Shown here: one piece after another, positions 1 through 64,000 of the stretch
Numbering within the stretch: the first letter of the stretch is position 1
Layout: each line of letters starts with the position of its first letter
NCBI RefSeq assembly: GCF_900188335.1
Contig: NZ_FZOY01000001.1
Coordinates: 248,001-312,000 of the forward strand
Direction: 5' to 3'
Origin: Tropicimonas sediminicola
GTDB taxonomy: Bacteria > Pseudomonadota > Alphaproteobacteria > Rhodobacterales > Rhodobacteraceae
Length of the DNA: 64,000 bases
Position numbers and translations under genes: made by a program
Notes under the pieces: generated by a model
Databases searched by the model: none
Told to the model about the DNA's origin: nothing
What the model saw: the letters and a program-made list of their open reading frames with translations, nothing else

Positions 1-960
1 GCCTACGAGGAGGGGCTGGCCGCCCTGCGCGCGGGTATGCGCCAGGCGGCGCGCCAGGAGCGTCTGCTGACCGAGCAGCTCGATGCCCGCGACGCGGAGA
101 TTTCCCAGCTGCTCGGTGCGCTGACCTCCATCGAGCGCTCGCCCGCCCCCTTGCTGCTGCTCCACCCCACCGGTCCGGTCGGCATGGCCCGCTCGGGCAT
201 GATGCTGCGCGACCTCACCCCGGAGATCCAGGGCCAGGTCGAGAGCCTGCGCGCCTCGCTGACCGAGATCGCGGTCCTGCAGGCGCTTCGGGAGGAGGCG
301 GAGGAGGCCGTGACGGCCGGGCTGAAGGGCGCGCAGGAGGCCCGCACCGCCCTGTCGCAGGCAATGGCCGACCGCACCGACCTGCCGCGGCGCTTCACCG
401 CCGATCCCGAGCGGATGCGCCGCCTGCTCGCCACGGCCGAGACCATCGACGCCTTCGCCGCCGGGCTCGGCACGCTGGCGCTCGGCCCGTCCGAGAATCC
501 CGACTTCGCCGCGCTCAGGGGCCAGCTTCCCTATCCGGTGCAGGGCGTGGTGCTGCATGGCTTCGGCGCGACCGATGCCGCCGGGGTCACCCGCCCCGGC
601 CTGGTGCTCGCCACCCGCCCCGGCGCGCTGGTCACCGCCCCGGCCGAGGCCACCATCCGTTATGTCGGGCCGCTGCTGGACTACGGAAACGTGATGATCC
701 TTGAGCCGGCCAATGACACTCTTGTGGTGCTTGCCGGCATGGGAACGGTCTATGGTGAGGCAGGCGAGCTCGTGGTCGCCGGTGCCCCCCTGGGCCTGAT
801 GGGCGAAGCGCCGCCGAATGTTCCGGCGGTTGCGGAAGAACCGCAGGAGATGCAAGAGAGTGGTGGCGTCGGGCGCAGCGAGACGCTTTATATGGAGCTG
901 AGACTGGGCGAGGCCCCGGTGGACCCGGCTGAGTGGTTCACCCCGACACAAGGACAATGA
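1..960 (+). CDS. envC: EnvC-like murein hydrolase activator (5' end cut off)
   Basis: The frame is open from base 1, so the N-terminus lies outside the window; 319 residues are visible. The first ~140 residues are charged and helical (a coiled coil of the EnvC type). A compact LytM/M23-like domain follows from about residue 175 (LPYPVQG start) to the end. The histidine metal ligands of active M23 peptidases are not seen where expected around NVMILEPAND and LVVLAGM. This is typical of EnvC/NlpD activators, which switch on amidases at the division septum rather than cut themselves. The C-terminal LYMELRLGEAPVDPAEWF is characteristic of the alphaproteobacterial family. The stop is 7 bases before ctpA, so the two are probably co-transcribed. 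Family assignment is strong; the degenerate site is read by eye. Confidence 0.85.
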   Translation, partial: AYEEGLAALRAGMRQAARQERLLTEQLDARDAEISQLLGALTSIERSPAPLLLLHPTGPVGMARSGMMLRDLTPEIQGQVESLRASLTEIAVLQALREEAEEAVTAGLKGAQEARTALSQAMADRTDLPRRFTADPERMRRLLATAETIDAFAAGLGTLALGPSENPDFAALRGQLPYPVQGVVLHGFGATDAAGVTRPGLVLATRPGALVTAPAEATIRYVGPLLDYGNVMILEPANDTLVVLAGMGTVYGEAGELVVAGAPLGLMGEAPPNVPAVAEEPQEMQESGGVGRSETLYMELRLGEAPVDPAEWFTPTQGQ

Positions 961-967
961 GGACCGC

Positions 968-2311
968 ATGAAGAAGTTCGTGATGGCCGCAGTGGGCGGC
1001 ATAGTGGCAGGCACGGTCGTGACCACCCAGGTAGCCGGTCCGCTGATCGCCCAGGAAGCCGACAGGAACAGTTCCATCTACGAACAGCTCGACCTGTTCG
1101 GCGACATCTTCGAACGGATCCGCGCGCAATATGTCGAGGAGGTCGACGAGCGCGACCTGATCGAGGCGGCGATCAACGGCATGCTGGTCTCGCTCGACCC
1201 GCATTCCAGCTACCTCTCCCCCGACGACGCAGACGACATGCGCGTGCAGACCCGCGGCGAATTCGGCGGTCTCGGCATCGAGGTGACCCAGGAAGAGGGC
1301 TTCGTGAAGGTCGTCTCCCCGATCGACGACACGCCCGCCGACGAGGCCGGCATCGAGGCCGGCGACTTCATCACCCATGTCGACGGCGAGAGCGTACTCG
1401 GCCTGACCCTCGACGAGGCCGTGGACATGATGCGCGGCCCGGTCGGCTCCGAGATCCTCATCACCGTGGTCCGCGAGGGCGTGGACGAGCCCTTCGACGT
1501 GACCATCATCCGCGACACGATCAAGCTCACCGCCGTTCGCACCCGCACCCAGGGCGACACCGTGGTCCTTCGGATCACCACCTTCAACGACCAGACCTAC
1601 CCCAACCTCGAGGAAGGGTTGAAGGAAGCGGTCGAAGAGCTGGGCGGCATGGACAACGTCAACGGTTTCGTGCTCGACCTGCGCAACAACCCGGGCGGCC
1701 TGCTCACCCAGGCGATCAAGGTGTCCGACGGCTTCCTCGACAAGGGCGAGATCGTCTCCACCCGCGGCCGCGACCCGCAGGACGGCGACCGCTACAACGC
1801 CACCGAGGGCGACCTCGCAGAGGGCAAGCCGGTGGTGGTGCTGATCAACGGCGGCTCCGCCTCCGCCTCCGAGATCGTCGCCGGCGCGCTGCAGGATCAC
1901 CGCCGCGCCATCGTCGTCGGCACCAAGAGCTTCGGCAAGGGCTCGGTGCAGACGGTCATGCCGCTGAAGGGCGACGGCGCGATGCGGCTCACCACCGCCC
2001 GCTACTACACGCCCTCCGGCCGCTCGATCCAGGCGCTCGGCGTCTCGCCGGACATCGTCGTGCAGCAGCCGCCGAACCGCCCGGCCTCCGAAGAGGAGGA
2101 GGAGAACGAGGCCGTGAACCGCTTCTCCCGCTCCGAGGCGGACCTGCGCGGCCGTCTGGAAAACGACAGCCTGACCGAGGACGAGCGCCGCCAGATCGAG
2201 GAAGAGCGCCAGAAGGTCGAGGACGCCGCCGCCCTGCGCGAGGAGGATTACCAGCTGGCCTACGCCATCGACATCCTCAAGGGCCTCTCGGCCTTCGATC
2301 CGTCGGAGTGA
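968..2311 (+). CDS. ctpA: C-terminal processing peptidase, S41 family
   Basis: A 447-residue periplasmic serine protease. The N-terminus has a single hydrophobic segment (about residues 4-28, MKKFVMAAVGG start) acting as signal or anchor. A PDZ domain (about 95-170) binds C-terminal substrate tails. The S41 catalytic domain carries the serine cluster GGSASASE at residues 295-302 and the general-base lysine Lys324 in SFGKGSVQ, so the Ser/Lys dyad is intact. The acidic C-terminus (EEEEENEA, then a helical stretch) is usual for the family. It starts 7 bases after envC with GAGGA as ribosome-binding site. In other alphaproteobacteria the envC-ctpA-rppH order is common and links cell-wall hydrolase control with processing of envelope proteins. 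A strong terminator follows at 2333. Confidence 0.93.
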   Translation: MKKFVMAAVGGIVAGTVVTTQVAGPLIAQEADRNSSIYEQLDLFGDIFERIRAQYVEEVDERDLIEAAINGMLVSLDPHSSYLSPDDADDMRVQTRGEFGGLGIEVTQEEGFVKVVSPIDDTPADEAGIEAGDFITHVDGESVLGLTLDEAVDMMRGPVGSEILITVVREGVDEPFDVTIIRDTIKLTAVRTRTQGDTVVLRITTFNDQTYPNLEEGLKEAVEELGGMDNVNGFVLDLRNNPGGLLTQAIKVSDGFLDKGEIVSTRGRDPQDGDRYNATEGDLAEGKPVVVLINGGSASASEIVAGALQDHRRAIVVGTKSFGKGSVQTVMPLKGDGAMRLTTARYYTPSGRSIQALGVSPDIVVQQPPNRPASEEEEENEAVNRFSRSEADLRGRLENDSLTEDERRQIEEERQKVEDAAALREEDYQLAYAIDILKGLSAFDPSE

Positions 2312-2332
2312 CGGGGAGACAACCCGGACGAG

Positions 2333-2359
2333 GGGCGGCTTCGGCCGCCCTTTGCTTTT
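2333..2359 (+). terminator. Rho-independent terminator after ctpA
   Basis: A perfect 7-bp stem GGGCGGC/GCCGCCC closed by a TTCG tetraloop is followed by TTTGCTTTT. It lies 22 bases past the ctpA stop and before rppH. Confidence 0.9.
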
Positions 2360-2412
2360 CCGGCACCTCCGCAGCCCCTTGCGCTCGGCCGCACCGCCCC
2401 GGATAAGACGGC

Positions 2413-2892
2413 ATGACCAAGGATCCCGCAAAGCTCCCCTATCGCCCCTGCGTCGGCGTGATGCTCGTCAACGCCGAGGGCCATGTCTTCGTCGGCCAGC
2501 GCAAGGACAGCGACGTGCCCGCCTGGCAGATGCCCCAGGGCGGCATCGACAAGGGCGAGAGCCCGCGCGAGGCGGCCCTGCGCGAGCTCTGGGAAGAAAC
2601 CGGGGTGACCGCCGACCTCGTCGAATGCGTGGCGGAAACCGAGGACTGGGTCCGCTACGACCTGCCCGCCGAACTGGTCGGCAAGGTCTGGAAGGGCAAG
2701 TACCGCGGCCAGGAGCAGAAATGGATCCTCTGCCGCTTCCTTGGCAGCGACGACCAGATCCGGATCGAGACAGATCATCCCGAGTTCTCCGAATGGTGCT
2801 GGCTCCCCGCCAGCGAGCTGGTCGAGAACATCGTCCCCTTCAAGCGCGCGGTCTACGAGGCCGTGGTCGAGGCCTTCTCCGAGCATATCTGA
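2413..2892 (+). CDS. rppH: RNA pyrophosphohydrolase, Nudix family
   Basis: A 159-residue Nudix hydrolase that removes pyrophosphate from the 5' triphosphate end of mRNA, opening it to RNase E decay. The Nudix box GX5EX7REUXEEXGU is complete at residues 43-65 (GGIDKGES, then [14 protein letters not shown]). The N-terminal [13 protein letters not shown] and the internal PAWQMPQGG are typical of RppH/IalA proteins rather than ADP-ribose or MutT-type Nudix enzymes. Length is normal. It lies between the ctpA terminator and the dnaE2 LexA-like box, so it is probably its own unit. In host-associated relatives the same protein is called invasion-associated IalA. Confidence 0.93.
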
Positions 2893-2932
2893 TCCCGCCT
2901 GCGTGGCGCGCCGAGATTCCCGCTTCGAAAGA

Positions 2933-2947
2933 GAACAAAACGGGAAT
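2933..2947 (+). promoter_or_regulatory. LexA-like (SOS) box before dnaE2
   Basis: GAACAAAACGGGAAT fits GAAC-N7-GAAC, the alphaproteobacterial LexA operator, at 7 of 8 specified bases (last C is T). It ends 11 bases before the dnaE2 start, so a bound repressor would block transcription or initiation. SOS control is expected for dnaE2 in this class. Confidence 0.65.
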
Positions 2948-2958
2948 AAAATGATGGG

Positions 2959-5900
2959 ATGCCTGACTCGCCGCCCCATATCTCTGGTTCTGATCCATCT
3001 CCGCCCGAGGGCGATCTCGGTGCGGGCTTCGCGGAACTCTCGGCCACCTCCAACTTCACCTTTCTGACCGGCGCCTCGCACCCGGAGGAATACATGGAAC
3101 GCGCGGCCCTGACCGGGCTGGCGGCGCTGGTGATCGCGGACGAGAACTCGGTGGCCGGGATCGTGCGGGCCCATGCGCAGGCGCGGGAGATCGCGCGCAT
3201 CGTGGCGGAGCGGCGGGCGGCGGAGGCGGCGGATGGCCCGATCGGGCCGCCACGGCCCGCGCATCTGCCGGCCCCGCCCTCGCTCGCCATCCGCAATGTT
3301 CCGCGGCTGATCCCCGGCGCGCGGATCGTGCTGGAGGACGGGGTTTCAGTCACCGCGCTGCCGCGCGACCGGGCGGCCTGGGGGCGGCTTTGCCGGCTGA
3401 TCTCGCTGGGCCGGCTCCGGGCCGAGAAGGGGGGATGCCTGCTGCGGCTGGAGGACCTGCTGGAATGGGGGGAGGGGATGGAGCTGCTTCTCCACCCCGG
3501 GACCTCTCCAGGCGCGCCGCCGGATTCGGGCGGCGCGGGCGCGTGGCTGTCACGGGCGGAGCGTTTGACGCGCCGCTTCGGCGGGTCCGTGCACCTGGTG
3601 ATGGCGCCGCGCTACGACGGCCAGGATGCCGCGCGGTTCGACTGGCTGGCGCGGCTGGCCGAGCGGCTCGGGGTCGACACAATCGCCTCTGCCGAGCCGC
3701 GCATGCACCACGGCCGCCGCCGCCAGATGGCCGATGTGCTCACCGCGATCCGCACCGGCTGCCGGATCGAGCAGCTGGGCCGTGCGGCGCTGGCCAATGG
3801 CGAGTGCCGCCTGCGCACGGAGGCCGAGATGCGGCAGATGCTCGGGCCCCACGCGGCGGCGGTGGACCGGACCGGTCAGGTCGCCGCGCGCTGCCGTTTC
3901 AGCCTCGACGCGCTGCGCTACGAGTACCCGTCCGAGGTCACGGGCGGCGAGAGCGCGGATGGCCGGCTGGAGCGGCTGTCCCGCGAAGGGCTGCGCTGGC
4001 GCTACCCCTCCGGTGCGCCGCCCAAGGTCAAGGCGCAGCTCGAGCACGAACTCGCGCTGATCGCAAAGCTCGGCTTCGCGCCCTATTTCCTGACCGTGCA
4101 CGACATCGTGGCCTTTGCCCGTTCGCGCAATATCCTCTGCCAGGGGCGGGGGTCGGCCGCCAATTCGGTGGTCTGCTACGCGCTCGGCGTCACCTCCGTC
4201 AGCCCGGAGATCGGTACCATGGTCTTCGAGCGCTTCGTCTCCGAGGCCCGCGGCGAGCCGCCCGACATCGACGTCGACTTCGAGCACGAGCGCCGCGAGG
4301 AGGTGATCCAGCACATTTACGAGCGCTACGGCCGCCACCGGGCCGGGCTCTGCGCCACCGTGATCCATTACCGGGGCAAGCGGGCCGTGCGGGAGGTGGG
4401 GGCGGCGATGGGGCTCAGCCAGGACACCGTCGCCGCGCTCTCCAGCCAGATCTGGGGCTGGGGCAACATGAAGGGGATGGAGGATGCGCGGATGCGCGAG
4501 ATCGGGCTCGACCCGACCGACCGCCGCCTGCGCCAGACCATGCGCCTGATCGCCGAGATCCAGGGCTTCCCGCGCCACCTCAGCCAGCATGTCGGCGGCT
4601 TCATCGTCACCGAGGGCCGGCTGGACGAGCTCTGCCCGGTGGAGAACGCCACGATGGAGGATCGCACGGTCATCCCCTGGGACAAGGACGACATCGACAC
4701 CCTCGGCATCCTCAAGGTCGATATCCTCGCGCTCGGCATGCTGACCTGCATCCGCAAGGCCTTCGACCTGCTGGAGCAGCATCATGGGCTCGATTACACG
4801 CTCGCCACCCTGCCGCCCGAGGACCCGGCGACCTACGACATGCTTTGCAAGGCCGACAGTCTTGGCGTCTTCCAGGTCGAGAGCCGGGCGCAGATGAACT
4901 TCCTGCCACGGATGCGGCCGCGCTGCTTCTACGACCTGGTGATCGAGGTGGCGATCATCCGCCCCGGCCCGATCCAGGGCGACATGGTCCATCCCTACAT
5001 CCGGCGCCGCAACGGCGAGGAGGAGGTGCGCTTCCCCTCCGACGCCCTCGGCGCGGTGCTGGCCAAGACCCTCGGCGTGCCGCTCTTCCAGGAGCAGGCC
5101 ATGCAGATCGCCATCGTCGGCGCGGGCTTCACGCCGGAAGAGGCGGACCGGCTGCGCCGCTCGCTCGCGACCTTCAAGAAGCACGGCAACGTCAGCGAGT
5201 TCCACGACCGCTTCATGGCCGGAATGCGCGCCAACGGCTACGATGAGGACTTCTCCGCCCGCTGTTTCAGCCAGATCGAAGGCTTCGGCTCCTACGGCTT
5301 CCCCGAAAGCCACGCCGCGAGCTTTGCCCTGCTGGTCTATGCCTCGGCCTGGCTCAAGCGGCACCATCCCGGCGTCTTTGCCTGCGCCCTGCTGAATTCG
5401 CAGCCCATGGGATTCTACGCCCCGGCGCAGATCGTCCGCGATGCGCGCGAGCACGGGGTGACGGTGCTGCCGGTCTCGATCAACGCCTCCTACTGGGACA
5501 ACGTGTTGGAACCCGACGGGCGCGGCGGGCTGGCGCTCAGGCTCGGGTTCCGGCAGATCAAGGCGATGCGGGAGGAGGAGGCGGGCTGGATCGCCGCCGC
5601 CCGCGGCAACGGCTACCTCGCGCTGGAGGAGGTCTGGCGCCGCGCCGGCACCCCGCCCAACCTGCTGGAAGTGCTGGCCGAGGCCGATGCCTTTGCCGAT
5701 ATCGGCCTGAGCCGGCGCGAGGCGCTGTGGGAGGCGCGGGCGCTTCGGGCGGCGCGACCGCTGCCGCTCTTCGCCGGCGGGCTGGAGGGCGAGGGGATCG
5801 TGGAGCCCGCGGCCCACCTGCCGGAGATGACGCTCGGCGAGCAGGTGGTGGAGGATTACGTCTCCATGCGGCTCACCCTGCGGGCCCACCCGCTGGCGCT

Positions 5901-5970
5901 GCTGCGGTCGCGGCTGACCCCCGGCCGCAGGGCGCCGCTGCCGCCTCCGAAATCCGTTCCCGAGCGCTGA
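2959..5970 (+). CDS. dnaE2: Error-prone DNA polymerase DnaE2, C-terminally truncated
   Basis: A 1003-residue C-family polymerase of the DnaE2 (ImuC) type, used for translesion and mutagenic synthesis. The PHP domain opens with TSNFTFLTGASHPEE, which replaces the HxH metal motif of replicative DnaE as DnaE2 proteins do. The palm contains PDIDVDFEHERREE with the catalytic aspartates, then KVDILALGML and the finger region. ATG 2959 is forced by an in-frame stop at 2947. Family members usually run about 100 residues further, with an OB-fold after the VVEDYVSMRLTLRAHPLALLR segment. Here the frame stops soon after that segment in a Pro/Arg tail, so the OB-fold is absent. No imuA or imuB lies beside it, although the usual cassette is imuA-imuB-dnaE2. 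Whether the product still works with ImuB elsewhere is unknown. Confidence 0.9.
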   Translation: MPDSPPHISGSDPSPPEGDLGAGFAELSATSNFTFLTGASHPEEYMERAALTGLAALVIADENSVAGIVRAHAQAREIARIVAERRAAEAADGPIGPPRPAHLPAPPSLAIRNVPRLIPGARIVLEDGVSVTALPRDRAAWGRLCRLISLGRLRAEKGGCLLRLEDLLEWGEGMELLLHPGTSPGAPPDSGGAGAWLSRAERLTRRFGGSVHLVMAPRYDGQDAARFDWLARLAERLGVDTIASAEPRMHHGRRRQMADVLTAIRTGCRIEQLGRAALANGECRLRTEAEMRQMLGPHAAAVDRTGQVAARCRFSLDALRYEYPSEVTGGESADGRLERLSREGLRWRYPSGAPPKVKAQLEHELALIAKLGFAPYFLTVHDIVAFARSRNILCQGRGSAANSVVCYALGVTSVSPEIGTMVFERFVSEARGEPPDIDVDFEHERREEVIQHIYERYGRHRAGLCATVIHYRGKRAVREVGAAMGLSQDTVAALSSQIWGWGNMKGMEDARMREIGLDPTDRRLRQTMRLIAEIQGFPRHLSQHVGGFIVTEGRLDELCPVENATMEDRTVIPWDKDDIDTLGILKVDILALGMLTCIRKAFDLLEQHHGLDYTLATLPPEDPATYDMLCKADSLGVFQVESRAQMNFLPRMRPRCFYDLVIEVAIIRPGPIQGDMVHPYIRRRNGEEEVRFPSDALGAVLAKTLGVPLFQEQAMQIAIVGAGFTPEEADRLRRSLATFKKHGNVSEFHDRFMAGMRANGYDEDFSARCFSQIEGFGSYGFPESHAASFALLVYASAWLKRHHPGVFACALLNSQPMGFYAPAQIVRDAREHGVTVLPVSINASYWDNVLEPDGRGGLALRLGFRQIKAMREEEAGWIAAARGNGYLALEEVWRRAGTPPNLLEVLAEADAFADIGLSRREALWEARALRAARPLPLFAGGLEGEGIVEPAAHLPEMTLGEQVVEDYVSMRLTLRAHPLALLRSRLTPGRRAPLPPPKSVPER

Positions 5971-6026
5971 TCCGCTTGCTATCATTGCCCCGGTCGGTGC
6001 GCTGCGCGGCCCGTCCGGGCAAAGCC

Positions 6027-6040
6027 TTGATCCAGATCAT
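6027..6040 (+). promoter_or_regulatory. FNR/FnrL-type box
   Basis: TTGATCCAGATCAT matches TTGAT-N4-ATCAA at 9 of 10 bases. It lies 97 bases before the start of the small Lys-rich gene, a workable position for activation under low oxygen. No convincing -10 element was found at the ideal distance. Confidence 0.5.
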
Positions 6041-6136
6041 TGGGATGGCCTTCGCGACGCGGCAGCCTGTGAGGCATCGGATCCCGTGCGACACGCAAGA
6101 CCCGACTCGGATTGTCATGCTGGTGGAGAGGAGGCC

Positions 6137-6331
6137 ATGACGAGCAAGCCAAACAAGGGTGCGAAAAAGGCGAAGAAGGACGCGGACAAGGCTGTGAAGG
6201 CCGCCGCGAAGGCGGGAGAGGACCGGCACGAGAAGGTCCCCGAAGCCGCCGAGAACATGGAGCACACGCTGCGCCGCCTCAACGCCGAGAAGGAAAAGAA
6301 GCGGGCACAGAACCCCGGCCTGTATCTCTGA
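6137..6331 (+). CDS. Small Lys/Ala-rich hypothetical protein
   Basis: A 64-residue basic, helical protein (MTSKPNKGAKKAKKDADKAV start) with about one Lys in five, no Cys and no membrane segment. The frame extends to 6086, but ATG 6137 is preferred because GGAGAGG stands 7 bases upstream of it. The composition resembles small histone-like or stress-type basic peptides, but no family is recognised. It stands alone between dnaE2 and a convergent oxidoreductase, behind an FNR-type box, which suggests oxygen-dependent expression. The product could bind nucleic acid, but that rests only on charge. Confidence 0.65.
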   Translation: MTSKPNKGAKKAKKDADKAVKAAAKAGEDRHEKVPEAAENMEHTLRRLNAEKEKKRAQNPGLYL

Positions 6332-6374
6332 GAGCCTTCGCTCGGAACAACGACGTGCGCCGGACGCCTCCGGC

Positions 6375-7433
6375 TCACGTCTCCTCGTTCACGGCCAGAA
6401 CGATCTTGCCGATATGCGCCTTGGCCTCGAAGGCCTCCTGCGCCGCACCGATCTCCTCCAGCGGAAAGACCCGCGCCACGAGGGGGGCGATCCGGCCGGC
6501 CTCGATGTGGTCCATCAGGTTGGGAAACACATCCGGGTCGAGCACCGTGCAGCCGAACAGGCTGAGATCCTTCAGGTACAGCGTGCGCACGTCCAGCGTC
6601 ACCATCGGGCCCGCGATCGCGCCCGACACCGCATAGCGCCCGCCCGGGCGCAGCACGTCCAGCATAAGCGCCCAGTCCGGGCCGGCGACGAGGTCGATCA
6701 CCACGTCCACGCAGTTCTCGCCGAGCGCCTTCAGGCTGTCGGCATCGCGGGCCACCGTCTCGTCGGCGCCGATCTGGCTCAGCGCGGCCGCCTTGCTGGA
6801 GCTGGTCGCCGCGATCACATGCGCGCCCCGCGCCTTGGCGAGTTGCACGGCCGCCGACCCCACGCCGCCCGAGGCGCCGGTCACCAGAACCCGGTCGCCT
6901 TCGCAGACGCTTGCGCGGGTGAGCATGTTCTCGGCGGTGGAATAGGAGCAGGGAAAGGAGCCGAGCTCGACGCTGCTCAGCGGGCTGCGCACGGCATGGG
7001 CATGGCGGGAGGCGACCACGGTGAACTCCGCAAAGCCCCCGTCGACCTCGGAGCCGAAGTACCACGGCTGCTCCAGCATCCGCCCGCCGGCCTCGCGGAG
7101 GCTCGGTTCGACGAGAACGCGCTCGCCGATGCGGCTGTGCGGCACGCCGGTGCCGACGGCGACGATCTCGCCGCAGACATCCGCGCCCTGGATGCGCGGG
7201 AACTGGAGCGCCTTGCCGGTCCAGCCCGCATCCGCCGCGTCGTTGTCTCGCTTGGAGTACCAGCCGACGCGGGTGTTGATATCGGTGTTGTTGACGCCGG
7301 CGGCGTGCACCCGGACCAGGACCTCGCCCCGGACCGGCTTCGGCACCGGAACGTCGGTTCGAAAGGAGAGCGCCTCGGGGCCCCCGTGGCCCGTCAGGCA
7401 CACGGCTCTCATACGGTCGGGGATCGGTTCCAT
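6375..7433 (-). CDS. MDR-family zinc-type alcohol dehydrogenase / quinone oxidoreductase
   Basis: A 352-residue medium-chain dehydrogenase/reductase. The N-terminal GroES-like fold (residues 30-135) contains QGADVCGEIVAVG. The Rossmann domain carries VLVTGASGGVGSAAVQLAKARGA (about 165-187) for NAD(P)H. The cysteine ligands of a structural zinc lobe are missing, so a zeta-crystallin-like quinone/enone reductase is more likely than a true zinc alcohol dehydrogenase. ATG 7433 has GAGAGGAG upstream. It lies downstream of the TsoY-like gene on the same strand, but a terminator separates them. The exact substrate cannot be read from the sequence. Confidence 0.85.
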   Translation of the reverse strand: MEPIPDRMRAVCLTGHGGPEALSFRTDVPVPKPVRGEVLVRVHAAGVNNTDINTRVGWYSKRDNDAADAGWTGKALQFPRIQGADVCGEIVAVGTGVPHSRIGERVLVEPSLREAGGRMLEQPWYFGSEVDGGFAEFTVVASRHAHAVRSPLSSVELGSFPCSYSTAENMLTRASVCEGDRVLVTGASGGVGSAAVQLAKARGAHVIAATSSSKAAALSQIGADETVARDADSLKALGENCVDVVIDLVAGPDWALMLDVLRPGGRYAVSGAIAGPMVTLDVRTLYLKDLSLFGCTVLDPDVFPNLMDHIEAGRIAPLVARVFPLEEIGAAQEAFEAKAHIGKIVLAVNEET

Positions 7434-7544
7434 CGCACGCTCCTCTCGCTGCCGGTCCGACCGAGGCTAGCGGAGGCCGCTGCGGGATGCGACCCCCCAA
7501 GGCCCGGAAAATGCAGGATAGAACATCGTAAGGGAGCGGGCAGC

Positions 7545-7571
7545 AAAACGGGCGACCCGCGGGCCGCCCGT
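7545..7571 (-). terminator. Terminator after the TsoY-like gene
   Basis: On the minus strand ACGGGCG/CGCCCGT form a 7-bp stem around a 10-base loop, followed by TTTTG. It lies 26 bases past the stop of the membrane protein gene. Confidence 0.75.
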
Positions 7572-7596
7572 CCTGTCCGTGCCGCGCGTGAGCGGG

Positions 7597-8808
7597 TTAT
7601 TCGGCCGGCACCGCCGCGCCCGGGTGGCTCTTGCCGAAATGCTGCCGGTTGAGCCGGACCACTAGGGCGATCATCGCGACCTGCAGGGCCACCGCGATGG
7701 CCGAGATGGCGAGATAGGCCAGCGAGTACTTGTCAACGATCCCCGAGGCCACGAGCCCCTTGTTCAGCCAGAAGTGCAGCATGACCGAGAGCGCGACGCC
7801 GGGGCAGACCAGCGCGTATGAACCCGGCGAGGTCTTGGAGCCGAAGACGAAGTCGTTCCAGTAGTGCTGGCGGCGCAGCACGAGCAGTCCGAGCGAGAGG
7901 AAGATGATCTGGACCGTCATCAGCCGGGTCAGGAAGACCAGCGTCTCGACCGGCGCCGAATGGGCGTCGAAGGTCACATGCATGCCGTGCGATTGGCGCA
8001 GGAACATGATCCCCAGCACCGTCATGATCGGCACGACGATCATCAGCGTCGGCCCGGCTTCGCGCGCGGTGCCGTGATGCAGCATCGAGTTGAAGGCGGT
8101 GATCGCGGCGACGACGGTATAGATGACCGAGGCGAAGCCGAAGAAGGTCGACCCGATCAGCGCGATCCCGGCGATCACCGTGTTGTGGCTCATCGCGGCC
8201 GGCGCGGCAAAGCCCACCGCCACCATCGCCAGCGCGAATGCCGGCAGGAGCTGGGCGAAGGAGTTGTGCGCGGTGACGTCGAAGAGCCCGCCCTTGGCCA
8301 ACACCCGGCCGAGGAAATCGCCGATATAGCCAAGCGCCTGCAGGCCGATCAGCAGGAACGCGATCATGGCGAAGGGAAAGAGATACTCCACGATGCTCCA
8401 GAGCTGGGGCACGAAGGCGAGCCCGGCCACGAACATGCCGTTCACCGCCATCGCCAGCGCCAGGGGCATTGCGAGGATCGAGGTCTCGCCGTTGGAGTTG
8501 CGAAGGCGCTCGAAGGCCTCGGTCCGGCGGAAGGCCGAGAAGGCGCGCAGGTTCCAGACCAGGTATTTCAGGTTAAGGAAGACGAAAACCGCGATCCCGA
8601 TCCAGGCCACGAGGATCGCCGCCTGCTGGATTGCGCCGCCGGTGGTGAGCGCGGCCCAGATGTGCTCGAAGGTCGGCACCGGCACGCCCGGGTGCGGCAC
8701 CCAGAAGAACAGGTACATGAAGAACGACACGGACAAGCCGCCAGCGCCGAGCGAGGCGAGGAAGTAGAGCGGTGAGTAGTTGTCGGCAGGGCGTGTGGAC
8801 GAGGACAT
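7597..8808 (-). CDS. Ten-helix membrane protein, TsoY / TDT-SLAC1-like
   Basis: A 403-residue inner-membrane protein with about ten hydrophobic helices. The first is SPLYFLASLGAGGLSVSFFM; later segments include MIAFLLIGLQALGYI and LVFLTRLMTVQIIFLSLGL. The N-terminal pattern and helix number match the TsoY family of (seleno)proteins, related to the tellurite-resistance/dicarboxylate transporter/SLAC1 fold and associated with sulfur-oxidation genes in other bacteria. ATG 8808 has GGAGAG upstream. The upstream ATTC-N8-GAAT site fits control by a sulfane-sulfur-sensing ArsR repressor (SqrR/BigR type) and supports a sulfur-related role. Transport substrate is unknown. The TsoY name is from memory of the family pattern. 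Confidence 0.75.
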   Translation of the reverse strand: MSSSTRPADNYSPLYFLASLGAGGLSVSFFMYLFFWVPHPGVPVPTFEHIWAALTTGGAIQQAAILVAWIGIAVFVFLNLKYLVWNLRAFSAFRRTEAFERLRNSNGETSILAMPLALAMAVNGMFVAGLAFVPQLWSIVEYLFPFAMIAFLLIGLQALGYIGDFLGRVLAKGGLFDVTAHNSFAQLLPAFALAMVAVGFAAPAAMSHNTVIAGIALIGSTFFGFASVIYTVVAAITAFNSMLHHGTAREAGPTLMIVVPIMTVLGIMFLRQSHGMHVTFDAHSAPVETLVFLTRLMTVQIIFLSLGLLVLRRQHYWNDFVFGSKTSPGSYALVCPGVALSVMLHFWLNKGLVASGIVDKYSLAYLAISAIAVALQVAMIALVVRLNRQHFGKSHPGAAVPAE

Positions 8809-8824
8809 CGATTCTCTCCATCAA

Positions 8825-8840
8825 ATTCGAGTATGTGAAT
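8825..8840 (-). promoter_or_regulatory. SqrR/BigR-type operator (ATTC-N8-GAAT)
   Basis: ATTCGAGTATGTGAAT is a perfect ATTC-N8-GAAT inverted repeat, flanked by A/T on both sides. It ends 16 bases before the start codon of the TsoY-like gene. This is the published consensus of the persulfide-responsive repressor SqrR of Rhodobacter. Confidence 0.6.
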
Positions 8841-8876
8841 ATGAAATCACGGGAGGGCGTGCATTTCAAGCAAAAA

Positions 8877-8892
8877 TGAACTGATCGGTTCA
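8877..8892. promoter_or_regulatory. Quasi-palindrome of unknown regulator
   Basis: TGAACTGATCGGTTCA is a 16-base palindrome with one mismatched pair, centred on GATC. It lies 69-84 bases upstream of the TsoY-like gene and about 230 before smc. The size suits a dimeric repressor, but the regulator is not known. Confidence 0.4.
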
Positions 8893-9119
8893 GTTTGCCC
8901 CGGCGCCCGCAAGCGGCACCCCAAGGCGTTGAACTCAGGCGGATTCCGGCGGCCATCGCGGAAACCGACATCGACGGGGCAGGGTAGCAGGCGCCCCGAA
9001 ATCGGCATATGTTGTGGAAAACTGCCGGCGGTGACCCAGATGCTGGGGCTTCGTCTTGACTTTGTGGTCGCGGATGCAAGACTGTGCTCCACCCCGCGAC
9101 TCGAACAGGATCCGGCCCC

Positions 9120-12100
9120 GTGCGCTTCACAAGGCTCCGCCTCAACGGCTTCAAGAGCTTCGTCGACCCGACCGATCTGCTGATCGCGGACGGGCTGACC
9201 GGCGTCGTCGGTCCGAACGGCTGCGGCAAGTCCAACCTGCTCGAAGCGCTCCGCTGGGTGATGGGCGAGAACCGCCCCACGGCGATGCGCGGCGGCGGCA
9301 TGGAAGATGTGATCTTTGCCGGCGCCTCGACCCGGCCGGCGCGCAACTTCGCCGAGGTCTGCCTGACCATCGACAACAGCGAGCGGCTCGCGCCCTCGGG
9401 CTTCAACGACCAGGACATGGTGGAGATCGTCCGGCGCATCACCCGCGACGCCGGCTCCGCCTACAAGGTCAACACCAAGGACGTGCGGGCGCGCGACGTC
9501 CAGATGCTCTTTGCCGACGCCTCCACCGGCAGCCAGTCGCCGGCGCTGGTCCGTCAGGGCCAGATCAGCGAGCTGATCAATGCCAAGCCCAAGGCGCGGC
9601 GGCGCATCCTCGAAGAGGCCGCGGGCATCTCCGGCCTCTACCAGCGCCGCCACGAGGCCGAGCTCAAGCTGAACGCCGCCGAGCAGAACCTGTCGCGCGT
9701 CGACGACGTGGTCGAACAGCTCGCCGGCCAACTGGCGCAGCTCGCCCGGCAAGCCAAGCAGGCCGCCCGCTACCGCACCATCGGCTCCGAGCTTCGGCAC
9801 GCCGAGGGGCTGCTGCTCTACCGGCGCTGGCGCGAGGCGATGGACGCCCTGGAGGCCGCGCGGACCGAATTGCGGGAGCGCACCACCGCCGCCGCCCAGG
9901 CCGAGCGCCTGGCGCTGGAAACCGGCCGGATGCGCGAGGCCGCCGACGAGGCGCTGCCGCCGCTGCGCGAGGAGGAGGCCATCGCCGCCGCGGTCCTGCA
10001 GCGCCTGCAGGTGGAGCTGGGCGCGATCGGCGAGGAAGAGGCCCGCGCCACCGCCGCTATCGAGACCCTCGAACGCCAGATCGCCCAGATGTCCAAGGAC
10101 ATGGAGCGTGAGAGCGGCCTGAACCGTGACGCCGGAGAGACGATCTCCCGCCTCGAGGCCGAGCAGGCCGAGCTCGAAGGTGCGAACCGGGGCCACGAGG
10201 AGAAGCTTGCCGCGGCCGTCGAGGCTGCCCGGATCGCCGCCTCCAACCTGCAGGGACGCGAGAGCGAACTGGCTCAGCAGACCGAGGACGTCGCCCGCCT
10301 CGCCGCGCGCCACCAATCCGCCGAGCGGATGGAGAGCGACGCCGACAAGGCCGTGCTGCGGCACGAGGAGGAAGCCCGCAAGGCCGCCGCGACTGCCGAT
10401 CACGCCCGCGGTGTGCTCGCCGCCTCCGCCGAGGCCGCCGAGACCGCCGAGGCCGAACAGGACGCTGCCGCCGAGGCCGCCGAAGCCGCCGAGGTCGCGC
10501 TGGCCGAAGCCGACGCTGCCCGCGCCGATTGCGCCGCCCGCGAGGCCGAGGCCCGCGCCGCGAGTTCCGCTGCCGAAGGCGAGACCCAGGCGCTGCGCGC
10601 CGAAGTCGGGGCCCTTGCCCGCCTTGTCGAACGCGATGCCGGGGCCGGCGACCAGGTGCTCGATCACCTGCGTGTCGATACCGGCTACGAAAAGGCGCTC
10701 GGCGCCGCGCTCGCCGATGACCTGCGCGCGCCCGAGGTCGGTGCCGACGCCGCGTCCGGCTGGGCGCTGCTGCCGCCCTACGAAACGCCGCAGCCGCTGC
10801 CCGAGGGCGTGGAGTCGCTTGCCGGCCGGATGGAGGTTCCCGGCGTGCTGGGCCGCCGCATGGCGCAGGTTGGCGTGGTTGCGGCCGAGGACGGAGCGCG
10901 CCTCCAGGCCGCGTTGAAGCCCGGCCAGCGGCTGGTCAGCCTTGAAGGCGATCTCTGGCGGTGGGACGGCTTCCGCGCCGGCGCCGAGGATGCGCCCTCC
11001 GCCGCCGCGCTGCGCCTGCAGCAGCTGAACCGGCTGGTGGAACTCAAGCGCGACCTCGAAGAGGCCTCCGCCAAGGCCGAAGGGGCGGCGCAGGCCCACG
11101 AGGTGCTGCACCAGCGCCTGAAGGACCTGACCGACGCCGACCGCCGCGCCCGCGAAGCGCGCAAGCAGGCCGACATCGCGGTCGCCAACGCCTCGCGCAA
11201 CCTGTCGCGCGCCGAGAACGACCGCGCCATGGCCGAGACCCGGCTGGAAGCCGCCGAACTCGCCGTCGCCCGCCACGAGGAAGAGGCCGCCGACGCCCGC
11301 ATTCGCCTGGAAGAGGCGCGCGCCGCCCGCGAGGAGCTGCCCGACCTTTCGGAGGCCCGGCTCGGCATCGAGCGCGCCAAGACCGAGGTCGAAGGATCGC
11401 GGCGCGACATGATGGCCGCCCGCGCCGCGCAGGACGAGTTGCGCCGGGTCGGCGAAGCCCGCGAGCGCCGCATCAAGGAGATCCTGAAGGACATCGGCGG
11501 CTGGCGCCAGCGGTTGGAGAACGCCGAGTCCCGCACCCGCGATCTCGAAGCCCGCCGCGATGCCGCCGAGGCCGAGCTGGACGTGGCTCGCGCTGCTCCG
11601 GACGACATCATCGCCCGCCGCGAGAAGCTCGCCGAGGGGCTGGAAGCCGCCGAAGCCCGCCGCCGCGCCGCCGCCGACGCGCTGGCGCTGGCCGAGACCG
11701 CCTTCCGCGACGCCGAACGCGCCGAGCGCGAGGCCGAGAAGGCCGCCGGCGCCGCCCGCGAGCACCGCGCCGCCGCCCAGGCCCGCGCCGAGGCCGCGCA
11801 GGAAACCCGCGACGCCGCCGCGAGCTGGATCCGCGAGGAGCTGGAGACCACGCCCGAGGCGCTGCTGGAAAAGCTGGACACCGACCCCGAGCAGATGCCC
11901 TCGACCGAGCAGATCGAGGCCGACATCGCCCGCCTGCGCCGCGCCCGGGACTCGCTCGGCGCGGTCAACCTGCGCGCCGAGGAAGACGCCAAGGAAGTCG
12001 CCGGCGAACACGCCACGCTGGTCGAGGAGAAACAGGACCTCGAGGAAGCAATCCGCACCCTGCGCACCGGCATTGCCAACCTCAACCGCGAGGGCCGCGA

Positions 12101-12575
12101 GCGCCTGCTGACCGCCTTCGAAGAGGTCAATTCCAACTTCGCCATGCTCTTCAAGCACCTCTTCGGCGGTGGCGAGGCCAAGCTGGAACTGGTGGAGAGC
12201 GAGGACCCGCTCGACGCCGGCCTGGAGATCATGTGCATGCCCCCGGGCAAGAAGCTCTCGACCCTTTCGCTGCTGTCGGGGGGGGAGCAGACCCTGACCG
12301 CGATGGCGCTGATCTTCGCCGTCTTCCTCGCCAACCCGGCGCCGATCTGCGTGCTGGACGAGGTCGACGCGCCGCTCGACGACGCGAACGTCACCCGCTT
12401 CTGCGATCTGCTCGACGAGATGGTGCAGCGCGCCGACACCCGGTTCCTCATCATCACCCACCACGCGGTGACCATGAGCCGGATGGACCGCCTGTTTGGC
12501 GTGACGATGCAGGAGCAAGGCGTCAGCCAGCTGGTGTCGGTCGACCTCAAGAAGGCAGAAGCGCTGGTCGCCTGA
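9120..12575 (+). CDS. smc: Chromosome segregation protein SMC
   Basis: The ATPase core of the SMC-ScpAB condensin, which extrudes loops and individualises sister chromosomes. Starting at GTG 9120 (VRFTRLRLNGFKSF) gives 1151 residues, the usual alphaproteobacterial length; an ATG at 9084 would add 12 unlikely residues. The N-terminal head has Walker A GPNGCGKSNLLEALRWVMGE (about residues 31-50). Two long Ala/Glu/Arg-rich coiled coils (about 160-480 and 640-960) flank a hinge near 490-620 (DHLRVDTGYEKALGAAL). The C-terminal head has the ABC signature LLSGGEQTLTAMAL and Walker B ICVLDEVDAPLDD. It is followed by a convergent lytic transglycosylase, with a large inverted repeat between them. Confidence 0.96.
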   Translation: MRFTRLRLNGFKSFVDPTDLLIADGLTGVVGPNGCGKSNLLEALRWVMGENRPTAMRGGGMEDVIFAGASTRPARNFAEVCLTIDNSERLAPSGFNDQDMVEIVRRITRDAGSAYKVNTKDVRARDVQMLFADASTGSQSPALVRQGQISELINAKPKARRRILEEAAGISGLYQRRHEAELKLNAAEQNLSRVDDVVEQLAGQLAQLARQAKQAARYRTIGSELRHAEGLLLYRRWREAMDALEAARTELRERTTAAAQAERLALETGRMREAADEALPPLREEEAIAAAVLQRLQVELGAIGEEEARATAAIETLERQIAQMSKDMERESGLNRDAGETISRLEAEQAELEGANRGHEEKLAAAVEAARIAASNLQGRESELAQQTEDVARLAARHQSAERMESDADKAVLRHEEEARKAAATADHARGVLAASAEAAETAEAEQDAAAEAAEAAEVALAEADAARADCAAREAEARAASSAAEGETQALRAEVGALARLVERDAGAGDQVLDHLRVDTGYEKALGAALADDLRAPEVGADAASGWALLPPYETPQPLPEGVESLAGRMEVPGVLGRRMAQVGVVAAEDGARLQAALKPGQRLVSLEGDLWRWDGFRAGAEDAPSAAALRLQQLNRLVELKRDLEEASAKAEGAAQAHEVLHQRLKDLTDADRRAREARKQADIAVANASRNLSRAENDRAMAETRLEAAELAVARHEEEAADARIRLEEARAAREELPDLSEARLGIERAKTEVEGSRRDMMAARAAQDELRRVGEARERRIKEILKDIGGWRQRLENAESRTRDLEARRDAAEAELDVARAAPDDIIARREKLAEGLEAAEARRRAAADALALAETAFRDAERAEREAEKAAGAAREHRAAAQARAEAAQETRDAAASWIREELETTPEALLEKLDTDPEQMPSTEQIEADIARLRRARDSLGAVNLRAEEDAKEVAGEHATLVEEKQDLEEAIRTLRTGIANLNREGRERLLTAFEEVNSNFAMLFKHLFGGGEAKLELVESEDPLDAGLEIMCMPPGKKLSTLSLLSGGEQTLTAMALIFAVFLANPAPICVLDEVDAPLDDANVTRFCDLLDEMVQRADTRFLIITHHAVTMSRMDRLFGVTMQEQGVSQLVSVDLKKAEALVA

Positions 12576-12609
12576 CCCGCCTTTGGAGCGGGCGGCGAAT
12601 TCGGGATTC

Positions 12610-12683
12610 GGGTATTTTGGCCAAGAAGAAGACAAGGGCGCGCGCCGTCCTTCTTCTTGGTGCAAGTACCCCCGCCGGAGGCA
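12610..12683. repeat. Intergenic hairpin repeat, copy 1
   Basis: A long imperfect palindrome between convergent smc and the transglycosylase gene. GGGTA/TACCC are the outer arms and CCAAGAAGAAG/CTTCTTCTTGG a perfect 11-bp inner stem. The right part, 12650-12683, ends in TACCCCCGCCGGAGGCA and recurs at 49803-49836. It may act as a bidirectional terminator, and belongs to a small dispersed repeat family in this genome. Confidence 0.7.
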
Positions 12684-12708
12684 GCGCCCGGAACGGGCGC
12701 TTCCGGAC

Positions 12709-13884
12709 TCAGAGCGCGTTCAGAAGCTCGACGGTCGGCCAGGCGTCCGCCGGCAGCCCGAGCCGCAGCTGTTCGGACCGGACGGCCGCACGGGTCTGCG
12801 CGCCGAGGATTCCATCGATCCCGCCCACGTCATGGCCGCGGGCCTGAAGCCGGGTCTGCAACGTCTGGATCTGTTCGCCGGAGAGCGCAGGCGCCGGGTT
12901 GCCAGCGTCGAACACCGGACCCCCTTCCAGCTGGGTGGCGAAATAGGCGGCGGTCAGGACGTAGGTGAAGCTCTGGTTCCACTCGAAATAGACGTCGAAA
13001 TTCGGGTAGGCGAGGAAGGCCGGGCCGCCGATTCCCTGCGGCAGCAGCAGAGCCGCCGGCAGATCGCCCCGGGCAAGGTTTCCCGACTTGGCCCGCACCC
13101 CGAGCGCCTCCCATTCGGCGACGGTCTTGCGGTGCTCGAGCCCGGTCTCGGCCCAGTTCAGGCCGCCCGGCGCGGTGACTTCCTGCAGCCAGGGCTCGTT
13201 CGGCCGCCAGCCAAGTGCCTGCAGCATCGCGCCGCCCGACATCAGCGCGTCTGGCACCGAGGTCTTGAGCGAGACATGCCCGTCGCCGTCTCCGTCCACG
13301 CCGTTTTCCAGGATGTCCCTGGGCAGCATCTGCACCATGCCGATCTCGCCGGCCCAGGCGCCCGTGGTCGTCGCCGGGTCGAAATCGCCCTGCTCGAAGA
13401 GCGTCAGCGCGGCCATCACCTGTGGTTGGAACAGCTCCGGCCGGCGGCAGTCGTGGCTGAGCGTCATCAGCGCGTTCAGGGTGTTGAAGTCGCCCTGGAA
13501 GGCGCCGTAATCCGTCTCCAGCGCCCAGAAGGCGAGGAGGACGCCGGGGCTGACGCCATAGGTCCGCTGCACGCGGTCGAAAGTGTCGCGGTGGCGGGCG
13601 AGATTGGTCTGGCCGTTCTCGATGCGATTGTTGCTGATCAGCTTGCGGGCGAACTCGGTGAAGGGGAGTTGGAAGATCCCCTGGCGCTGGTCGGCCCTGA
13701 GCACCGCCGGGTCCTGGCGGGCGGCGGCGAAGAAGCGCGCCGCCTGGGCCGGATCGTGACCGGCCGCGACGGCGGCTTCCGTCATCGCCTGGCGGAACGC
13801 ATCGAAACTGCCCCCGCAGGGCACCTCGGCGCTGGCGGACGTGGCGGCGGTGATCAGTGCGGCGATGGAAAGGGGCAGTCGCAT
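12709..13884 (-). CDS. Lytic murein transglycosylase, MltB family, with PG-binding domain
   Basis: A 391-residue exported enzyme that cleaves the MurNAc-GlcNAc bond with 1,6-anhydro ring formation. A signal peptide (MRLPLSIAALITAATSASA) is followed by the SLT_2 domain (about 25-320). It contains FWALETDYGAFQGDF with the catalytic Glu, and GAWAGEIGMVQMLP in place of the more usual GAMGQTQFMP. The C-terminus (about 330-391, LSGEQIQTLQTRLQARG) is a peptidoglycan-binding type 1 domain. GGAGG precedes ATG 13884. A soluble periplasmic form is inferred because no lipobox Cys follows the signal. Confidence 0.9.
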   Translation of the reverse strand: MRLPLSIAALITAATSASAEVPCGGSFDAFRQAMTEAAVAAGHDPAQAARFFAAARQDPAVLRADQRQGIFQLPFTEFARKLISNNRIENGQTNLARHRDTFDRVQRTYGVSPGVLLAFWALETDYGAFQGDFNTLNALMTLSHDCRRPELFQPQVMAALTLFEQGDFDPATTTGAWAGEIGMVQMLPRDILENGVDGDGDGHVSLKTSVPDALMSGGAMLQALGWRPNEPWLQEVTAPGGLNWAETGLEHRKTVAEWEALGVRAKSGNLARGDLPAALLLPQGIGGPAFLAYPNFDVYFEWNQSFTYVLTAAYFATQLEGGPVFDAGNPAPALSGEQIQTLQTRLQARGHDVGGIDGILGAQTRAAVRSEQLRLGLPADAWPTVELLNAL

Positions 13885-13971
13885 GGGGCCTCCGGGCTGG
13901 TTTCCGGGACCCTAGCGGAGCGCGCCGCACGGGCAAGCACCCGGCGATGACGTTCCGGTGAGACGGCCGGG

Positions 13972-14571
13972 CTAAAGCGCCTTGCGCGCCCGGAGCGCGG
14001 CCGAGATCGTTCCGTCGTCGAGATAATCCAGCTCGCCGCCGATCGGCACGCCCTGGGCCAGCGAGGTGACGGCGATGCCCATCGGCTCCAGCTGTTCGGC
14101 GATGTAATGGGCGGTGGTCTGGCCGTCGACGGTGGCGTTGAGCGCCAGGATCACCTCGGCGATGCCCTCGTCGCGCACCCGGGTGAGCAGACGCGGGATG
14201 CGCAGCTCGTCCGGCCCCACCGCATCGAGCGCCGAGAGCGTGCCGCCGAGCACGTGGTAGCGCCCCTTGAAGACGCCCCCCCGCTCCATCGCCCAGAGGT
14301 CGGCCACGTCTTCCACCACGCAGATCTCGCCGGTGGCGCGCTTCTCCGAGGTGCAGATCTCGCAGACCTCCGTGGTGCCCACGTTGCCGCAGACCACGCA
14401 TTCGCGCGCGGTGGCGGCGACCTGCTGCATGGCGTCGGCCAGCGGCACCAGCAGCAGCGCGCGCTTCTTGATGAGCTGCAGCACCGCGCGACGGGCCGAC
14501 CGCGGGCCGAGGCCGGGAAGCCGGGCCATCAGCTCGATCAGGTCCTCGATGTCGCGCGGGCCCTGGCTCAC
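13972..14571 (-). CDS. recR: Recombination mediator RecR
   Basis: A 199-residue RecR that helps RecF/RecO load RecA on gapped DNA. The helix-hairpin-helix region [15 protein letters not shown] is at residues 14-28, the zinc finger [16 protein letters not shown] near 58-73, and the Toprim segment [21 protein letters not shown] follows at about 81-101. The start is GTG 14571, one base past the ybaB stop, so translation is probably coupled to ybaB, the widespread ybaB-recR arrangement. Confidence 0.95.
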
Positions 14572-14572
14572 C

Positions 14573-14920
14573 TCACATGCCCGGGATGTTCATGCCGGCG
14601 GGCAGGCCGAGCTCGGAGGTGAGCTTCTCCATCTCCTCGCGGGATTTCTCCTGCGCCTTGCTCTGCGCGTCCTTGATCGCGGCGAGGATCAGGTCCTCCA
14701 CCACTTCCTTCTCGTCGGGGTTGAAGATCGAGGGATCGATGTCCAGCCCGGTCAGCTCGCCCTTGGCGGTGCAGCGGGCCTTGACCAGCCCGGCGCCGCT
14801 CTCGCCGATCACCACGGTGTTCTCCAGTTCCGACTGGAGCGCGGCCATCTTGGTCTGCATCTCCTGCGCGGCCTTCATCATCTTGGCCATATCGCCAAGC
14901 CCGCCGAGTCCCTTCAGCAT
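14573..14920 (-). CDS. ybaB: Nucleoid-associated protein, YbaB/EbfC family
   Basis: A 115-residue DNA-binding dimer of the YbaB/EbfC family ([21 protein letters not shown] start). The central [21 protein letters not shown] is the family core. GGAAAGGA stands before ATG 14920. The gene is directly upstream of recR and downstream of dnaX, the classic dnaX-ybaB-recR order. Confidence 0.95.
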
Positions 14921-15019
14921 GTGAATTCCTTTCCGTCCTGTGTTCCGGTGTCCGACCCGCTGTCGTTCTGGCGGATCATATGGCGTGTCTCGGTCCCGGC
15001 GGCAACGCTGCCCGCGGGG

Positions 15020-16786
15020 CTATTCGTCCTCGAACGGGTCCCATTCGTCCTCGACCTCTGGCAGGGCCTCCATCGCGGCCTCGGCCGCGATCTGGTCCGG
15101 GGTGCGGATTTCGGCGATCCGGGCCTTGGGGAAGGCGGCGAGCGCGGCCTGCACCATCGGATGGGCCAGGGCGGCCTCCTCCAGCGCGCGGCGCTCGCTG
15201 TCGCGGGCCTCCTCGATGGTCGGACCGCCGCCCTCGCGCACCACCGATACCGCCCAGCGGTTGCCGGTCCAGGACTGCAGCCGCTGCCCGAGCCGCTGGG
15301 CCAGGTCCGGCGCCGCGTCCTCGGTGGGCTGGAACTCGATCCTGCCGGGGCTGTAGCGGGCGAGCTTCAGCGTCCGCTCGATCTCGATCAGCAGCGTCAC
15401 CTCGCGGTTGGCCCGGATCAGCTCGATGACATGGTCGAAGCTGGCGTAGCGCGCCAGCGCCTCCTCGGGGGCCACCTGCAGCGCGGCCACCGGCCCGGCG
15501 CCCGGCGGCGTGCCGCGCGGGGCGGAGGGCGGCGGGGCGACATGGCCCACCGGCGCGCCGCCGGGAGCGGGCGCCGGCGCCCGTCCGCCACCGCCGCCCG
15601 GCCCGGCAGGCGGCGGCGTTGCATCCTTCAGCTTGCGCACCAGGTCGCCCGGCGTCGGCAGGTCGGCCAAATGGGTCAGCCGGATGATCGCCATCTCGGC
15701 CGCCATCATCGCGTTCGGCGCCGCGGAGACCTCTTCCAGCGCCTTCAGCAGCATCTGCCACATCCGTGCAAGGATCGGCATCGACAGCGCCTCGGCCATC
15801 GCCCGGCCGCGGTCGCGCTCGTCCGGGGGCACGGTCGGGTCGTCGGCTGCTTCCGGCGTGATCTTGGTGACCGAGACCCAGTGGCAGACCTCCGCCAGGT
15901 CGCGCAGGATCGCCACCGGGTCGGCCCCGTCGGCATATTGCGTCGCCAGCTCGGTCAGCGCGCCCGCGGCGTCGCCCTTCAGGATCATGTCGAACAGGTC
16001 GAGAATGCGGCCCCGGTCGGCGAGGCCCAGCATCGCGCGGACCGTCTCGGCGTCGGTTTCGCCCACGCCTTGGCTCAGCGCCTGGTCGAGCAGCGAAGTC
16101 GCGTCCCGCGCCGAACCTTCGGAGGCCCGCACCAGCAGCGCCAGCGCGTCGTCGGTGATCTGCCCGCCCTCGGCATCCGCGATCCGGCGCAGCATTGCCA
16201 CCATGTCCTCCGGCTCGATCCGGCGCAGGTCGAACCGCTGGCAGCGGCTCAGCACCGTCACCGGCACCTTGCGGATCTCGGTGGTGGCGAAGATGAACTT
16301 CACATGCGCCGGCGGCTCCTCCAGCGTCTTGAGCAGCGCGTTGAAGGCGCTGGTCGAGAGCATGTGGACCTCGTCGATGATATAGACCTTGTAGCGCGCC
16401 GAGGTCGGCGCATAGGCCACCGAGTCCAGCACCTGGCTGCGGATGTCGCCGACCCCGGTGTTGGAGGCCGCGTCCATTTCCAGCACGTCCACGTGCCGCC
16501 CTTCGGCGATCGCCACGCAATGCTCGCAGGTCCCGCAGGGCTCCGTCGTCGGTCCGCCGCTGCCGTCAGGGCCGACGCAGTTCATCCCCTTGGCGATGAT
16601 CCGCGCGGTCGAGGTCTTGCCGGTGCCGCGGATGCCCGTCATCACGAAGGCCTGCGCGATCCTGTCCGCGGCGAAGGCGTTTTTCAGCGTCCGCACCATG
16701 GCCTGCTGGCCCACCAGGTCGGCAAAGGTGGCGGGGCGGTATTTCCGCGCCAGGACCTGGTAGCCGCTCTCGCCCGTCTCGCTCAT
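15020..16786 (-). CDS. dnaX: DNA polymerase III subunit gamma/tau
   Basis: The clamp-loader ATPase subunit that tethers polymerase cores and drives sliding-clamp loading. ATG 16786 gives 588 residues and has GAGG upstream; the frame runs 9 codons further without a good site. Walker A is GIRGTGKT (51-58), four cysteines of the zinc module lie in CVGPDGSGG...CGTCEHC, and the DEAD-type Walker B is YIIDEVHML. A Pro/Gly/Ala-rich linker (about 385-430) separates the ATPase from the tau C-terminus. No slippery A6/A7 run for a programmed gamma frameshift was noticed, so a single tau product is assumed. Confidence 0.95.
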   Translation of the reverse strand: MSETGESGYQVLARKYRPATFADLVGQQAMVRTLKNAFAADRIAQAFVMTGIRGTGKTSTARIIAKGMNCVGPDGSGGPTTEPCGTCEHCVAIAEGRHVDVLEMDAASNTGVGDIRSQVLDSVAYAPTSARYKVYIIDEVHMLSTSAFNALLKTLEEPPAHVKFIFATTEIRKVPVTVLSRCQRFDLRRIEPEDMVAMLRRIADAEGGQITDDALALLVRASEGSARDATSLLDQALSQGVGETDAETVRAMLGLADRGRILDLFDMILKGDAAGALTELATQYADGADPVAILRDLAEVCHWVSVTKITPEAADDPTVPPDERDRGRAMAEALSMPILARMWQMLLKALEEVSAAPNAMMAAEMAIIRLTHLADLPTPGDLVRKLKDATPPPAGPGGGGGRAPAPAPGGAPVGHVAPPPSAPRGTPPGAGPVAALQVAPEEALARYASFDHVIELIRANREVTLLIEIERTLKLARYSPGRIEFQPTEDAAPDLAQRLGQRLQSWTGNRWAVSVVREGGGPTIEEARDSERRALEEAALAHPMVQAALAAFPKARIAEIRTPDQIAAEAAMEALPEVEDEWDPFEDE

Positions 16787-16843
16787 CTTGCCTCGCTTCG
16801 CTGACCGGCCCAACCTAGTGGCGCTGGCGGCGGAGGTCCACCG

Positions 16844-16871
16844 TTGCGATGGCCCGGCGCTCTGCTATCCT
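16844..16871 (+). promoter_or_regulatory. Candidate promoter for the ankyrin gene
   Basis: TTGCGA (-35) and TATCCT (-10) are separated by 16 bases. The pair lies in the divergent gap after dnaX, about 134 bases before the ankyrin-repeat start. Confidence 0.45.
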
Positions 16872-17005
16872 GTCAGGGCCGTTCGCGAGGCGGCGTCTAG
16901 GTCCGCGGAAAGCCGTCATCGGCACCTCGTCCGACGAAGAACCCACACCGGTTTTTCACGTTGCCCGAACCGGCGGACCAACGGGCGTGAACGGGAGAAA
17001 CCGAC

Positions 17006-18520
17006 ATGAAATCCCTGGAACAGCTGCGCCGCGACGCCAAGGCGCTGAAAAAAGCCCACCTCGCCGGCGCGCCCGAGGCGGCGCTGCGGCTTGCCGCCCA
17101 CCCGTCGCGAAGCGCCGGCGCCCTGCAACACGCCGACTACCTGCACGTGATCGCGCAGGAACAGGGCTTTGCCTCCTGGCCGCGGCTGAAGCTTGCCGCC
17201 GAGACGGAGGGGCTCGACCGCGCCGCCCGGATCCAGCGTCTCAAGATCGCGCTGCACAATGGCCAGACCTGGGTCGCCGAACGACTGCTGGAGGAGACGC
17301 CGGACCTTGCCGACGGGCTCTTTGCCCTCCAGGTCGTGCTGCTGAACCGCGCCGAGGTCGCGCGGATGCTGGCCGAGGACCCGGCCCGCGCCACGCGGGA
17401 GTTCGGCCCGCGCCGCCCGATGCTGCACCTCGCCTTCTCGCGCTGGATCCACGCCCGCCCCGAACGGGCCGACGACATGCTGGCGATCGCGCGGATGCTG
17501 GTCGACCACGGCGCCAGCGTGAACGACACGTGCCCGGTCGGCCCGGGCAACCCGCACCGGCTCTCCGCCCTCTACGGGGCCATCGGCCACGCCGACAACA
17601 TGGTGCTCGCGGCCTGGCTGCTGGAGCAGGGCGCCGACCCGAACGATGGCGAATCTCTCTACCACGCGACCGAGCTCGGCCATCATCAGGGGCTGAAGCT
17701 GCTTCTCGCCCACGGGGCGGACCCGAAGGGCACCAATGCCCTTCTGCGGGCGATGGATTTCAACGACCACGCGGCGGTTCGCGTGCTGCTGGACCACGGC
17801 GCCCGCGCCGATGATTTCGACGGCACCCATGTCGGTGGCGAGCGCCCCTGGGTGGTGCCCGCCCTGCACCAGGCCGCCCGTCGGATGTGCGATGCCGAGA
17901 TGGTGGAGCTGCTGCTGCGTGCCGGCGCCGACCCGGCCCGCCGGTTCCTCGGCGCCACGCCCTATGCCTTCGCCCGGGTCTTCGGCAACCGGGCCCTCGC
18001 GGGCGCGCTGGAGGCGCTCGGCCCGCAGCCACCCCTCACCCCGGTCGAGACGGCGCTCGCCGCAGCCGCCGATGACCAGCCGGCCAAAGGCCCGGCCGGC
18101 GAGATGCCCGAGGCCTATGCCGACATTCTCCGCATGATCCTCCACCTGCCCGGCAAGCTGGAGCATGTCCGCCGCCTCGTTGCCCTCGGGCTGCACCCCG
18201 ACCGGCCCGATGCCGAGGGCCTCACCCCGGTGCAGGTCGCGGGCTGGGAGGGGCTGCCGGAGGTCATGGCCTTCTTCCTCGCGCAATCGCCCGACCTGAC
18301 CCATGTGAACGGCTACGGCGGCGGCCTGCTCGACACGATCGTCCACGGTTCCGAGAATTGCCCGGCCCGCGCCGACCGCGACCATGTCCGATGCGCCGAA
18401 CTGGCGCTCGAGGCCGGCGCGCCCCTGCGCGGCGACACGATCCGCGGTGCCGGCGACGAGGCCATGTCCGCCTCCCTGCAGGACTGGGCCGAGGCGCACG
18501 CCGACAGGGTCGCCGGCTGA
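17006..18520 (+). CDS. Ankyrin-repeat protein
   Basis: A 504-residue protein without signal peptide or membrane segment, so cytoplasmic. Ankyrin repeats are recognisable from about residue 150: MLVDHGASVND, WLLEQGADPNDGESLYHA, LLLAHGADPKGTNALL, VLLDHGARADD, LLLRAGADPARRFLGATPYAFA, and again near the C-terminus (HPDRPDAEGLTPVQVAGWEGL). The N-terminal ~100 residues (EQLRRDAKALKKAHLAG, then FASWPRLKLA) are the conserved opening of a bacterial ankyrin subfamily. Such proteins bind other proteins; no partner or enzyme domain is visible. It sits between dnaX and rsgA/ffs and carries its own promoter candidate, so it looks like an accessory insertion. Confidence 0.85.
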   Translation: MKSLEQLRRDAKALKKAHLAGAPEAALRLAAHPSRSAGALQHADYLHVIAQEQGFASWPRLKLAAETEGLDRAARIQRLKIALHNGQTWVAERLLEETPDLADGLFALQVVLLNRAEVARMLAEDPARATREFGPRRPMLHLAFSRWIHARPERADDMLAIARMLVDHGASVNDTCPVGPGNPHRLSALYGAIGHADNMVLAAWLLEQGADPNDGESLYHATELGHHQGLKLLLAHGADPKGTNALLRAMDFNDHAAVRVLLDHGARADDFDGTHVGGERPWVVPALHQAARRMCDAEMVELLLRAGADPARRFLGATPYAFARVFGNRALAGALEALGPQPPLTPVETALAAAADDQPAKGPAGEMPEAYADILRMILHLPGKLEHVRRLVALGLHPDRPDAEGLTPVQVAGWEGLPEVMAFFLAQSPDLTHVNGYGGGLLDTIVHGSENCPARADRDHVRCAELALEAGAPLRGDTIRGAGDEAMSASLQDWAEAHADRVAG

Positions 18521-18591
18521 CCCAGGGTCTTCTTGGTGAAAATTCCCTCGGGGGGCGCGGGGGGCAGACGGCCCCCCGCTCCCGGTCGGGC

Positions 18592-19662
18592 TCAGTCGCC
18601 CCGCCAGCGGCGCTTCTCCTCCATTACCGAGCGCACCATCTTCCCGAATCCCCTGGACCGGGCGCGGGCTTCGGCGATGGTCTCGGAGTTGCGGGCGTCT
18701 TCCCGCTGCAGCTTGCGCCAGCGCGCCAGCCGCGCCGGATCGAGCCGCCCGGCGTCGATCTCCGCGCGGATCGCGCAGCCAGGCTCGCTGTCATGGCCGC
18801 AATCCGAGAACCGGCAGCGCGCGGCGAGCTCGGAGAGGTCGGCGAAGACGCTGTCGATTCCCTCGGCGGCGTCGGTCAGCTGCAGCTCCCGCATCCCCGG
18901 CGTATCGATCAACCAGCCCCCCGCCGCCGTGCGCCAGAGCGCCCGGGCGGTGGTGGTGTGCCGGCCCTTCGAATCGTCGGTGCGAATGTCCTGCGTGCCG
19001 TCGTGCCGGCCGGTCAAGCCGTTGGAAATTGTGGTCTTTCCGACGCCGGAGGAGCCGAGCAAGGCCAGCGTCTGTCCCCGGTCGCACCAGGGGTGCAGCC
19101 GGGCGATCTGCTCCGGGTCGCGGGCATCCAGCGTCACGGCGGCGACCAGCGGCGAGAGCGCCTCGGCGCGGTGGCGGTAGGCGTCGGGATCCTCCGCCTC
19201 GTCGGCCTTGGTGATGACGACGAGCGGCAGGCAGCCGGCGGCGGAGGCCAGCGCGAGGTAGCGCTCCAGCCGGGCCACGTTGAAATCGTGGTTGCAGGAG
19301 GTCACGATGCCCAGCGTGTCGACGTTGGCGGCGATCAGCTGGTCGCGGGAGGCGGTGCCGGCGGCGCGGCGATGGAGCAGGGTCTTGCGTTCCAACAGGT
19401 TGAGAACGCGGTGATTTTCCGGCTCAAAGAGCAGCCAGTCGCCGACGGCGAATTCGCCGGTGCTCTGCTTGCCCGGCAGGGTGAGCGTCACCGGCCCGAT
19501 CTCGGCGAGCGCCTCGAGCCGGTCACGGGCGACAAGGGAGACACGCGCGGGCAGGCCCGGTTCGCCCGCGGCGCGGGCTGCGTGGAAAGCCGACCATCCG
19601 AGGTCGGAAAGCGTAAGAGATGTCAATGGTTTGATCCCTGAACACGTCTGGAGAACGGCCAT
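18592..19662 (-). CDS. rsgA: Ribosome small-subunit-dependent GTPase A
   Basis: A circularly permuted GTPase that checks late maturation of the 30S subunit. The N-terminal OB-fold is followed by the permuted G motifs: G4 ITKADE, G1 GSSGVGKTTISNGL, then G3 DTPGMRELQL. The C-terminal zinc module contains CRFSDCGHDSEPGC. The frame begins at ATG 19662 (356 residues), but a TTG 12 codons in (19626, preceded by AGGGA) would give MTSLTLSDLGW, closer to relatives, so the start is uncertain. Upstream on the same strand lie a 13-codon ORF and the SRP RNA with no terminator between, suggesting read-through transcription. Confidence 0.93.
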   Translation of the reverse strand: MAVLQTCSGIKPLTSLTLSDLGWSAFHAARAAGEPGLPARVSLVARDRLEALAEIGPVTLTLPGKQSTGEFAVGDWLLFEPENHRVLNLLERKTLLHRRAAGTASRDQLIAANVDTLGIVTSCNHDFNVARLERYLALASAAGCLPLVVITKADEAEDPDAYRHRAEALSPLVAAVTLDARDPEQIARLHPWCDRGQTLALLGSSGVGKTTISNGLTGRHDGTQDIRTDDSKGRHTTTARALWRTAAGGWLIDTPGMRELQLTDAAEGIDSVFADLSELAARCRFSDCGHDSEPGCAIRAEIDAGRLDPARLARWRKLQREDARNSETIAEARARSRGFGKMVRSVMEEKRRWRGD

Positions 19663-19699
19663 CAGGCCGCGGGTTCGACGGTCGGGTGTCAGGCCTTGG

Positions 19700-19741
19700 T
19701 CAGGCGGCCCGCACCCGGAGGATGGTCACAAGCTCTGTCAT
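19700..19741 (-). CDS. 13-codon ORF between SRP RNA and rsgA
   Basis: ATG 19741 opens MTELVTILRVRAA and stops at 19700. GGAGG stands 4 bases before the ATG, a near-perfect ribosome-binding site, unusual for so short a frame. It begins 27 bases after the end of the SRP RNA and ends before rsgA. It could be a leader peptide, a translated uORF or chance; no matching family is known to me. Confidence 0.4.
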   Translation of the reverse strand: MTELVTILRVRAA

Positions 19742-19767
19742 GTGTCCTCCGTTCAGGTTGGTTGGGT

Positions 19768-19861
19768 GAGAGGCTGGACAACGACCCAAGCGGGGCTCGT
19801 TACGGCTGCTTCCTTCCGGACCTGACCGGGTTGGCGAGGCGCCTGCCCGCGCCAACCTCTC
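19768..19861 (-). ncRNA. ffs: Signal recognition particle RNA (4.5S type)
   Basis: The minus strand carries the invariant core GGTCAGGTCCGGAAGGAAGC plus AGCC, which includes the GGAA tetraloop and the Ffh-binding internal loops. The ends pair: GAGAGGTTGG at the 5' side with CCAGCCTCTC at the 3' side, giving a ~94-nt RNA of normal bacterial size. It binds Ffh to target nascent membrane proteins to FtsY. A promoter lies just upstream and no terminator follows. Confidence 0.95.
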
Positions 19862-19869
19862 GGGGATGC

Positions 19870-19897
19870 AGGTAGTCGATCCGTGCGGAGGATTCAA
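19870..19897 (-). promoter_or_regulatory. Candidate promoter of the SRP RNA
   Basis: On the minus strand TTGAAT (19892-19897) and CTACCT (19870-19875) are spaced by 16 bases. Transcription would start about 8 bases on, at the first base of the predicted RNA. Confidence 0.6.
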
Positions 19898-19913
19898 GCG
19901 GGCGGAGGCGGGA

Positions 19914-20073
19914 GTTTCGGTCGGAATGCAGGTTTCGGGGCCGAAAACGACCGGAACGGCGACCGAAACCGCGGGACTTGCGGTCGTTTGCCGGGAACCG
20001 CCCGCCCGCTGTTGGCGCTGTGAGCGGGATTCCGGTCAAACCGACCGAAACGACCGCCGTGAATGACCGGAAC
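19914..20073. repeat. Cluster of CGACCGRAAC decamers
   Basis: The decamer CGACCGRAAC occurs at 19914-19923 (reverse), 19948-19957, 19960-19969 and 20042-20051. A near copy TGACCGGAAC is at 20064-20073, and weaker half-copies lie around 19932-19947. The cluster occupies the gap upstream of the SRP RNA promoter and downstream of the TIM-barrel gene. Clustered sites suggest a DNA-binding protein, unidentified. Confidence 0.5.
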
Positions 20074-20106
20074 GACCGGTGCGGCCGGAGCGGCGCCGCG
20101 CGCCCC

Positions 20107-20862
20107 TCAGAATCCGGAGGCGGCGGCGATGGAGCGGCGGGCGAAGCGGGCGTCGTCGGCGGGGTTGTCGTGCTCCATGACGAGAAAGCGCGCACCGGCC
20201 GCCTCGACCTCGGGCAGGATCCGCCGCCAGTCGAGAATGCCGTCGCCGACATCGGCCCAGCCGTCCTCCCCGGCGTTCTCGCCCTCGGGCGCGATGTCCT
20301 TGACGTGGACGGCGACGATCCGGTCGGCGTATTTGCGGAGCCAGTGCACCGGGTCCTGCCCGGCGCGCGCGACCCAGGCGATATCGAGTTCGAGCGCGAG
20401 ATCGTCGGAGCCGGCGAGGATCAGGTCCAGCGGCGTCTCGGCGCTGTCGGTCTCGGCGAATTCGAAGGCGTGGTTGTGCCAGCCGAAGGCGACGCCCGCC
20501 TCCCGCAGCCGCGCGCCGGAGAGCGCCAGCACCCGGCCCAGTTCGGCCCAGCCTTCGGCGGTCTTCTCCTGCTCGTCCTCGGGGAGCGCGGGGACGAACA
20601 CCGCTTCCATGTCGAGCGCGCGGGCGATCTCGATCACGCGGTCGGGCCGGGCGGAGACCATCTCGAGCGAGACATGAGCGGTGGGCATGGTGAGGCCGGC
20701 CGCGGCCAGCGCGTCGCGAAGCTGGCCCGGGTCTTCGAGGCCGGCAAACAGGGCGGGGTCGCCCTCCACCTGTCTGTAGCCGAGCCCCGCGAGCATCCTG
20801 AGAGTGTCCGGCAGCGGGCCGAACTTGCGCGAGGAATGAAGCTGATAGGAGAAGTCACGCAT
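20107..20862 (-). CDS. Sugar phosphate isomerase/epimerase-like TIM barrel
   Basis: A 251-residue AP-endonuclease-2/xylose-isomerase-like TIM barrel. Signature segments are LHSSRKFGPL near the N-terminus, GYRQVEGDPALF, FGWHNHAFEF (metal-binding His, about 130), LALELDIAWVARAG and VAVHVKDIAPEG, giving the metal-binding Glu/Asp/His set of the family. The frame continues to 20967, but ATG 20862 (MRDFSYQLHSSRK) with AAAGGA upstream matches the family start. Substrate is not predictable; inositol or sugar catabolism is typical. The ~200-base leader is exceptional: it carries three strong hairpins with CCTCC motifs behind a stress-type promoter. Confidence 0.85.
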   Translation of the reverse strand: MRDFSYQLHSSRKFGPLPDTLRMLAGLGYRQVEGDPALFAGLEDPGQLRDALAAAGLTMPTAHVSLEMVSARPDRVIEIARALDMEAVFVPALPEDEQEKTAEGWAELGRVLALSGARLREAGVAFGWHNHAFEFAETDSAETPLDLILAGSDDLALELDIAWVARAGQDPVHWLRKYADRIVAVHVKDIAPEGENAGEDGWADVGDGILDWRRILPEVEAAGARFLVMEHDNPADDARFARRSIAAASGF

Positions 20863-20919
20863 CTGCTGGATCCTTTGCTTGAGGGATTGGCCCCGCGGTG
20901 GACGATGTGGTCTTGCCGC

Positions 20920-21046
20920 GCCGCATCGGTGCCGGGGCAGGAGGCCCGATGCGGCGAGCAGCAGCAAGGGCCTGATCCCGGAGGCCCTTGCTGCGCGTCG
21001 CGTCGTGTCAGGCCCCGCGCGGCACGGGGGGAGGAGGTTGCCGCGC
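20920..21046 (-). ncRNA. Structured leader or sRNA with three anti-SD hairpins (CcsR/cuckoo-like)
   Basis: On the minus strand three perfect stem-loops follow one another. Hairpin 1 (21046-21017) has an 8-bp stem GCGCGGCA/TGCCGCGC and loop ACCTCCTCCCCCCG, exposing CCTCCTCCC. Hairpin 2 (20994-20961) has a 13-bp stem GCAGCAAGGGCCT/AGGCCCTTGCTGC, with CCTCC at the loop edge. Hairpin 3 (20955-20920) has a 10-bp stem GCCGCATCGG/CCGATGCGGC and CCTCC in the loop. CCTCCTCCC complements Shine-Dalgarno sequences and defines the CcsR/'cuckoo' sRNAs of Rhodobacter and relatives. No U-tract follows, so it may be the 5' leader of the TIM-barrel mRNA rather than a free sRNA. Confidence 0.6.
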
Positions 21047-21258
21047 GAGGCAAAGTGTTAACGCCCCGGTTGCAAAGTTGTTCCCGCGGTTCGGCGACAG
21101 TTTCGAGGGAATGCCGGGAGTTGTTTCCAGCCCAATGCTTTATGGCCGAATCCGGCACCGTTGCGGCTTGAACAAGGCTCGAAAGCTCCCGACCTCCGCC
21201 ACAAACCGGCCCCAGTCCTTCACTAGCGTCAAAGTTGTGTAAAGTATGGAGTAGCGCC
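21047..21258. other. Divergent gap before the two-helix protein gene
   Basis: Apart from the minus-strand stress-type promoter, about 200 bases hold no gene. For the plus-strand gene at 21259 a weak -10 (TAAAGT, 21240-21245) is seen without a good -35. Confidence 0.5.
21060..21084 (-). promoter_or_regulatory. Stress-sigma-type promoter (GGAAC-N16-CGTT)
   Basis: Minus strand GGAAC (21084-21080), exactly 16 bases, then CGTT (21063-21060). This is the pattern of EcfG-type general-stress promoters, and resembles GGAA-type -35 elements reported for RpoHII in Rhodobacter. Transcription would begin just before hairpin 1 of the structured RNA. Confidence 0.5.
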
Positions 21259-21924
21259 GTGACGATCGAGCAGACCAAGGAGAACCAGCCGGATCAGGCT
21301 GCACAGCAGTTCACCGCCCCCAGCCGGGCGACGCGTAGCACGAGCCGGATGCTGGCCATCCCGATGCTCGGCCTCGGCGCCGCGAGCTGCGTCGCCGTCG
21401 AATTCGTCGAGGCGCTCGCGCCAGACCTCGCCGCCCTGCCGCTGATTGCCGGTCCGGCGCTGGCGCTTGCCGGCCTGCTGCTTCTGCTGCGCAGCCAGGT
21501 GAGCGAGGCCCGCGCCGCGAAGGCCCGCCGGATGTCCTGCCAGCGCATTGCCCCCTACCGCCCGGTCATGGCCGATGGCTCGAACGGCGTCGCCGCGCTG
21601 AACGCGGTGCTCTCGCCGGCCGGCGAACGGCACAGCGCGCCGCCGCGCCGCGCCAACGTCGCCCGCGCCCGCGCCGTCGCCCGTGCCTCCAACGCCCCGC
21701 TCGAAACCCATTATGGCAGCAATGTCCGCCTGTTCCCGCCGGCGCCGCATCGCGCCGAGGCGCAGCCGGAGCCGGCCGCGACCCGCAGCCGGACGCCCTC
21801 CGCCTCGCTGGCCAACGCGGTCCACTTCGGCAACAACTGGGCGCAGGACGTGGACCTGTCGCCGCGCGCCAAGGCCCGTCTGGAGGCCGACCCCTTCGTC
21901 AAGCGGCTGGCCCGGATCAGCTGA
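21259..21924 (+). CDS. Hypothetical protein with two membrane helices
   Basis: A 221-residue protein starting at GTG 21259 (GGAG upstream); an in-frame TTG at 21235 lacks a site. Two hydrophobic segments (about 31-50 and 57-77, LIAGPALALAGLLLLL) form a hairpin anchor. The rest is a basic, Ala/Arg/Pro-rich cytoplasmic tail ending in DVDLSPRAKARLEADPFVKRLARIS. No known domain is recognised; length and layout resemble small membrane proteins conserved only within the order. It is monocistronic: a strong terminator follows and the neighbour mipZ is convergent. Confidence 0.75.
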   Translation: MTIEQTKENQPDQAAQQFTAPSRATRSTSRMLAIPMLGLGAASCVAVEFVEALAPDLAALPLIAGPALALAGLLLLLRSQVSEARAAKARRMSCQRIAPYRPVMADGSNGVAALNAVLSPAGERHSAPPRRANVARARAVARASNAPLETHYGSNVRLFPPAPHRAEAQPEPAATRSRTPSASLANAVHFGNNWAQDVDLSPRAKARLEADPFVKRLARIS

Positions 21925-21967
21925 TCCGCCGCGCCTTCCCTGCTTTCCGCCATACCTCGGAGCGAAT

Positions 21968-21997
21968 GGCCAGCCCTTGCGGCTGGCCTTTCCTTTT
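21968..21997 (+). terminator. Rho-independent terminator
   Basis: GGCCAGCC/GGCTGGCC form a perfect 8-bp stem around CTTGC, followed by TTTCCTTTT. It lies between the convergent two-helix gene and mipZ. Confidence 0.9.
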
Positions 21998-22011
21998 GCC
22001 GGGCGGCGGGA

Positions 22012-22821
22012 TCAGAAGCGGACGGTGACGCCGGGCAGGGCGAGGGTCTTGATCAGGTCGCGGACCTCCTGCCGGGCGGCGATGTTCGACAGGTTCAGGC
22101 GGTCGCCGCCGATGTCGCGCAGGTCGAGCAGCGTGAGGCCGCGGGGGAACAGCTCGCGGAAGATCACCCGCTCGCTGAAGCCGGGCGCCACGCGGAAGCC
22201 GATGCGGCGCGAGAGCTTGCCCAGCGCCTCGCCGACCTTGCGCTTGTTGTGCATCTGCTGTGAGCCGAGGCGGTTGCGGGTGACGATCCAGTCGATCGGC
22301 TTCAGCCCGGCCTCGGCCCGGGTCTGCCGCGCCGCCCAGACCATCTCCGAATAGACCGACGGGCCGAGGATCGCGCCGTCCTTGGGGCGGGTGCGGGCGA
22401 GCAGGTCGAAATCGACGAAGCTGTCGTTGAGCGGCGTGATCAGCGTGTCGGCCAGCGAATGGGCGAGCTGGCTCAGCCGGGTGTGCGAGCCGGGGCAGTC
22501 GATCAGGACGAAGTCGTTGTCCTGGCGCAGCTCCTGAACGGCGAGCGACAGGCGGTGGTCGTTGATGTTGACGCCCTGCGGCACCTGCTCGGGCGGGATG
22601 TCCGGCAGGTTCATGTAGGCGGGGATGGCGAGGTCGTGCCCCTCGTTCTCGCAGAAGGCGCGGCGGTTCTCGATGTAGCGCCCAAGGCTCTGCTGGCGCA
22701 GGTCGAGGTCCAGCGTGCCGACCCGGTGGCCCATGCGCACCAGCGCGGTTGCCACATGCATCGAGGTGGTCGACTTGCCCGATCCGCCCTTCTCGTTACC
22801 GACGACGATGATATGCGCCAA
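22012..22821 (-). CDS. mipZ: Division-plane positioning ATPase MipZ
   Basis: A ParA-like P-loop ATPase that forms a polar gradient by binding ParB and inhibits FtsZ, so the Z-ring forms at mid-cell. A TTG start at 22821 gives MAHIIVVGNEKGGSGKST (269 residues) with GGAGAG 6 bases upstream; the ATG at 22893 would add 24 residues not found in relatives. The deviant Walker A is GNEKGGSGKST (about 8-18), the DLDLRQQSLGRYIENR segment is diagnostic for MipZ against ParA/Soj, and FVLIDCPGSHTRLSQLAHS follows. The next gene on this strand is a small membrane peptide. Confidence 0.92.
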   Translation of the reverse strand: MAHIIVVGNEKGGSGKSTTSMHVATALVRMGHRVGTLDLDLRQQSLGRYIENRRAFCENEGHDLAIPAYMNLPDIPPEQVPQGVNINDHRLSLAVQELRQDNDFVLIDCPGSHTRLSQLAHSLADTLITPLNDSFVDFDLLARTRPKDGAILGPSVYSEMVWAARQTRAEAGLKPIDWIVTRNRLGSQQMHNKRKVGEALGKLSRRIGFRVAPGFSERVIFRELFPRGLTLLDLRDIGGDRLNLSNIAARQEVRDLIKTLALPGVTVRF

Positions 22822-23015
22822 GGTGCGCTCTCCGACTGCAGACTTCTCTGGTGGCCGCGGCTCCCCCAGGAACCGTGCCGCTGGCTCTGCCACGGCGATG
22901 TGACAGGGGTGCGGCGGGTGCGACCGGAGCCTGTGCCACTAATGCCGGACGGGCGGGAGGAAAAGGGCAAAACCGCCCCCGGTGCGATTGCGGCCCGCGC
23001 CCCGTCGCGGCGCGA

Positions 23016-23165
23016 TCACAGCAGCCAGCGCAAGGCCGCCTCGGCAAGGGCGAGAAGGGCGAACACCGGCAGCGAGAGCGTGCAGGCGAGCCAGAGCGCG
23101 CTGCGGAAGGTGGGGCGGGGCGGCGGGGCCTTGATGCCCATCACGGGCGGCGGGGAGCGTTTCAT
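23016..23165 (-). CDS. Small single-pass membrane protein (49 residues)
   Basis: ATG 23165 opens MKRSPPPVMGIKAPPPRP, followed by one hydrophobic segment (SALWLACTLSLPVFALLALAE, about residues 22-42) and an ALRWLL end. AGGGG stands 3 bases upstream, somewhat close. The Pro-rich basic N-terminus plus a single helix looks like a real small membrane protein. It lies upstream of mipZ on the same strand, with a 194-base gap. Function unknown. Confidence 0.6.
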   Translation of the reverse strand: MKRSPPPVMGIKAPPPRPTFRSALWLACTLSLPVFALLALAEAALRWLL

Positions 23166-23203
23166 GGCCCCTGTTAACCACGCCTTAGGTTGCGGGGGCG
23201 TTA

Positions 23204-24178
23204 ATGGCGGCGCGAAAGGAAGGCCGCTTGGACGCAGATTGGGAAGAGATGGCGGCGATGCGCCTGCCCGGGGGGCTGGCGGCGTTGCCGATGCAGCAGC
23301 ACGGGCTCTACGGCGCGGCCTGCCGGAGCCTGGGAGCCGGCGTGCGGCGCTTCGTGATGCGGCGCGACGGGCAGGTGGAAGGCGCGGCGCAGGTGCTGGT
23401 GCGGCGCTGGCCGTTGCTGGGGACGGCGGCGCTGCTGTCGCGCGGGCCGGTCTGGGCGGGGTCGGTGCCGGAGGCGCGGCGCGTGGCGGGGCTGCGCGGG
23501 TTGCTGGAACGGCTGCGGCGGGAGCATCGCTGCGTGGTGGTGACCCCGGAACCCGGCGCGGGCGGGGTGGATCCGATGGCGGGCAGCGGCTGGCTGCCGG
23601 CGGTCAGCGCCTGTTCGCTCGCCCGGCTGTCGCTCGAGGGCGGGCCGGAGGCGTTGCGCGGGCGGATGCATGGCAAGTGGCGCAACCGGCTGGTGCGGGC
23701 GGAGGCGGCGGGGCTGGTGGTCGCGGCGGGGCCGATGCCGGCGGACCCGGACCACTGGCTGCTGCGCCGGGAGGCCGCGCAGGCGCGGACACGGGGCTAC
23801 CGTGCGCTGCCGGCGTCCTTCACGGCGGCCTGGGTGGCCGCGGGCGGGCCCGGGTCGGCGCGGCTCTTCACGGCGTCAATGGAGGGCACGCCGGTGGCGG
23901 CGATGCTGTTCCTGCTGCACCCGCCGGGGGCGAGTTATCATGTAGGCTGGTCGGGGCCGGAGGGGCGGGCGGTCGGGGCGCACAACCTGTTGCTCTGGGA
24001 GGGGATGCTGTGGCTCGCGGGGCAGGGGGTGCGGGGGCTCGACCTGGACCTGCTGGACAGCCACGCGGCGCCGGGGCTGGTGCGGTTCAAGCTCGGCAGC
24101 GTGGCCGTTTGCGAGCCGCTGGCACCGACCCGGCTGCACGCGCCGGGGAGCCGGCTGTTCGCCGGGCGCGCGGCCTGA
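23204..24178 (+). CDS. GNAT/FemAB-like acyltransferase
   Basis: A 324-residue protein of the double-GNAT (FemAB/BioF2-like, Acetyltransf_6) type. The N-terminal half binds through MQQHGLYGAACRSLG, and the C-terminal half has HGKWRNRLVRAEAAGL (about 152-167), a conserved segment in the family, then SYHVGWSGPEGRAVGAHNLLLWEGM and LDLDLLDSHAAPGLVRFK, the acyl-donor side. Relatives transfer aminoacyl or acetyl groups to peptidoglycan precursors, sugars or lipids; the substrate here is not known. It overlaps no neighbour and reads away from mipZ. Confidence 0.8.
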   Translation: MAARKEGRLDADWEEMAAMRLPGGLAALPMQQHGLYGAACRSLGAGVRRFVMRRDGQVEGAAQVLVRRWPLLGTAALLSRGPVWAGSVPEARRVAGLRGLLERLRREHRCVVVTPEPGAGGVDPMAGSGWLPAVSACSLARLSLEGGPEALRGRMHGKWRNRLVRAEAAGLVVAAGPMPADPDHWLLRREAAQARTRGYRALPASFTAAWVAAGGPGSARLFTASMEGTPVAAMLFLLHPPGASYHVGWSGPEGRAVGAHNLLLWEGMLWLAGQGVRGLDLDLLDSHAAPGLVRFKLGSVAVCEPLAPTRLHAPGSRLFAGRAA

Positions 24179-24203
24179 AACGGTCGGGCTCCCGCCCGTC
24201 GTC

Positions 24204-24222
24204 GATGCATCGGGGATGCATC
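24204..24222. repeat. Tandem self-complementary octamers
   Basis: GATGCATC, itself a palindrome, occurs twice separated by GGG (24204-24211 and 24215-24222), just after the GNAT gene. It can fold as a hairpin in either strand; no T-run follows. Role unknown. Confidence 0.4.
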
Positions 24223-24356
24223 TCCTCCCGTTGGGCCGGGCCGCGCGCAAGCGCGCGGCAGGGGGTGCCGGGGCCGGTCCGTGCGTTCTGCCGGGCTGGA
24301 ACGGGGAGGGCGACAGGCAGGGCGGAAGGTCGTCACGCCGTCGCGAATCACGGGCT

Positions 24357-24384
24357 TTGCCAGATGAAGAACCTGTGGTAAACC
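24357..24384 (+). promoter_or_regulatory. Candidate promoter for the Hint-domain gene
   Basis: TTGCCA and TAAACC are spaced by 16 bases in a locally AT-rich stretch, 41 bases before the ATG at 24425. Confidence 0.4.
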
Positions 24385-24424
24385 ATCGGGCAAAATAGAG
24401 AAAACATCGAGCAGGCAATCAAGG

Positions 24425-25507
24425 ATGACAGACGGGACCGATGCGGCCTTCGTCATCTCCTGGGCACAGACGGTCATCGAGGGGAACGCCTCGCCGTCGC
24501 CGGGAGAATTGCGCGTGGGCGCGAGCTGGCGCTGGGCCGGGCAAGCGATGCGGGTGGACGGGCCTTCGGGCGCGGCGCTGCTGGGACAGGCGTTGGGCAG
24601 CGCGGAGCTGCACGAGCGGGCGGCGCGGACGGCGCGGCGGATGTGCGCGACGGTGGTGCCGATGGGCGCGCCGGGGCGGATCGACGTGAGCCGCGAGCAC
24701 CTGCTGGACCAGGGCTTCGTGGTGACCGACGGGCGGCATGGCTATGCCGCGAGCCGGATCGAGCCCGGCGACGGGCGACCGGCGCTGGTCCTCTTCGTGG
24801 GCGCGCCGCCGCCGCAGGATCGCGACCTGTGGATCGCGCGGATCGTCACCAACCGGCGCGCCGAGGCGCGGGCGCGGCTGGCGCCGCCGCCGCCGGTCAC
24901 CGGGCTGGTGGCGGGCAGCCGGGTGGAGACGCCGCAGGGGCCGCGGCCGGTGGACCGGCTGGTGCCGGGCGACCGGGTGCTCACGCGGGGCGGCCACACC
25001 AGCGTGGTGCGCTTCGCCGGCAAGCTGCGGCTGACCTCGGCGGACCTGCGCCATGTGCCGGCGCACCGGCCGATCCGGTTCTCGCAGGCGGCCCTCGGCC
25101 CGCGCTGGACCGGGCGCGACCTGCATCTCGCGCCGGACCAGACGCTGGAGCTGGGCGGGCCCGCGGGGCGGGCGCTGTTCGGCCGGAGCGCGGTGCTGGT
25201 CCGGGCGGGCGACCTGCTGGACCATCCGGGCGTCTGCGTCGATCCGGTGATGCAGGAGGTGACCTATGTCCAGCTCCTGCTCGATCGCCACGGTGTGGTG
25301 GTGGCCGACGGCATGGGCTGCGAGAGCTTCCACCCCGATGCCGCGGTCATGCCGCGCAAGGGGCTGGTCGATCCGGACCTGCTCAAGCATCTCGATCCGA
25401 AGGTGCTGGCGCAGCCGTCGCGCTACGGGCCGGTGGCGGGGCGCCGGCTGAGCCGGGGCGAGGCGGCGCTGCTGCTGGCCCGCGGCACGCTCCGGGCGGT
25501 TGCTTGA
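24425..25507 (+). CDS. Hint-domain protein lacking the nucleophilic cysteine
   Basis: A 360-residue protein with a Hedgehog/intein (Hint_2) domain at about residues 158-305: LVAGSRVETPQGPRPVDRLVPGDRVLTRGG, then DLHLAPDQTLEL, EVTYVQLLLDRHGVVVADGMGCESFHP and a YGPVAGRRLSRGEAALL tail. These are the strongly conserved segments of the Rhodobacterales family. Active Hint domains begin with Cys in a CFTPGT-like context; here the position reads VTGLVAGS with Gly160. Self-cleavage is therefore not expected and the domain may be structural. The N-terminal ~155 residues have no recognised domain. The rpsD promoter -35 overlaps the stop codon. Confidence 0.85.
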   Translation: MTDGTDAAFVISWAQTVIEGNASPSPGELRVGASWRWAGQAMRVDGPSGAALLGQALGSAELHERAARTARRMCATVVPMGAPGRIDVSREHLLDQGFVVTDGRHGYAASRIEPGDGRPALVLFVGAPPPQDRDLWIARIVTNRRAEARARLAPPPPVTGLVAGSRVETPQGPRPVDRLVPGDRVLTRGGHTSVVRFAGKLRLTSADLRHVPAHRPIRFSQAALGPRWTGRDLHLAPDQTLELGGPAGRALFGRSAVLVRAGDLLDHPGVCVDPVMQEVTYVQLLLDRHGVVVADGMGCESFHPDAAVMPRKGLVDPDLLKHLDPKVLAQPSRYGPVAGRRLSRGEAALLLARGTLRAVA

Positions 25508-25532
25508 CAGCCTGCGCCTGACCTTCTAAGGA
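25504..25532 (+). promoter_or_regulatory. Candidate rpsD promoter
   Basis: A perfect -35 TTGACA (25504-25509), overlapping the previous stop codon, is followed after 17 bases by TAAGGA (25527-25532). It leaves a leader of about 140 bases before rpsD. Confidence 0.55.
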
Positions 25533-25587
25533 GCGCCATCCCGGCACCGCGCCCCGCGCGGCGGCCGGGCTATTCATTGGTGTTGGT

Positions 25588-25626
25588 GGCCCCCGCAAGG
25601 GGATGCCTGTCTCCCGGCAGGGAAAG
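25588..25626 (+). promoter_or_regulatory. Structured leader of rpsD
   Basis: The rpsD leader contains GGCCCCCGCAAGGGGATG, in which CCCC/GGGG close a GCAA (GNRA) tetraloop, directly followed by GCCTG/GCAGG around TCTCCCG. Two adjacent hairpins ahead of a ribosomal-protein gene could be an S4 autoregulatory site, but no known motif is matched. Confidence 0.35.
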
Positions 25627-25680
25627 GACAACGCCCTTCATAGGTGCCCCCGGGCGCCGGTTCAAAGAAGGAGATCAGCC

Positions 25681-26301
25681 GTGACCAAACGCACGTCTGC
25701 CAAGTACAAACTCGATCGCCGCATGGGCGAAAACATCTGGGGCCGCCCGAAGTCCCCGGTCAACCGCCGCGAATACGGCCCGGGCCAGCACGGCCAGCGC
25801 CGCAAGGGCAAGATGTCCGACTTCGGCCTGCAGCTCCGCGCCAAGCAGAAGCTGAAGGGCTACTACGGCGACCTGACCGAGAAGCAGTTCCGCCGCATCT
25901 TCGCCGAGGCCGAGCGGGTCAAGGGCGACACCGGTGAGAACCTGATCGGCCTGCTGGAGAGCCGCCTGGACGCCGTTGTCTACCGCGCCAAGTTCGTGCC
26001 GACCATCTTCGCCGCGCGTCAGTTCGTGAACCACGGCCACGTGCTGGTGAACGGCAAGCGGGTGAACATCCCCTCCTACCGCGTCAAGGAAGGCGACGTG
26101 GTCGAGGTGCGCGATCGTTCCAAGCAGCTCGCCGTCGTGCTCGAGGCCGTTGGCCTGGCCGAGCGTGACGTGCCCGACTACATCGATGCCGACCATTCCA
26201 AGATGACCGCGACCTTCGTGCGCGCGCCCGGCCTCGCCGACGTGCCCTATGCGGTTCAGATGGAACCGAACCTCGTCATCGAATTCTACGCCCAGAACTA
26301 A
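25681..26301 (+). CDS. rpsD: 30S ribosomal protein S4
   Basis: S4 nucleates assembly of the 30S body by binding the 5' domain of 16S rRNA and helps keep decoding accurate. GTG 25681 with AAGGAG upstream gives 206 residues ([20 protein letters not shown]), normal for the alphaproteobacterial form, although the frame is open to 25603. The S4 RNA-binding domain is [44 protein letters not shown] (about 95-140). It stands alone rather than in the alpha operon and is followed by a strong terminator. Confidence 0.97.
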
Positions 26302-26322
26302 GGTTCGGGCGCCGGGATTTCG

Positions 26323-26356
26323 GAAGGGCCGCGCCGTTCACGCGCGGCCCTTCTTG
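26323..26356 (+). terminator. Terminator of rpsD
   Basis: A 12-bp stem GAAGGGCCGCGC/GCGCGGCCCTTC around a 7-base loop, followed by TTG. It starts 22 bases after the stop. Confidence 0.85.
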
Positions 26357-26452
26357 CGTTCAGAAGACCGATGCGGCCGGTGGCGGTTTGCGGCGCCGGC
26401 CGTCATGGTACCGTCATCCCCCGCTGTCTCTATGCCCGCAAGGAGGCCCAAC

Positions 26453-27871
26453 GTGACCCACTATCCTGTCTATGGCCGCATCGACGGTCCCATCGTCCTG
26501 ATCGGCTTTGGCTCCATCGGTCGCGGCACGCTGCCGCTCATCGAGCGGCATTTCGATTTCGACCGCGCCCGCCTGACGGTGATCGAGCCCGCACAGGGCC
26601 AGGCCGAGGCGATTGCCGCGCGCGGCTATGCCCACGAGGGCACGGCGCTGACGCCGGAGAACTACCGCGAGGTGCTGGGCCGGCTGCTGGAGCCGGGCAA
26701 GGGCTTCTGCGTCAACCTGAGCGTCGACACCTCGTCGCTCGACATCATGAAATTCTGCCGCGAGATCGGGGTTCCCTATATCGACACCGTGGTCGAGCCC
26801 TGGGCCGGCTATTACTTCGGCACCGAGGACAACGCGGCGCGCACCAATTATGCCCTGCGCCAGGCCGTGCGCGACGAGAAGGCCGCGAACCCGGGCGGGA
26901 CGACGGCGGTGAGCTGCTGCGGCGCCAACCCGGGCATGGTGAGCTGGTTCGTCAAGGAGGCGTTGCTGACGCTGGCGCGCGACACCGGCCGCGACGCCAC
27001 CACGCCGGCCGACCGCGCCGGCTGGGCCGCGCTGATGCGGGACCTGGGCGTGAAGGGCGTGCATATCGCCGAGCGCGACACCCAGGTGCGGCTGGAGCCG
27101 CGTCCGCTGGGCGCTTTCGTCAACACCTGGTCGGTCGAGGGCTTCATCGCCGAGGGGTTCCAGCCGGCCGAGCTGGGCTGGGGCACCTTCGAGCCGTGGT
27201 TCCCCGAGAACGGCCATCGCCACGAGACCGGCTGCCGCGCCGGGATCTGGCTGGAGCAGCCGGGCGCCAATACGCGGGTCAACACCTGGTGCCCGACGCC
27301 GGGGCCGCAGTTCGGCTTCCTGGTCACCCATAACGAGGCGATCTCGATCGCCGATTACTACACCGTCGGCGCCCCGGACGCGCCGGACTTCCGGCCGACC
27401 TGCCATTACGCCTATCACCCCTGCGACGACGCGGTGCTGAGCCTGCACGAGATGTTCGGCTCCAACGCGATCCAGGAGACCCACCACATTCTCGAGGTGG
27501 ACGAGATCACCAGCGGGATCGACGAGCTGGGCGTGCTGCTCTACGGCCACGAGAAGAACGCGCTGTGGTTCGGCTCGCGGCTGTCGAACGAGGAGACGAG
27601 GGAGCTGGCGCCGGATCAGAACGCGACGGCGCTGCAGGTGTCCTCGGCGGTGCTGGCGGGCATGGTCTGGGCGCTGGAAAACCCCGGCGCGGGGATCGTG
27701 GAGACCGACGAGATGGATCACGCCCGGTGTCTCGAGGTGCAGCAGCCCTATCTCGGCCCGGTCGAGGCGCATTACACCGACTGGACGCCGCTGACCGACC
27801 GCCAGAGCCAGTTCCCCGAGCAGGTGATCGAGGACGAACCCTGGGCCTTCCGCAACGTGCTGGTCGGCTGA
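26453..27871 (+). CDS. hss: Homospermidine synthase
   Basis: A 472-residue NAD-dependent enzyme making sym-homospermidine from two putrescines (or putrescine plus spermidine), a main polyamine route in alphaproteobacteria. GTG 26453 with AAGGAGG upstream gives MTHYPVYGRIDGPIVLIGFGSIGRG, which places the NAD-binding glycine motif at residues 15-20. Further family segments are YIDTVVEPWAGYYF, CCGANPGMVSWFVKEAL and EEILYGHEKN-like text near residue 360. The length is typical. It reads as a single gene with its own strong terminator, shared with the convergent RTX gene. Confidence 0.93.
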   Translation: MTHYPVYGRIDGPIVLIGFGSIGRGTLPLIERHFDFDRARLTVIEPAQGQAEAIAARGYAHEGTALTPENYREVLGRLLEPGKGFCVNLSVDTSSLDIMKFCREIGVPYIDTVVEPWAGYYFGTEDNAARTNYALRQAVRDEKAANPGGTTAVSCCGANPGMVSWFVKEALLTLARDTGRDATTPADRAGWAALMRDLGVKGVHIAERDTQVRLEPRPLGAFVNTWSVEGFIAEGFQPAELGWGTFEPWFPENGHRHETGCRAGIWLEQPGANTRVNTWCPTPGPQFGFLVTHNEAISIADYYTVGAPDAPDFRPTCHYAYHPCDDAVLSLHEMFGSNAIQETHHILEVDEITSGIDELGVLLYGHEKNALWFGSRLSNEETRELAPDQNATALQVSSAVLAGMVWALENPGAGIVETDEMDHARCLEVQQPYLGPVEAHYTDWTPLTDRQSQFPEQVIEDEPWAFRNVLVG

Positions 27872-27878
27872 CGGGACA

Positions 27879-27920
27879 GGGGCCGCGCCGGGATGCACCG
27901 GCGCGGCCCCTTGCCTGTTT
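27879..27920 (+). terminator. Strong terminator between hss and the RTX gene
   Basis: A perfect 13-bp stem GGGGCCGCGCCGG/CCGGCGCGGCCCC around GATGCA, then TTGCCTGTTT. Being nearly symmetric it may serve both convergent genes. Confidence 0.9.
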
Positions 27921-27929
27921 CGGCGGCTG

Positions 27930-28820
27930 TCAGGCGATTTCGATGTCGTTGCGCAGGGCGTCGAGATCGTCGAAGCCGGCGAGCGTGATCTGCTCCTCGC
28001 CGAAGTCGAGCAGGGTCGCGCCGTCGACCACCTCGGCGTAGCGGTTGATCACCTGGATCCGGTAGAGGTCGCCCTCCCAGAGATCGCTGTCGAGCACCAG
28101 GGTATCGACGTCGTCGGTGAAGTCCCGGACCACGTCCCGGCCGTCGCCGTCGTTGAAGATGAAGCGGTCGGCATGGCTGCCGCCGATCATCACGTCGTTG
28201 CCGCGCCCGCCTTGCAGCACGTCGCGCCCGGCGCGGCCGTAGAGGCTGTCGGCGCCCCTGTTGCCGCTCAGCGTGTCCTTGTGTTCGCCGCCATAGAGCC
28301 TGTCGGCCCCGGCGTTGCCGATCAGCAGGTCCGAGCCGGACCCGCCGCGCAGCACGTCGTTCCCGTCGAAGCCGCGCAGCTCGTCGCTGCCGGTGTAGCC
28401 GAGCCCGACGTCGTCGCCGTTGCTGAAGAGCATGAGGTCGTCCCCGGCGAGGACTTCACGCATCAGGGCGAGGTCGTCCTCGGTCGAGGAGGTGCCGGCC
28501 GCTTCGTAGAGCGCCTGGGCGGGGAATTCCGCGCCCCAGATCTCCCAGAGCGGCACGTAGCGGTCGCCCCAGTACATGAACTCGCAATAGGCGGTGGCGG
28601 TCCCGGTGGGGACCGTGTCGTTGATGAGCGTCAGGGACGGCCCGGCGATCACGCTCCAGTAGTAGTCGCCGTCGAGTTCCGAGAAGACCGAGAACCAGTC
28701 GCGGATCTCCGGAATGTCAGATACGTCCTGCACGAGCTCGGTGCGATAGGCCTCCCCCCAGATCCTGTTGAGGTTGAGGAGCGTCATGTTTACGGGGATG
28801 TAAGCGTTGAGCCTTGTCAT
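27930..28820 (-). CDS. RTX (calcium-binding nonapeptide) protein
   Basis: A 296-residue acidic protein. The first ~145 residues (MTRLNAYIPVNMTLLNLNRI start) match no domain known to me. From about 155 to 225 runs a block of GGxGxDxL-type repeats: GFDGNDVLRGGSGSDLLIG, NAGADRLYGG, NRGADSLYGRAGRDVLQGGRGNDVMIGG, ADRFIF. These bind Ca2+ and fold outside the cell. A VVRDFTDDVDTLVLD segment and a C-terminal tail follow, the layout of type I secretion substrates without N-terminal signal. ATG 28820 has AAAGGAGG, overlapped by a TTTCCGGAAA palindrome. No type I transporter is in the window. The neighbouring acidic protein may be a partner. Confidence 0.8.
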   Translation of the reverse strand: MTRLNAYIPVNMTLLNLNRIWGEAYRTELVQDVSDIPEIRDWFSVFSELDGDYYWSVIAGPSLTLINDTVPTGTATAYCEFMYWGDRYVPLWEIWGAEFPAQALYEAAGTSSTEDDLALMREVLAGDDLMLFSNGDDVGLGYTGSDELRGFDGNDVLRGGSGSDLLIGNAGADRLYGGEHKDTLSGNRGADSLYGRAGRDVLQGGRGNDVMIGGSHADRFIFNDGDGRDVVRDFTDDVDTLVLDSDLWEGDLYRIQVINRYAEVVDGATLLDFGEEQITLAGFDDLDALRNDIEIA

Positions 28821-28831
28821 TGCCGGCCTCC

Positions 28832-28841
28832 TTTCCGGAAA
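28832..28841. promoter_or_regulatory. TTTCCGGAAA palindrome in the RTX leader
   Basis: A perfect 10-base palindrome overlapping the ribosome-binding site. The same 11-mer TTTCCGGAAAT occurs upstream of the neighbouring acidic gene (30351-30361). Confidence 0.35.
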
Positions 28842-28926
28842 TGCCGCATCTTCCCAATATGTTACCACTCAGGGCGGTCTCCGGCGATGACCTCGATCAA
28901 GCCTGTACGCGGCCCCGGAACGGCGA

Positions 28927-28948
28927 AACCGGCGGTTGCCCGCCGGTT
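28927..28948 (-). terminator. Probable terminator of the acidic-protein gene
   Basis: On the minus strand AACCGGCGG/CCGCCGGTT form a perfect 9-bp stem with a GCAA tetraloop, followed by TCGCCGTT. It lies 26 bases after the stop. Confidence 0.6.
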
Positions 28949-28974
28949 CCCTTGGTACGAGCCGTGGCATCGCG

Positions 28975-30192
28975 TCATGCGATGGCCTCCGGCACCTCTG
29001 GCGGTGCGATCTCGACGGCCATGAACTCGTGCATGAATTCGATGACCGCGCGGGAATCGTCGGCCGCCTGTGCGAAGTCGTTGACCCCGTCGTTGGCCGC
29101 GGATTCGTAGACGAACAGGAAGTCGTCGTACGGATCGAGCGGGTCTTCGTCCGGGTTCGGCGCCAGCGCGAGGTAGACGTCCTCGTTGGCTTCGAGCACG
29201 CCGTCGTCATCCTCGACGCCCCATTCCTCGTTGCCGAACACGGCCTCCATCACCGTGGCCTCCTTGTAGACCGGTGCGCCGTCCTCGACCTCGATCCAGC
29301 GGATCCAGGTATCGGCATAGCGTTCGGAGCGCACGTAGTCATAGGCTTCCGTGCCGTTCTCGTTGAACGAGAAGTAGTCGATCACCAGCGCGTCTCCGCC
29401 CGTCACCACGTTCACACCAAGCGTGGTGTTCTCGTAGAGCATCGCATCGAGCGTGATCTCGCCCTCCTTGCTCCAGGCCGCGCCGAGCAGGGCCGAGGGA
29501 TCCCAGTTCTCCAGCTCCTGGAAGAACTCGGGCCAGGCCTCTGTCACGGAGGTCCAGGTGTTGTCGGCCCCGGCCGTCATGAGCGCCTGGTAGAGTGCCA
29601 GGTTCTCGAGCGGCGCGTCGATGGTCAGGAAGCTCGCGCCGTCGTCGGTGCTGTAAATCAGCCGTCCGGCGGCGTCGGTGTCGACGACGTCAGCGGTCAG
29701 CAGCTTTTCGACCGCGGCATCCAGCGCCTTTTCCATGACACTGGACGGAGCCCGCGCGACGTTGGCCCGCTCGAGCTCGACTTCCTGCACATAGGGCTGC
29801 AGCACGGACGGGATCTCGTAATCGTCCTCTTCCCCTTCGACCAGTTCGAAAAAGATCGGGAACAGGGTGTCGACCTCGGTCGGATGCAGGTTGGCAGGGT
29901 CGAAGCCCACGGCGATCAGCTGCTCGTTCACATCGAGCAACGGCTCACCATCGCCACCGCCGTCCGTCGGATCGAGATCCCGCAGCACGACGATCTGGTC
30001 GCCGTAGAGCTCGCCCTTCATGGGCCCGCCCCCCGGCGACCCGCCGCCTCCGCCGCCGCCGCCCGGCGGCCCTCCACCACCGCCACGGCCGCCACCGCCG
30101 CCGCTACCTCCGGGGATTCCGCCTCCCGGCCCCTTGACCACTTCGGGTATGACGTCAGTGATCAGTTCAGTGAATTTGTCAGCGTTTTTCAT
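28975..30192 (-). CDS. Acidic orphan protein with Gly-rich N-terminal region
   Basis: A 405-residue protein that I do not recognise. A short amphipathic start (MKNADKFTELITDVIPEVVKG) leads into a ~35-residue tract almost purely Gly with Pro/Ser (about 22-57), then a strongly acidic body without cysteine (runs such as EGEEDDYE, DDDGVLEANEDVY and NPDEDPLDPYDD). No signal peptide, membrane helix or repeat family is seen. Low Cys, high Asp/Glu and a missing N-terminal signal resemble type I secretion substrates, and the next gene downstream is an RTX protein. Secretion together is an inference. It is preceded by an AT-rich region and followed by its own hairpin. Confidence 0.7.
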   Translation of the reverse strand: MKNADKFTELITDVIPEVVKGPGGGIPGGSGGGGGRGGGGGPPGGGGGGGGSPGGGPMKGELYGDQIVVLRDLDPTDGGGDGEPLLDVNEQLIAVGFDPANLHPTEVDTLFPIFFELVEGEEDDYEIPSVLQPYVQEVELERANVARAPSSVMEKALDAAVEKLLTADVVDTDAAGRLIYSTDDGASFLTIDAPLENLALYQALMTAGADNTWTSVTEAWPEFFQELENWDPSALLGAAWSKEGEITLDAMLYENTTLGVNVVTGGDALVIDYFSFNENGTEAYDYVRSERYADTWIRWIEVEDGAPVYKEATVMEAVFGNEEWGVEDDDGVLEANEDVYLALAPNPDEDPLDPYDDFLFVYESAANDGVNDFAQAADDSRAVIEFMHEFMAVEIAPPEVPEAIA

Positions 30193-30523
30193 GACCGATC
30201 TCCCCCTTGTTTATTCGAGGGCCGCTCATGCCGGCGAAGGCCTCCGGATCGCTCCGGCGACGTGTCGCCTCGGACCTTGCGGCCCGCGAATAGAAATATC
30301 CTATATCCGACTTTTCCGGATTTCATTGATTTGTGGCAAATTCAGAGGACTTTCCGGAAATTAATTATGTATATATCAAAAATTGAATAAGTAAGGTATT
30401 CGGGGTGCGCGGCGGCGATCCCGGCCTTGCCGGACCTGCTTCCTGCGGCATCTGCGGAGCGTCAACGGGTCTGTTCCACCGGGCGCGATTGTGGTCTAGA
30501 AGCGCTCGGAAACGGAGAAGACC
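30193..30523. other. AT-rich gap between the acidic gene and hisC
   Basis: No gene is seen in 331 bases. The stretch 30290-30400 is strikingly AT-rich against the GC-rich background (for example AATTAATTATGTATATATC). It contains TTTCCGGAAAT at 30351-30361 and a near copy TTTTCCGGATTT at 30312. Promoters for both flanking genes probably lie here. The base composition suggests an acquired segment boundary. Confidence 0.6.
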
Positions 30524-31609
30524 ATGGCACCCATCACACCCCAGCCCGGCATCATGGAGATCGCGCTCTACCAGGGCGGGCAGAGCCATGTCGAGGGCGT
30601 CTCGGACGTTCTGAAACTGTCGTCCAACGAGAACCCGTTCGGCCCGAGCCCGAAGGCGAAGCAGGCCATCGCGGAGGCCGTGGCGGAGGTGCATCGCTAC
30701 CCGAACACCGACCACGCGCCGCTGCGCGCGGCGATCGGCGAGGTGCACGGGCTGGACCCGGAGCGCATCATCTGCGGCGTCGGCTCCGACGAGGTGCTGC
30801 AGTTCCTCTGCCAGGCCTATGCCGGGCCGGGCGACGAGGTGGTGCACACCGAGCACGGCTTCGCCATGTACCCGATCCTGGCCCACGCGGTCGGCGCGAC
30901 GCCGGTGGTGGCGAGGGAGCGCGAGCGGGTGACCGACGTGGACGCGCTGCTGGCGGCCTGCACGGAACGCACGAAGCTCGTGTTCATCGCCAACCCCAAC
31001 AACCCGACCGGCACGATGATCGGCGGCAACGAGATCGCCCGGCTGGCCGACGGCCTGCCGGAGGGGGCGATCCTGGTGCTGGACGGCGCCTATGCCGAGT
31101 TCGTCGAGGGCTATGACGGCGGCGTGTCGCTGGTCGATGCGCGCGACAACGTCTTCATGACTCGCACCTTCTCCAAGCTCTACGGGCTTGGCGGGCTGCG
31201 GATCGGCTGGGGCTATGGCCCGAAGGAGATCATCGACGTGCTGAGCCGGATCCGGCAGCCGTTCAACCTCTCCGAGATCCAGATGGCCGCCGCGATCGCC
31301 GCGGTGCGGGACCGCGACTACGCCGAGTTCTGTCGGGCCGAGAACACCCGGATGCGGGCGTGGCTGGCGCGGGAGCTGGCGGCGCTCGGCGTGCCCTCCG
31401 ACACCAGCCTCGCAAATTTCGTGCTCGCCCGGTTTGCCGACGTGGCCGAGGCCGAGGCGGTGGACATGCATCTGAAGTCGCGCGGCGTGATCGTGCGGCG
31501 GGTGGCGAGCTACGGCCTGCCGAACTGCCTGCGCATCACCGTGGGCGACGAGGCCGGCTGCCAGCGCGTGGTCGACGGCATCCGCAGCTTCCAGGAGGCC
31601 CGGCGATGA
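30524..31609 (+). CDS. hisC: Histidinol-phosphate aminotransferase
   Basis: A 361-residue PLP enzyme that transfers the amino group from glutamate to imidazole-acetol phosphate in histidine synthesis; in this gene context it may also serve phenylalanine/tyrosine transamination. Substrate segments [11 protein letters not shown] (33-43) and [11 protein letters not shown] (157-167) and the Schiff-base lysine Lys218 in [16 protein letters not shown] are intact. ATG 30524 has GGAGAAG upstream. The stop overlaps the tyrA start by four bases (ATGA), so the pair is translationally coupled, a common hisC-tyrA arrangement in Rhodobacterales. Confidence 0.94.
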
Positions 31610-32538
31610 GCCGCGTCTACGACCGCGTCGCCTATATCGGGCTTGGCCTGATCGCCTCGTCGATGATCCACGCCGGGCGCCGCGCCGGGCTGCAGGGCGA
31701 GATCGTGGGCACCGCGCGCTCGGCCGAGACCCGCGCCATCGCGGCCGAGGACGGGCTCTGCGACGTGGTCACCGAGACGGCGGCGGAGGCGGTGAAGGAC
31801 GCCGACCTCGTGGTGCTCTGCGTGCCGGTGGGCGCGATGGGGGCGGTGGCCGAGGAAATCGGCCCGCACCTGAAGCCCGGCTGCACGGTGAGCGACGTGG
31901 GCTCGGTCAAGCGCGCGGTGATCGAGGCGGTGAAGCCGCACCTGCCCGAGGGCGTGCATTTCATCCCCGCGCACCCGCTGGCGGGCACCGAGCATTCCGG
32001 GCCGCGCTCCGGCTTCGCCGAGCTGTTCGAGAACCGCTACACGCTGATCGTGCCCGAGGGCGACACCGACCCGCAGGCGCTGGCGCGGCTGGAGCGTTTC
32101 TGGGCCGGGATGGGCGCGCATGTGGAGCTGATGGAGCCCGAGCACCATGACCTGGTGCTGATGGTGACCTCGCACGCGCCGCACCTGATCGCCTATACGA
32201 TGGTGGGGGTGGCCGACGACCTGCGCCGGGTGACCGACAGCGAGGTCATCAAGTACTCCGCCGCCGGTTTCCGGGACTTCACCCGGATCGCCGCCTCCGA
32301 CCCCACGATGTGGCGCGACGTCTTCCTCAACAACCGCGAGGCGACGATGGAAATCCTCGGCCGGTTCATCGAGGAGCTGATGCGGCTGCAGCGGGCGATC
32401 CGCAAGGGCGACGGCGACCTGCTCCACGAGTATTTCACTCGAACCCGCGCGATCCGCCGTGGTATTATCCAGGCTGGTCAGGATACATCCGCGCCGGATT
32501 TCGGACGCGGTCACGGGCAGGGACAGAGCAAGGGATGA
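31606..32538 (+). CDS. tyrA: Prephenate/arogenate dehydrogenase
   Basis: A 310-residue NAD(P)-dependent enzyme of tyrosine biosynthesis. The nucleotide-binding motif reads [11 protein letters not shown], where relatives usually have GLGLIGSS, a conservative change. [15 protein letters not shown] (about 122-136) holds the catalytic His region, and [20 protein letters not shown] the second. ATG 31606 overlaps the hisC stop. Its own stop overlaps the next start in the same ATGA way, giving a three-gene unit. Prephenate versus arogenate preference cannot be told from sequence. Confidence 0.92.
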
Positions 32539-33563
32539 GAACGAAGCTGGGCGCGACTCTGGGGATTTTTCTTTGCGCGACGGCCACATGGGCCAACGCA
32601 CCCACCGACAGCCAGCGCCCGCATCTGCGGCAGGCAACCGCGGCGATCCAGCCCGTGCAGCGCCCGGCGCCCGCCACGGAAACCGCCGCGCCAGAGGCCG
32701 CGATCCTTGCCTCGGCAGCGGTTCCGGCGCCCCGCAAGGCGGCGTCTCGGCAGGAACCCGCCGAGGCCGCCGGCCCCGACATCCGCCCGCAGCCGCGCGA
32801 CGGGCTGTTTGCCCGCTGGGAGATCCCGGCCGACAGCCTCGTCGAGGTGAGCCGGCAGACGACGCGGATCCATTTCGGCGCCGAGGGCCGTCCGACGCCG
32901 CGCCCGGAGCATCCGCTGGCCGGCATCGAGCTGGCCTCGGCGATGCTGCTGGTGCCGCTAACCCCCGACAGCCCCCATCCGGAGGCGCGGCCGGCGGGCT
33001 TCGCCAAGCTCTTCAAGCGCAAGGACCGCTATTCCGCCGCCGGCGCCGTCTGCGAGGTCAACGCGATCAAGGGCGTGGCCATTCCCACCGTCGGCCGGCC
33101 CTCGAGCGGCTGCGGCATCGAGAACCCGGTGCGCATCACCGAGATGTCCGGGGTCCGGCTCTCCACCCCGATCACCGTGGATTGCACCACGGCGCGGGCG
33201 CTCAACACCTGGGTGGCGGATGCGCTCAAGCCCGCCGTCGGGCGCAAGGGCGGCGGCGTCGAGAAGGTGACGGTTGCGGCTTCCTACGCCTGCCGCACCC
33301 GAAACAACATCCCCGGCGGCAAGCTCTCAGAACATGCGCGCGGCCATGCCGTGGACGTGTCGGGCTTCGAGCTGGAGAATGGCAGCAAGGTCCCGCTGCT
33401 CGGCAACTGGAACAGCCGGGAATGGGGCAAGACCATGAAAAAGCTGCACAAGGCGGCCTGCGGCCCGTTCGGCACGGTGCTCGGCCCCAATGCCGACCGC
33501 TACCACCAGGACCATTTCCACTTCGACACCGCCCGCTACCGCAGCGGCAGCTACTGCAAGTAG
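32535..33563 (+). CDS. Extensin-like C-terminal domain protein (M15-like peptidase)
   Basis: A 342-residue exported protein. A signal peptide ([20 protein letters not shown]) and a Pro/Ala-rich linker (to about 110) precede the extensin-like_C domain. That domain carries CEVNAIKGVAIPTVG, paired cysteines, SEHARGHAVDVSGF (HxxxHAxD, about 275-288) and HQDHFHFD near the C-terminus, the zinc ligands of VanY/M15-type D,D- or L,D-peptidases. It probably trims peptidoglycan stem peptides in the periplasm. The start overlaps the tyrA stop, so it is coupled to an amino-acid operon with no obvious functional link. Confidence 0.88.
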   Translation: MRTKLGATLGIFLCATATWANAPTDSQRPHLRQATAAIQPVQRPAPATETAAPEAAILASAAVPAPRKAASRQEPAEAAGPDIRPQPRDGLFARWEIPADSLVEVSRQTTRIHFGAEGRPTPRPEHPLAGIELASAMLLVPLTPDSPHPEARPAGFAKLFKRKDRYSAAGAVCEVNAIKGVAIPTVGRPSSGCGIENPVRITEMSGVRLSTPITVDCTTARALNTWVADALKPAVGRKGGGVEKVTVAASYACRTRNNIPGGKLSEHARGHAVDVSGFELENGSKVPLLGNWNSREWGKTMKKLHKAACGPFGTVLGPNADRYHQDHFHFDTARYRSGSYCK

Positions 33564-33609
33564 CCACGCGTCTCCCGCAAGGCCGTTTCGCCGGGCGTTC
33601 GCCCGCCGG

Positions 33610-34617
33610 TCAGGGAATCCGGAGCCGCGGGGCCGCGCCCAGCGGCACCGGCCCCATCCGCATCCGCCCGTCCGACAGGGTGACGGGAATGTCGAGCGTG
33701 CTGGAGCTGCCGGCGAGGCCGCTCACCAGCCTCAGCGCCGATTCCACGGTATCGGCGATCCCGTCGGGCAGGGCGCCGCTCTCGCGGGCGACTTCGAGGA
33801 TCTCTTCCCAGTTGGTCGCCTTTACCAGCAGGTCGCCGCTGGCCAGCCCGTCCGGGCCGACCGTGAGATCGCCCGCCACCCGCAGTTCCAGCTGGCCCCA
33901 GCTGGCCGCGACGTTGCGAACCTCGATCTCGCGCGGCTGCGGGCGCGCCTGTTCCAGTGCGCTGCGATCCCAGGGGCGGTCGAAGGTCACCACCAGATCG
34001 GCCGAGAGCGTCTCGATGGTGCCCGGCACCAGCCCGCGCTCGGCCATCCGCTGCATCATCGGCGCACGCGGACGCAGGCCGGTGATCTCGAGGCCGATCT
34101 GCTGCGCGACGCTCTCGCTCTCCACCGGCCGGGTCGCCAGCCGCGCCTCGGCGACGGCGGAGGTCCAGCCGGCATCGGAGGCGAGCGTGAGGTCGCGGAA
34201 CACCAGCACCGCCTCGTCGAGCTCCCGCGCCGGGCCGGGCCGGAAGGTCAGGCTGCCGCGCAGTTCCTCGCCGCCGATGGCGATGCGCTCCCGGGGTGTC
34301 TGCAGCGTCATGCTGTCGGGCCAGACCAGGATCACGTGGTCCTTTTCGTAGTTCAGCCCGAGGATCTGCACGAAGGGCGCGTTCCAGACCCAGCCGGCCT
34401 CGGTGTTGGCCAGCGTGATGTCGGTGATCGTGCGGTCGATCCGGGTCGGGTAGCCGGCGACCGAGACGTCGCCCCATTCCGCCTGCCAGCCATCGGCCCG
34501 CCGCGCCTCCATCCAGCCCACCAGGTCGGATTTCGCCCGCCACGCGCCCCAGCCCCACCAGGCGCTCCAGGCCAGGGCCACCAGCAGCGTCAGCCACAGA
34601 AGTCGGATCGGTTTCAT
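33610..34617 (-). CDS. DUF2125 domain protein
   Basis: A 335-residue protein with one N-terminal membrane anchor (LLWLTLLVALAWSAWWGWG, about 6-24) and a periplasmic body. SDLVGWMEARRADGWQAEWGDVSVAGYPTRIDRTITDITL is the recognisable opening of DUF2125, a beta-rich, lipid-transfer-like fold conserved in alphaproteobacteria. The remainder alternates short strands (LELRVAGDLTVGPDGLASGDLLVKA). Function is unknown. It converges with the extensin-like gene and diverges from chaC with 71 bases between starts. Confidence 0.88.
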   Translation of the reverse strand: MKPIRLLWLTLLVALAWSAWWGWGAWRAKSDLVGWMEARRADGWQAEWGDVSVAGYPTRIDRTITDITLANTEAGWVWNAPFVQILGLNYEKDHVILVWPDSMTLQTPRERIAIGGEELRGSLTFRPGPARELDEAVLVFRDLTLASDAGWTSAVAEARLATRPVESESVAQQIGLEITGLRPRAPMMQRMAERGLVPGTIETLSADLVVTFDRPWDRSALEQARPQPREIEVRNVAASWGQLELRVAGDLTVGPDGLASGDLLVKATNWEEILEVARESGALPDGIADTVESALRLVSGLAGSSSTLDIPVTLSDGRMRMGPVPLGAAPRLRIP

Positions 34618-34688
34618 CGTGCTGCCTCGGCCCCTTTCGCTTCGCTCCGAATTGCGGTTTACACCCTCCGACGTGCGAGGGAACAGCC

Positions 34689-35255
34689 ATGCTTCAGGAA
34701 ATCGATCTCAGCAAACCGCTCTGGGTCTTCGGCTACGGCAGCCTGATCTGGCACCCGGGCTTCGCTGTGGAGGAGCAGGCGGTGGCGCGGCTCACCGGCT
34801 ATCACCGGGCGTTCTGCATGTCCTCGATCCACCATCGCGGCACCGAGGCCTCGCCGGGGCTGGTGCTGGCGCTCGACGCCGCCGAGGGCGCGCAATGCGA
34901 CGGGCTGGCGTTCCGCGTGGTGCCGGGGCAGGAGGCCGAGACGCTGGCCGCGCTGCGCGAGCGGGAGCTGATCTCCTCGGCCTATCTGGAGGAGCTGGTC
35001 ACCCTGCGGCTGCGCGACGGGCGGGTGGTGACGGCGCTGGCCTATGTGGTCGACCGCGACCACGTCCAGTATTGCGGCGCGCTGGAGCTGGAGGAGCAGG
35101 CCCGGATCATCGCCCGCGCCTGCGGTGACCGCGGGCCCAATTGCGACTATCTCTACAACACCGCCGAGCACCTGACCGAGCTGGGCCTTGCCGATCCGGA
35201 CCTCGACTGGCTGGCCGCGCGGGTGCGTGCCCTCACCGCATCGCCCCGCCGCTGA
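34689..35255 (+). CDS. chaC: Gamma-glutamylcyclotransferase, ChaC family
   Basis: A 188-residue enzyme that cleaves glutathione to 5-oxoproline and Cys-Gly. The substrate loop VFGYGSLIWHPGF (13-25) is diagnostic, followed by GYHRAFCMSSIHHRGTEASPGLVLAL and the LRERELISSAYLE segment with the catalytic glutamate. CGDRGPNCDYLYNTAEHL is the typical C-terminal part. Length is normal for ChaC. It precedes the MotA-like gene by 78 bases and may be co-transcribed. Confidence 0.92.
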   Translation: MLQEIDLSKPLWVFGYGSLIWHPGFAVEEQAVARLTGYHRAFCMSSIHHRGTEASPGLVLALDAAEGAQCDGLAFRVVPGQEAETLAALRERELISSAYLEELVTLRLRDGRVVTALAYVVDRDHVQYCGALELEEQARIIARACGDRGPNCDYLYNTAEHLTELGLADPDLDWLAARVRALTASPRR

Positions 35256-35333
35256 TCGCGTTCGGGTCATTGGCATTCTGCGACTGCACTCCTATCGTGC
35301 GGGCGAAGTTGCCACAGTCCCGGAAGACCGACG

Positions 35334-36593
35334 TTGAGTGATTCCTCCGCGTATACGCATTTCTCGCAGCCCGTCCGCCAGATCGTCCAGATGCTGGTGG
35401 TCTGCGGCCTCGTCGGCGCGGGGGGCTGGATCATCTTTCCGAGCGTCAAGCCGGTGTTCCTGGCCAACCCCTGGCTGAACGGCACGATCGGGCTTGTTTT
35501 CCTGTTCGGCATCCTCGCCTGCTTCCTGCAGGTGGCCCAGCTCAGCTCCTCTGTCCGCTGGATCGAGGCCTTCGCCCGCGACCACCAGTCCGCAGCGGAC
35601 AGCCCGGCGCCGCGGCTGCTGGCGCCGCTGGCGGCGCTGCTGCGTTCGCGCGGGGTCAACCGGCAGATCTCCTCGACCTCCGCTTCCTCGATCCTCGAAT
35701 CGGTGGCGACCCGGATCGACGAGGGGCGGGACATCACCCGCTATATCGTCAACCTGCTGATCTTTCTCGGTCTTCTCGGAACCTTCTACGGCCTTGCCAC
35801 GACCGTTCCGGCGGTGGTGGAGACCATCCGCTCGCTCGCCCCGCAGGAGGGCGAGACCGGGGTGGAGGTGTTCTCCAAGCTTATGAACGGGCTCGAGGCG
35901 CAGCTCGGCGGCATGGGCACGGCCTTCGGCTCCTCGCTGCTGGGCCTGGCCGGCTCGCTGGTCGTGGGGCTGCTGGAGCTCTTTGCCTCGCGCGGCCAGA
36001 ACCGGTTCTACCGCGAGCTGGAGGAATGGCTCAGCTCGATCACCCGGCTCGGCTTTGCCGGCGCCGAGGGCGACGTGACCGGTGAGGCCGGCGCGCTGAT
36101 CGCCGTGCTCGACCACATGGCCGAGCAGATGGAGGCGATGCGCGAGATGTTCACCCAGTCTGACGTCAGCCGGGCGATGGTGGACGACAGGCTGTCCGAG
36201 GTGGCCGTCGCGGTGACCTCGCTGACCCGCGCCATGCAGCACGGCGACCGCAGCACCGACCTGCTGGAACGCATCGCCGAGGGGCAGGAACGCATGGTCG
36301 AGACCCAGCAGCAGGTGCTGCACCGGACCGCCAGCGGCCGCACCCAGGAAGGCGAGATGATCGACAGCGGCTCCGATGCCGAGAGCCGGATGCGGCTGCG
36401 CTCGATCGACGTGCAGCTGCTGCGCATCCTCGAGGAGATCGCGGCCGGCCGGCAGGAGACCGTGGCCGACCTGCGCGCCGATATCTCGACGCTGACCCGC
36501 GAGGTGCGCAAGCTGCGCAACCTCGTCTATCCGCAGCCGGAACAGGGCTCGTCCCGGGTCATCCAGCGCGAGCCGCGCGAGCCTCGGGAGTAG
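35334..36593 (+). CDS. MotA/TolQ/ExbB-type proton channel protein
   Basis: A 419-residue inner-membrane protein starting at TTG 35334 (GGAAG upstream). Four hydrophobic segments are visible: VQMLVVCGLVGAGGWIIF, LNGTIGLVFLFGILACFLQV, YIVNLLIFLGLLGTFYGLATTV and AFGSSLLGLAGSLVVGLLELF. The third and fourth match the pore helices of the MotA/ExbB domain. The C-terminal ~190 residues are soluble and helical (VSRAMVDDRLSEVAVAVTSL onward). It is followed 3 bases later by a MotB-like partner, so the two form a stator-type ion-driven complex, not a flagellar one by context. Confidence 0.85.
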   Translation: MSDSSAYTHFSQPVRQIVQMLVVCGLVGAGGWIIFPSVKPVFLANPWLNGTIGLVFLFGILACFLQVAQLSSSVRWIEAFARDHQSAADSPAPRLLAPLAALLRSRGVNRQISSTSASSILESVATRIDEGRDITRYIVNLLIFLGLLGTFYGLATTVPAVVETIRSLAPQEGETGVEVFSKLMNGLEAQLGGMGTAFGSSLLGLAGSLVVGLLELFASRGQNRFYRELEEWLSSITRLGFAGAEGDVTGEAGALIAVLDHMAEQMEAMREMFTQSDVSRAMVDDRLSEVAVAVTSLTRAMQHGDRSTDLLERIAEGQERMVETQQQVLHRTASGRTQEGEMIDSGSDAESRMRLRSIDVQLLRILEEIAAGRQETVADLRADISTLTREVRKLRNLVYPQPEQGSSRVIQREPREPRE

Positions 36594-36596
36594 CGC

Positions 36597-38822
36597 ATGG
36601 CCCTCCGAAGCCGCAGGACGGACCGCTTCTCGGCCTCGATCTGGCCCGGGTTCGTCGATGCCATGACGGCGTTGCTGCTGGTGCTGATGTTCGTGCTGTC
36701 GATCTTCATGATCGTGCAGTTCATGCTGCGCGAGACGATCACCGGGCAGGAGAGCGAGCTCGATATCCTGACACAGGAGGTGGCGCAGCTCGCCGATGCG
36801 CTTGGCTTCGAGCAGGACCGCAGCGCCGACCTGGAGCGGCAGGTGGGGCTGCTGGACGATACGCTGGCGCAGGCGCAGCAGGATGCGGATGCGCAATCGG
36901 CGCTGATCGCCTCGCTGACCGCGCAGGTGGGCGAGCAGCAGGACGCGCTGGCCGAGGCGGCGACGCGGATCACCGATTTCGAGGCGCAGGTGGCGCAGCT
37001 TCTGATCGAGCGCGACGACGCCCGCGGCGAGGTGGCCGACCTGGAACAGACCCGCAGCTCGCTGGAGACGGCGCTGGCCAGCGCCCGCAGCGAGATCGAC
37101 GCGAGCGCCGAGGCGGCCCGGCTGGCGGCGGCGCGGCGCGAGGCGCTGGAGGCGATGGTGGCCGACCTGGAGGCCGAGCGCGACAGCCTGAGCGCCGAGC
37201 TCGGCGACGAGGAAGCCGCGCGGCTGGCCGAGGCCGCCGCGGCCCAGGCGCTGCGCGAGAAGCTGGCCGGCGCGGAGGACGAGCTGACCGCGATGACACT
37301 GGCGCTCGAGGAGCAGCGCCGGCGCGCCGAGGAGACGCTGACCTTGCTGGCGGCGGCGGAATCGGCGGAGGCCGAGCTGAACGAGAAACTGGCGGCGGCG
37401 CTTCTGTCGGGGACCGATCTGGAGAGCCAGCTCCTGGCCCGTACCGAGGAGGGCGAGGCCCGGGCCGCCGCGCTGGCCGAGGCGCAGGCGGAAGCCGCGC
37501 GTATGCGCGACGCGCTGGCCGCGGCCGAGGCAGAACGCGCCCGGCTGACCGCGGCGCTGGAAGAGGCGCGGGGCGGCCAGGTGTCGAACGCGGAGGCGTT
37601 GGCCGCGGCCGAGGCACAGATAGCCGAGCTGGGAACCGAGCTCACCAACCTGCGCTCGCGGGGCGCGGCGCTGGAGGCGCGGCTCTCGACCGCCGAGGCG
37701 GACACCGCGGCGCTGGCCGAGGCCGAGGCGGCGCTGGCCGCCCGCACGCAGGAACTGGCAGCCGAGCGCGCGGCGGTGGCGCGGCTGACCGAGGAGCGTG
37801 ACACGGCGGTGGCCGACGGCGCCGGCAGCGCGCAGGCGCTGGCCGAGGCGCAGCGGACGATCGAGACGCTGTCGGACGACCTTGCCGGGCTGCGCAGCGA
37901 ACTGGCCCGGCTCGCCGCCGAGAACGAGAGCCTGCGCGACGCCAACGGCAATGCCGAGGACATCCGCAACCGCCTTGCCGCCGCGCTGGCCGCAAAGCTC
38001 GCCGCCGAGACCGAGGCGCAGGACGCGCAGAGCTTGGCCGAGCGCCGCGCCGCGCTGCTCGCCGCCGCCCGCACCCAGCTCAGCCAGGAGGAGGCGCAGT
38101 CGGAGGAGAGCCAGCGCAAGGTCACGCTGCTCAACCAGCAGGTCGCCGCGCTGCGCCGCGATCTCGGGCAGCTGCAGGGGCTGCTGGACGCCGCCGAGGC
38201 CCGCGATGTGGAATCGCAGGCGCAGGTGCAGGATTTCGGCGCCCGGCTGAACCGCGCCATGGCGCAGCTTGCGCTGGAGCAGGATGCGCGGGTGCGGCTG
38301 GAAGAGGCGGAACGCAAGCGGCTGGAGGAGGAGAAGCTCCGGCTGGAAGAGGAGAAGAAGGACCTCGCCAATTACCGCTCCGAGTTCTTCGGCGAGCTGC
38401 GCCGGATCCTTGGCGGGCGCGAGGGCGTGCGGATCGAGGGCGACCGGTTCGTCTTTTCCTCCGAGGTGCTGTTCGAGCCGGGGTCGGCCGAGATCAGCGC
38501 CGCGGGCCGCGAGCAGATCGCCGGCGTCGCCGGCATCCTTTCCGACGTCTCCGGCGACATTCCGCAAGGCATCGACTGGGTGATCCGGGTCGACGGCCAC
38601 ACCGACGACACGCCGGTGCTGGGCGGGCAATACCGCGACAACTGGGAGCTGAGCCAGGCGCGGGCGCTCTCGGTGGTGCGCTACATGACACAGGCGCTCG
38701 GCTTCCCGCCGGAACGGCTGGCGGCCAACGGGTTCGGGGAGTTCCAGCCGATCAACCCGGCCGACACGCCGGAGGCGCGGGCGCAGAACCGGCGGATCGA
38801 GCTGAAGCTGACCGAACGCTAA
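36597..38822 (+). CDS. MotB/OmpA-type protein with very long coiled coil
   Basis: A 741-residue protein. The N-terminus FVDAMTALLLVLMFVLSIFM (about 18-37) is a MotB-type helix with the ion-carrying Asp before MTALL. Residues ~50-600 are an almost unbroken Ala/Glu/Leu/Arg coiled coil. The C-terminal OmpA domain (about 620-741) has FVFSSEVLFEPGSAEIS, VDGHTDDTP and the LSQARALSVVRYM and NRRIELKL motifs that bind peptidoglycan. Flagellar MotB is about 300 residues, so the coiled coil would reach far into the periplasm. The downstream M23 peptidase on the opposite strand is a plausible neighbour in wall remodelling. Confidence 0.87.
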   Translation: MALRSRRTDRFSASIWPGFVDAMTALLLVLMFVLSIFMIVQFMLRETITGQESELDILTQEVAQLADALGFEQDRSADLERQVGLLDDTLAQAQQDADAQSALIASLTAQVGEQQDALAEAATRITDFEAQVAQLLIERDDARGEVADLEQTRSSLETALASARSEIDASAEAARLAAARREALEAMVADLEAERDSLSAELGDEEAARLAEAAAAQALREKLAGAEDELTAMTLALEEQRRRAEETLTLLAAAESAEAELNEKLAAALLSGTDLESQLLARTEEGEARAAALAEAQAEAARMRDALAAAEAERARLTAALEEARGGQVSNAEALAAAEAQIAELGTELTNLRSRGAALEARLSTAEADTAALAEAEAALAARTQELAAERAAVARLTEERDTAVADGAGSAQALAEAQRTIETLSDDLAGLRSELARLAAENESLRDANGNAEDIRNRLAAALAAKLAAETEAQDAQSLAERRAALLAAARTQLSQEEAQSEESQRKVTLLNQQVAALRRDLGQLQGLLDAAEARDVESQAQVQDFGARLNRAMAQLALEQDARVRLEEAERKRLEEEKLRLEEEKKDLANYRSEFFGELRRILGGREGVRIEGDRFVFSSEVLFEPGSAEISAAGREQIAGVAGILSDVSGDIPQGIDWVIRVDGHTDDTPVLGGQYRDNWELSQARALSVVRYMTQALGFPPERLAANGFGEFQPINPADTPEARAQNRRIELKLTER

Positions 38823-39826
38823 GGGGCGGGAAGCTCGAAGCGGATCTCGCGGCGGTCGAGCACCGTCTCGCCGCGCCGGTGCACCACCTCACCGCGATAG
38901 GCGCCGGGCGCGAAGCCGCCCTCGGGCGCGCGGATGCCCCAGGCGCGATAGAAGAACGGCTGCCAGCGCGGCAGCGCCTCGCTGTGGCTGCGGGGCGGGG
39001 CGTCGCCGGGAGCGTCGAGCGCGATCTCCACCACGTCGCCCTCGAGGCCCGCATAGGCATAGCCCCAGACCACGAGCGCCGCGGGCGCGCCTTCGGGCAG
39101 GGCCTGGAGCGGCAGGCCGGCCTTGACCTCCTCGTAGCTCGGCACCCGGTCGAGAATGCCCGCCGCGAGCAGGCCGCCGTCGCGGTAGGGCGGGGCGGCG
39201 AGCCAGAGCCCGTCGCCGGCGGCGCCGCAGTCGCGGGTCATGTCCGGGTTGAACGGGTCGATGACGGCGTTGCCCTCGCGGACCGAGAAATGGACATGCG
39301 GGAAGGTCGCCTCGCCGCTCATCCCGACGAGGCCGAGCACCTCGCCGCGCGCCACCTGCTGGCCCTGTTTCACGGCCAGGCTGCCATTGCGCAGGTGGCA
39401 ATACTGGGTCTCCCAGCCGTCGCCGTGGTCGATCGCGACGCCGTTGCCGCATTCGCGGCCCGAGACGTTGGGCGCGGCGGGATCGGTGGTGTCGATGTCG
39501 GGCATGCCGTCGCGCACGCCGCGCACCACGCCGGGGGCGGCGGCGATCACCGGCACGCCGGCGGCCATGTCCGCCAGCGTCGGGATGCCGAAATCGGTGC
39601 CCTTGTGGCCGTCGTTGGCCAGACCGTTGCACCCGACATCCCGCTGGCCGGGGCCGGGGTCGCGGTCGACATATTGCTGGATGTAGCAGGTCTCGCCGAA
39701 GGTGCAGTCGATCGGCAGGCCGAGCGCCGGCGGCTCGGCGCTGGCGGGCAGGGCGGTGGCGGCGCAGGCGAGGGCCGCACGCAGAAAGGGCGCCCGGAGG
39801 CGCCCTGTCCGTGTTTGTGCGGTCAA
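38819..39826 (-). CDS. Exported M23-family metallopeptidase
   Basis: A periplasmic zinc endopeptidase domain: NDGHKGTDFGIPT supplies the first His/Asp ligands and HVHFSVREG the HxH pair, so it looks active. GVAIDHGDGWETQYCHLRNGS lies between them. CTFGETCYIQQYVDRDPG and RDVGCNG give paired cysteines near the N-terminus. The start is uncertain. TTG 39826 gives 335 residues with a basic start and signal-like LRAALACAATALPASA; TTG 39835 overlaps the clpA stop (TTGA), and CTG 39784 would give a short signal peptide. A hairpin (39787-39806) that looks like the clpA terminator lies inside the leader, so expression may depend on read-through. Confidence 0.82.
   Translation of the reverse strand: MTAQTRTGRLRAPFLRAALACAATALPASAEPPALGLPIDCTFGETCYIQQYVDRDPGPGQRDVGCNGLANDGHKGTDFGIPTLADMAAGVPVIAAAPGVVRGVRDGMPDIDTTDPAAPNVSGRECGNGVAIDHGDGWETQYCHLRNGSLAVKQGQQVARGEVLGLVGMSGEATFPHVHFSVREGNAVIDPFNPDMTRDCGAAGDGLWLAAPPYRDGGLLAAGILDRVPSYEEVKAGLPLQALPEGAPAALVVWGYAYAGLEGDVVEIALDAPGDAPPRSHSEALPRWQPFFYRAWGIRAPEGGFAPGAYRGEVVHRRGETVLDRREIRFELPAP
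39787..39806 (-). terminator. Hairpin after clpA, inside the M23 leader
   Basis: On the minus strand AGGGCGCC/GGCGCCCT around TCCG is followed by TTCTGC. It comes 26 bases after the clpA stop and overlaps the signal-peptide region of the next gene, so it may attenuate it. Confidence 0.55.
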
Positions 39827-39831
39827 GCCGG

Positions 39832-42168
39832 TCAATCCGCGGTAAGGAGCGGGGGCTTGCGCGCCGAGAGGCGCAGCTTGCCCGGTTCCTCGACGGTGAG
39901 TTCCAGCTCGCCGTCCTTGACGCCGACCTTGACGATGCCGCCCTTGGTCAGCTTGCCGAAGAGCAGTTCCTCGGCCAGCGGCTTCTTGATGTGCTCCTGG
40001 ATCACCCGGCCGAGCGGGCGGGCGCCCATCTTGTCGTCGTAGCCCTTGTCGGCCAGCCACTCGGCCGCCGGCTTGGTCAGTTCGATGGTGACGTTGCGGT
40101 CCATCAGCTGGGCTTCAAGCTGCAGCACGAACTTCTCGACCACCTGCAGGATCACCTCCTTGCCGAGCGGCGCGAAGCTGACCACCGCGTCGAGGCGGTT
40201 GCGGAATTCCGGCGTGAAGGTCCGCTCGATGGCGGCGGTGTCCTCGCCCTCGCGCTTGTCGCGGCCGAAGCCGATGGCGGCCTTGGCCATGTCCGAGGCG
40301 CCGGCGTTCGAGGTCATGATCAGGATCACGTTGCGGAAGTCCACCGACCGGCCGTTGTGGTCGGTCAGGGTGCCGTGGTCCATGACCTGCAGCAGGATGT
40401 TGAACACGTCCGGATGCGCCTTCTCGATCTCGTCGAGCAGGAGCACGCAATGCGGGTGCTGGTCGACGCCGTCGGTCAGCAGGCCGCCCTGGTCGAAGCC
40501 GACGTAGCCCGGAGGCGCGCCGATGAGGCGGGAGACCGCGTGCTTCTCCATGTATTCCGACATGTCGAAGCGCAGCAGTTCCACGCCGAGCGTGTCGGCG
40601 AGCTGCTTGGCGACCTCGGTCTTGCCGACGCCGGTGGGGCCGGCAAAGAGGTAGTTGCCGATCGGCTTCTCGGGCTCGCGCAGGCCGGCGCGGGCCAGCT
40701 TGATCGAGGCCGAGAGCGCCTCGATGGCGTTGTCCTGGCCGAACACCACGCGCTTGAGCGTGCTTTCGAGATCCTTGAGCACCTCGGCATCGTCCTTGGA
40801 GACGTTCTTGGGCGGGATGCGGGCGATCCGGGCGACCACGGCCTCGATCTCCTTGGTGCCGATGGTCTTGCGCCGCTTGCTTTCGGGCACGAGGTGCTGC
40901 GCCGCGCCGGCCTCGTCGATCACGTCGATCGCCTTGTCGGGCAGCTTGCGGTCGTTCATGTAGCGCGCCGACAGCTCCACCGCCGTCTTGATGGCGTCGG
41001 CGGTGTACTTGATGTCGTGGTGCTTCTCGAAATAGGGCTTGAGGCCCTTGAGGATCTTGACGCTGTCCTCGACCGAGGGCTCGTTGACGTCGATCTTCTG
41101 GAACCGGCGGGAGAGCGCGCGGTCCTTCTCGAAATGCTGGCGGAACTCCTTGTAGGTGGTCGAGCCCATGCAGCGCAGCTTGCCGCCCTGAAGCGCGGGC
41201 TTCAGCAGGTTGGAGGCATCCATCGCACCGCCGGAGGTGGCGCCGGCGCCGATCACGGTGTGGATCTCGTCGATGAAGAGCACGGCGTCGGGGTGGTCCT
41301 CCAACTCCGTCACAACGGCCTTGAGCCGCTCCTCGAAATCGCCGCGGTAGCGGGTGCCGGCCAGCAGCGCGCCCATGTCGAGCGAGAAGATGGTGGCGCC
41401 GGCGAGCACTTCCGGTGTCTCGCCCGAGACGATCTTGCGGGCGAGGCCCTCGGCGATGGCGGTCTTGCCGACGCCCGGGTCGCCGACCAGCAGCGGGTTG
41501 TTCTTGCGGCGGCGGCAGAGCACCTGGATGCAGCGCTCGACCTCGTGGTCGCGGCCGATCAGCGGGTCGACATCGCCCTTCTCGGCCTTGGCGTTGAGGT
41601 TCACGCAATACTTGGCGAGCGCCGATTCCTTCTGCTCCGTCTCCCCGGAGCCGCTGTCCTCGGAGCGCGAGCTGTCCTCGTCCATCTCGTTGGCGCCGGT
41701 GATCGGGCGGCTTTCGCCGAAGCTCGGGTTCTTGGCGACGCCGTGGGCGATGAAGTTCACCGCGTCGTAGCGCGTCATGTCCTGTTCCTGCAGGAAATAG
41801 GCGGCGTTCGACTCGCGTTCGGCGAAGATCGCGACCAGCACGTTGGCGCCGGTCACCTCGGTACGGCCGGAGGACTGGACGTGGATCGCGGCGCGCTGGA
41901 TCACCCGCTGGAAGGCGGCGGTGGGCACGGCTTCGGAGCCTTCCACCTCGGTGACGAGCGTTGCCAGATCCTCTTCGATATACTCGACCAGTTTCCGGCG
42001 CAGCTCCTCCAGGTCGACGTCGCAGGCCTGCATGACCTTGGCGGCGTCGGGCTCGTCGATCAGCGCGAGGAGCAGGTGCTCCAGCGTTGCCAGCTCATGG
42101 CGACGGGCATTCGCAAATCCAAGCGCGGCATGGATGGCTTGCTCGAGTGTGTTCGAAAATGACGGCAC
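39832..42168 (-). CDS. clpA: ATP-dependent Clp protease ATP-binding subunit ClpA
   Basis: A 778-residue AAA+ unfoldase that feeds proteins to ClpP. The start is GTG 42168 with AAAAGGAG upstream (MPSFSNTLEQAIHAAL). The N-domain (1-145) binds ClpS and substrates. AAA-1 has Walker A GDPGVGKT (229-236) and AAA-2 has GPTGVGKTE (about 505). An acidic linker (EMDEDSSRSEDSGSGE, 161-176) lies between N-domain and AAA-1. The usual companion clpS is not adjacent: the next upstream gene is gloB after 282 bases. Promoter details in that gap are unclear. Confidence 0.96.
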   Translation of the reverse strand: MPSFSNTLEQAIHAALGFANARRHELATLEHLLLALIDEPDAAKVMQACDVDLEELRRKLVEYIEEDLATLVTEVEGSEAVPTAAFQRVIQRAAIHVQSSGRTEVTGANVLVAIFAERESNAAYFLQEQDMTRYDAVNFIAHGVAKNPSFGESRPITGANEMDEDSSRSEDSGSGETEQKESALAKYCVNLNAKAEKGDVDPLIGRDHEVERCIQVLCRRRKNNPLLVGDPGVGKTAIAEGLARKIVSGETPEVLAGATIFSLDMGALLAGTRYRGDFEERLKAVVTELEDHPDAVLFIDEIHTVIGAGATSGGAMDASNLLKPALQGGKLRCMGSTTYKEFRQHFEKDRALSRRFQKIDVNEPSVEDSVKILKGLKPYFEKHHDIKYTADAIKTAVELSARYMNDRKLPDKAIDVIDEAGAAQHLVPESKRRKTIGTKEIEAVVARIARIPPKNVSKDDAEVLKDLESTLKRVVFGQDNAIEALSASIKLARAGLREPEKPIGNYLFAGPTGVGKTEVAKQLADTLGVELLRFDMSEYMEKHAVSRLIGAPPGYVGFDQGGLLTDGVDQHPHCVLLLDEIEKAHPDVFNILLQVMDHGTLTDHNGRSVDFRNVILIMTSNAGASDMAKAAIGFGRDKREGEDTAAIERTFTPEFRNRLDAVVSFAPLGKEVILQVVEKFVLQLEAQLMDRNVTIELTKPAAEWLADKGYDDKMGARPLGRVIQEHIKKPLAEELLFGKLTKGGIVKVGVKDGELELTVEEPGKLRLSARKPPLLTAD

Positions 42169-42450
42169 GGGGCGCGCTCCTTTTCCTGTAGGCCATGCGC
42201 GGAGGGAGGACCGCAGTCAGCCTGTGCTCTTGGTATTAAAGTTTGGTTGGTGTTGGCGCGGCTTCAAGTCTTTTTTCTCGGCGAACGCCGCTTCGTGCTG
42301 CATATGCACAAAATGTGATCGGTTCTCCGCAGAGTCCGGCGCAGCACTGGAAGGCCGCTGACGCTGAGGCAGGGCGGCGCGGGATGCCAGCATGCCCCGC
42401 GCTGCCCGATGAGTCGAGGTCCCGCCGCGGGCCACTCGCCCGGAAGGCGA

Positions 42451-43212
42451 TCAGAACGCGTCCTTGCGGCGTCGGATCTCGGCAAAGACCTCCGCGTCCG
42501 GCGCGCCGGCCATCCCCATGCGCGCCTTCATTTGCGGGTCGGTGGCGCGCAGGAACGGGTTGGTGGCCAGCTCCAGCGACAGCTCCGACGGCACGGTCGG
42601 GCGGCCGGCGGCGCGGGCGGCGGCGACGTCGGCCACGCGCTTTTTCAACGCCGGGTTGTCCGGGTCGACGGTCACCGCGAAGGCGCCGTTGGCGGCGGTG
42701 TACTCGTGGCCGGAATAGACCAGCGTCTCCGGGGGCAGGGCGGCGAGCCTGGAGAGCGAGGCCCACATGGTCCGCGCGTCGCCCTCGAAGAGCCGGCCGC
42801 AGCCGAGCGCCATCAGGCTGTCGGCGGTGAAGACCGCGCCGGGGAAGGAAAAGGCGATATGGCCGAGGGTGTGCCCTGAGACGTCGAGCACCTGCGCCTG
42901 CTCCGCTCCCACAGCGACGCTGTCGCCTTCCCGCAGGGCGAGGTCGAGCGGCGGCAGGCGGTGGGCATCGGCGGCGGCGCCGACCACGCGGGCGCCGGTC
43001 TCGGCCTTCAACTCGGCCACGCCGTCGATGTGGTCGTTGTGGTGGTGGGTGATCAGGATGTCGGTGAGCGACCAGCCGCGCTCCGCGAGGGCGGCGCGGA
43101 TCGGCGCGGCGTCGGGCACGTCCACCACGGCGGTCGCCCCGGTTCCGGCGTCGTGCAGCAGGTAGGCATAGTTGTCGGCCCGGCAGGGAACGGTGACGAT
43201 TTCGAGCGGCAT
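42451..43212 (-). CDS. gloB: Hydroxyacylglutathione hydrolase (glyoxalase II)
   Basis: A 253-residue metallo-beta-lactamase-fold enzyme that hydrolyses S-lactoylglutathione in methylglyoxal detoxification. ATG 43212 ([21 protein letters not shown]) with AAAAGGAAA upstream is the family start; the open frame runs on to 43281. Metal ligands [10 protein letters not shown] (about 52-61), [12 protein letters not shown] and [14 protein letters not shown] are complete. The C-terminal NPFLRATDP segment is the glutathione-binding part of GloB. It is divergent from a methyltransferase gene with 68 bases between. Confidence 0.94.
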
Positions 43213-43280
43213 GGCGTTTCCTTTTCTTCGGGAGCCGTTATGGTTGCCTCTCAAGATGGAGATGGAGCAGGCCGGGCGCA

Positions 43281-44036
43281 ATGCATCTGGATGTGCTGGA
43301 CCTGAGGGAATTCTACTACAGGACTCGGCTGGGCCGTGTCGCGCAGCGCGCCGTGCGCGATCAGCTGGAAACCTTCTGGCCGGCCTCCGAGGTGCGCGGG
43401 CAGACGGTGGTGGGGTTCGGCTTTGCCGTGCCGCTGCTGCGTCCCTACCTCGCCGTCGCCCGGCGGGTGATCGCGCTGATGCCGGCGCCGCAGGGGGTGA
43501 TGCCCTGGCCCTCGGGAATGCCCAATGTCTCGGTCCTGAGCGAAGAGACGCTCTGGCCGCTCGAGACCGGCAGCGTCGACCGGCTGGTGCTGATGCACGG
43601 GCTGGAGACCTCCGACCGCCCCTCCGACCTGCTGGAGGAGATCCACCGGGTGCTGGGGCCGGGCGGGCGCGTGGTTTTCGTGGTGCCGAACCGCTCCGGG
43701 CTCTGGGCGCGCCGCGACGCGACGCCCTTCGGCTACGGGCGGCCCTATTCGCTAGGCCAGCTCGAGACGCAGCTCCTGCGCCACGCCTTCCGCACCGAGC
43801 GCCACGCCGCGGCGCTCTATGGCCCGCCCTCGGAGCGGCGTTTCTGGCTGCGCTCCTCGGGGCTTCTGGAGCAATACGGGCGGCGGCTGTCCTCGTCGCT
43901 CGCGGGCGGGGTGTTCCTGTTCGAGGCCTCCAAGCAGATGCAGACGCCGGGTGGGGCGGCGGTCAAGGACATGGTGCGCGATCCGCTGCGCGTGCTGGAC
44001 GCGGTGAACGCGCCGTCCGGGCCGAAACCGGCCTGA
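43281..44036 (+). CDS. Class I SAM-dependent methyltransferase
   Basis: A 251-residue Methyltransf_11-type protein. [24 protein letters not shown] is the conserved start of the Rhodobacterales family next to gloB. The SAM-binding glycine motif is unusual ([15 protein letters not shown]). The acidic/post-I region and the [29 protein letters not shown] segment (about 119-147) are clear. Substrate unknown; neighbourhood with gloB is common but gives no direct hint. A hairpin with T-runs at 44190 probably ends the transcript. Confidence 0.85.
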
Positions 44037-44189
44037 GAGCGCCACACCTGCGGTGATTCTCCTTGCCGGCCGCCGATGCGGCCCTAATTGCGCGCCTGAC
44101 GCCGGTGTTGCGCGGTTCGCGGGCGCCAGCGGCCATGTTAGCGCCGATACGAGGGCAATCTGCCGCAGAGGCACAGAATGGGGTGGTTT

Positions 44190-44209
44190 TGCCGCGCTGC
44201 GGCATTTTC
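44190..44209 (+). terminator. Bidirectional hairpin terminator
   Basis: TGCCGC/GCGGCA form a perfect stem around GCT, flanked by TTTT on the left and followed by TTTTCT. Confidence 0.7.
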
Positions 44210-44343
44210 TGTATGCAATCGCACACAATTGATGCGGGATTCTCGGCGCTTCGCAAGTTTCAGCGCCTGAGAGGGCCGATTTGATGCCGGAAATTGCCGG
44301 GCGGCGGCTGAAGAAGAGCGGTAAATTGCTTTGGTCAAGAGAG

Positions 44344-44372
44344 TTGCGAGGCCGAAACGGGTCTGTTACATC
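44344..44372 (+). promoter_or_regulatory. Candidate promoter of atpHAGDC
   Basis: TTGCGA (44344-44349), exactly 17 bases, then TACATC (44367-44372), about 95 bases before atpH. Confidence 0.5.
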
Positions 44373-44466
44373 GCTCTTCGATTTATGGGGGGAACGATGG
44401 TTGCCGCCCGAAACAGGATGCGCCCGGACAGCCGTGTACCGGTGCGCGACAACAAGAGGGGTGGAC

Positions 44467-45026
44467 GTGTCAGAAACGGCTTCGATTTCCTCCAGCATTG
44501 CCGCGCGATACGCGCAGGCGCTGTTCGAACTGGCCAAGGACGAGGGCAAGCTTGCCACTCTTGAAGCCGATACCGACTCCCTGTCGGAAGCGCTCGAGAC
44601 CTCGGACGACCTGAAGGCGATGATCGGTTCCCCGGTCTACAGCCGCGCAGAACAGGCCGCCGCGATCACCGCGGTCGCCGACAAGATGGGCCTCGATGGC
44701 GTGACCCGCAACGGCCTCGGCCTGATGGCGTCCAACCGCCGCCTGTTCGCGCTGCCGCTGGTGCTCAAGGCGCTGCGCGCAAAGATCGCCGACGAGAAGG
44801 GCGAAGTGACCGCAGAGGTGACCTCCGCCGTCCCGCTCTCCGCCGAACAATCCGGCGCCGTCGCCGAGATGCTGAAGTCCCGCTTCGGCAAGGACATCAA
44901 ACTGAACACGGCCGTGGATGAAAGCCTCATCGGCGGTCTCATCGTCAAGGTGGGCTCGAAGATGGTCGACACGTCCGTCCGCGCGAAGCTCGCCAATCTC
45001 CAGAACGCTATGAAAGAGGTCGGGTA

Positions 45027-45027
<1 letters not shown>
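44467..45027 (+). CDS. atpH: ATP synthase F1 subunit delta
   Basis: A 186-residue subunit linking F1 to the peripheral stalk. GTG 44467 ([23 protein letters not shown]) with AGAGGGG upstream is the family start. The C-terminal [32 protein letters not shown] is the OSCP signature. The stop shares the last base with the atpA ATG, so translation is coupled. It opens the atpHAGDC operon; the F0 genes are elsewhere, as usual in Rhodobacterales. Confidence 0.96.
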
Positions 45028-46565
<1,538 letters not shown>

Positions 46566-46582
46566 GGCTGAGGAACGCATAG

Positions 46583-47461
46583 ATGCCCAGCCTCAAGGAT
46601 CTCAAGAATCGGATCGATAGCGTCAAGTCGACGCGAAAGATCACGAAGGCCATGCAGATGGTGGCCGCCGCAAAACTGCGGCGGGCCCAGGATGCGGCCG
46701 AAAGCGCACGGCCTTATGCCGAGCGGATGCAGGCCGTGATGAGCGGCCTGGCCGCGGCGGTCGGCGCCAGCGAAGGCGCGCCCCGGCTTCTCGCCGGGAC
46801 GGGCTCCAACCAGGTTCACATGCTGGTCGTGATGACCTCCGAACGCGGCCTCTGCGGCGGCTTCAACTCGACGATCGTGCGGGCCGCGCGCCTCAAGATC
46901 GACGCGCTGCTTGCCGAGGGGAAGACGGTCAAGATCATCACCGTCGGCAAGAAGGGCCGCGAACAGCTCAAGCGGGACTACAAGCAGTATTTCGTGGACC
47001 ACGTCGACATGAGCGGCGTGAAGAAGCTCGGCTACGACGACGCGGCCGGGATCGCGGATGACCTGCTGGCCCGCTACGAGGCCGGAGAGTTCGACGTCTG
47101 CACCATCTTCTTCAACAAGTTCCTCTCGGTGATCAGCCAGGAGCCGCAGGTCAAGCAGATCATCCCTGCGACCTTCGAGGCCCCTGAAGAAGGCGCCGAG
47201 AGCGGCGCGCTCTACGATTACGAGCCGAGCGAAGAAGGTGTGCTGGCGGACCTGCTGCCGCGGGGGATCTCGACGCAGATCTTCACCGCGCTGCTGGAGA
47301 ACGGCGCCTCGGAAGAGGGCGCGCGGATGACCGCGATGGACAACGCGACCCGCAACGCCGGCGAGATGATCGAGAAGCTGACGATCGAGTTCAACCGCTC
47401 CCGTCAGGCCGTCATCACCAACGAGCTCATCGAAATCATTTCGGGCGCCGAGGCGCTCTGA
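46583..47461 (+). CDS. atpG: ATP synthase F1 subunit gamma
   Basis: A 292-residue central-shaft subunit. [35 protein letters not shown] at the N-terminus and the C-terminal [31 protein letters not shown] form the rotating coiled coil. The middle, [18 protein letters not shown], is the Rossmann-like part. Seventeen bases after atpA. Confidence 0.98.
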
Positions 47462-47479
47462 GAAACCGGAGACACATAA

Positions 47480-48904
<1,425 letters not shown>

Positions 48905-48913
48905 GGAGGGCCC

Positions 48914-49312
48914 ATGGCCAACACGATGCAGTTCGATCTGGTAAGCCCGGAAAAGCGGCTGGCGTCGCTTGAGGCCACCCAGGTCCAGATCCCGGGCTCC
49001 GAGGGCGACATGACGGTGATGGCGGAGCATGCTCCTGTCATCACCACCCTGCGCCCCGGCCTGGTGAAGGTCACCGGCGCCGACGGCTCCGAGACCAGCT
49101 TCGCGGTGACCGGCGGCTTCGCCGAGATCAACGCCGAATCCATGTCGGTCCTGGCCGAGCGAGCCTATGTCGGCGCGGCGGAATCCCGTGCGGCGCTGGA
49201 AGGCTTTCTCGAGGACGCGCGCAAGCGCGCCGCCGAGGCCACCGGCGACACGCGGGACGTGGCGGAGAAATTCGTCGCCGACCTCGTGCACCTGATGGAA
49301 GCGATGGAGTAA
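48914..49312 (+). CDS. atpC: ATP synthase F1 subunit epsilon
   Basis: A 132-residue epsilon subunit with the N-terminal beta-sandwich (MQFDLVSPEKRLASLEATQVQIPGSEGDMTVM) and a shortened C-terminal helix. It couples rotation and damps ATP hydrolysis. AAGGAGG precedes ATG 48914. Last gene of the operon; a strong terminator follows. Confidence 0.96.
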   Translation: MANTMQFDLVSPEKRLASLEATQVQIPGSEGDMTVMAEHAPVITTLRPGLVKVTGADGSETSFAVTGGFAEINAESMSVLAERAYVGAAESRAALEGFLEDARKRAAEATGDTRDVAEKFVADLVHLMEAME

Positions 49313-49335
49313 TCCCGCGCCATTCGGACATTCCA

Positions 49336-49368
49336 GGGCCCCGCGTCTCCGGACGCGGGGCCCTTTTC
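49336..49368 (+). terminator. Terminator of the atp operon
   Basis: A perfect 12-bp stem GGGCCCCGCGTC/GACGCGGGGCCC with TCCG loop, followed by TTTTCG, 23 bases after atpC. Confidence 0.92.
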
Positions 49369-49436
49369 GTCTCCGGGCGCCCACGGCCTCGCAAGGCGTT
49401 CCAATTTATGCCGGAATATGCTGCTATCGCGACCTG

Positions 49437-49784
49437 ATGGAACGGATGCGCAATTATCTCATCGGGGTCGATCAGGGACAGAGCGTCCTGTTTTCCGATT
49501 TCCAGGATGGCGGCCCGATGTGGGCCGGAACCGGACCGCGCCAGGTGCGCGAGGCGGTGCGGTTTTCCGAGCCCTTCCGCCAGCCGCCGGTGGTGCACGC
49601 CGGTCTCGCCATGTGGGACATCGACCGCGATTCCAACCAGCGGGCCGACATCTCGGCCGAGAATGTCACCGAAACCGGCTTCGATCTGGTGTTCCGCACC
49701 TGGGGCGACACCCAGGTCGCCCGCGTCCGCGCCACGTGGCTCGCCATAGGCGAGCTGCCGCACGAGGACGACTGGAAGCTCTAG
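49437..49784 (+). CDS. H-type lectin domain protein
   Basis: A 115-residue protein consisting of a single H-type lectin domain. VRFSEPFRQPPVVHAGLAMWDIDRDSNQRADISAENVTETGFDLVFRTWGDTQVARVRATW has the PF...P.V spacing, the NVTETGF turn and the WGDT...W end typical of the fold, which in eukaryotes binds GalNAc as a hexamer. No signal peptide is present, so a cytosolic or non-classical role is likely in bacteria. The first Met (49437) or the one three codons later (49446) are both possible. It follows the atp terminator by about 70 bases. Confidence 0.8.
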   Translation: MERMRNYLIGVDQGQSVLFSDFQDGGPMWAGTGPRQVREAVRFSEPFRQPPVVHAGLAMWDIDRDSNQRADISAENVTETGFDLVFRTWGDTQVARVRATWLAIGELPHEDDWKL

Positions 49785-49802
49785 GGCAGGGGCGCGGCCC
49801 TG

Positions 49803-49836
49803 CTTCTTCTGTCCTGAAATACCCCCGCCGGAGGCA
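49803..49836. repeat. Intergenic hairpin repeat, copy 2
   Basis: CTTCTTCT, nine variable bases, then TACCCCCGCCGGAGGCA. Same 34-base length and identical ends as 12650-12683. It lies between the lectin gene and convergent prs. A weaker relative (GTCTTCTTGGTGAAAATTCC) is at 18528 after the ankyrin gene. Confidence 0.65.
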
Positions 49837-49883
49837 CCCGCGCGTCAGCGCGGGCCCTCGGGCCCGGGTCCGCTGCGTGGCGG

Positions 49884-50894
49884 TCAGTAGGTGCCTTCGT
49901 AGATCGCCGCCAGCGCCTCGTGGTCGAACAGCGACGACACCGAGGTGCCGTTCCAGATGTTGAGGATCGCCTGGGCGAACATCGGCGCGGTGGGCACGAT
50001 GCGGATGTTCTCCGCCTTCTGCACCGCTTCTGTGGGCTCGATGGAATCGGTGATGACGAGGGATTTCATCGACGATTTGGTGATCCGGTCCACCGCCGGG
50101 CCGCTCAGCACGCCGTGGGTGATGTAGGAATGGACTTCCTTGGCGCCGGCATCCATCAGCACGTCCGCCGCCTTGCAGAGCGTTCCGGCGGTGTCGCAGA
50201 TGTCGTCGACGATGATGCAGGTCTGGCCCTTCACGTCGCCGATCACGGTCATCTCGGCGACCTCGCCGGCCTTTTCGCGGCGCTTGTCCACGATGGCCAG
50301 CGCGCTGCCGGTGCGTTTCGCCAGTTCCCGGGCGCGGGCCACGCCGCCGACGTCGGGGCTGATCACGGTGAGCTTGTCGAGCTTCTTCTTGAACTTGTGG
50401 CGGATATCGAGCGCGAAGACCGGCGCGGCGTAGAGGTTGTCCACCGGGATGTCGAAGAAGCCTTGGATCTGGGTTGCGTGCAGGTCCATCGTGAGGACCC
50501 GGTCGATCCCGCTCACGTCGATCATGTTGGCCACGAGCTTGGCCGAGATCGGGGTGCGTGCCTTGGTGCGCCGGTCCTGGCGGGCATAGCCGAAATACGG
50601 GATCACTGCGGTGATGCGGGCCGCCGAGGAGCGCCGCAGCGCGTCCGACATGATCAGCAGCTCCATCAGGTTGTCGTTGGCCGGGTTCGAGGTCGGCTGG
50701 ATGATGAACATGTCCTCGCCGCGGACGTTCTCGTAGACCTCGACGAAGATCTCCTGGTCGTTGAACCGCTCGACGCGGGCGTCGACGAGCCCGACGGACA
50801 TGCCGCGGCTCATCGAGACGCGGCGCGAGATCGCCTGCGCCAATGGCAGGTTGGCATTGCCGGAGATCAGCTTCGGCTGGGTGTGGTTTGGCAT
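49884..50894 (-). CDS. prs: Ribose-phosphate pyrophosphokinase
   Basis: A 336-residue PRPP synthase, which transfers pyrophosphate from ATP to ribose 5-phosphate for nucleotide, His and Trp synthesis. [21 protein letters not shown] is the N-terminal opening. [25 protein letters not shown] and [20 protein letters not shown] are the ATP and PRPP segments, and [22 protein letters not shown] the PRPP-binding motif. GGAG precedes ATG 50894. Length is the one common in Rhodobacterales. Confidence 0.97.
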
Positions 50895-51080
50895 GGCAGC
50901 AGGCTCCGGAGTGAACGGAATCGTGACAGGGATGTGACGTGATCGCCGTAACGCATGGGGCGCGGCTTGGAAACACCGTGTCGGCCCGACAGGCCCCCGA
51001 GTGCGGTTTTCGACACCCGATTAGGGCTTGCCCGCCACATTCCGGAGGCTAGGCTCCGCCACGCACCCCAGGAGGCCCAC

Positions 51081-51677
51081 ATGACCCAGATCGACTATTT
51101 CTTCTCGACCATCTCGCCCTTCACCTATCTCGCCGGAAACCGGCTCGAGGAAATCGCCGCCAGGCACGGCGCGACCATCGCCTACAAGCCCCTGGACATC
51201 ATCGCGCTGTTTCCCCGCACCGGCGGCATTCCGGTGAAGGACCGGCATCCCGCGCGGCTCGAATACCGGATGCAGGAGCTGCAACGCGGCGCGAAGAAGG
51301 CCGGGATGCCGATGAACTTCAAGCCGGCGCATTTCCCGACCAACGCCGCGCCCTCGTCCTATGCGATCATCGCGGCCCAGAAGTCCGGCGGCGACGTGGG
51401 GCCGCTGGCCCAGGCCTTTCTGCGGGCCGTCTGGGCCGAGGAAAAGGACATCGCCGACGACGCGGTGGTGCGCGAGTGCCTCGGGAATTGCGGCTTCGAT
51501 CCGAGCCTCGCCGATTCCGGTCTCCTGACCGGGGCCGAGACCTATGCCGCCAACCTCGAGGAAGCGGTGAACCGGGGCGTTTTCGGCGCGCCTTTCTACA
51601 TTACCGGCGAGGATCAGCGGTTCTGGGGCCATGACCGGCTCGAGGATCTCGACGCCCATCTGGCCGGGCGTCTGTAG
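51081..51677 (+). CDS. 2-hydroxychromene-2-carboxylate isomerase-like DsbA-fold protein
   Basis: A 198-residue DsbA-fold (kappa-GST-like) protein. FFSTISPFTYLAGNRLEEIAARHGA at the N-terminus has the Ser in place of the CxxC pair, as in HCCA isomerases, and GVFGAPFYITGEDQRFWGHDRLEDLDAHL is the typical C-terminus. HCCA isomerase itself acts in naphthalene degradation, but most relatives act on other glutathione adducts, so the substrate is open. ATG 51081 has AGGAGG upstream. Divergent from prs. Confidence 0.88.
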   Translation: MTQIDYFFSTISPFTYLAGNRLEEIAARHGATIAYKPLDIIALFPRTGGIPVKDRHPARLEYRMQELQRGAKKAGMPMNFKPAHFPTNAAPSSYAIIAAQKSGGDVGPLAQAFLRAVWAEEKDIADDAVVRECLGNCGFDPSLADSGLLTGAETYAANLEEAVNRGVFGAPFYITGEDQRFWGHDRLEDLDAHLAGRL

Positions 51678-51685
51678 CGCGCGCC

Positions 51686-52321
51686 TCAGGGCGCCGGCTT
51701 GCGGGCGACGATAAAGACGGCCTTGGCCGGATCGTCGTCCGGTTGCCAGTCTCGCAGGACCTCGAAACCCGCGGCCTCGATACTCCGGTGGAGCTCCGCG
51801 CGGCCGAGCTGCGTCATCCGCGGCACCAGCCGGAGCGCCGCGGCGGCAGGCAGCAGGTAGCGGGAGACGGCATTGTCGATATCGGCGATGCAGGTCGTGC
51901 TGCTGAAGAACATGCCGCCGGGGCGCAGCATGGCGTGGATCCAGGCCAGGGCCGTGTCCGGGTCGTCGAGCAGGTGCAGGATGCTCATGGCAAGCACCGC
52001 GTCGAGGCTGGCGTCGGGCTGGTCGATCTCGTCGAAATCGGCGCAGTCGAAGGCGATGTTTTCGGTCGGGGCCGCGGCGGCCTTCTCGCGGCAGATCTCG
52101 ATCATCTTCGGCGAGGAATCGACGGCGCGGAAGCGGCGCACATGGGGCGCGTGCTCCAGCGCGGTGGTGCCGGTGCCGCAGCCGATCTCCAGCACGTCCC
52201 AGTCCGGCTGCAGGTAGGAGCGCGTGATCGCCAGCTTCTCCCGGTAGCTCTCCTCGTCGCGCACCGGCATCCGGGCGTAGCGCCGCGCGATCAGGTCCCA
52301 GAAACGGCTCCGTTTGCCCAT
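51686..52321 (-). CDS. Class I SAM-dependent methyltransferase
   Basis: A 211-residue Methyltransf_25-type enzyme starting at ATG 52321 (MGKRSRFWDLIARRYARMPV). Motif I VLEIGCGTGTTALEHA (about 43-58), then VDSSPKMIEICREKA, and DAVLAMSILHLLDDPDTAL define the SAM site. The N-terminal RFWDLIARRYARMPV is found in small methyltransferases of many proteobacteria. Substrate unknown. It lies downstream of the aldolase gene on the same strand with an 88-base gap. Confidence 0.88.
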   Translation of the reverse strand: MGKRSRFWDLIARRYARMPVRDEESYREKLAITRSYLQPDWDVLEIGCGTGTTALEHAPHVRRFRAVDSSPKMIEICREKAAAAPTENIAFDCADFDEIDQPDASLDAVLAMSILHLLDDPDTALAWIHAMLRPGGMFFSSTTCIADIDNAVSRYLLPAAAALRLVPRMTQLGRAELHRSIEAAGFEVLRDWQPDDDPAKAVFIVARKPAP

Positions 52322-52409
52322 GGCGTCCTCGTCGCTTGGCGCGGCGGCCCGCCGGGTTGGGTGGCGCCCCGGCTCCGGTGGGCCTGGCGCCCTGCGGCGC
52401 CGGTCGGCC

Positions 52410-53453
52410 TCAGAGCAAGGACAGGAAGCGGTCGGTCTCCGCGGGGTCGGCCGACCAGTCGGTGACAAAGCGCGCCGCGAGCGGGGCGTCCTCCGGGCCG
52501 CCGTCCAGCGTGTCGTCCCAAAGGTGATACTGTGCCCCCGCCTCGAACAGCCGGCGATGGGTGGCGCGGGGCAGGCGGGCAAAGACGATGTTGGCCTCGG
52601 GGCGGAACATCAGGTTGGCGCCGGGTGCGTCGCGCAGCCCGTCGGCGAGGCGCTGACAGGCGGTATTCGCGGCCCCGGCCATCTCGAGCCAGAGCCCGCC
52701 TTCCAGGTAGCCTTGCATCTGCGCGGCGAGGTAGCGGTGCTTGGAGAACAGATGCGCCCCGCGCTTGCGGCGCAGTTCGAATTCCATCGAGCGGGCCGGG
52801 TCGAAGAGGATCGCGGCCTCGACGCCCATCAGGCCGTTCTTGGTGCCGCCGAAGCTCAGCATGTCGATGCCGGCCTTCCAGGTCATTTCGGCGGGGCTGC
52901 ATCCGAGACCGGCCAGCGCATTGGCGAAACGCGCACCGTCCATGTGGACGGGCAGGCCGTAGCGGTGGGCGACGTCGGACAGCGTCCGGAGTTCTTCCAG
53001 GGTGTAGAGCGTGCCCTTCTCGGTGGCCTGGGTGAGCGAGACCGGCCCACGCTGCGGTCCGTGGACGCCGCGGGTCTCCTCGGCCTCGATTGCCGCCGCG
53101 AGGCCCTCCGGGGTCATCTTGCCGTCGACCGTCTCCACCAGGGTCAGCTTGGCGCCGCCGGAGAAGAACTCGGGCGCGTTGCACTCGTCCTCGTGGATAT
53201 GGGCGACGCGGGAGCAGAAGATCGTCTGCCAGGGGGCGGTGCCGGTGGAGAGCAGGAGCGCGTTCGCCGCGGTTCCGGTCGCCATCAGATGCACCGCGGC
53301 TTCGGGCGCTTCAAAGATCTCGCGGAGCGTCTGAACGACCTCGGCGGTCAGCGGGTCCGCGCCGTAGGCCGGCGCGTAGCCGGTGTTCGCCCGGGCGAGC
53401 GCGTCGAGGATCCTGGGGTGAATCGGGCCGGTGTTGTCGGAGGCGAAATACAT
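52410..53453 (-). CDS. ltaE: Low-specificity L-threonine aldolase
   Basis: A 347-residue PLP lyase of the beta-eliminating family that cleaves L-threonine/allo-threonine to glycine and acetaldehyde. MYFASDNTGPIHPRILDALARANTGYAPAYGADPLT is the typical start. HMDGARFANALAGL (about 172-185) has the Asp contacting PLP, and DMLSFGGTKNGLMGVEAAI (about 201-219) the Schiff-base Lys. Serine-type or D-selective activity cannot be excluded. Same strand as the downstream methyltransferase. Confidence 0.92.
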   Translation of the reverse strand: MYFASDNTGPIHPRILDALARANTGYAPAYGADPLTAEVVQTLREIFEAPEAAVHLMATGTAANALLLSTGTAPWQTIFCSRVAHIHEDECNAPEFFSGGAKLTLVETVDGKMTPEGLAAAIEAEETRGVHGPQRGPVSLTQATEKGTLYTLEELRTLSDVAHRYGLPVHMDGARFANALAGLGCSPAEMTWKAGIDMLSFGGTKNGLMGVEAAILFDPARSMEFELRRKRGAHLFSKHRYLAAQMQGYLEGGLWLEMAGAANTACQRLADGLRDAPGANLMFRPEANIVFARLPRATHRRLFEAGAQYHLWDDTLDGGPEDAPLAARFVTDWSADPAETDRFLSLL

Positions 53454-53531
53454 GGCCCCGGTCTAGTCCCGCAGCCCGGGCAAGGGAAGGGGCCGCGCAC
53501 CGGCAGGAGCGGTGCGCGGCGGCTCATGCGG

Positions 53532-55475
53532 TCAGGAGGCGATCCGGAGGGTGTCGGTCTCCTGCCGGGCGAGGGTGAAGCTGGCGCTGTCCCGTTCGAG
53601 GGCGGTGGCCTGGGCCTGCAGGGCGGAGACGGCGGCGTTCGTTTCCTCGAACATGGCGGCGTTCTGCTGCGTCACCTGGTCGAGCTGGTTCATCGCCGAG
53701 GAGATCTCGTTCAGCCCGGTGGCCTGCTGGGCGGAGGATTCCGCGATGTCGCTGACCAACTCGTCGAGCTGGGCCACCAGCTTCTCGATTTCCTCGAGCG
53801 AGGTGCCGGATTCGTTGACGAGCTGCACGCCGGTCTCCACCTGATGGCCCGAGGTCGCGATCAGCTGGGCGATCTCCCGCGCGGCTTCCGAGGAGCGCTG
53901 TGCCAGCGCCCGCACCTCCGAGGCGACGACGGCGAAGCCGCGGCCGGCATCGCCCGCCCGGGCGGCCTCGACGCCCGCGTTGAGCGCGAGAAGGTTGGTC
54001 TGGAAGGCGATGTCGTCGATCACGCCGGTGATCTTGGAGATCCGCCCCGAGCTCTCGGAGATCTCGGTCATGGCGTCGATGGTGCGGTGCACGACCTCCT
54101 TGCCGGCGCGCGAGCGGTCGCGGGTGCGCGAGACGGTGCCGGCGGCTTCGCGGGCGCCGTGGGTGGAGCTTTCCAGCGAAGAGGTCAATTCGGTCACCGC
54201 GGCGGCGGTCTGCTCCAGCGAGGCGGCCTGCGATTCGGTGCGCCGGCCAAGTTCCACCGCGGCGGCATTGAGGCTGCTTGTTTCGGAGTTGATGTGGCCC
54301 GCGCCCTCGACGATCGAGCCGACAAGCTCGGAGACCCGTTCCACCGCGTTGTTGAAATCCTTCCGCAGCGCCTCGTAGGCGGGCGGGAAGGTCTGGGTAA
54401 GGCGGGTGGACAGGTCGCCCTGGGACATCGCGTTGAGCGATTGTGCGAGGCTGCTGACGACTAGCTCCTGTTCGGCGCGCACGCGCTCCCGCTCCGCCTC
54501 TGCCTCGGCACGCTGGGCCTCGCGTTCGGCGGCCTGCCGGGCCTCCTCCTGCTGGCGATGCGTGGCGGCCTCGGCCTCGCGTTTCTGCATCAGGCTCTCC
54601 TGCTCCAGCGCGGCTTCGCGCTGCCGGGCGAGTTCCTTGTCCTTGGCGACCTGCTCGGCCTCGAGCCGGGTCCGTTCGACCAGGGCGGTGCGGAACACGT
54701 CGATCGAGCGGGCCATGTCGCCGACCTCGCTCTGCGCGTCGATCAGCGGAACCGGCGTTTCGACATCGCCTTCCTTGAGCCCGCGCATCCGGCCGATCAG
54801 GGCGGCGAGCGGGCGGGTCACGCTGCGCACGAGCAGGGTCGAGACACCGACCATGGCGACGATGCTGACCGCCATCGCGATCAGGCTGAAGGTCCGCAGG
54901 TGGGACAGGGCGCCGTGGATGTCGGAAACGTAGGAGCCGGTGCCGACGATCCAGTTCCAGGCCTCGTAATGGACGACGAAGCCGATCTTTTCCTCCGGCA
55001 CGGTCGTGTCCGGCTTGATGAAGTGATAGGTCACCGAACCGGCGCCGTCCTTGATCGCCACGTCGCGCAACGCCTCGTAGAGCTTCAGGCCCTTGGCGTC
55101 CTCGTAATCGGCCTGGTTGGTGCCGACCCATTCGGGCTTGGCGGGCAGGACGAGGATGTCGACGTCCGGCGTGAAGGCGAAGAAGTACCCGTCCGTGCCA
55201 TAGGTCGCCTTGCCCAGCGCGTCCCGGGCTTCCGCCTGCGCTTCTTCCAACGTCAGTTCGCCGCGTTCGACGTGATCTGCGTAGTTGTCGAGCAGGCTGG
55301 TGGCGGTTTCGACCACGTCGTTCAGGTGCTGCTGCCGCATCTCGAAGGCGCTGTCGACCGCCATCGACAACAGCACTTCGGCGAGAACGAAGATCAGCAG
55401 GGCCGCAAGCGCGACGATTCCGTAGATACGGGTGGAAAGGCGGGAGAGTAGGGAGCGTAGCATCGGGAAGTCCAA
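53532..55475 (-). CDS. Methyl-accepting chemotaxis protein, Cache-type sensor
   Basis: A 647-residue transmembrane chemoreceptor. Two membrane helices (about 16-36, [16 protein letters not shown], and 196-216) bracket a periplasmic sCache_2-like sensor with [16 protein letters not shown] and [14 protein letters not shown], typical for small organic-acid receptors. HAMP (about 217-265) is followed by a Glu/Arg/Ala-rich helix (about 268-340) and a second HAMP-like stretch. The signalling hairpin [22 protein letters not shown] is intact. No C-terminal CheR tether pentapeptide is seen. The start is TTG 55475 or ATG 55463; neither has an ideal site. Confidence 0.93.
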
Positions 55476-55548
55476 TTCACCTGAAGTCCCGCTCTTCCTA
55501 GACGACAGGGAATAACGTCGGCTTAATGGCCGATTTCGCGCCCGCGCG

Positions 55549-56058
55549 TCAGAGATCGCCGTCGAGCAGGTGGTCTTCCCAGTCTTCCTCGGGCACGTCG
55601 AATTCCGACAGGGTCATGCCCTGCATCGAGACGCCGGCGCGGTGCACGCTCTCGCGGTCGCCGGAAATCAGGTAGTGCCAGGAATGGAGCGGCTTGCCCT
55701 CGGCCAGCAGCCGGTAGGCGCAGGTGCGGGGCATCCAGTAGGCGTGGCTGCCGATGTTCTGCGGGCTCAGGGTCACGCAATCGGGCACGAACTGGTGGCG
55801 GATCTCGTAATGGGTGCAGCGGCAGGTGTCGTCGTCGAGCAGGCGGCAGGCGATGCGGGTGAAGGCGACCTCGCCGGTATCCTCGTCCTCGAGCTTGTTG
55901 AGGCAGCACTTGCCGCAGCCGTCGCAGAGCGCCTCCCATTCCGCCGTGTTCATCTTTTCGAGCGGCACACGCTCCCAGAACCGCGGGCGCAGCTGCTCCG
56001 TCGAGGTCTTGGCCGTGGCGCCGGGCCGGCGCGGTTTCCTGGGGGCGCGGGCGGTCAT
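55549..56058 (-). CDS. YcgN/UPF0260 cysteine-cluster protein
   Basis: A 169-residue protein with conserved cysteines: [14 protein letters not shown] (about 45-58), [21 protein letters not shown] and RTCAYRLL, the YcgN pattern suggesting a bound metal or iron-sulfur centre. The [21 protein letters not shown] segment is also typical. Function is not established. The start overlaps the ribF stop by four bases (ATGA), so it is coupled to ribF. Confidence 0.9.
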
Positions 56059-57035
56059 TCGGCCTGGATGGCGGCGGTCGGGAAGCCGGTGAGCGGCACC
56101 TCGGAGAGGATCTCGCGGGCGCGGGCGCTGTCGGCGTCCATCTGGGCGACGAGGGCATCGACGCCGGGGAACTTCATCTCCGGGCGCAGGTAGGCGACGA
56201 GGCCGACCGAGAGGTGGGCGTCGTAGAGGTCGCCCGAGAAGTCGAACAGGTGGGTCTCGATGTTGGGGACGGTTTCGTCGAACATCGGGCGCATGCCGAT
56301 GGAGGCCACGCCCCGGTAATTGCCCGCGTGCGGCCCCGTCACCACCTCGACCAGCACGGCATAGACACCGTACCGCGGCTGGTGCAGGCCCGAGAGGCTC
56401 ATGTTGGCGGTATGATAGCCGAGGGTGCGGCCGCGCTTGGCGCCGTGTTCCACGGGGCCTTCGAGACGGTGCCAGTGGCCCAGCATGCTCGCTGCCTTGC
56501 GCGGCTCCCCGGCGGAGAGCGCCTCGCGGATGGCGGTGGAGGAGACGCGCTCGCCGGAGCCGTTGCCGAGCAGCTCGGCCACCACCACGTCGAACCCCAT
56601 GTCGCGTCCGGCGTCGCGCAGCGTGGTTACATTGCCGGCCCGTCCCTTGCCGTAGCAGAAGTCGGCCCCGACGGTGACGCCGGCAAGGCCCAGCCCGTCG
56701 GACAGCACCTCCCGGCAGAATGCGTCATGGGTCAGGCCGTGGAGTTGGGCGTCGAAGGGCAGCTCGAAGAGCAGGTCGACCCCGAGCTTGGACAGCCTGT
56801 GCGCCCGTGCCTCGGCGTTCATCAGCCGAAAGGGCGGCGCGTCCGGCATGAAGACCTCGCGCGGGTGCGGCTCGAAAGTGAGAACGCCGAGCGGGGCGCC
56901 GCTGCGGGCGGCGGCGTCGCGGGTCAGGTCCAGAACGGTCAGATGCCCCCGGTGCACGCCATCGAAATTGCCGATCGCGGCAAACGCGCCGCGGTCGGAG
57001 TCCGTGATGTCGGCCAGGGAGGTGATCCGCTTCAT
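56055..57035 (-). CDS. ribF: Bifunctional riboflavin kinase / FAD synthetase
   Basis: A 326-residue enzyme making FMN, then FAD. The N-terminal adenylyltransferase domain has AIGNFDGVHRGHLTVLD (about 20-36), VLTFEPHPREVFMPDAPPFRL and the SSTAIREAL site (about 164-172). The C-terminal kinase domain contains GPHAGNYRGVASIGMRPMFDE and ETHLFDFSGDLYDAHLSV. Length is normal. No FMN riboswitch is seen upstream. Confidence 0.96.
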   Translation of the reverse strand: MKRITSLADITDSDRGAFAAIGNFDGVHRGHLTVLDLTRDAAARSGAPLGVLTFEPHPREVFMPDAPPFRLMNAEARAHRLSKLGVDLLFELPFDAQLHGLTHDAFCREVLSDGLGLAGVTVGADFCYGKGRAGNVTTLRDAGRDMGFDVVVAELLGNGSGERVSSTAIREALSAGEPRKAASMLGHWHRLEGPVEHGAKRGRTLGYHTANMSLSGLHQPRYGVYAVLVEVVTGPHAGNYRGVASIGMRPMFDETVPNIETHLFDFSGDLYDAHLSVGLVAYLRPEMKFPGVDALVAQMDADSARAREILSEVPLTGFPTAAIQAE

Positions 57036-57082
57036 GCGCTTCCCCTAGCCGCGAGGACAGGAGAGCGCAAGCGGGGCGACGA

Positions 57083-57529
57083 TCAGTCCAGTTTCTTGGA
57101 CGGCGCCAGCACGTTCGCCTCGCCGCGCAGCACCACGGTCTTGCCGATGCTGGCCTGCGTCAGCAGCCGGACCCGGCGCTTCTTGTGATCGATCTCGGCC
57201 ACCTCGACCTCGACATGGACGATGTCGCCGGGGCGCACCGGGGCCATGAACTTGAGTGTCTGGCCGAGGTAGATCGTGCCGTGGCCGGGCAGCTGCTCTC
57301 CGATCACGGCGGAGATCAGGCCGGCGGTCAGCATGCCGTGGGCGATGCGGCCCTCGAACACGGTTTCCCTGGCGTATTCCTCGTCGAGGTGGACCGGGTT
57401 GTGGTCGGTCGAGACCTCGGCGAACTTCTCGATGTCCGCGTCCGTGATCAGTTTCGTCAGATCACGCTTCATGCCGATTTCCAGATCCTCGAGGAAGATC
57501 GTGTGACCGGTATCGTTGTCGAGCATCAT
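57083..57529 (-). CDS. MaoC-family (R)-enoyl-CoA hydratase-like protein
   Basis: A 148-residue hot-dog-fold protein. DADIEKFAEVSTDHNPVHLDEEYARETVFEGRIAHGMLTAGLISAVIGEQLPG carries the (R)-hydratase motif with the catalytic Asp and His (DHNPVHLD and GRIAHGM). PhaJ enzymes of this family make (R)-3-hydroxyacyl-CoA for polyhydroxyalkanoate synthesis. A CTGC-N3-GCAG site 50-60 bases upstream fits PhaR control and supports a PHA link, but general acyl-CoA use is possible. ATG 57529 (with a second ATG next to it) has AAAGGA upstream. Confidence 0.88.
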   Translation of the reverse strand: MMLDNDTGHTIFLEDLEIGMKRDLTKLITDADIEKFAEVSTDHNPVHLDEEYARETVFEGRIAHGMLTAGLISAVIGEQLPGHGTIYLGQTLKFMAPVRPGDIVHVEVEVAEIDHKKRRVRLLTQASIGKTVVLRGEANVLAPSKKLD

Positions 57530-57578
57530 GACAATCCTTTGGTTTCTTGCCGGCCTATCTAGCGGAAATCACGTCCTG

Positions 57579-57589
57579 CTGCAATGCAG
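57579..57589 (-). promoter_or_regulatory. PhaR-type operator (CTGC-N3-GCAG)
   Basis: CTGCAATGCAG, preceded by another CTG, matches CTGC-N3-4-GCAG bound by PhaR of Paracoccus. It lies 50-60 bases before the maoC start. Confidence 0.5.
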
Positions 57590-57592
57590 AAA

Positions 57593-57637
57593 GAAACAAA
57601 GTGCAAAGCTGCCATGCGATTCTGGCAACTTTGTTTC
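57593..57637. promoter_or_regulatory. Large inverted repeat upstream of maoC
   Basis: GAAACAAAGT (57593-57602) and ACTTTGTTTC (57628-57637) are perfect 10-base arms; TGCCA/TGGCA (57610-57614, 57623-57627) form an inner stem. It could be a second operator or a folded leader. Confidence 0.5.
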
Positions 57638-57751
57638 GTGCCGGATCGGCGGTTCTCGCGCGGTCGCGCAATGCCGCATGGCAGCGTCCTGCGTGCTGCG
57701 TTGCGGCGCTAACATCCGGCAAAACGGGCTGAAACGCGCCCTGCGCGGGGA

Positions 57752-58621
57752 TCAGCGGAAGAAGCCCATGGCGTAGGGCGCGGACATGCCGTGCGCCTCG
57801 AGGTAGGTGGTGAGCGCGACCTGCTCCGGGTGACGTTTGGTCATCGTCTCCTGCGCGGCGAGGCCGCCGGTGATGAAAACCGAATCGAGCCCCTCGCCGA
57901 CCGCACCCTTGATGTCGGTGCCGATCCCGTCGCCGATGCAGACGATTCGGTCGTCCTGGACGAAGCCGACCTCCGCGAGGCGCCGCCGGGCGAGGTCGTA
58001 GATCGCCGGGTAGGGCTTGCCGAAGTAGAGGCTCTCGCCGCCCATCTCGGTGTAGAGCTGGGCAAGCGCGCCGGCGCACCATTGCCGGGTCTCGCCGAGG
58101 TCGACCACGATGTCGGGGTTGGCGCAGAGCAGCTTCATCCCCTTGGTCTTGGCGTAGAGAAAGGCCGGGCGGTTGACCTCCGGGTCGGCATGGGGATCGA
58201 ACGGGCCGGTGCAGACGATGCCCTCGGCCTCTTCCAGCGGCACCCGGGTGATCTCGACCGGGTCGTCGAGCATCTTGAGCGGCTCGAAGAACGGGTCGTC
58301 CTTGGGCTCGCCGATGTGGTAGACCTTGCTGCCCACCGCGCCGGTGAACATCGCCAGCCGGGCGCTGTCGCCGGAGGTGGCGATGGTGTCCCAGGCGTCG
58401 TCGGGGATGCCGAGCCGGGCCATCTGCTCGGCCACGGTCGCTCGCGGGCGCGGCGCATTGGTCAGCATGACGATCTTGCCGCCCCTGGCGCGGAACGCCC
58501 GGCAGGCCTCGACCGCGTCGGGAAAGGCCGCGATCCCGTTGTGCATGCAGCCCCAGAGATCGACGAAGGCTGCGTCGTACATGTCGGAAATCTCGGCGAA
58601 ATGCTCGATGATGCGGGTCAT
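57752..58621 (-). CDS. HAD-IIA phosphatase, TIGR01459 type
   Basis: A 289-residue haloacid dehalogenase-like hydrolase. Motif I is FVDLWGCMHNG (about 20-30), with the nucleophilic Asp and W in the second position as in the TIGR01459 subfamily. LTNAPRPRATVAEQM is motif II, and CIGDGIGTDIKGAVGEGLDSVFI (about 228-250) motif IV with the acidic pair. NagD-like sugar-phosphate phosphatases are the nearest characterised group; the substrate is unknown. CCGGAG precedes ATG 58621. Confidence 0.9.
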   Translation of the reverse strand: MTRIIEHFAEISDMYDAAFVDLWGCMHNGIAAFPDAVEACRAFRARGGKIVMLTNAPRPRATVAEQMARLGIPDDAWDTIATSGDSARLAMFTGAVGSKVYHIGEPKDDPFFEPLKMLDDPVEITRVPLEEAEGIVCTGPFDPHADPEVNRPAFLYAKTKGMKLLCANPDIVVDLGETRQWCAGALAQLYTEMGGESLYFGKPYPAIYDLARRRLAEVGFVQDDRIVCIGDGIGTDIKGAVGEGLDSVFITGGLAAQETMTKRHPEQVALTTYLEAHGMSAPYAMGFFR

Positions 58622-58705
58622 GGGGTCTCCGGAGCCTGGGGATGCGCGTCCTCTACGCGGTCCCCCGCGCTATAGCGCAGCGGGGGCGGGCCGAACAGGG
58701 GGCGC

Positions 58706-60133
58706 TCAGCGCAGCAACAGCCGGACGGCGAGGCGGGCGACCCGGTCGTAAGGCGCGCGGATCAGGCGCGATCCGTGCCAGCGGCCAGCGCGGTAGATGC
58801 CTTTTGCGTGGCTGAGGCGGCGAAAGCCCTCGACCCCGTGATAGGCGCCGATCCCGCTGTCGCCGACACCGCCGAAGGGCAGCCCCTCGATCGCATAGTG
58901 CAGCATCATGCCGTTCACGGTGACATTGCCGCTGGTGGTGCGGTCCAGCACCTCGGCGATGCCGTCGCGGTCCCGCCCATAGACATAGAGCGCCAGCGGC
59001 CGCGGGCGGGCGTTGACGAAGCGGATGGCCTCGGCCCGGGTCTCGGCGGCAACGACCGGCAGGTAGGGCCCGAAGATCTCTTCCTGCATGATCGCCATCT
59101 CGGGCGTGGCGTTCAGCACCAGCGTCGGAGAGACCGCGCGCGGATGGGCGCTGTTGCCGCCCTCGGTGAGCGCCGGGACGATCTCGGCGCCGCGGGCGCG
59201 GGCGTCCTCCAGCAGGCCGAGCAGGCGGGCATGGTGGCGGTCGCTGACGATGGTGGTCAGGTTCGGATCGGCCAGCCCGCCGGGATAGGAGGCGCGGACG
59301 GCGGCGGTGAAGCCCTCCCTGAAGGCCGGGATGAGCTTCGCGGGGGCGAGCAGGTAATCCGGCGCAATGCAGGTCTGGCCGGCGTTCGCGGCCTTTCCGA
59401 AGGCGATGTCGCCGGCGGCGAGGTCGATATCCGCGTCGTCCTGCAGGATCACCGGGGACTTGCCGCCGAGCTCCAGCGTCACCGGGGTGAGGGTGTCGGC
59501 GGCGGCGCGCATCACGTGGCGGCCGACGGCGGTGGAGCCGGTGAAGAACAGGTGGTCGAAGGGCAGGGCGGTGAAGGCGGCAGCAAGCTCCGCGTCCCCG
59601 ATCACCACGGCGACCTCGGTCGGTTCGAAGATCCCGCCCAGCATCGCCTTGAGCACCTCGGCCGTGGCGGGGGCAAGTTCGGAGGCCTTGACGATTGCCC
59701 GGTTGCCCGCGGCGAGCGCGGTGGCCAGCGGCACCAGCGCGAGGCCCGCGGGGTAGTTCCAGGCCGACAGGATCCCCACCACGCCGAGCGGCTGGTAACG
59801 CAGCTCCGCCCGGCCGGGCTGCATCAGAAGGCCGACGCGCCGCCGTTCGGGCCGCATCCAGCCGCGCAGGTGGCGCCGCATGTGGTCGATCGCCTGAACG
59901 GTGGGGCCGAGATCGATCAGCGCGGTCTCGGTGGCAGGGCGGTTGCCGAAATCGGCCATCGCGGCCTGTTCGAAGGTCTCCCGGCTGGCCACGATCGCGT
60001 CGCGCAGGCGCTTGAGCGCATCGCGGCGGTGGGCGAGGTCGGGCGTGCCGTGGGCGAGAAAGGCGTCGCGCTGGCGGGCCAGCAACTCGGCCGCGCCGCC
60101 GGTCGGATCGGTGTTGGGAGCGCCGTCGGGCAT
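58706..60133 (-). CDS. Coniferyl aldehyde dehydrogenase-like aldehyde dehydrogenase
   Basis: A 475-residue NAD(P)-dependent aldehyde dehydrogenase. ATG 60133 with GGAGGA upstream fits; the frame runs 40 codons beyond without support. The active site has VTLELGGKSPVI with the general-base Glu (about residue 216) and NAGQTCIAPDYLL with the catalytic Cys (about 250). GVVGILSAWNYPAGLALVPLATALAAGN is the cofactor region. The short N-terminus and LIDLGPTVQAIDHMRRHLRGWM segment are typical of the CalB (coniferyl aldehyde) group. Fatty and aromatic aldehydes are both possible substrates. Confidence 0.88.
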   Translation of the reverse strand: MPDGAPNTDPTGGAAELLARQRDAFLAHGTPDLAHRRDALKRLRDAIVASRETFEQAAMADFGNRPATETALIDLGPTVQAIDHMRRHLRGWMRPERRRVGLLMQPGRAELRYQPLGVVGILSAWNYPAGLALVPLATALAAGNRAIVKASELAPATAEVLKAMLGGIFEPTEVAVVIGDAELAAAFTALPFDHLFFTGSTAVGRHVMRAAADTLTPVTLELGGKSPVILQDDADIDLAAGDIAFGKAANAGQTCIAPDYLLAPAKLIPAFREGFTAAVRASYPGGLADPNLTTIVSDRHHARLLGLLEDARARGAEIVPALTEGGNSAHPRAVSPTLVLNATPEMAIMQEEIFGPYLPVVAAETRAEAIRFVNARPRPLALYVYGRDRDGIAEVLDRTTSGNVTVNGMMLHYAIEGLPFGGVGDSGIGAYHGVEGFRRLSHAKGIYRAGRWHGSRLIRAPYDRVARLAVRLLLR

Positions 60134-60225
60134 GGTCCGTTCCTCCGTCTGAACCTGCCCGAGAAGGTGGAGAGCCGCATGGGACCGGTCAACGCCGGTC
60201 GCGGTGTGACGTGGGGGCAGAACGC

Positions 60226-60253
60226 AAAATGCCCGGCGCGGATGGCCGGGCAT
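60226..60253 (-). terminator. Terminator after the pyrophosphatase gene
   Basis: On the minus strand ATGCCCGGC/GCCGGGCAT form a perfect 9-bp stem around a 7-base loop, followed by TTT. It separates ppaC from the aldehyde dehydrogenase gene. Confidence 0.85.
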
Positions 60254-60280
60254 TTCGACGGTCGGGGTCTTGCGGCCGGA

Positions 60281-61201
60281 TCAGACCTTGAGGTTCGGGA
60301 TGATCTGCTTCTTGCGGCTCATGATGCCGGGCAGGACGACCGCGTCGCCCGAGACCGAGGCGCCGAAGCTCTTCTCCGCCACGCCCTTGACCACGTCGTT
60401 CGGCACCAGCAGCGTCGCCTCTTCCTTGAGGATGTCGACGACGAAGAGCAGCACGTGGTCGACGCCGTCCTCGGCGCAGACGGTCTTCATGGTCTCCATC
60501 AGGCTCGCCTTGCGGTCGAGCGGGATCTGCGGCGCGGTGGTCTCGAGCACGGAGACGCGGAATTTCACGCCGTCGACCTCGTTGATCTTGCTGTCCATCC
60601 GGATCAGGTCGGCATCCGAGAAGGCCGAGACGTCGGACTTGGCGGCGAAGAGCTCGGCGGCATAGTCGGTGACGTTCAGGCCCAGCTCGGCGGCCAGCTT
60701 CTCCGCCAGCGCCTTGTCGGTCTCGGTCGTGGTCGGCGAGCGGTATTCCAGCGTGTCGGACAGGATGCACGACAGCATCGCGCCCTTGATCGCCTCGGGC
60801 ATCCTCGCCGCGTCGTCTCCCATCAGGTCGTACATGATGGTGGCGGTGCAGGCGAGCGGGCGCATGGTGATGTCGATCGGCGACTTGGTCTCGATGCCAC
60901 CGGTGAGCTTGTGGTGGTCGATGATCTGGAGCAGGTCGGCCTCGTTGATGTCGGCGGGCAGCTCTTCGGGGTTGTTGGTGTCGACCACGACGCAGGGCGC
61001 ACCGGCGCCGGCCTCGGTGATGATCTCGGGCTTGTCGAGGTTCCAGCGCTCCAGCACGAAGGCGGCCTCGGTGTTGGGCTCGCCCAGCAGCTTGGCCTCG
61101 GCCGGGGTGCCTTTGATCTCCGAGAGGTACCAGGCCCAGATGATCGGCGAGCCGGTGGAATCGGTGTCGGGGGCCTTGTGGCCGAAAACCTTGATGGTCA
61201 T
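60281..61201 (-). CDS. ppaC: Manganese-dependent inorganic pyrophosphatase
   Basis: A 306-residue DHH-family (class II) pyrophosphatase that hydrolyses PPi to drive biosynthetic reactions. KVFGHKAPDTDSTGSPIIWAW (residues 4-24) has the first metal ligands, CVVVDTNNPEELP the next, and LLQIIDHHKLTGGIE (about 91-105) the DHH motif. The C-terminal MSRKKQIIPNLKV end holds the DHHA2 Arg/Lys substrate contact. Most alphaproteobacteria use the unrelated class I enzyme, so this is the less common choice. Confidence 0.94.
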   Translation of the reverse strand: MTIKVFGHKAPDTDSTGSPIIWAWYLSEIKGTPAEAKLLGEPNTEAAFVLERWNLDKPEIITEAGAGAPCVVVDTNNPEELPADINEADLLQIIDHHKLTGGIETKSPIDITMRPLACTATIMYDLMGDDAARMPEAIKGAMLSCILSDTLEYRSPTTTETDKALAEKLAAELGLNVTDYAAELFAAKSDVSAFSDADLIRMDSKINEVDGVKFRVSVLETTAPQIPLDRKASLMETMKTVCAEDGVDHVLLFVVDILKEEATLLVPNDVVKGVAEKSFGASVSGDAVVLPGIMSRKKQIIPNLKV

Positions 61202-61394
61202 GGAAGCGGTCCGTCCTTGAGAGTCAGAAAATCGCGGCCCTTATAGGGGGCCTCGGCGGGGCTGTCATGAGGCGATTACGCACGCCTGCAGCTCTGCAAC
61301 AGAATCCTTGACCTTACGTGAGGCTGGCCGACAAGCTTCCGGAACGGGCGCGCATGGGGGGCGCCCGGGTTTGATTTTCCAGGGAGCGATTTCA

Positions 61395-62657
61395 ATGCCC
61401 AAGACAATGACGGTAACAGCGCACAAGGGATACTTTGCGGTCCACAGTTTCTTTGAAACCTGGATCGACGTGGTGAACGACATCCTGCGCGGCGCGGTGA
61501 AGGCCACCAGGGACGGGTCGAACTGGACCTACGAGGACATGTGGTCGGAAGCCAAGGTCGAGATCACGGCCGGCGGCGGCAAGGTCTCGAAGCTGACCGT
61601 GTCCTCCTGGACCAACATCGACGGCGCGCACAAGTACGCCGACGTTCTGACGGTGGAGTTCAACAGCACGAAGCCGGGGCTGAAGGCGCTCAAGAACGGG
61701 TTCGACGCGCATTACCGGACGAGCGGCGAATCCGGCGACGCGACGCGCTCGCTCGACGCCTTCGTGCCGACCTTTGTCGGAAAGGACATGGCCGACTACC
61801 CGTGGCCCGACGATGTCGGCTCCTACTTCGCCGGCACCCGCCACGACGACACCTTTGTGCTCAACAAGGGCGGCAGCTGGGTCAAGGGCTCTGCCGGCGA
61901 TGACGATATCCGCGGCAAGAGCGGGGTCGACTGGGTCCAGTACCAGGAGATCAATGTCGGCCTGACCCTTACCAAGGGCAAGAAGGGCGCGGTGCTGGTC
62001 GAGAAAGGCGATCTCGGCACCGACACGCTGAAGAACGTCGATGGTCTCTACGGCACCCAGAAGGCGGACAAGCTGAAGCCGGGCCTGAGCAACGGCGACA
62101 GCTTCATCTATGCCGGCGGCGGCAACGACATCGTCGGAGGGCGTGGCGGCAATGACATGCTCGACGGAGGGGACGGCAATGACACAGTCCTTGGCGGCGA
62201 TGGGCACGACATCCTCATCGGCGGGACCGGCAAGGACAAGGTCGTCGGCGGCGCGGGCAACGACATCCTGTTCGCCGGCACGGCCTACGGATACTCCGGC
62301 CAGGTGGCGGATGTGCTGACCGGAGGGGCTGGCAAGGACCTGTTCGCCATCGAGATTCCGCCGGCCTTCGCCTTTCCGACCGGCATGGAGGCGCCCGTGA
62401 TCATCACCGACTTCAAGAACGGCACCGATTTCATCGGGCTGGTCTCGCCGCTCGATTCGTCCTTCGGGGTGGATGACCTGATCTTCACCAAGCAGGGGAA
62501 GAACACGCTGATCTCGACGGCGACGCAGGAAATCGCGGTGGTGCGGAATATCGCGCCGAAGAACCTGAACCGGGACGATTTCGTGGAGGATCTCGACGCC
62601 AACGACCTCGGCCCGCTCACCGGCCTGAACTTCGACGATTTCGGCTTCTTCTTCTAG
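61395..62657 (+). CDS. RTX calcium-binding protein with novel N-terminal region
   Basis: A 420-residue protein starting at ATG 61395 (AGGGAG upstream). Residues 1-150 ([27 protein letters not shown]) form a region I do not recognise. From about 160 there is a first RTX-like block ([28 protein letters not shown]), a strand-rich spacer, and a second block (about 235-310, [53 protein letters not shown]) of GGxGxDxLx nonapeptides. The [16 protein letters not shown] segment and acidic C-terminus ending in DFGFFF fit type I secretion. Calcium-dependent folding outside the cell is inferred. No transporter is adjacent. Confidence 0.82.
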
Positions 62658-62730
62658 GAAGCAGGCGCTGTCGCAACACGGCCCGGGCAGGGGACTGCCC
62701 GGGCCTTGTCTTGCCTGTCACCTGCGCCCG

Positions 62731-62985
62731 TCACGGCAGCGGCATGGCGCGCAGCCAGCCGAACCAGCGCGGGACCCAGCTCTGCAGCCGCGCGATCAGC
62801 GGCCGGGCCGGGGGGCGCGGGGGCGGAGGGTCCGCCGCTATCTCGCGCAGCATCGCCGCGATCTCGGCCCGGACGGCCGGGTTGTCGGGCAGGTTGACGC
62901 TGCCGTGCAGCAGGAAGGCGTCCTGCCGGAAACGATCAGCGTGGATGTCGCGCAGGTGGGCGCTGTCGATGAAGGGATGGGGCAT
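62731..62985 (-). CDS. Hypothetical protein, 84 residues
   Basis: ATG 62985 with GCGAGG upstream opens MPHPFIDSAHLRDIHADRFR. The body (QDAFLLHGSVNLPDNPAVRAEIAAMLREIAADPP) looks like a folded helical peptide, then comes a Pro/Arg-rich end with WVPRWFGWLRAMPLP. No family is recognised. It overlaps the small frame 62936-63088 in another phase; either they are coupled, or one gene has been split by a frameshift. Confidence 0.5.
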   Translation of the reverse strand: MPHPFIDSAHLRDIHADRFRQDAFLLHGSVNLPDNPAVRAEIAAMLREIAADPPPPRPPARPLIARLQSWVPRWFGWLRAMPLP

Positions 62986-63088
62986 TGTGGGCCTCGCATG
63001 GAATGGAAATGGGTCTGGGGCCGGCGGTGGCGCCGGTGGAAATGGGAAGAAGCGATGCGCTTCGGAGCGAGAGGCAATTGGCCGTCAT
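62936..63088 (-). CDS. Possible small ORF, 50 residues
   Basis: ATG 63088 has AAGGAG 7 bases upstream, a strong site. The product starts MTANCLSLRSASLLPISTG and contains two Cys and many Ser/Pro. The last 50 bases overlap the next frame. It may be a real peptide, the N-terminal half of a frameshifted gene, or not translated. Confidence 0.35.
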   Translation of the reverse strand: MTANCLSLRSASLLPISTGATAGPRPISIPCEAHNAPSLHRQRPPARHPR

Positions 63089-63316
63089 GAAAGACTCCTT
63101 TCGAAGGGTTTGGTCGGCAGGAAAGGGGCGTTGCCGCGAAGGGAACGCCGGTTGAAATGGATGGGTCTCCGGTGAGCCGGACTCGCGACGGATTTTCAGA
63201 AGCAGATGGTCAGGCCGCGCCGAATGGCGGAGGCGGATCACCTATGTTGCGAATGAAAAGGGCGGAGGTCAGCCTGCGACGGGCGCATGGCCGGAGAGCT
63301 GGGGCCTGCTCAGCAG

Positions 63317-63346
63317 GCGCGGGTAAGTTGGCTCATCATACAAGGT
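63317..63346 (-). CDS. 9-codon ORF with strong ribosome-binding site
   Basis: ATG 63340 region, minus strand: GGAGGA stands 6 bases before ATG-ATG, giving MMSQLTRAC and a stop. The stop lies in the centre of the perfect palindrome GCCTGC-TGA-GCAGGC. It heads the small-peptide cluster on this strand. Coordinates mark the ORF approximately; whether it is translated is unknown. Confidence 0.3.
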
Positions 63347-63425
63347 CCTCCTCACGTGGGGCACGCGATGGCCGCTCGGTAGCACGGGTCTCACCGAAAA
63401 GCCACCCGTTAAATGGCGATCCCGC

Positions 63426-63464
63426 ATCCTTATATGCCAGACGAAGCCCGGTGTGATTTTCCTG
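63426..63464 (-). promoter_or_regulatory. Candidate minus-strand promoter
   Basis: Minus strand ATCACA, 17 bases, then TATAAG. It reads into the 9-codon ORF and the two small frames, away from groES. Confidence 0.4.
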
Positions 63465-63476
63465 CCGCCTGGGCGG

Positions 63477-63505
63477 TTGACACGACTCGGGCTCTTGCCT
63501 ATCTC
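63477..63505 (+). promoter_or_regulatory. groESL promoter
   Basis: Perfect TTGACA (63477-63482), 17 bases, TATCTC (63500-63505), immediately followed by the CIRCE element. Confidence 0.8.
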
Positions 63506-63513
63506 ACCTGCCG

Positions 63514-63540
63514 TTAGCACTCGCCGAGTGTGAGTGATAA
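63514..63540 (+). promoter_or_regulatory. CIRCE element (HrcA operator)
   Basis: TTAGCACTC, nine bases, GAGTGATAA. One mismatch to TTAGCACTC-N9-GAGTGCTAA. It lies at the transcription start, so HrcA would repress groESL until heat or misfolded protein titrates GroEL. Confidence 0.93.
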
Positions 63541-63575
63541 AAGTCGAAACACCAAGAACGTAGGAGCGTTCCGAG

Positions 63576-63863
63576 ATGGCATTTACCCCGCTGCATGACC
63601 GGGTCCTGGTCGAGCGAGTCGAGAGCGAAGAGAAAACCGCTGGCGGCCTGATCATCCCTGACAGCGCCAAGGAAAAGCCTGCCGAAGGTCTCGTTGTTGC
63701 TGTCGGCGCCGGCGCCAAGGACGAAGATGGCGATCGCATCGCGATGGACGTCAAGGAAGGCGACAAGATCCTCTTTGGCAAGTGGTCGGGCACCGAGATC
63801 AAGCTCGACGGCAAGGAACTGCTGATCATGAAGGAAAGCGACATCCTGGGCATCATTTCCTGA
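63576..63863 (+). CDS. groES: Co-chaperonin GroES
   Basis: A 95-residue lid of the chaperonin. [42 protein letters not shown] contains the mobile loop (about 17-32) that docks on Gro[17 protein letters not shown] is the typical end. It precedes groEL by 51 bases and is controlled by the CIRCE element. Confidence 0.97.
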
Positions 63864-63914
63864 TCGCCCATCGCTTCCCGTTCACGACACACACAAATTC
63901 AGGAGTAGCAAGAC

Positions 63915-64000
63915 ATGGCTGCTAAGGACGTCAAGTTCAATTCCGATGCCCGCAACAAGATGCTCAAGGGCGTCAACATCCTGGCCGACGCGGTCAAGGT
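63915..64000 (+). CDS. groEL: Chaperonin GroEL (3' end outside window)
   Basis: Only the first 28 codons are visible: [20 protein letters not shown], then NILADAVKV, the standard GroEL opening. AGGAG stands 9 bases before ATG 63915. The rest lies past the window. Confidence 0.95.

Follow-up and report, generated by a model that had tools for sequence, protein, structure and literature searches.

The minus strand of the window, by which we mean the whole 64,000-nucleotide stretch of Tropicimonas sediminicola DNA analysed here, carries three strong hairpins in a row between a promoter-like element and the gene of a xylose isomerase-like protein, and this array is far above chance. We tentatively propose, and give it somewhat less than an even chance, that an EcfG-driven isomerase mRNA carries here a leader that may act like an anti-Shine-Dalgarno (anti-SD) RNA, mainly via its first hairpin. 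The features on which this proposal draws are the following, in window positions:

21060..21084, minus strand: candidate promoter of the EcfG (general stress response) type, a match to the pattern GGAAC-N16-CGTT
21056..21065, minus strand: GGCGTTAACA, one base off GCGCTAACA, an element upstream of cuckoo hairpins in the same genus; it overlaps the -10
20919-21051, minus strand: three-hairpin array, with hairpins of 13, 13 and 11 pairs
21012..21051, minus strand: hairpin 1, 13 pairs, 14-nt loop ACCTCCTCCCCCCG with the anti-SD sequence exposed
21037-21029, minus strand: CCTCCTCCC in the loop of hairpin 1
20961..20994, minus strand: hairpin 2, 13 pairs, CCTCC at the loop edge with its first three bases paired
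20919..20956, minus strand: hairpin 3, 11 pairs plus a 3-pair inner stem past a bulge, the first two bases of CCTCC paired
20107..20862, minus strand: xylose isomerase-like TIM-barrel protein (PF01261), downstream of the array
21259..21924, plus strand: divergent gene with a GTG start and no Pfam or NCBIfam family
20884..21175: stretch in which blastn (E up to 1e-3) finds no similarity to 18 relatives' loci, 8 of them from the same genus

The original prediction had described a stress-type promoter match followed within about 15 bases by perfect stems of 8, 13 and 10 bp. As a whole this observation is confirmed with corrected stem lengths: all three stems are strong and the 13 pairs of hairpin 2 stand, while hairpin 1 has 13 pairs and hairpin 3 has 11 in addition to its three inner ones. 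Hairpin 1 begins 8 nt after CGTT, its foot thus lying about 8-9 nt past the promoter match. Its stem comprises 12 Watson-Crick pairs and one G-U pair, the nine loop-proximal pairs being uninterrupted Watson-Crick, and the computed energies of hairpins 1, 2 and 3, whose stems differ in sequence, are -26.5, -26.1 and -27.4 kcal/mol. In the computed fold the whole CCUCCUCCC is exposed by hairpin 1 only, as had been expected for the first loop, with an unpaired probability of 0.60 at the first base and of 0.97-1.00 at the remaining eight. The CCUCC of hairpin 2 indeed sits at the loop edge with the last two of its five bases free, and the claim that the third loop exposes this motif holds for its last three bases, the first two being paired. 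The complementary strand has the same inverted repeats with GGAG-type loops, and GGAGG-type loop sequences are bound by RNA-binding proteins such as CsrA. That the functional RNA is the plus strand, either as the ligand of such a protein or as the leader of the plus-strand gene, is nevertheless most improbable, given that the GGAAC-CGTT site points the opposite way and that no sigma-70-type site was found on either strand between 20700 and 21400.

The 396-nt intergenic stretch holds three hairpins of at least 11 pairs. Among 2000 dinucleotide shuffles 1958 contained none and 42 contained one, and not a single shuffle contained two; the fold z-score is -4.49, with 0 of 200 shuffles as stable. 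We then compared the array with 304 non-cuckoo loci (1,359,080 bases), a non-random set that excludes cuckoo loci along with any copies of the window place and in which several loci had been chosen for CCTCC or promoter patterns. The array is the only cluster of three hairpins within 160 nt in this set, and CCTCC lies at the loop in 7 of the 440 other strand-hairpins as compared to all three hairpins of the array. In a wider, overlapping set of loci of at least 1.5 kb (1.39 Mb), in which the array place is represented eight times since seven loci and the window overlap there, three-hairpin clusters occur at the array and at two further loci, L280 and L268, both of which had been picked as CCTCCTCCC pairs. 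Throughout the genome there are 92 matches to CCTCCTCCC, of which 14 lie in a cuckoo region on contig C25 (see below) and one in the array. At the other 77, all examined, the best Watson-Crick stems have nine pairs (one site), seven (two sites) or at most six (74 sites). Hairpin 1, with 12, outdoes them all, which argues for an anti-SD function of the leader.

The GGAAC-N15-18-CGTT pattern occurs only once in the window, at 21084-21060 on the minus strand. Genome-wide, GGAAC-N16-17-CGTT has 103 sites compared to 71 for a reversed control pattern, so that about as many matches as in the control (71 of 103) must be chance. The genome possesses a general stress response (GSR) island (G000:C11:122300-155528, L291 and L292, 33 kb around nepR) with genes for PhyR, NepR and a sigma factor of the ECF type. 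NCBIfam labels the latter only as 'RNA polymerase sigma factor', and we call it EcfG-like because it is placed beside NepR and PhyR, both of which adjoin one another there. This island holds 15 GGAAC-N16-17-CGTT sites, several of them immediately upstream of open reading frames (ORFs), and 11 of the 15 have the 16-nt spacing of the array promoter match. NepR scores above the cut-off in four of nine same-genus genomes, and in the genome under study the GSR genes are on contig C11 and the array is on C17. As given in excerpts of a report on S. meliloti (PMC6180224), the promoters that are listed under RpoE2, the GSR sigma factor, show the same -35/-10 pattern, seven sRNAs of unknown impact are activated by RpoE2, and one 5'-RACE start lies, by our own reading, 9 nt after CGTT. 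The stress-type promoter of the original prediction is hence plausible, since PhyR, NepR and an EcfG-like sigma factor are all encoded in the genome and sites that fit the pattern are clustered in it. Judged by position, spacing and the location of the foot at the expected start, a putative EcfG-type transcription start at the foot of hairpin 1 is plausible as well. The promoter pattern combined with CCTCCTCC was considered as a family-wide signature and discarded as it shows no enrichment: matches occur in 11 of 295 genomes of the family, and the reversed control yields more hits. A looser combination of the promoter with CCTCC also gave fewer matches than its reversed control in the genus.

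On one side the array is adjoined by the TIM-barrel gene, whose predicted start at 20862 fits the ORF, and on the other by the family-less divergent gene, followed by mipZ. Of the eight other same-genus mipZ loci, six also contain the divergent gene, which in four of them directly adjoins mipZ. Upstream of this plus-strand gene, GGCCGGTTTGTGGC (minus-strand reading, about 21190-21225) recurs by eye in slightly changed form in six same-genus loci. A consensus scan of 20700-21400 found no terminator between array and isomerase gene, in line with what had been predicted; the single terminator-like site in this range (21301-21286, minus strand) lies upstream of the array. The further proposal of a cis-acting leader that controls the isomerase gene is not supported by the computed accessibility of the ribosome-binding site, which is barely altered by the hairpins (0.40 versus 0.42, 0.47 versus 0.55 and 0.39 versus 0.35 for three 3' ends). 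Pairing of the hairpin 1 loop with this site is weak (-4.2 kcal/mol, compared to -11.7 for an ideal Shine-Dalgarno sequence), and the loops of hairpins 2 and 3, both partly paired in the fold, reach -8.0 and -7.1 kcal/mol. The absence of an obvious translational switch is consistent with the main rival to an anti-SD leader, namely a plain protective one: a stress-induced isomerase mRNA whose structured 5' leader shields it against RNases, with incidental C-rich loops and no action in trans. We regard this as rather unlikely. The high stability of all three stems and the partial burial of CCUCC in hairpins 2 and 3 would fit such a leader, but the placement of CCTCC at the loop in every hairpin of the array, rare in the other strand-hairpins, speaks against it. 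A conserved isomerase leader was also considered and rejected. Among 80 relatives' isomerase loci, of which the closest listed belongs to Tropicimonas marinistellae (76%), hairpins of at least 11 pairs are absent from 73; six contain one and one contains two. The stretch examined was the 400 nt preceding the isomerase match, of which four loci offer less, and none of the 80 has a CCTCC-loop hairpin there.

Similarity to the relatives' loci ends at 20883 and returns at about 21176, and the array lies inside these roughly 300 bp. Based on these comparisons the array appears to be in a segment specific to its own lineage among the genomes compared. A DNA search of 120 genomes gave matches in six including the array's own; those in the other five cover 24-49 bases, and the second match in the own genome covers 47 bases at 84%. 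When the central 300 bases of the six short-match places were inspected, a hairpin with at least 11 pairs turned up in the own-genome one only, and these short matches were judged to be chance. With a single-sequence covariance model the best match outside the array in 30 genomes has an E-value of 0.12 and lies in DNA that looks coding by eye. The promoter plus CCTCC pattern matches 59 places in nine same-genus genomes, two of which are the array; the remaining 57 loci, with 58 distinct combinations, show no stem of at least seven Watson-Crick pairs and three with six. By DNA, single-sequence model and promoter-pattern searches no relative of the array was thus found in the eight other same-genus genomes. 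The conservation of stems and CCTCC loops in close relatives on which the original prediction had staked itself is therefore not borne out, and covariation cannot be shown. The array could also be a palindrome cluster that acts at the DNA level or is not transcribed at all, for example a rearrangement remnant at a junction, next to a promoter match that arose by chance. Its location in a segment that differs from the relatives and the many chance matches to the promoter pattern would agree with this, but we consider it very improbable: the three stems differ in sequence, the sole other match in the genome, given above, is not that of a dispersed repeat, and searches of plasmid and phage records returned one 26-base match and none, respectively.

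In three other genomes the isomerase and mipZ genes are 8.6 kb (G001), 15.1 kb (G002) and 8.6 kb (G007) apart, and in G006 the isomerase gene is absent from the mipZ locus. Between the plus-strand gene and the isomerase gene, G002 has genes for a glycoside hydrolase 2-type protein, an ABC ATPase, two permeases and a solute-binding protein, together with a regulator-like ORF that has no Pfam family at E 1e-10. We infer that a sugar-transport operon such as that of G002 has been lost at the array locus. The isomerase gene may then be a recent member of the stress regulon that gained a GSR promoter and an anti-SD leader, convergent on the ar14/CcsR design, so that a single transcript would make an enzyme and silence other mRNAs, with a relative keeping the sugar-transport operon that ends in the isomerase gene. 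This evolutionary scenario is doubtful.

The three-hairpin anti-SD layout noticed at the outset is the one published for ar14/NfeR1 (RF02344, Rhizobiales), which, as far as the excerpts of PMC10746234 go, likewise combines three hairpins with anti-SD loops and stems of unrelated sequence. In contrast to the array with its one intact motif, ar14 has one and the same CCUCCUCCC in each of its three loops, and it is a trans-acting sRNA whereas the array is apparently an mRNA leader. The NfeR1 loops silence ntrB at its ribosome-binding site (PMC10746234, in excerpt). On the array the Rfam ar14 model scores 17.2 bits (E 0.3) compared to a gathering score of 58.8; of the eight matches in a relaxed Rfam scan ar14 is second by E-value. 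The first, mir-1538 (plus strand, E 0.0012), is in our view a coincidental match to the long hairpin 2 stem. The sole Rfam match at gathering score is a small bacterial SRP RNA at window positions 19765-19861 on the minus strand (RF00169, 56.6 bits). With GsrN of Caulobacter and GsrN-like RNAs the array shares a GSR-type promoter in a GSR-bearing genome, as judged from sequence, and an exposed C-rich loop near the 5' end in the computed fold with the assumed start. GsrN is a separate sRNA, unlike the array, which precedes an ORF and is on another contig than ecfG, nepR and phyR. Proximity to the GSR genes is typical of predicted gsrN genes, C. crescentus being an exception, and the GSR-dependent GsrN acts via its C-rich 5' loop, there activating katG (PMC5869019, in excerpt).

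Starting from the observed sequence, computed folds, GSR genes and promoter context, an anti-SD leader could work as follows. Upon general stress, RNA polymerase carrying the EcfG-like sigma factor would start at about 21052-21051 on the minus strand, the foot of hairpin 1, and the first ~135 nt of the predicted transcript would fold into three very stable hairpins before it continues into the isomerase gene. By analogy to NfeR1 and GsrN, the exposed CCUCCUCCC loop of hairpin 1 may pair in trans with G-rich Shine-Dalgarno regions, which would, as with NfeR1, lower the translation of the putative target mRNAs. The other two hairpins would chiefly protect the 5' end and offer weaker seeds, and the leader might work either as part of the mRNA or once it has been cut off ahead of the ribosome-binding site. 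This reading is suggested by the triple hairpin above chance, the accessible loop 1, the spacing of 16 and the presence of the GSR genes, and by a foot 9 nt past CGTT that matches the one S. meliloti start (PMC6180224, in excerpt). It is weakened by the lack of relatives, by two of three loops that are partly paired and do not have the full motif, by the missing enrichment of the promoter with CCTCCTCC, by the many chance promoter matches and because no terminator was found. A GSR-driven anti-SD hairpin array was not found in the literature on EcfG/RpoE2 sRNAs and cuckoo/CcsR RNAs, of which our coverage is partial and leaves absence unproven. If correct, the proposal would link the alphaproteobacterial general stress response to anti-SD silencing outside the known DUF1127-cuckoo operons. 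It would also imply that mRNA leaders can newly evolve an anti-SD design with several hairpins, and make the array a compact case for how few intact loops an anti-SD RNA needs.

The array had been assigned to the CcsR/cuckoo RNAs (CcsR1-4, CIN1 loci of Rhodobacter), with which it shares tandem strong hairpins, at least two being characteristic, CCUCC loops and a link to a stress promoter. According to excerpts of PMC10253847 and PMC8307010, the CcsR RNAs are encoded behind the DUF1127 gene ccaF1, RNase E releases them from its transcript, and they have an RpoHI/RpoHII promoter and a terminator. In contrast, CCUCCUCCC, expected in each cuckoo loop, is intact in one of three array loops, the frequently associated DUF1127 gene does not adjoin the array, and no 3' Rho-independent terminator was found in the 20700-21400 scan. 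The genome has a CcsR/cuckoo-type locus of its own elsewhere:

C25:53132-53990: DUF1127 gene (Pfam) with hairpin pairs

There the DUF1127 gene is followed by six CCTCCTCCC loop pairs and a T-rich end, and most of these pairs are clear hairpins whose loop reads TCCTCCTCCCT; two further ORFs, DUF1127-like by eye, are each followed by two hairpins. Rfam gives no match at this locus at gathering score, and no GGAAC-CGTT site lies there among the matches listed. The arrangement CCTCCTCCC-N15-45-CCTCCTCCC is present in 27 of 60 relatives and in all nine same-genus genomes.

To quantify membership we used a cuckoo covariance model built from 48 hairpins of the own genome and relatives at one loop offset, with about 72 rows left out as duplicates or for another offset; 12 of its 13 pairs show changes at both bases. 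At C25 the model finds 15 matches on the minus strand, which score 20.2-58.6 bits and include some training sequences; it does not recover the weak hairpin at C25:53752-53720. Hairpin 1 scores 15.9 bits (E 0.28), the best for the array region on the minus strand and fourth in a chance-level list in which the three higher matches lie at two other places. Hairpin 2 scores 13.0 bits on the minus strand (E 1.3) and 14.6 bits on the plus strand, and hairpin 3 has no minus-strand match at E up to 10. Window and genome were searched with different filter settings, and the model depends heavily on the sequence of the stems; in the case of the SmelA075 family, which is related and has variable stems, a covariance model is described as inadequate (PMC3927594, in excerpt), and this makes our test a strict one. 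By this model the array does not qualify as a cuckoo member. Of the first interpretation, the stress promoter, the three-hairpin anti-SD layout and the lack of a terminator thus stand, and cuckoo/CcsR membership and conservation do not.

The array might still be a true CcsR/cuckoo or ar14 member that has diverged, has no DUF1127 partner and is now under GSR control. The restriction of other three-hairpin clusters to the CCTCCTCCC-pair loci L280 and L268, the rank of ar14 in the relaxed Rfam scan and the resemblance of GGCGTTAACA to the cuckoo-upstream element would point in this direction, but the low score of hairpin 1 relative to the C25 matches, the single intact loop and the missing DUF1127 neighbour and terminator render it improbable. 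The upstream element, in the form GCGCTAAC, precedes the first CCTCCTCCC in all nine same-genus cuckoo loci (L278-L286) and is paired 21-22 nt apart in seven of them. Outside cuckoo loci GCGYTAACA occurs in six distinct contexts in the 1.42 Mb examined, the array included. The likeness of GGCGTTAACA, noticed after the fact, proves little on its own because at two other places of the window GGCGCTAACA occurs exactly (44136, minus strand; 57705, plus strand), and neither has a CCTCC hairpin listed within 1 kb. On the contig of the array, the region around G000:C17:491890 (L314, 186-224) has a single cuckoo-type hairpin with the loop GTCCTCCTCCCTG, followed by a terminator-like hairpin. It scores 21.5 bits with the cuckoo model and is flanked by the ends of ORFs that we take to encode phasin and PhaR.
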